This document shows, one piece after another, positions 1-16,864 of a DNA stretch of 16,864 bases. Under the pieces are notes generated by a model. It had not been told where the DNA came from. It saw only the letters and a program-made list of their open reading frames with translations, and ran no database searches. This DNA comes from Candidatus Aerophobota bacterium (GTDB lineage: Bacteria > Aerophobota > Aerophobia > Aerophobales > JAGGXI01). Location: positions 1 through 16,864 of the forward strand of contig JAGGXI010000015.1 in NCBI GenBank assembly GCA_021163155.1, in the 5' to 3' direction. A program made the position numbers and the translations under genes. Each line of letters opens with the position of its first letter. Position 1 is the first letter of the stretch.

Positions 1-5
1 ACCAT
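1..5 (-). CDS. First bases of a leftward gene leaving the window
   Basis: Only the start codon and two more bases are inside the window: an ATG on the minus strand at 5-3. It is called because a strong Shine-Dalgarno sequence GGAGG (minus strand, positions 17-13) sits seven bases upstream of it, an ideal distance. The gene would be divergent from the RRM gene at 240. Nothing can be said of the product. Confidence 0.45.
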
Positions 6-8
6 AAT

Positions 9-43
9 CTATCCTCCTTCATATTATTTAAGAAGAAGGATAG
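9..43 (-). promoter_or_regulatory. Hairpin that would hide the ribosome binding site of the leftward gene
   Basis: On the minus strand, positions 43-32 can pair with 20-9 in a 12-bp stem with an 11-base loop. The single irregular pair is a U-G wobble in minus-strand RNA but a C-A mismatch in plus-strand RNA, so the structure fits the minus strand better. The downstream arm contains the GGAGG at 17-13. Folding would therefore cover the ribosome binding site of the gene starting at position 5. The form resembles RNA thermometers and other translational switches; no regulator is identified. Confidence 0.45.
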
Positions 44-79
44 CATATATAATTTGTTTTGAGAAAGATCTGTGGATAT

Positions 80-123
80 ACTCCACTTTTAAACTTTAAT
101 TACTCCAGTTTTAAAATTTAATT
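80..123. repeat. Two tandem 22-bp repeats in a divergent intergenic region
   Basis: Positions 80-101 and 102-123 are adjacent direct repeats of 22 bp differing at two bases; each begins ACTCCA and ends TTTAATT. They lie between the leftward start at 5 and the rightward RRM gene, just upstream of a TTGACA hexamer. A 22-bp period is about two helical turns, so two copies of a regulator could bind on the same face. They do not match a binding site I can name. Confidence 0.6.
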
Positions 124-143
124 AACAATCCTACAAAAGTCGG

Positions 144-176
144 TTGACAAATTTTTATTATCTGGAAGAATAGGAT
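144..176 (+). promoter_or_regulatory. Possible promoter of the RRM gene
   Basis: A perfect TTGACA lies at 144-149. The best -10 candidates downstream are poor: AGAATA at 167 has 17-bp spacing but little similarity, and TAGGAT at 171-176 is more similar but 21 bp away. The -35 is convincing, the -10 is not, so the site may need an activator, perhaps acting through the tandem repeats just upstream. Confidence 0.3.
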
Positions 177-239
177 TAAATCAAAATTCAATGGTGAAGA
201 AGGGTCATTTTGGATGGCGATCAAAAAAAGGAGGTTAGG

Positions 240-506
240 ATGCAAGGTAGCAAGCTTTATGTAGGGAATCTTAGTTATTCTATAACTAAGGAGCAAATGG
301 AGGAATTGTTTTCCAATTATGGCGGAGTTAAACAAGTCAACATAATTGAAGGTAGAGGTTTTGGATTTGTTGAAATGTCTAACCCATCAGAAGCTGAAAA
401 AGCAAAAGAAGCATTGAACGGCTCCGATTTCAAAGGACGTACCTTGAAAGTTAACGAAGCTCGTCCACCTAAAGATAGACAGAAAAAAAATTATCGGAGA
501 TATTAG
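240..506 (+). CDS. Small RRM-type RNA-binding protein (88 aa)
   Basis: Binds single-stranded RNA through one RNA recognition motif and probably acts as a cytoplasmic RNA chaperone, as described for bacterial glycine-rich or Rbp-type RRM proteins, some of them cold-induced. RNP2 is LYVGNL at residues 6-11 and RNP1 is RGFGFVEM at 39-46; the last RNP1 position is Met where an aromatic is usual. The loop before RNP1 is short. The RRM fills nearly the whole chain and a basic tail (KDRQKKNYRRY) ends it. The ATG at 240 is chosen over an in-frame TTG at 210 because AGGAGG at 229-234 lies five bases before it. It is the only convincing rightward gene in the window and probably belongs to the older chromosome outside the island. 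Confidence 0.9.
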   Translation: MQGSKLYVGNLSYSITKEQMEELFSNYGGVKQVNIIEGRGFGFVEMSNPSEAEKAKEALNGSDFKGRTLKVNEARPPKDRQKKNYRRY

Positions 507-918
<412 letters not shown>

Positions 919-1009
919 ACTATAATAAGCTATCTTTCTCTTCCTGTGCTGATTTATATTTTTTTCTGTAATTAGCTTTTGTAAAAAACTTACAATTTAT
1001 ATGTAGTTT

Positions 1010-1072
1010 TATCTATTTCGATGTATTTATATCTATTTTGGTCGTAAATGGTCACAATTTAGTCACAAAATT
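1010..1072. repeat. Short direct repeats between att-like site and recombinase remnant
   Basis: TATCTATTT occurs at 1010-1018 and 1030-1038. Then three tandem units of 10-11 bp follow: GTCGTAAATG (1041), GTCACAATTTA (1051) and GTCACAAAATT (1062). They sit between the tRNA fragment and the integrase remnant, where arm-type recombinase sites are found in tRNA-integrating elements. That role is inferred from position and spacing. Confidence 0.45.
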
Positions 1073-1121
1073 TTTCTCTTATTTCATTTAGCGCTCAAAC
1101 AATATTTTGAGTATGCTTATA

Positions 1122-1313
1122 TTAAAAGTCAAATCCAATTTTTCGGAATTTTAGCTTTAGGGTAATTACTAACCAATTTGCTATACTCCCCTGAGGATCA
1201 CAATCTACCACTAAAACACCTTGACGTCTAAGCGCTAAAGCGTGTGAAAGATTAACTGCTGTGGTAGTCTTACCTATTCCGCCCTTGAAGTTTAGGATAG
1301 CGACCCTACGCAT
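1122..1313 (-). pseudogene. ParA/Soj-type ATPase, N-terminal fragment
   Basis: ParA ATPases segregate plasmids and integrative elements by cycling on DNA with ATP. The fragment keeps the deviant Walker A KGGIGKTT at residues 10-17, with its signature lysine, and the VDCDPQG motif at 36-42. After GSIANWL (residue 48) the sequence loses all resemblance to the family and stops at residue 63, whereas ParA proteins have about 250 residues. The ATG at 1313 is preferred over one four codons earlier because the family begins MRRVAILN-like. It begins two bases after the recombinase stop codon. It points to a former element with its own partition or transfer module, now mostly deleted. Confidence 0.8.
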
Positions 1314-1315
1314 TT

Positions 1316-1697
1316 TCAGATACAAACTTCCCTCTCCAGCTCGTTTATCTCTTCCTGAGTGATCTTAATATATCTTTTCGTGATCTCTTGGTTTGAATGC
1401 CCTATCTTTTCCATTACTTGAGGTAGATCCTTGTGGTAAATAACTCGGGCCATATATCCCCATGTTTTTCTCAAACTATGGGTTCCGTATCTGCCTTTTA
1501 AACCTACCATTTTAGTCCACTTTTTAATTAGTTCCCAAAGAGCCTGTCTATCTATCTGTTCACCTGACCGCTGGGCTGTGAAAAGGAAATTTTCTCTAAT
1601 GAAATCCTCAAAGCTATAATAAATTCCATAGGAAAAGCCAGAGAAAATTCCATAGTTAAAGAGAGGTAAGAAAGGTAAGTTGGGATTGTCTTGTATC
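1316..1697 (-). pseudogene. Tyrosine recombinase (integrase), C-terminal fragment
   Basis: Recognisable integrase sequence begins near 1620 (LFTAQRSGEQIDRQALW) and continues to the stop at 1316. It includes GTHSLRKTWGY with the HxxR catalytic arginine, the histidine of IGHSNQE, and the nucleophile tyrosine in KRYIKI. The frame stays open back to 1697, where an in-frame TAA ends it, without a good start codon. The N-terminal arm- and core-binding domains and the first catalytic arginine are missing, so it should not be active. Families with GTHSLRKTxGY include plasmid and phage integrases. Its closeness to the tRNA-Ser fragment supports the view that this is the scar of an element that used that tRNA as target. 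Confidence 0.85.
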
Positions 1698-1758
1698 CTT
1701 TAATGGCTCAAGATACTCCTGTCCTCATCAATTTGCCGGGAAAAGAGTCTGGGTGAGG

Positions 1759-2073
1759 TGGACCCATTTCCCTAGACAAAAAACTGCCATGTTTAAGCTA
1801 CAATTCGAGTCCCTTTATCTTATTTGTTTTTGCCTCTTGTCCATGAATGATTCTCTTATCCCCTCAGTAGCTATAGACTTCCATCTTCTTATCTGCTGTG
1901 GATGAACTTTGTACTCGCTGGCTAATTCAGCTGAAGTCTTCTCTTTCCTAAGAGCTTCTAATGCTACTTTCGCCTTAAAGACCGGTAGATATTTTTTCCT
2001 GATATTTCCCATAGTGGACCTCCTATTTTTATTTTACCTGTAGCTTAATGTACTGTCCAGTTTTTGGGGTCCA
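1759..2073 (-). mobile_element. IS3-family remnant with both terminal repeats, internally deleted
   Basis: The ends are imperfect 20-bp inverted repeats: 1759-1778 begins TGGACCC and ends CTAGACA; the complement of 2054-2073 begins TGGACCCC and ends CTGGACA. They match at 13 of 20 positions, clustered at the two ends as usual for IS3 elements. A perfect subterminal inverted 10-mer TTAAGCTACA lies at 1793-1802 and, complemented, at 2039-2048. Full-length IS3 elements are about 1.2-1.5 kb; here only 315 bp remain, holding the start of orfA and no orfB. The flanks TGAGG and CTATA do not match, so there is no target duplication. This suggests deletion or recombination after insertion. The right end truncates the yhaN-type gene. 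Confidence 0.8.
1815..2012 (-). pseudogene. IS3-family transposase OrfA, truncated
   Basis: OrfA supplies the helix-turn-helix DNA-binding part of the IS3 transposase, normally about 90-100 residues and joined to OrfB by frameshifting. The first ~50 residues here are typical: a basic start (MGNIRKKY), then FKAKVALEALRKEKTSAELA and the recognition helix VHPQQIRRWK. The frame ends at residue 65 with KRQKQIR, and no DDE-type OrfB follows before the element's other end. AGGAGG lies six bases upstream of the ATG. It is a dead fragment inside the remnant at 1759-2073. Confidence 0.85.
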
Positions 2074-2776
2074 CTATATTTACTCGATTTTGTTCTTGTA
2101 TTATATTTTCTATTTCTTCAGCAATTTCTTCCCTGTTTCTATGTAAGTCGTCAAATTTTTGGACATCATTTTTTATTTCTCGAAGCTGTGCATTAATTTC
2201 TTTAACGCTCCTAAGCAGAGAATTGATTTCCGGTGCACTACCTTGGGGCTTAAATAATTCGCCTGCATCTTTTTCGATAGTTCTCTGAATTTCTGAGAGA
2301 GAACTAGCGCCGATTCCAGTTCCTGCGCTGTAGATGCGTCCTTTGACTGCCTCGCTATTGAGTGTTTCAAAATCCTGGAGTTCGGTGAGTCCAAAGGCGT
2401 AGATGTTCTCGAAAATGTCTTTGTTAGCATGCCCGAGGAGGTTAGAGAGCTCTGTGGTTCCACCTGTTGAACCATCAGGAAAAATTACCTTTACATCATT
2501 GCTCCCCTTGGAATATCGTTCAATTATGTATCTTGTATTATCGCCAGTCGATACAATTAATCTACCGCCGTGATTACCGCCTGCAAGCGGTAGGTAAAGG
2601 TTGAGTCTACTGCGTCTGTCAGGAAAGCCGAAGAGTATCCGCTTTTGGAAAGATAGAATTGTTGATTTCCCAGCTTCATTCGATCCAATAAAGATGGTGA
2701 GACCCGATGTCAAATTCTTTATGTAATAATCGTGAAATATCGCAAAACCGTCAATATAAATTTCTTCAAACTTCAT
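2045..2776 (-). pseudogene. yhaN: YhaN-type SMC-like ATPase, cut off by an IS end
   Basis: YhaN-type proteins are SbcC/Rad50-like ATPases that pair with the metallophosphoesterase encoded just upstream and are thought to handle DNA ends. The N-terminal ATPase lobe is intact: a Walker A of GSNEAGKST at residues 31-39, the FGFPDRRSR and PLAGGNHGGRL stretches typical of the family, and FGLTELQDFETL in the Q-loop region. A coiled-coil begins near residue 185. Native sequence ends at about residue 233. The last ten codons (IVDPKNWTVH) are read from the IS3 terminal repeat. Family members have roughly 900-1000 residues, so the rest of the coil, the hinge and the C-terminal lobe with signature and Walker B motifs are lost. 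It starts six bases after the yhaO-type stop, evidence of a former two-gene operon. Confidence 0.85.
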
Positions 2777-2782
2777 GAGAAT

Positions 2783-4048
2783 TCATCCCCCAAGTTTATC
2801 CAGACAGAGTGTTTCTGCCTTTTTTATTAAATCAAGAAAATCTTCATCATCAATGGGTTCAAGAAGTTTTCTTCCACCTGGAGAGGTAAATAAGGGTTCG
2901 AGGGACTCTTTCAGTTCAGCTATCTTAGTCTTATCATGTGAAAATTCTTCAAACAGCCTGACCAAATCGCCGATAAAGTCCTTGCGTTCCAACAGTGATT
3001 TCCGATCGATTTCAGGATTCGTATTGTCCTCAATGCTTTCAATCCAAACGAATTGTTGTTCTCCTTCTTCATCCTCCCTTATGTCTCCGAGGATGTCATC
3101 TAAAACACCTTTTCGAGCGATAGATGAGTGCAGGGTACTTCTACCGGCAAGAATAATTTTGCAAACTGATGAGCGTTCCCCTGCTTCTTCACGGATGTTT
3201 TCGATGTAGTTGTGTATTTTTGAGATTAGTTCTTGTTCTGTATAGAGGAAGTCGATTGATAGCTCTTCTTCAAACCATCTTATGGAAGCGATCTCGATAA
3301 ATTCGGCAGTTGGTTCACTATTTTCGTTAACATTGACCAGGAAGCATCCTCTAGCGCCTGTCTCTTTGGGATGAAGACCCTGAGGATTCCCCGGATAAAT
3401 TACCAGCGGATTATCCTCATTTATAATAGCCTTTTTGTGGATATGACCGAGAGCCCAATAATCAAAATTTCGAGTGATTAAGTCCTGTAATGTGCAAGGT
3501 GCATAAGGTTCGTGTCCTGTGTTAGTGCCAACATTGCAATGTAACATACCAATGGTGAATAGTGTTTTTTTTGATTGTGATATTTTAGGGAATTTGTTAG
3601 TAAGATTTGTTTTTATCTCTCGATTGTGAAAGCTAATGCCATAAATTTGGGCAATTTCCTCGCCATTCTTTTCGACCAGGACCTTCTCCACAGATTTTCC
3701 TTTGAAGATATGAACTTTTTTTGGCCAGTCTAAATTTGCTGACCATCCATCTAATGGGTCATGGTTTCCATGTACAATATATGCTTTTATTCCCGACTCA
3801 GATAATCTTTTTAGTCCATCTCGAAATCGAAGCTGTGCTCGTAAGCTTCTGTCCGCCCCATCGTAAATATCCCCTGTGATTAAGAGAAAATCTACTTGTT
3901 TTTCAATACAAAGATCGATTATCTTATTAAATGCTTTAAACGTTGCCCCTGTTAATTCTAAACTTATTTCTTCACTTACTTCAGAAATCCCCTTAAACGG
4001 ACTATCTAAATGCAGGTCTGCTGTATGTATGAAACTAAATGCTTTCAT
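2783..4048 (-). CDS. yhaO: YhaO/SbcD-type metallophosphoesterase (DNA nuclease, 421 aa)
   Basis: Probable Mn-dependent exo/endonuclease subunit of an SbcCD-like complex. All five metallophosphoesterase motifs are visible: D11-x-H13, GDIYD at 59-63, GNHD at 94-97, the histidine of GMLH at 170, and GHIH at 201-204. The C-terminal ~200 residues are acidic and probably form the cap and partner-binding region. Length is normal for YhaO. A GGTGG ribosome binding site lies seven bases before the ATG. The next gene, its ATPase partner, is truncated by the IS, so this subunit is left without a local partner. It may work alone, pair with another ATPase, or be decaying. Transcription could come from the mrr gene 274 bp upstream or from a promoter in that gap. 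Confidence 0.88.
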   Translation of the reverse strand: MKAFSFIHTADLHLDSPFKGISEVSEEISLELTGATFKAFNKIIDLCIEKQVDFLLITGDIYDGADRSLRAQLRFRDGLKRLSESGIKAYIVHGNHDPLDGWSANLDWPKKVHIFKGKSVEKVLVEKNGEEIAQIYGISFHNREIKTNLTNKFPKISQSKKTLFTIGMLHCNVGTNTGHEPYAPCTLQDLITRNFDYWALGHIHKKAIINEDNPLVIYPGNPQGLHPKETGARGCFLVNVNENSEPTAEFIEIASIRWFEEELSIDFLYTEQELISKIHNYIENIREEAGERSSVCKIILAGRSTLHSSIARKGVLDDILGDIREDEEGEQQFVWIESIEDNTNPEIDRKSLLERKDFIGDLVRLFEEFSHDKTKIAELKESLEPLFTSPGGRKLLEPIDDEDFLDLIKKAETLCLDKLGG

Positions 4049-4214
4049 TATTTACCACCCATATCTTATTGATTAAACCTTAACATTTATTAGCTCCGAT
4101 ATGATTGATTGATTCATCACTTATTCCTAATCTTCTTACGTACGACGTTCTGCGGCTAAAACAAGTTGTCGCAGACATTTGGGCAAAGAGGTAGAGTGTC
4201 AAGTACAGTCGCTG

Positions 4215-4295
4215 GGGTCAGGTCTCCACATTTGACATTTCTCTGCCTCATACCATAATTGATTTAACTTTATGTCAAATGTGGAGACCTGACCC
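4215..4295. repeat. Perfect 24-bp inverted repeat, REP/MITE-like
   Basis: Positions 4215-4238 and 4272-4295 are perfect inverted copies (24 bp) around a 33-base spacer; the outer ends read GGGTCAGGTCTCC. It fills the middle of the 274-bp gap between the mrr-like gene and yhaO. The rest of that gap (4049-4214) shows only a weak CTGCGGC/GTCGCAG stem near 4152-4176. From memory, repeats with GGTCAGGTCTCC ends recur in many environmental genomes near REP-associated (Y1) transposases. A T-rich run follows on the plus strand only, so it is not a terminator for the leftward operon. Confidence 0.7.
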
Positions 4296-4322
4296 TATTA
4301 TTTTTATTGCTGTGTTTTGTCT

Positions 4323-5090
4323 CTATGCTCTTTCTCCAAAAACTTCGTCAAACTCCGCTATTGTAGAAATACAGTTCCGTGATAGAGCTTCCAAGAGTTC
4401 TCTCAATGTTGCTGCATCAAGAATATCCTGCGGAAGATAAATTCCGTGAGAATCCAAGTCCTGCAACGATTCCTTTATGGGAAGTTTGGGGAGAAGCATC
4501 CCAAACAGTGATAGATCATGAAAGAGCGGTAACGCATACAGGGCTAGCGCAAGATGTTTTGCACGCAATTCTTTAAATTTGGTTTGCCTTTCTTTTGATA
4601 ATAAGTTCGCTTTCCTAAAAATTCGTGAATTAATTGGCTCCGTATACTCTCGAAGAGGGTCAGCTACCTTGTACAATTCTGGAGTAAAGTAGTGTTCACT
4701 CCAAACATTGATAAAGAGATCTTGAAACTCTCTCCAATTCACGAGTTTTACTGGACTTTTCTTGACAGTATCAAAGGCACCACTTTGAAAACCAACAGAT
4801 GAGACAATTAAACCAACATTTGCTCCAAAGTCAGAAACGACTGTTCTAAAAGCATGCACTATTGTTTTAGGGACCCGAGTTTTCCAATGCTTACATTCGA
4901 TAAGATATTTGATTTCAGGTACTCTAGAATGATCTTCAGCATATACGTCGACATCAACTGTCCCACGTGTTGTCTCAATGTTTTTATCTACCTTCGCATA
5001 AAAACCACATTCACGCAAAATCTGACCAACTTCATTTTGTAAATTTTTCCAAGTTTCTGGAGAGTGCGTAATTTGTACTGATGTTTTCAT
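4323..5090 (-). CDS. Mrr-type restriction endonuclease (255 aa)
   Basis: Predicted DNA endonuclease of the Mrr_cat type within the PD-(D/E)XK superfamily; Mrr proteins cut modified or foreign DNA. An N-terminal helix (about 10-30) is followed by the catalytic core: TVDVDVY with D46/D48, then LIECKHW with E65-C-K67, and VGLIVSSVGFQSGA at 92-105, the usual downstream strand and helix. The C-terminal ~120 residues are helical, without a recognised domain, and may bind DNA or partners. The ribosome binding site GTGAGG (5104-5099) overlaps the stop codon of the 42-codon ORF upstream, so the two are probably translationally coupled. It lies downstream of the type III res gene and is probably the last gene of that operon. 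Confidence 0.82.
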   Translation of the reverse strand: MKTSVQITHSPETWKNLQNEVGQILRECGFYAKVDKNIETTRGTVDVDVYAEDHSRVPEIKYLIECKHWKTRVPKTIVHAFRTVVSDFGANVGLIVSSVGFQSGAFDTVKKSPVKLVNWREFQDLFINVWSEHYFTPELYKVADPLREYTEPINSRIFRKANLLSKERQTKFKELRAKHLALALYALPLFHDLSLFGMLLPKLPIKESLQDLDSHGIYLPQDILDAATLRELLEALSRNCISTIAEFDEVFGERA

Positions 5091-5100
5091 TGATTAATCC

Positions 5101-5229
5101 TCACGAAAAGCTCAGCGCCCGCGGTTCATCCGCGGTCAGTTGCAATGACTCAATCTGCCAATAATAATGGTCACGGTCCCGTTTTTTATAGAAGCTTATT
5201 TCCTTAATGACTTCATTGTATAACGCCAT
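5101..5229 (-). CDS. 42-codon ORF between res and the mrr-like gene
   Basis: The ATG at 5229-5227 lies inside the end of res; the two frames overlap by 17 bp. The TGA at 5103-5101 sits within the ribosome binding site of the mrr-like gene, ten bases before that ATG. Overlap at both ends is typical of a coupled operon gene. The peptide begins MALYNEVIKEISFYKKRD, continues with DHYYWQIE and ends in an acidic to neutral tail. It shows no signal peptide, membrane segment or family I know. Its own upstream Shine-Dalgarno is weak, as usual for re-initiation. Near its 3' end the DNA carries CCGCGG twice (5119-5124, 5130-5135) around a five-base loop, able to form a GC-rich hairpin. It could be the stump of a longer lost gene. 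Confidence 0.45.
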   Translation of the reverse strand: MALYNEVIKEISFYKKRDRDHYYWQIESLQLTADEPRALSFS

Positions 5230-8044
5230 TTCTTAAATTACGGAACCACAAAGCGTATGTTTCCGGCCTTAAAAGATCGAATGTGTAATATTGGGCAGTG
5301 CTATCCTGGAATTCTTCAGGCAGATCAATCGGGTTTATTTGACGCAAACGTTTATTGACGTTTTCAAAATGGTCTTTTCCAAATCGCTCTTTTGCTCGTG
5401 TAACCTCTTCTTGATCCTCGTCGCTTTTTATTTCAACAACTCGGATTATCTCTTTTATGCCTTGATCCTGCAATTCTCTTAATTTGCTTAAATTAGTATG
5501 AGGGTTATCTTCTGAGAGTTTATCCATATAATGCTGCAAATCAATCTTTATAAAGAAATCGGGATTGAAGCTTCTGCGAACTCTATCTTTACCGGCTTTC
5601 CAGAATTCATAACTGAGGCTGTAAAATCCCATGTCTCTTGATTTAATCCAGGCGTCTATGTATTTAAAGTGCTCAACGAGTTTAAAGACAAAGTCACGTT
5701 CAGGACCGTGAGATACAATAACCAAATTAAGAGGTGTTTCCAGCATAGATGTGTTTACAGCATAGAAAGGTTTAGATTTTATTAATGGGCGTATATATTC
5801 AGACTCCTCTGCGCCCGCAAAATCCATAGCCAACTGCCCCTCTGCCTCTTTGGTTCTTTTTTGGAAGTCCCTGATAACAAATTCATTCTCATCGGTAAGT
5901 TCTTCTTCGTAATCTTCGGAAACAAAAATGCTTGTATCTCTGTCAAGCTCATTGGTCCGGGCGCTTGCCATATCCATATCCAGTGTTTTTATACCGATCA
6001 GCTCGCCCTCAATATTGGTATGAACGCGTTTCTTTTTGCCTCGCGGAAGGAACTGGTTAAAAAACAGCTCTATTGCTTTCTTATTATTCTCTGATAGCCT
6101 ATTACCTTCTATGCCTGCTTTTGCCATAGCTTTACGGATAACTTTTTCTATTGTCTCCTCGTCCGGCAAATCATTAACTATAATTCCTTCACCAAAATCA
6201 AAATGTTTAGTTTCGAACTGCCTCAAGGCAAATCTATTTGCGATTTCGCCGGCTATCTGGTCTATTGTGTAAAAATTTCGGGTTAGGGCAAACTTTTTTC
6301 TATCTATCATATATGTAACATTTAAATGCAGTTTATCCGGAGAAGGAGTGAGAACAAGCTCCCTGTCGCGCATATCCTGTTTTGACGGTTTTGCATCCCG
6401 AAGCTTGACATCAGGAATATACTCTAAGTTGAAGATATTGAAGTTATGTTTTGACCTGGCATCAGGATCCTTGTCCACAATTATTTTTGAAATAAACCGC
6501 GTTTCGCAATCAGTAACAGCATATAATAATTGCTTTATATGTTCTGCGAATTTTTCATGATTTGTAATAGTAACAATAGGATAATTTCCTAAGACGCGGC
6601 CCCAGGGGACATTTCTGGGAACACGTAAACCTCGACCTAACACCTGAGAGATTAAAAGCTTTGAGTTGAAAACGCGCTCTTCCATCGGCACTATTTGATA
6701 TACATTATCAACATCCCAGCCTTCAGAGAGTTTATTAACAGCAAATATAAATTCAACCTTGCCGCCTGGTTTATTAGGATCTATCTCTTCAATAGCATCG
6801 AGTTTTTCCTGATAATCTGCATCGGTAGGCTTGCTGATAACGCAAATCACTTTCTCACTGGCAATCTGGTATAACTGAGATGGCGGCAAATGGCTAAATT
6901 CTTCTCGCGTGGTTTTTAGATAATCAGCAAGAGCTTTAGTAAACAACTCTGTATTCTTTCGAGCACTCGTTTGTCTTCCATTTATAAAGACAGTGATAGG
7001 TTTAAGACGGGGTCTATCGTTGCCATCGCAATATGAATACTTTTGCTTATTTTCATCGTGGGTAATTAGTATTTGTTCAAACTTCTGGGACGTAGTTAAC
7101 TCTGCATCACCATTTTCTGCTTCGGTTTTTATGATAGGATTGATTTTTTTTATAACCCTATCATTGGTAGCATCATTTATGGAATAATCATAGATAACAT
7201 CTGCGAAATACTCATCCTGATTGTAGGGCGTGCCGGTAAAACCGATATGCCTTGTTATCTTTGGCTCTTCCCTGATGAATTTCATCCATAACCTTTCATT
7301 CCTTGTATCCCTCCGGCCTTTTATTTCTTCAAGCTCTAACAGGTTATCCCTGTATACCAAATGTGTATAGGCATGATGCACTTCATCGCTTAAAACAAGA
7401 ACCTCCTCAACCTGTGAAAAGAGAGTATCGCCAATAGAATTATTATCCTTGTTATAAATGGAATTGATATTTTCGATCACTATAGAATTGTCTACTATAG
7501 GGTTATTTTCATTTAAGAGATTAATGGGGACATTGCGGTATTTCAGAGGCAGTTTTTCTTGCAGCCTTAAGCCCTTTTTGCCATAGAGATATTCTCTAAA
7601 TTTACCGGTTAGGCCCATTTCGATAACTGTTGAGGAAGGCCCAAGCACCAGAACGCGCTTCACCTTACCCATGACAATGGATAAATAGGCGATAGCAAAC
7701 ATAACATAAGATTTACCAGTACCGGTTGCCATATGGACAACACCGGAGAGTCTATTAGGTAAAGGTAGGTGTCTTAGGAAGTTTTCTTCGCTTTGGAATC
7801 GCAGTTGTATGGCCTCTTTCTTCTTAAAATTCTCCTTAGCAAGTTGAGTAATATCTTTGTATCCACCACCCCAAAGATAAATCAAAACCTCTTTTATAGC
7901 CTTAAATTGAAACTCTCTTCCGCCAGCTAGCTCCCGGACAAAATCTTCCACTTCAGAAAAATCAAACTTTTCATAATTACATTTTCTGGTCTTGATATCA
8001 AGGGTATGGTCTCCTAAATTAAGTCGTTTAACTTTTCTGGCCAT
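5213..8044 (-). CDS. res: Type III restriction enzyme, Res helicase-nuclease subunit (943 aa)
   Basis: ATP-dependent subunit that, with Mod, recognises unmodified sites, moves along DNA and cuts. The superfamily 2 core shows Walker A ATGTGKS at 106-112, DEVH at 220-223, and motif III within GFTGTPYN near 268-275. Further on are the LSEGWDVDNV motif and motif VI in QVLGRGLRVPR. The C-terminal nuclease is intact: NPDFF at 827-831 and VEIKSD with E871/K873, the PD...(D/E)XK pattern of type III Res proteins. Length is normal (about 900-1000). It begins six bases after mod, with AGGA as ribosome binding site inside the mod end. Its end overlaps a 42-codon ORF. No lesion is seen, so it is probably active. 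Confidence 0.92.
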   Translation of the reverse strand: MARKVKRLNLGDHTLDIKTRKCNYEKFDFSEVEDFVRELAGGREFQFKAIKEVLIYLWGGGYKDITQLAKENFKKKEAIQLRFQSEENFLRHLPLPNRLSGVVHMATGTGKSYVMFAIAYLSIVMGKVKRVLVLGPSSTVIEMGLTGKFREYLYGKKGLRLQEKLPLKYRNVPINLLNENNPIVDNSIVIENINSIYNKDNNSIGDTLFSQVEEVLVLSDEVHHAYTHLVYRDNLLELEEIKGRRDTRNERLWMKFIREEPKITRHIGFTGTPYNQDEYFADVIYDYSINDATNDRVIKKINPIIKTEAENGDAELTTSQKFEQILITHDENKQKYSYCDGNDRPRLKPITVFINGRQTSARKNTELFTKALADYLKTTREEFSHLPPSQLYQIASEKVICVISKPTDADYQEKLDAIEEIDPNKPGGKVEFIFAVNKLSEGWDVDNVYQIVPMEERVFNSKLLISQVLGRGLRVPRNVPWGRVLGNYPIVTITNHEKFAEHIKQLLYAVTDCETRFISKIIVDKDPDARSKHNFNIFNLEYIPDVKLRDAKPSKQDMRDRELVLTPSPDKLHLNVTYMIDRKKFALTRNFYTIDQIAGEIANRFALRQFETKHFDFGEGIIVNDLPDEETIEKVIRKAMAKAGIEGNRLSENNKKAIELFFNQFLPRGKKKRVHTNIEGELIGIKTLDMDMASARTNELDRDTSIFVSEDYEEELTDENEFVIRDFQKRTKEAEGQLAMDFAGAEESEYIRPLIKSKPFYAVNTSMLETPLNLVIVSHGPERDFVFKLVEHFKYIDAWIKSRDMGFYSLSYEFWKAGKDRVRRSFNPDFFIKIDLQHYMDKLSEDNPHTNLSKLRELQDQGIKEIIRVVEIKSDEDQEEVTRAKERFGKDHFENVNKRLRQINPIDLPEEFQDSTAQYYTFDLLRPETYALWFRNLRNGVIQ

Positions 8045-8050
8045 AATAAT

Positions 8051-10234
8051 TTATCCTATTTTTATAATTTTGCTTTCATTACCGTGTTTATCAATGGCAA
8101 TTAGATGACTTCTCTTGCCAAGTCCTTCTACCTCCATTATGCCATCTTTACCAATCTCTTTAGCATAGACAGCGGTATCCATATCAAAGACCTTGCCATC
8201 ATAATCTTTATCAATCAAAATCATAGAAAGTCCCTCAAAGCCTTTAAACCGCTCTTTATTCTTATTTAGAATGCCTGTTTCAAACCTGGTAATTTTAAAT
8301 CCACCTTCAACGCGTTCAACAACTATTTTTACATTCTCATTAAAATAGAACCCTACTGAGGATATAAGCTTGTTTATATCCGCTTGCGATGCAGGTTGTT
8401 CCTCAATTTGAAATTGGCGTGAGACATCTTCTAAAACCTTGTAAGGAAATTTGAGCAGTTTGAAATCAACATCTTCTTTATTGCTATTTTTTAAAGTTGT
8501 ATCGCTAACTACAGTGCATGTTTCAGGAACAACAATATAATAGTCGCCTTTCAATTTGCCGCCGCTTGCGGTAATTATCCCTTGTAAGTATTCCTCATCA
8601 ATCCGAACATTTTTTAAATACTCATCGTCCCATACAGGATAAATCTCTACGGGGTTACCTTCTTTTTCTGCATAAATATTAGGAAGCTTGTATTTCTTTG
8701 AGTAATCTGCCTGCCGCGTTTCACTTGGCGCAGGCAGGTCCATAATGCTGAAAAGACCTAATACAAAAGAGATATAGACATCCTTATTTTTGCGAAGGTT
8801 CATAATACGGGAGAAATCATAGGCTCCGGCAGAAACAATGCAAAATGGTTTTGGTGGTTTGCCGTATTTTTCATTCTTTTTAGTAGTAGAACCTAATTTT
8901 TTGGATTCAGCAATATTTAGAATTCGCTTTTGCATTGTGTATATAGCGTGCTTCCCGAAATCACACATAATCCAACGCCGACCAAGTTTTTCTGCGACAG
9001 CGGCGGTTGTGCCGGAGCCGGCAAAGCAATCAAGAACAAGGTATTCCGATTTAGTAGAAGTATATATTACTCTCTCTAAAAGCTGTTCAGAATTTTCTGT
9101 AGGATAGTCGTACAATTGAGCATATCCCTGAATGTCTGACCAATCTGTTCCTAAATATCTCCATGTCCTCTTTAATTCTGGCAATCCGTTATTTTTATTT
9201 ATTCTTAACCAACCGTTCTTCTCCATTTTCTTGATAATTTCTTGATTTTTCCACATCCATCTTCTTTTTCGAGGAGGATAATATTCTTTACCAAAAACAA
9301 TTATTGGATCATTTTTTTCCTTTTTAGAAGAAGCATGCATCTCGACCCATCTTTGACTCCTCAATAACATTTTTCGTCCTTTAATTTCAATATCTAAATC
9401 ATCAAATCTATTACGAAGGAATCCTAATATTTCTTCTTTTTTCTCTGAACCGCCGATTCTTAATTCAATTTGAAATGGCTCTTCTTTTCTCTGCTGTTCA
9501 AAATAATAACTGTCAGAGTTGGTATAGAAAAGGACTGAATCAAAAGAAGTATAGTATCTTCTTCCTTCGTTTTTTAATCTTGAGGTTCTATTGATGAATA
9601 TTTCATTCTTAAAATTTCCTTTACCAAAAACCTCATCCATAACAATTTTGAGAAAGTGCCCGAAATGATAATCAATTCTAACAAAAATACTTCCATCCGG
9701 AGCCAAAATTTCTCTCAAATAAATCAATCTTTCTCTTAAACTTTCAATAAATTCACTCCCCATAACTTTCGCGCTATAGCTCGTTTCACCAGAACCGCCA
9801 CCATATTCATCCCCAGTACCGAACGGCGGGTCAATATAAATCAACTTAACCTTTCCCTTAACCTTATCCTTTATTAGAGGGTCCTGATTCATATAACAGG
9901 TTTTTAGGAACTGGAGGTTATCACCTTGCACAATCAAATTTTTCCAATCATCACCCTTATCATTTCCAAAACTCCTGACAATTTGCAGAGGCGCAGCTCC
10001 TCCAGTAATAGCGGCCTGCGCTAATATTACGGATTCGGCTCTTTTGCCTGCATATTCGATAGTGGGTACTTTGTATTTATCAAGTTCCTTATAATCAAAC
10101 TTTCCTGACTGTCTCAGCTTATCAAAGAAACCAGGAGAAAGCTTCATCATTAAATCCTCCGGGATTTCTGTTTGATTGTTAATACATTCGGAAAGAACCC
10201 TTAAATCTTCTTCTGTCAGGTTAATCTTAGCCAT
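8051..10234 (-). CDS. mod: Type III DNA adenine methyltransferase, Mod (727 aa)
   Basis: Methylates adenine (N6) at the recognition site and gives the Res complex its specificity. The order of motifs marks a beta-class enzyme: motif IV DPPFGTGD at 135-142 comes before the SAM-binding motif I DCFAGSGTT at 402-410. YPTENSEQLLERVI (378-391), the usual lead-in to motif I, is present. The stretch of about 210-360 between them is variable and basic and should be the target recognition domain. About 300 residues follow motif I, a long C-terminal part that probably binds Res. AGGAG lies nine bases before the ATG. A promoter with an operator-like palindrome lies 80-107 bp upstream. No simple repeats that could cause phase variation are seen in it. 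Confidence 0.92.
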   Translation of the reverse strand: MAKINLTEEDLRVLSECINNQTEIPEDLMMKLSPGFFDKLRQSGKFDYKELDKYKVPTIEYAGKRAESVILAQAAITGGAAPLQIVRSFGNDKGDDWKNLIVQGDNLQFLKTCYMNQDPLIKDKVKGKVKLIYIDPPFGTGDEYGGGSGETSYSAKVMGSEFIESLRERLIYLREILAPDGSIFVRIDYHFGHFLKIVMDEVFGKGNFKNEIFINRTSRLKNEGRRYYTSFDSVLFYTNSDSYYFEQQRKEEPFQIELRIGGSEKKEEILGFLRNRFDDLDIEIKGRKMLLRSQRWVEMHASSKKEKNDPIIVFGKEYYPPRKRRWMWKNQEIIKKMEKNGWLRINKNNGLPELKRTWRYLGTDWSDIQGYAQLYDYPTENSEQLLERVIYTSTKSEYLVLDCFAGSGTTAAVAEKLGRRWIMCDFGKHAIYTMQKRILNIAESKKLGSTTKKNEKYGKPPKPFCIVSAGAYDFSRIMNLRKNKDVYISFVLGLFSIMDLPAPSETRQADYSKKYKLPNIYAEKEGNPVEIYPVWDDEYLKNVRIDEEYLQGIITASGGKLKGDYYIVVPETCTVVSDTTLKNSNKEDVDFKLLKFPYKVLEDVSRQFQIEEQPASQADINKLISSVGFYFNENVKIVVERVEGGFKITRFETGILNKNKERFKGFEGLSMILIDKDYDGKVFDMDTAVYAKEIGKDGIMEVEGLGKRSHLIAIDKHGNESKIIKIG

Positions 10235-10313
10235 ATATGTTATCTCCTAAAATTGCTATAACTATAAGCCGTAGCTGCTTAAATTACATATAGTTACATC
10301 TTTAGTCTCATCA

Positions 10314-10341
10314 AATATACACAAATGCATTTGTGTATCAA
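10314..10341 (-). promoter_or_regulatory. Promoter of mod-res with a perfect palindromic operator in its core
   Basis: On the minus strand a -35 TTGATA (10341-10336) and a -10 TATATT (10319-10314) stand 16 bp apart, each one base from consensus. The interval 10317-10338 is a perfect 22-bp palindrome, centred on ATGCAT and bounded by ATAC/GTAT. A dimer bound there would cover the core promoter. An outer inverted pair GTCTCA (10305-10310) and TGAGAC (10355-10360) brackets it roughly symmetrically. It is the only such site in the 164-bp fic-mod gap. The binding protein is not evident; the winged-helix tail of the Fic protein or an unlinked repressor are options. Confidence 0.7.
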
Positions 10342-10398
10342 AAAAACTGCAAAGTGAGACACAGATAAACTTTTGTTTCATCGGTTATAGATTAAACA

Positions 10399-11493
10399 TT
10401 ATTTCACAATTTGCAGCAATTTATTAAAAATATATATACAGGGTTTTCGCCCGCTTCCCTTACGCAAAACCGATATTATTCCTTCTTTTTCAAGCAATTT
10501 CATAAAACGCATCACGCTTGGCTTAGAAATACCTGACTCACGAATAAAATCGGTGGTGCTGAAAACCGGCCTGGCAAAAAGCGTATCAAGAATTTTAATC
10601 ACGTATTGAGACCGGGTAATAGCCTGAATGTGTTCTTTTTCCTTTTCATATAAGTCCAGAATAACCCTTGCTTTTCTGCTATTTATTTTTGCCTGCTCAA
10701 CTATGGCGGTTAAAAAGAACTCTATCCACTCTTCCCATTCTTTATCTTGGGTAACGGCTTTTAACCGGTCATAATATTCATCTCTATTAGCCTCAAAGTA
10801 CTCACTAATATAGAACATCGGAGTGCTAAGCAGTTTTTTCTCGTATAAAAACAAAGGAATTAAAATCCTTCCCACTCTACCATTGCCATCTACAAAGGGA
10901 TGAACTATCTCAAATTGAGCATGGACAATGGCAAGTTGAACTAAAGCGTCCTTTTCCTCATAATGAATATACTTCTCAAAGTTAGATAAAAACTCCATTA
11001 AGCGCATCGGTTCCGGAGGAACATAATCCGCGTGTTCAATGGGGGTACCTGGTTTACCAATCCAATTTTGGACCATTCTAAATCTGCCTCTTGCTTTATC
11101 TTTACCTCTTACGCTGTCTAACAGTATGCTATGGATTTCTTTTATCATATTTAATGTGATTGGCTTTTTTACTAGCCAGTTAACCGCTATACCAATAGCC
11201 TTGCGGTAATTTATTATTTCCTGAATATCTTTTTGTTTTTCAGTTTGTATATCCACTCGGGCAGAAGCTTCAAATTCAAGAACTTCTATAAGGCTGGCCT
11301 GTGTCCCTTCAATTCGCGAAGAAAGAACTGCCTCATTGGTGGTAAGAGGCGATAAGAAAACATGCGGGTTTATAATTCCCTGCAGAATTCCATCGTAGCG
11401 CGCTAATTCTGCGTTTGCCTTTCCAATAAGGCTTATAAATTTTACCCAGTCAAGATTTTGTAGCGGTAAAGAACTTGGAATACACGGTTTCAT
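10399..11493 (-). CDS. fic: Fic-domain protein with inhibitory motif and winged helix (364 aa)
   Basis: Predicted AMP-transferase that modifies a target protein hydroxyl using ATP. The complete active site HPFVDGNGRVGR is at 198-209, including catalytic H198 and ATP-binding residues. An N-terminal Fic_N region carries the self-inhibitory motif SSRIEG (S58, E62, G63), which makes this a class II Fic protein that holds itself inactive until relieved. The C-terminal ~70 residues look like a winged helix (TTDFIRESGISKPSVMRFMK, then a short wing). Layout and size match the Shewanella oneidensis SoFic type; single-gene Fic proteins of that type have been reported as anti-phage systems. It starts 12 bases after the helicase stop, with a GAGAGG site, so the two are co-transcribed. 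No separate antitoxin gene is seen, nor needed with the internal motif. Confidence 0.9.
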   Translation of the reverse strand: MKPCIPSSLPLQNLDWVKFISLIGKANAELARYDGILQGIINPHVFLSPLTTNEAVLSSRIEGTQASLIEVLEFEASARVDIQTEKQKDIQEIINYRKAIGIAVNWLVKKPITLNMIKEIHSILLDSVRGKDKARGRFRMVQNWIGKPGTPIEHADYVPPEPMRLMEFLSNFEKYIHYEEKDALVQLAIVHAQFEIVHPFVDGNGRVGRILIPLFLYEKKLLSTPMFYISEYFEANRDEYYDRLKAVTQDKEWEEWIEFFLTAIVEQAKINSRKARVILDLYEKEKEHIQAITRSQYVIKILDTLFARPVFSTTDFIRESGISKPSVMRFMKLLEKEGIISVLRKGSGRKPCIYIFNKLLQIVK

Positions 11494-11505
11494 TGCCTCT
11501 CTCTT

Positions 11506-14500
11506 TTAATTTTCAAATTTCTTCTCTAATAATTTGCTCAACACATCAATTTTTGTTTGTCCTCTTTCGTTAGGTATCAGGGTAAATTTGTTTATCCGCA
11601 GAAACTTATATCCATAGCTTTCCAGCTCTAATTGTCTTGCAATGTCATAATCAAGATATTCTTGAGAAAAGTTATGGGCAGTAACTATCGCAGGGTTTTT
11701 TGTATGATATTCAAGACCGTCATATTCTAAGATAAGAGACTTTTCTTTTCCTCTTTCAGATAGGGTCAGGAGAAAATCTACCCTATATTTCGGAACGTAA
11801 CGATGGAGTGTTTCCTCAATATACTTTCCCATAGGAAACTGGGCGATAATTCTGATTTTGTCTCTGTTCTTTTTGTAAAACTCAGTGTTTGTAATTTGAA
11901 TATATAAATTTTTTTCTGCCGGTGAGCCAAAGATTGATTCATCTTCCACAAAGTTATCTTTGGCATTTTCAAGCAACTGCTTGTAATGTTTAAGCGCGTC
12001 ACCAAGACGGGTGTCAGAATATTCCTTAATCGGCATACTATGAACAAAGACCATAGTATCTTTTGCCCGGCTGAATCCCACATTTAACCTCTGCATTTTC
12101 AATTTTCTTATATTATCAGCGCTTCCACCTATTATGGGGTAAATATTGCGCAGGCTACCGTTTCCAATTTTCTTATCTTCAACAAAAGAATAGTACACAA
12201 TATCACGCTCTTCCCCCTGTACACTACCTACAAACCATATAGTCAACTTATGCTTCTTTTTAAGGGAATAGTAATCCGGAAACTCTTTGCGTAACACCTC
12301 TTCTGTGCGATCACGCTGTTCTCTGAATGAGGTGATTATCCCTATGGTCCCTTTGAAGCCTGAGGATATTAGAGACTGGATATCTTTTTTTATTGCCTCA
12401 ATCTCATCTAAGTTTACGTTTGTTCCGGAATTGCCCTGGGTCTCTACTTTTATAAAACGAAGGACTTCCTTAATCGGTTTAGTCCTGATTCTGTTTATTA
12501 TCAATGGGACCTGAGTTGGTTTATAGAAGAATTCATTAGAGTAATCTATTATTTCCGAGAAACTGCGGAAATGCGTATCTAAAGAAACGGAGTAGTTTTT
12601 GATAGCCTTGGCGAAATTTAAGGTGGAGGTTCTTATGCTAAACGTCTTAAGCCAATCAAGAGTGCCCTCTTCAGGTTTGTAAAATACAGGTTCAACTTCT
12701 TGATCCTCTGGATCAATTTCCTGCGAGACAGCCTGTGAGATTTCTTGTTTTTCTTTTTCACTAAGCGTTACTTTATAATCTTTTTGATAACTATCCAATA
12801 TCTCTTTAAAATACTGGCCTGCATATTGGGAATTAACATTAAAAGCGCTTACCGCGCCGTACTGCAATTCATCCCCGAAAATAACGACTTGCTTTGCCCT
12901 CAGGATTAAGGAAATAGACTCGGCGATAGAGACTTGAGACGCTTCATCAATAACCAGAATATCTATAACATCTTCCTCCATAGGAAAATATTGAGATATT
13001 AGGTCAGGCTCAGATATAATACAGGATATATTCTCAAGGATAACTTTTAATTCCTGTGCCTTCAGGCGTTTTTTGCTTCGCAGCGAGACTAAAATACGCT
13101 CAACATCACCGGTATGATTGTTAAGGTTTTTCAGCCGTTTATCGTTAATATATTCTAAGTGTTTGTGGATAGATTCATAATAAGAGGATATTAAGCTCAT
13201 ATCCGGAGTATCACAAAGTTCATTCCTGGCAAGTTCAGAAAATAATTGTATATATTTAAATGTCTTTTCCACTCCTTCGTTTGATAAAAGGCAACCAGCA
13301 TCTTTTAAATTATCCAGCTTTATCCCCGCTGCTTTTAGGAGGGGATAAAAGTATTCTTTAACTGTTTTTAGTGAAGTTATCGTTTCTTGACTGATATGTT
13401 TTATGATATCCCTTGAATGTGACAAAAAGCTAAAAAAGTGTTTAATATCTTCATCTTCTAACCCTAAATCTTTTTTGAGCGCAAGTAAAAGCTCAATGTC
13501 CTGCCTTTTGGTTTCGATCTCGATATTCTTTTTTACGCCGGATTCTAAGTCCTTAAGCATTAATTTACCCTTATCCTTAGAGGCTAAATGAGAAATATTC
13601 GATAAAATGTTTTCATATTGCAAATCGCTGAGTTTGTTTAAACTTGATTCAAGCGCATTTTTACTTTCCTTCCTCCGGAGCACCATTGAAAGCCTGGCTG
13701 GCAACTTAACCTTCAGTTTTTTTATATCAGCAAATACCAATGAGCCTCCCTGTAGATATGCGCCAATTCTTGATACTGCCTCCGAAAAATCCTCCAGCAC
13801 TTCCATATTAATTTTCCTCATCCGTATAATATCAGAAATGGCGAGGGAAGATTTGTTAACAAAGTTGCAGGTTTGGAGTAAAGAAGGAAGTAAATCACGC
13901 TTTTCATATAAAAGAAATAGCTGTGTGCTACTTAGCGTATCTACCTGCGATTTATATATACTGTTTATGCATTCCTTGACTAAATTTGTATCAAGGGATT
14001 CGTCTTTTCCTATCTTTGGGATTGAAATATCACCTTTCCAAATATTGGCTTGTTTTAATTCATTTTCCAACCTTTCCAGTTTAAATAGCTTGTCAATGAG
14101 GTCTTTATATTTACCCGAATTATCCCAATAACTATTTAACTGAGCTTCAACGGCACCGCGCCAATTTTCAATATCCTTCTTTACCGCATCCTCATTGAAA
14201 TCGTTTGCTCTGTTATTAGCCGCAGTAATTACCGGGCTAGAAAGTGTATTTTTAGAGGTGTTGATACCTTTTTCATCCTCTGAAATCCTTAGAACAGAAG
14301 GCTTTGCCTTAGGGTGCAATTCTCTGAATTTATCAATAAGCATCCTGTCAATTACATCAAGGGCAGCTTTTTTGTGTGATGTTATCACTACTGATTTATT
14401 CTGCTGATTGGCCCAATAAGTTATAGCCGCTATTGTATAAGATTTACCGGTTCCGGGTGGGCCATCAACAACAATGGTTTTGTTTTTCGGGTTATCTAAT

Positions 14501-15819
14501 GCGGTAAGGATCCTTTGCTGATTTTTATTTAGACTTAAAGGAATGGTTGATAGTAGATTATTTACTGACTTTTTAGGATATTTTTTACTGTAGGCAGAAT
14601 CAACTTCGTCTGTCGTATTTCTGACGTTTCCGGAGACGTAATCTTTCACAAAATCAATAAGTTTACCGCCTTTACCGGCATCGATACGAGTTATAAGTTC
14701 AGAGTAGTCAAAAAGTCTTCTATCTTCTTTCTGGACAACTTGCAGTCCGAACCTGTAATTTATAGAAGGCTTATTATCAGCGCTAAGAGGCTTAAATGCA
14801 TATTCCAACAAAAATGGATTAAAGAAATCATAATTATTCTGCAAAAATCTCTCTACACCCAAAAGATAATCATTAGCTTCATTTAACCTGGCTGCACGGG
14901 GAGTGGTAAGAATATTACTAAACTCAAAAGAATTTATTGCCGGCGTGTTTATCAGCAAAATATTTCTGTCGCATGATAAGACAATCTCTTCGCTTTTTTC
15001 CTCAATATTTAACTCTATGAGGAAAAGAGGATATTTATCTGTAGCTGTGTTCTGGCTGTCTCCTGTTGAGGAAATCTGGTGAAAGAAGATATAGGGCTTT
15101 CCCATTCCAATGAAGCTTGAGAATTTTCTTATCGTTGCATAAAGATCGTACATCTTGAGTTCAAAAGAGCTAGTTTTAATTATTTCTTTAACCTCATCGT
15201 GAAACGACTTTTCGTCGCCGGCTTTTCCGGCAGTTACTCGCAAATAATTGTATATCTCTTGTTCGATGCTGTTAGGGTTTAAAGACGTTATAGGAGTGGA
15301 TGTAAATGGCAGTTCTTGTAGTAATTCCTCTTTCTTTTGCCTCTGGAGTCTCAGGAGTATTTCTTGGATAGCATTTCTGAAAGCGAGGTTAAATTTTCTT
15401 AAGCCTTCATGTAACGCTTTTTCCTCAAATTCTTTATTTGCTGCTACCGTGGTATTGTCCTTGTTATCCCCAGCTATTATTGTTTTATCACTCTCCGTTT
15501 TTCTTAGCTGTGTCCTTACCTGTTCAATGCAATCTTTTAAGAATTCTAAGTTATAGTTTGTCTCAAGTTTTTGAAGCAGTGCTTTCTTAAAGTCGTCTTC
15601 ACTAAGAGAAACAGAATATTCCCCTTGCTTGACAGATATATTTAACACGGCTTTGTTTTTTATGGAATCCAGCACCTTTTTCTGGAATTCCGGAAAAACT
15701 GACAGCTCTGCCGTGAGACTGTCATCTGTCCACTTATATCTGATTTTAGTCTGGAATCTAAATCGGGTTTCAGTGTAGGTTGCAAAATAATTTAAGATGC
15801 TTTTGGTGAATGTGTTCAT
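11506..15819 (-). CDS. Superfamily 1 helicase with C-terminal nuclease domain (1437 aa)
   Basis: Large DNA or RNA helicase of the AAA_11/AAA_12 (Upf1/Dna2-like) type. An N-terminal region of about 440 residues is unfamiliar to me. The helicase core has Walker A GPPGTGKS at 453-460, motif Ia VVITSHKKAALDVI, a long mostly helical insert of about 450 residues, and Walker B DEAS at 958-961. GDELQYGAVSAF follows, then THFRSF (motif IV), VGSVQGEERDIVYYS (motif V) and LNVGFSRAKDTM (motif VI). The last ~120 residues form a DUF559/Vsr-like nuclease fold: EYDGLEYH at 1365-1372, then DIARQLELESYGYKFLRIN. Helicase-nuclease fusions of this kind are common in defence islands. An AAGGG site precedes the ATG. 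A broken HTH gene ends 15 bp upstream and fic follows at 12 bp. Confidence 0.85.
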   Translation of the reverse strand: MNTFTKSILNYFATYTETRFRFQTKIRYKWTDDSLTAELSVFPEFQKKVLDSIKNKAVLNISVKQGEYSVSLSEDDFKKALLQKLETNYNLEFLKDCIEQVRTQLRKTESDKTIIAGDNKDNTTVAANKEFEEKALHEGLRKFNLAFRNAIQEILLRLQRQKKEELLQELPFTSTPITSLNPNSIEQEIYNYLRVTAGKAGDEKSFHDEVKEIIKTSSFELKMYDLYATIRKFSSFIGMGKPYIFFHQISSTGDSQNTATDKYPLFLIELNIEEKSEEIVLSCDRNILLINTPAINSFEFSNILTTPRAARLNEANDYLLGVERFLQNNYDFFNPFLLEYAFKPLSADNKPSINYRFGLQVVQKEDRRLFDYSELITRIDAGKGGKLIDFVKDYVSGNVRNTTDEVDSAYSKKYPKKSVNNLLSTIPLSLNKNQQRILTALDNPKNKTIVVDGPPGTGKSYTIAAITYWANQQNKSVVITSHKKAALDVIDRMLIDKFRELHPKAKPSVLRISEDEKGINTSKNTLSSPVITAANNRANDFNEDAVKKDIENWRGAVEAQLNSYWDNSGKYKDLIDKLFKLERLENELKQANIWKGDISIPKIGKDESLDTNLVKECINSIYKSQVDTLSSTQLFLLYEKRDLLPSLLQTCNFVNKSSLAISDIIRMRKINMEVLEDFSEAVSRIGAYLQGGSLVFADIKKLKVKLPARLSMVLRRKESKNALESSLNKLSDLQYENILSNISHLASKDKGKLMLKDLESGVKKNIEIETKRQDIELLLALKKDLGLEDEDIKHFFSFLSHSRDIIKHISQETITSLKTVKEYFYPLLKAAGIKLDNLKDAGCLLSNEGVEKTFKYIQLFSELARNELCDTPDMSLISSYYESIHKHLEYINDKRLKNLNNHTGDVERILVSLRSKKRLKAQELKVILENISCIISEPDLISQYFPMEEDVIDILVIDEASQVSIAESISLILRAKQVVIFGDELQYGAVSAFNVNSQYAGQYFKEILDSYQKDYKVTLSEKEKQEISQAVSQEIDPEDQEVEPVFYKPEEGTLDWLKTFSIRTSTLNFAKAIKNYSVSLDTHFRSFSEIIDYSNEFFYKPTQVPLIINRIRTKPIKEVLRFIKVETQGNSGTNVNLDEIEAIKKDIQSLISSGFKGTIGIITSFREQRDRTEEVLRKEFPDYYSLKKKHKLTIWFVGSVQGEERDIVYYSFVEDKKIGNGSLRNIYPIIGGSADNIRKLKMQRLNVGFSRAKDTMVFVHSMPIKEYSDTRLGDALKHYKQLLENAKDNFVEDESIFGSPAEKNLYIQITNTEFYKKNRDKIRIIAQFPMGKYIEETLHRYVPKYRVDFLLTLSERGKEKSLILEYDGLEYHTKNPAIVTAHNFSQEYLDYDIARQLELESYGYKFLRINKFTLIPNERGQTKIDVLSKLLEKKFEN

Positions 15820-15834
15820 ACTATATCCCTTAAA

Positions 15835-15978
15835 CTATTTATTAGTTCTCATTTTAATAACCACTTCAAGATCCTCTGGCTTAATACGCCATTTACCAAT
15901 CTTTGTAGCCTTAATCTCTTTAGCCTTAATCAAATCCCTTATCCATTCTTCGGTAATATCAAGTTTTTCGCAAGTCGC
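15835..15978 (-). pseudogene. Excisionase-type helix-turn-helix protein, C-terminal fragment
   Basis: The 47 codons before the stop at 15835 read as the second half of an HTH_17/MerR-like excisionase domain: DITEEWIRDLIKAKEIKATK followed by KWRIKPEDLEVVI, the usual helix plus 'GKWRI..EDL' wing. The upstream half (normally 'LTPEQLAE' or similar) is missing in this frame: a TAG lies at 15981-15979 and no ATG or GTG occurs within. A frame shifted by one contains TEQLGDL just upstream, possibly the lost first half after an indel. It ends 15 bp before the helicase, so it was probably the first, regulatory gene of that operon. A start at an internal TTG would leave only 32 residues. Confidence 0.55.
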
Positions 15979-16048
15979 CTAACTGTTCGGTAAACTATTA
16001 AAGTTCTCCAGATGGGTAAGAAGCATTTCGCTTCCCAATTGTAATTTG

Positions 16049-16103
16049 GTAGCCGCAGGCTTTAGCCTGCGCAAAACAACGCAACCTGTAAGGTTGCGGC
16101 TAC
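16049..16103. repeat. REP-like element with two internal hairpins inside an outer stem
   Basis: The outer ends GTAGCCGCA (16049-16057) and TGCGGCTAC (16095-16103) are perfect inverted copies. Inside are two perfect hairpins: GCAGGC-TTTA-GCCTGC (16055-16070) and GCAACCT-GTA-AGGTTGC (16081-16097). The whole 55-bp unit can fold as one branched structure on either strand. Such GTAGCCGCAGGCT-type repeats are, from memory, dispersed in many environmental genomes. It sits just upstream of the broken HTH fragment. Confidence 0.8.
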
Positions 16104-16193
16104 TTATATGAAAATTAGATACAGAGCGATATTCCGAGATAAGTTCTGATGATCATTATTCAAATTGCCGAATTCTGGTTTATTTGACATTGC

Positions 16194-16244
16194 TTTATTT
16201 TACCTGTAACTTAATGTAGTGTCCAGTTTTTGGGATCCACTATA
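16194..16244 (-). mobile_element. Solitary copy of the IS3-family orfA-side end
   Basis: Positions 16194-16244 match 2028-2078 at 48 of 51 bases in the same orientation. The copy includes the 20-bp terminal repeat (complement of 16220-16239, TGGATCCC...CTGGACA) and the untranslated leader, but ends before the orfA ribosome binding site and start. No transposase sequence or second terminal repeat follows on its left. Both copies are followed by CTATA. With the remnant at 1759-2073 it brackets about 14 kb of DNA. Confidence 0.85.
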
Positions 16245-16260
16245 ATGGTATCGCTCGTCA

Positions 16261-16863
16261 TTATATTGAAAATGCTTTCTGTAATTCTCCATTTCTAGGA
16301 TATCCGATAGTTTTATTCCTAAAGTATCCCAATATTTTATCTTTATCTTCACCCAACATATCAGTGGCTGAAATGTATTTATAAATATCTTCCCAGGTTA
16401 CTCTCATAAATTTCCTATTTTCATTTTGCTTGATACACTCTCCGAATTCCGACCCTATATTCTTTTCTTCCTTTTTTTCATCTTTTCTCACAAGATTCAG
16501 CAAATAAAAATCCAAATCCTGTTGTTTCGCCATCCAAGTACCAAGTAGCCAAAACCTTAACAATTCATATTTTTTCTCTTTAATTGCAATTGTTTGATAG
16601 TCAGATCTAAAAACTACGTCATACCAGTTATTTCCACCTGTTAAATATCTTTTAAATTCATTCGGATTGCTGGGAGTAGTCTCATTCGAGGCTGTCAGTT
16701 TTACTTCAATAAAAAATAGAACGTCATCACTTTTAACAATTAGGTCAGGCTCGGAACTTTTTTGTGGTTTTTCCCCAAATTCTACTCTTGCTTTTTCCAA
16801 CTCATTCCACACCTTCTGTTGAGATTGTGAATATGACCAGTAAATTACTTCAGGGTTTTTCAC
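16261..16863 (-). CDS. PD-(D/E)XK nuclease-like protein, partial at the window edge
   Basis: At least 200 residues; the frame is open to the window edge and the GTG at 16863 need not be the start. A nuclease-type core is visible: SEPDLIV (D40 in window numbering) followed by FFIEVKLTAS with E53 and K55, the PD...(E)xK pattern, preceded by a helix (SQSQQKVWNELEKARVEF). The remainder is helical, rich in aromatic residues (FWLLGTWMAKQQDLDFYLLNL), without a domain I recognise; a lysine/glutamate-rich loop follows. It ends 17 bp before the IS3 end, apparently at its own stop. Its place beside a defence block suggests a restriction or abortive-infection nuclease, but function is not proven. Confidence 0.6.
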   Translation of the reverse strand: MKNPEVIYWSYSQSQQKVWNELEKARVEFGEKPQKSSEPDLIVKSDDVLFFIEVKLTASNETTPSNPNEFKRYLTGGNNWYDVVFRSDYQTIAIKEKKYELLRFWLLGTWMAKQQDLDFYLLNLVRKDEKKEEKNIGSEFGECIKQNENRKFMRVTWEDIYKYISATDMLGEDKDKILGYFRNKTIGYPRNGELQKAFSI

Positions 16864-16864
16864 T

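Follow-up and report, generated by a model that had tools for sequence, protein, structure and literature searches.

A probable three-gene variant of type III restriction-modification with a slot for exchangeable defence genes, here occupied by fic

The arrangement of a helicase-nuclease gene, fic, a type III mod/res pair, a small ORF and an Mrr-type endonuclease gene along one strand raises the question of whether these genes form one composite defence system, or whether only part of the group is a conserved unit. The window analysed here, meaning the whole stretch of 16,864 nucleotides, is an entire contig (C50) of a 1.83-Mb draft genome of Candidatus Aerophobota bacterium, which is 93% complete.

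Gene layout and the fic-mod junction

The six ORFs share the minus strand, and a palindrome is located between fic and mod:

11506-15819, minus strand: helicase-nuclease, 1437 aa, core gene 1
10399-11493, minus strand: Fic, 364 aa, cargo between helicase and mod
10317-10338, no strand: perfect 22-bp palindrome ATACACAAATGCATTTGTGTAT, in the fic-mod gap, probable operator
8051-10234, minus strand: Mod, 727 aa, core gene 2
5213-8044, minus strand: Res, 943 aa, core gene 3
5101-5229, minus strand: small ORF, 42 aa, overlapping the end of res, doubtful gene
4323-5090, minus strand: Mrr-type restriction endonuclease, 255 aa, accessory, outside the conserved cassette

The sequence-only reading had described six co-directional genes in close succession with a single break between fic and mod, and both the coordinates and the domain scans agree with this description. 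Adjacent genes are separated by 12 bp (helicase-fic), 6 bp (mod-res) and 10 bp (small ORF-Mrr), res and the small ORF overlap by 17 bp, and the break at the fic-mod junction measures 164 bp.

The palindrome in this junction is the sole perfect palindrome of at least 16 bp within the window, and about 0.007 perfect palindromes of 22 bp would be expected from base composition against the one observed. It lies within a promoter-like site, TTGATA-N16-TATATT, recognised by consensus match only, which is on the minus strand and directed at mod (-35 TTGATA from 10341, -10 TATATT to 10314). The palindrome was absent from the other loci examined. Taken with the promoter-like site facing mod, it is probably an operator, and this predicted promoter-operator suggests that transcription of mod-res is possibly separate from that of helicase-fic. 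That the Fic wHTH domain binds the predicted operator is a guess.

A conserved helicase-mod-res core

Core gene 1 encodes a helicase of the UPF1-like SF1 group (COG1112-type) whose C-terminal domain is a Vsr-like PD-(D/E)XK nuclease. Pfam identifies AAA_11, AAA_12 and AAA_30 (SF1) domains together with a weak C-terminal MTES_1575 match, and UPF1 and SMUBP-2 are the sole sequence matches in the PDB. All SF1 motifs are retained over the 14 operons compared (Walker A VDGPPGTGKS, DEASQVSIA, QGEERD and LKMQRLNVGFSRA), with a long variable insertion separating motifs I and II. The nuclease pattern YRxDFL...LxxEYDGxExH...RQxExESYG, located in the C-terminal 150 residues, is kept in 14 operons (10 in the nuclease alignment). 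The predicted structure of the nuclease (pLDDT 80) has ngo0050 (Z 8.3), I-Bth0305I (Z 8.1) and Vsr (1cw0, Z 7.8) as its top matches in VIA-align, with Bax1 and TnsA as further matches, each of these being a PD-(D/E)XK enzyme of Vsr or related type. As these scores are moderate (Z about 8), the fold class also rests on the residue pattern; Foldseek returned weak matches only, and the assignment is carried by VIA-align and the conserved residues. The N-terminal 425 residues (model pLDDT 78) gave no usable structural match.

In type III systems, one strand of an asymmetric site is methylated by Mod, and DNA whose sites lack this methylation is cut by the Mod-Res complex between two sites at the expense of ATP. 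The window Mod matches Pfam N6_N4_Mtase (E=1e-36) and PADLOC MTase_III (195 bits), has EcoP15I Mod among its PDB relatives, and is a beta-class amino-methyltransferase with DPPF preceding FxGSGTT, motifs that are kept in most of the 14 operons. Res, matched by Pfam ResIII and PADLOC REase_III, is an SF2 helicase/translocase with a C-terminal PD-(D/E)XK domain (NPDF...VVEIKSD) and the conserved motifs ATGTGKS, DExHHAY, FTGTPYN, EGWDVDNV and QVLGRG; it scores 70.3 bits against NCBIfam BPTD_3080, under the 800-bit curated cut-off. A beta-class Mod, with its catalytic DPPY/F ahead of the AdoMet-binding FxGxG, and an adjacent SF2 Res bearing a C-terminal PD-(D/E)XK domain make up the gene content of a type III system, which the pair is predicted to encode. 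According to PMC8259958, m6A and m4C activity cannot be told apart from DPPF.

Scanning a four-member Res alignment against genome_contigs yielded 80 loci, 18 of them at 51-66% identity (mostly Desulfobacterota-type metagenome bins, with one Syntrophus and one Atribacteria) and 62 at about 30-33%. When all window proteins were compared with these loci by tblastn, the helicase gene was seen to precede mod in those close loci whose sequence reaches far enough upstream, except for L026, where it lies further upstream (L152), and in 0 of the distant loci. The order helicase-mod-res on one strand holds in every locus long enough for all three genes. The helicase is present in 17 of the 18 genomes first found through close-clade Res, and absent in 49 of 50 genomes with a distant (30-33%) Res. 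The exception, G513, carries a helicase copy in a separate partial cassette with cargo, and close-clade Res was not found in this genome; in G020, one helicase copy lies with cargo (L149), with mod/res absent within 15 kb.

Among 395 genomes of one phylum, searched at >700 bits for the helicase family and >600 bits for close-clade Res, both genes occur in the same 8 genomes and in no others, and co-occurrence is 5/5 after removal of the anchor genomes. The two lie within about 5 kb of each other on the same contig in 6/8 genomes and on contig-end fragments in the remaining two (G167, G175). Fisher's test returns p = 7e-17 when genomes are treated as independent, which is not fully true, and p = 1.3e-11, again ignoring relatedness, after dropping 3 genomes first fetched by Res. 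Mantel correlations over 14 operons are 0.89 for helicase-mod, 0.96 for helicase-res and 0.91 for mod-res (p = 1e-4), and the helicase-associated Res proteins form one side of a long, 100% supported branch in the Res tree. The relatives compared are nearly all draft metagenome assemblies, and the mod or helicase ORFs of L012, L016, L027 and L158 look broken, through either decay or assembly error.

The exact co-occurrence, fixed order and congruent divergence indicate that helicase and mod/res are not merely island neighbours, and the conserved unit is a three-gene core of helicase-nuclease, mod and res. The sequence-only reading had proposed a composite system of all six genes, and had regarded independent occurrence of helicase-fic and mod-res as the sign of simple island co-location. 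Co-inheritance of helicase, mod and res sustains the first proposal in part, with Fic, the small ORF and Mrr falling outside the core. The linkage found across genomes means that the absence of linkage does not hold for helicase and mod/res, whereas Fic is exchangeable. The pairing of a helicase-fic half with a mod-res half is contradicted by L010, which has helicase-mod-res without fic.

Two other explanations bear on this core. One, which we consider improbable, is that the genes stand together only through the clustering of defence genes on mobile DNA. The lack of conservation of Mrr, the small ORF and Fic in relatives, the IS-end repeats on the flanks of the stretch and the occurrence of Fic and Mrr relatives alone on plasmids are all in its favour; however, the co-occurrence, order and divergence of helicase, mod and res rule it out for the core, while for Mrr a plain defence-island neighbourhood is likely. 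It is somewhat easier to entertain, though still unlikely, that the helicase-nuclease defends on its own as a single gene, in the manner of Hhe, Mokosh type II or PDC-S37, and hitch-hikes beside a Mod-Res that works alone. PADLOC matches the helicase to MkoA, MkoC, PDC-S37 and Hhe, and its distant relatives at 29-41% identity (a Priestia plasmid, L160-L162) are solitary, so that the helicase family at large can do without mod/res. The helicase-like third gene of other type III systems is dispensable for methylation and undetected in the purified enzyme (PMC8259958), and the helicase here may therefore also be auxiliary. Against this, helicase and Res within the clade are nearly always inherited together, and their divergences run in parallel (r = 0.96).

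The cassette looks rare, since helicase searches in three further phyla (245, 237 and 251 genomes), which carried no internal positive control, returned one distant match. Phage records contained no helicase relative. Single-sequence helicase scans of genome_contigs and viral_contigs, and a two-sequence alignment run against viral_contigs, gave no match, these being narrow patterns that carry little weight.

Mrr (Pfam Mrr_cat, PF04471, E=2e-13) and the small ORF have a counterpart in none of the 80 Res loci by tblastn, and Mrr homologues elsewhere are located outside such cassettes. A place for Mrr in the core was considered and dropped; the slot of L026/L152 has a single weakly Mrr-like gene, which scores below the Pfam cut-off. 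The 42-aa ORF is possibly no gene at all: it runs into res, and no relative of it was detected. As a SoFic antitoxin it was dropped on account of its wrong place and lack of relatives.

The helicase-mod slot and its cargo

L010 is the nearest relative, with identities over aligned positions of 58% for the helicase, 64% for mod and 67% for res. Its helicase and mod genes are separated by 20 bp, and fic is absent; in the window, fic opens this junction. The slot is empty in L010, L011, L012 and L019, with helicase-mod gaps of 17-29 bp. Other loci carry diverse contents, assigned by Pfam and PADLOC:

Schlafen AlbA_2-HATPase ATPase: L016, L018, L155, L156 and L025, with fragments in L027
Full Gabija (GajA 700 bits, GajB 531 bits): L025, with Schlafen
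AbiLi and AbiLii, then SIR2 (587 bits) and HerA (989 bits): L152/L026
SIR2 and a truncated HerA-type ORF at the contig end: L147
PycC and PycTM (Pycsar): L150
AAA_21 and DUF4276: L015
AbiD: L024
DUF4258/YokU-like pair: L020
DUF3368: L022
Second Fic (24% identity with that of the window; HPFNNGN replaces HPFxDGN): L158
Smaller mod-res slot, MNT and HEPN: L016, L025
Smaller mod-res slot, DUF559: L013, L015, L017

The slot is a natural catalogue, and those of its genes that lack a known function (e.g. in L018, L023 and L152) make promising candidates for novel anti-phage genes.

The window Fic comprises Fic_N, Fic and a C-terminal wHTH domain (Pfam), has SoFic relatives in the PDB, and scores 384.5 bits against PADLOC SoFic and 179 bits against the NF046030 equivalog, under the 550-bit curated cut-off of the latter. 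Two motifs are intact in it: the inhibitory SSRIEG at residue 58, which conforms to the class II pattern (S/T)xxxE(G/N), and the catalytic HPFVDGNGRVGR at residue 198, which conforms to the SoFic core HxFx(D/E)GNGRxxR. Judged by these motifs, the protein is a predicted class II self-inhibited AMPylase of SoFic type, in line with the earlier description of a self-inhibited Fic in mid-operon. SoFic-type enzymes AMPylate targets, causing abortive infection (PMC12249575). The window protein shares with SoFic its class II Fic type, N-terminal inhibitory helix and C-terminal domain, but differs in sitting inside a restriction-modification cassette; no clear AS1-like antitoxin gene adjoins it, the one small ORF there, of 39 aa, lying across the palindrome.

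tblastn of the window Fic over the 80 Res loci gave matches in three loci, none of them between helicase and mod, and a conserved helicase-Fic pair was dropped. The 23 cassette genomes contain 75 Fic genes in total, with 2 in the slot, 1 just downstream of res and 2 more within about 6 kb. This gives 5/75 within about 20 kb of a cassette against about 0.5 expected, those outside the slot belonging to three genomes (G027, G167 and G030). Fic is enriched near the cassette, as one cargo kind among many. The second slot Fic is so different (24% identity) that Fic is exchangeable cargo, and the variety of the slot contents argues for co-carriage over a coupling of Fic to restriction.

Proposed working and relation to known systems

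We think it probable that the locus represents a variant of type III restriction-modification with three genes, spread by horizontal transfer, and that its helicase-mod slot takes exchangeable second-line defences. Mod would methylate host sites, and the Mod-Res complex would cut unmethylated incoming DNA. The helicase-nuclease would act as a dedicated partner, most likely unwinding and degrading the resulting DNA ends or other infection intermediates; its substrate would be DNA, or possibly RNA, and it may work after or alongside Mod-Res. Fic would be kept inactive by its SSRIEG helix and, should infection proceed, would AMPylate host targets and arrest growth as a reserve device. The Fic wHTH and the palindrome promoter may allow mod-res to be transcribed apart from helicase-fic. 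As complete, self-sufficient systems share the slot, co-expression and co-transfer need fewer assumptions than a Fic-specific trigger.

A tighter coupling, in which a failure of this restriction complex would be sensed by Fic along with the other slot genes, with growth arrest as the response, seems doubtful to us. It draws support from the position of fic 12 bp after the helicase gene on the same strand, the self-inhibitory motif, the recurrence of abortive-type genes at the slot, the independent presence of Fic at the slot in L158 and near the cassette in G027, G167 and G030, and the precedent of PrrC, which senses EcoPrrI inhibition (PMC12707154). However, the slot systems are unrelated and self-contained (Gabija, Pycsar, SIR2-HerA) and functional alone elsewhere, no shared sensing domain was seen among the slot genes, and the closest relative, L010, is without cargo. 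Furthermore, the enrichment of Fic in the slot amounts to two cases including the window (p = 0.035 without the window), and the predicted operator and promoter lie between fic and mod. As regards the earlier proposal of a second-line growth arrest upon failed restriction, arrest or suicide genes do recur at the slot, but the diversity of cargo speaks against a Fic-specific circuit. We hold it equally unlikely that the locus represents a new type III class, in which the UPF1-like helicase-Vsr nuclease would be an obligate third subunit and the operon a dedicated docking site whose swapped-in complete systems (Gabija, Pycsar, SIR2-HerA, AbiL, Fic) fire when restriction fails or is blocked. Under the preferred reading, a restriction variant carrying exchangeable cargo, a defence-island observation becomes a defined, testable unit of three co-inherited genes and one swappable slot.

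Some m4C type III systems, described in PMC8259958, have an extra helicase-like gene 5' of mod (SF2, without nuclease, in >500 genomes) that is dispensable for methylation and undetected in the purified enzyme; Bpe564I of Bordetella pertussis is a predicted m4C type III system in the same source, and the weak score of the window Res against NCBIfam BPTD_3080 is a further point of resemblance. Eco86II/BspHIV resemble our cassette in gene order, with an extra ATPase/helicase gene preceding mod and res on the 5' side, and the helicase indeed lies immediately 5' of mod in L010, L011, L012 and L019 (17-29 bp). By this published description, rather than by comparison of sequences, their third gene is SF2 and lacks a nuclease motif, whereas that of the window is SF1/UPF1-like with a Vsr-like nuclease, and the part of PMC8259958 considered here describes no nested defence systems for them. 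That paper raises the question of what extra helicases do in type III systems, and a clade with a built-in nuclease is well suited to testing it.

UvrD-Cas4 fusions beside Mod/Res, described in 2017 (PMC5704561), likewise place an SF1 helicase and a PD-(D/E)XK nuclease next to type III mod/res, in some cases accompanied by Schlafen-like ATPase-HTH genes resembling those in the slot here, but combine UvrD with a Cas4/PF12705 nuclease, and neither UvrD nor PF12705 is matched by the window helicase in Pfam. CnuH of CoCoNuT type III-B (PMC11090510) has a UPF1-like helicase fused directly to a Vsr-like nuclease, as here, but belongs to an McrBC (type IV) system, whereas the partner here is a type III Mod-Res; no McrB/McrC (CnuB/CnuC) was found among the window ORFs scanned. 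The DUF499-centred, BREX-related Hma systems, made up of an HmaA helicase, an HmaB methylase and an HmaC DUF499 ATPase, differ as well, with no PADLOC match to HmaA/HmaC for helicase or Res and no DUF499 in Pfam.

In the open-access literature (bioRxiv not included) we came across no description of this helicase clade in the role of a type III third gene, and none of complete Gabija, Pycsar or SIR2-HerA sets inside type III systems; with this scope, the result is weak evidence of novelty. The nesting of second-line genes in a restriction-type operon is itself shared with PrrC in EcoPrrI (PMC12707154), and with defence genes embedded in Hma, where they are candidates (PMC12988326), in BREX and in related operons (see also PMC12839542). 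The present case differs from these in that the host operon is a helicase-type III cassette, and in that its slot takes whole multi-gene systems (Gabija, SIR2-HerA, Pycsar).

Slot cargo and Fic genes in related loci
At two loci in other genomes, L149 (G020:C195) and L146 (G513:C63), the helicase is followed by ORFs matching in size the AbiL/SIR2/HerA cargo that occupies the helicase-mod slot of the relative locus L152. No mod or res was found in either, up to the end of the sequence at each locus, and it is possible that mod/res has been lost from both with the cargo retained.

The second Fic known from this slot, at locus L158 (6982-8142), reads HPFNNGNGR. Its Fic motif thereby lacks the acidic position, and the protein may be inactive or altered. 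An additional case of a Fic-type III neighbourhood is L006 (622-5794), on a Limosilactobacillus fermentum plasmid, where a different, 235-aa Fic-family gene lies immediately 5' of a more distant mod/res pair.

IS ends and other features around the island
The island is flanked on each side by an IS-end copy, the two being 94% identical and in direct orientation.

1815-2012, transposase-like ORF (HTH_Tnp_1) after the left IS-end copy
2028-2078, left IS-end direct repeat, 51 bp
2045-4048 (-, the cassette strand), SbcD/Mre11-like gene, then Rad50/YhaN-like gene (Pfam)
4215-4295, perfect 24-bp inverted repeat, GGGTCAGGTCTCCACATTTGACAT, REP/MITE-like
about 15835-16000, excisionase-type HTH reading, YRTVRRLAKNL / DITEEWIRDLIKAKEIKATKIGKWRIKPEDLEVVIK
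16194-16244, right IS-end direct repeat, 51 bp

The right copy is a remnant standing alone. At the left, the Rad50/YhaN-like gene is truncated at the IS end, and the inverted repeat occupies the gap separating the Mrr-like gene from the SbcD-like gene. The HTH reading lies immediately 5' of the helicase gene and is interrupted by an apparent frameshift.
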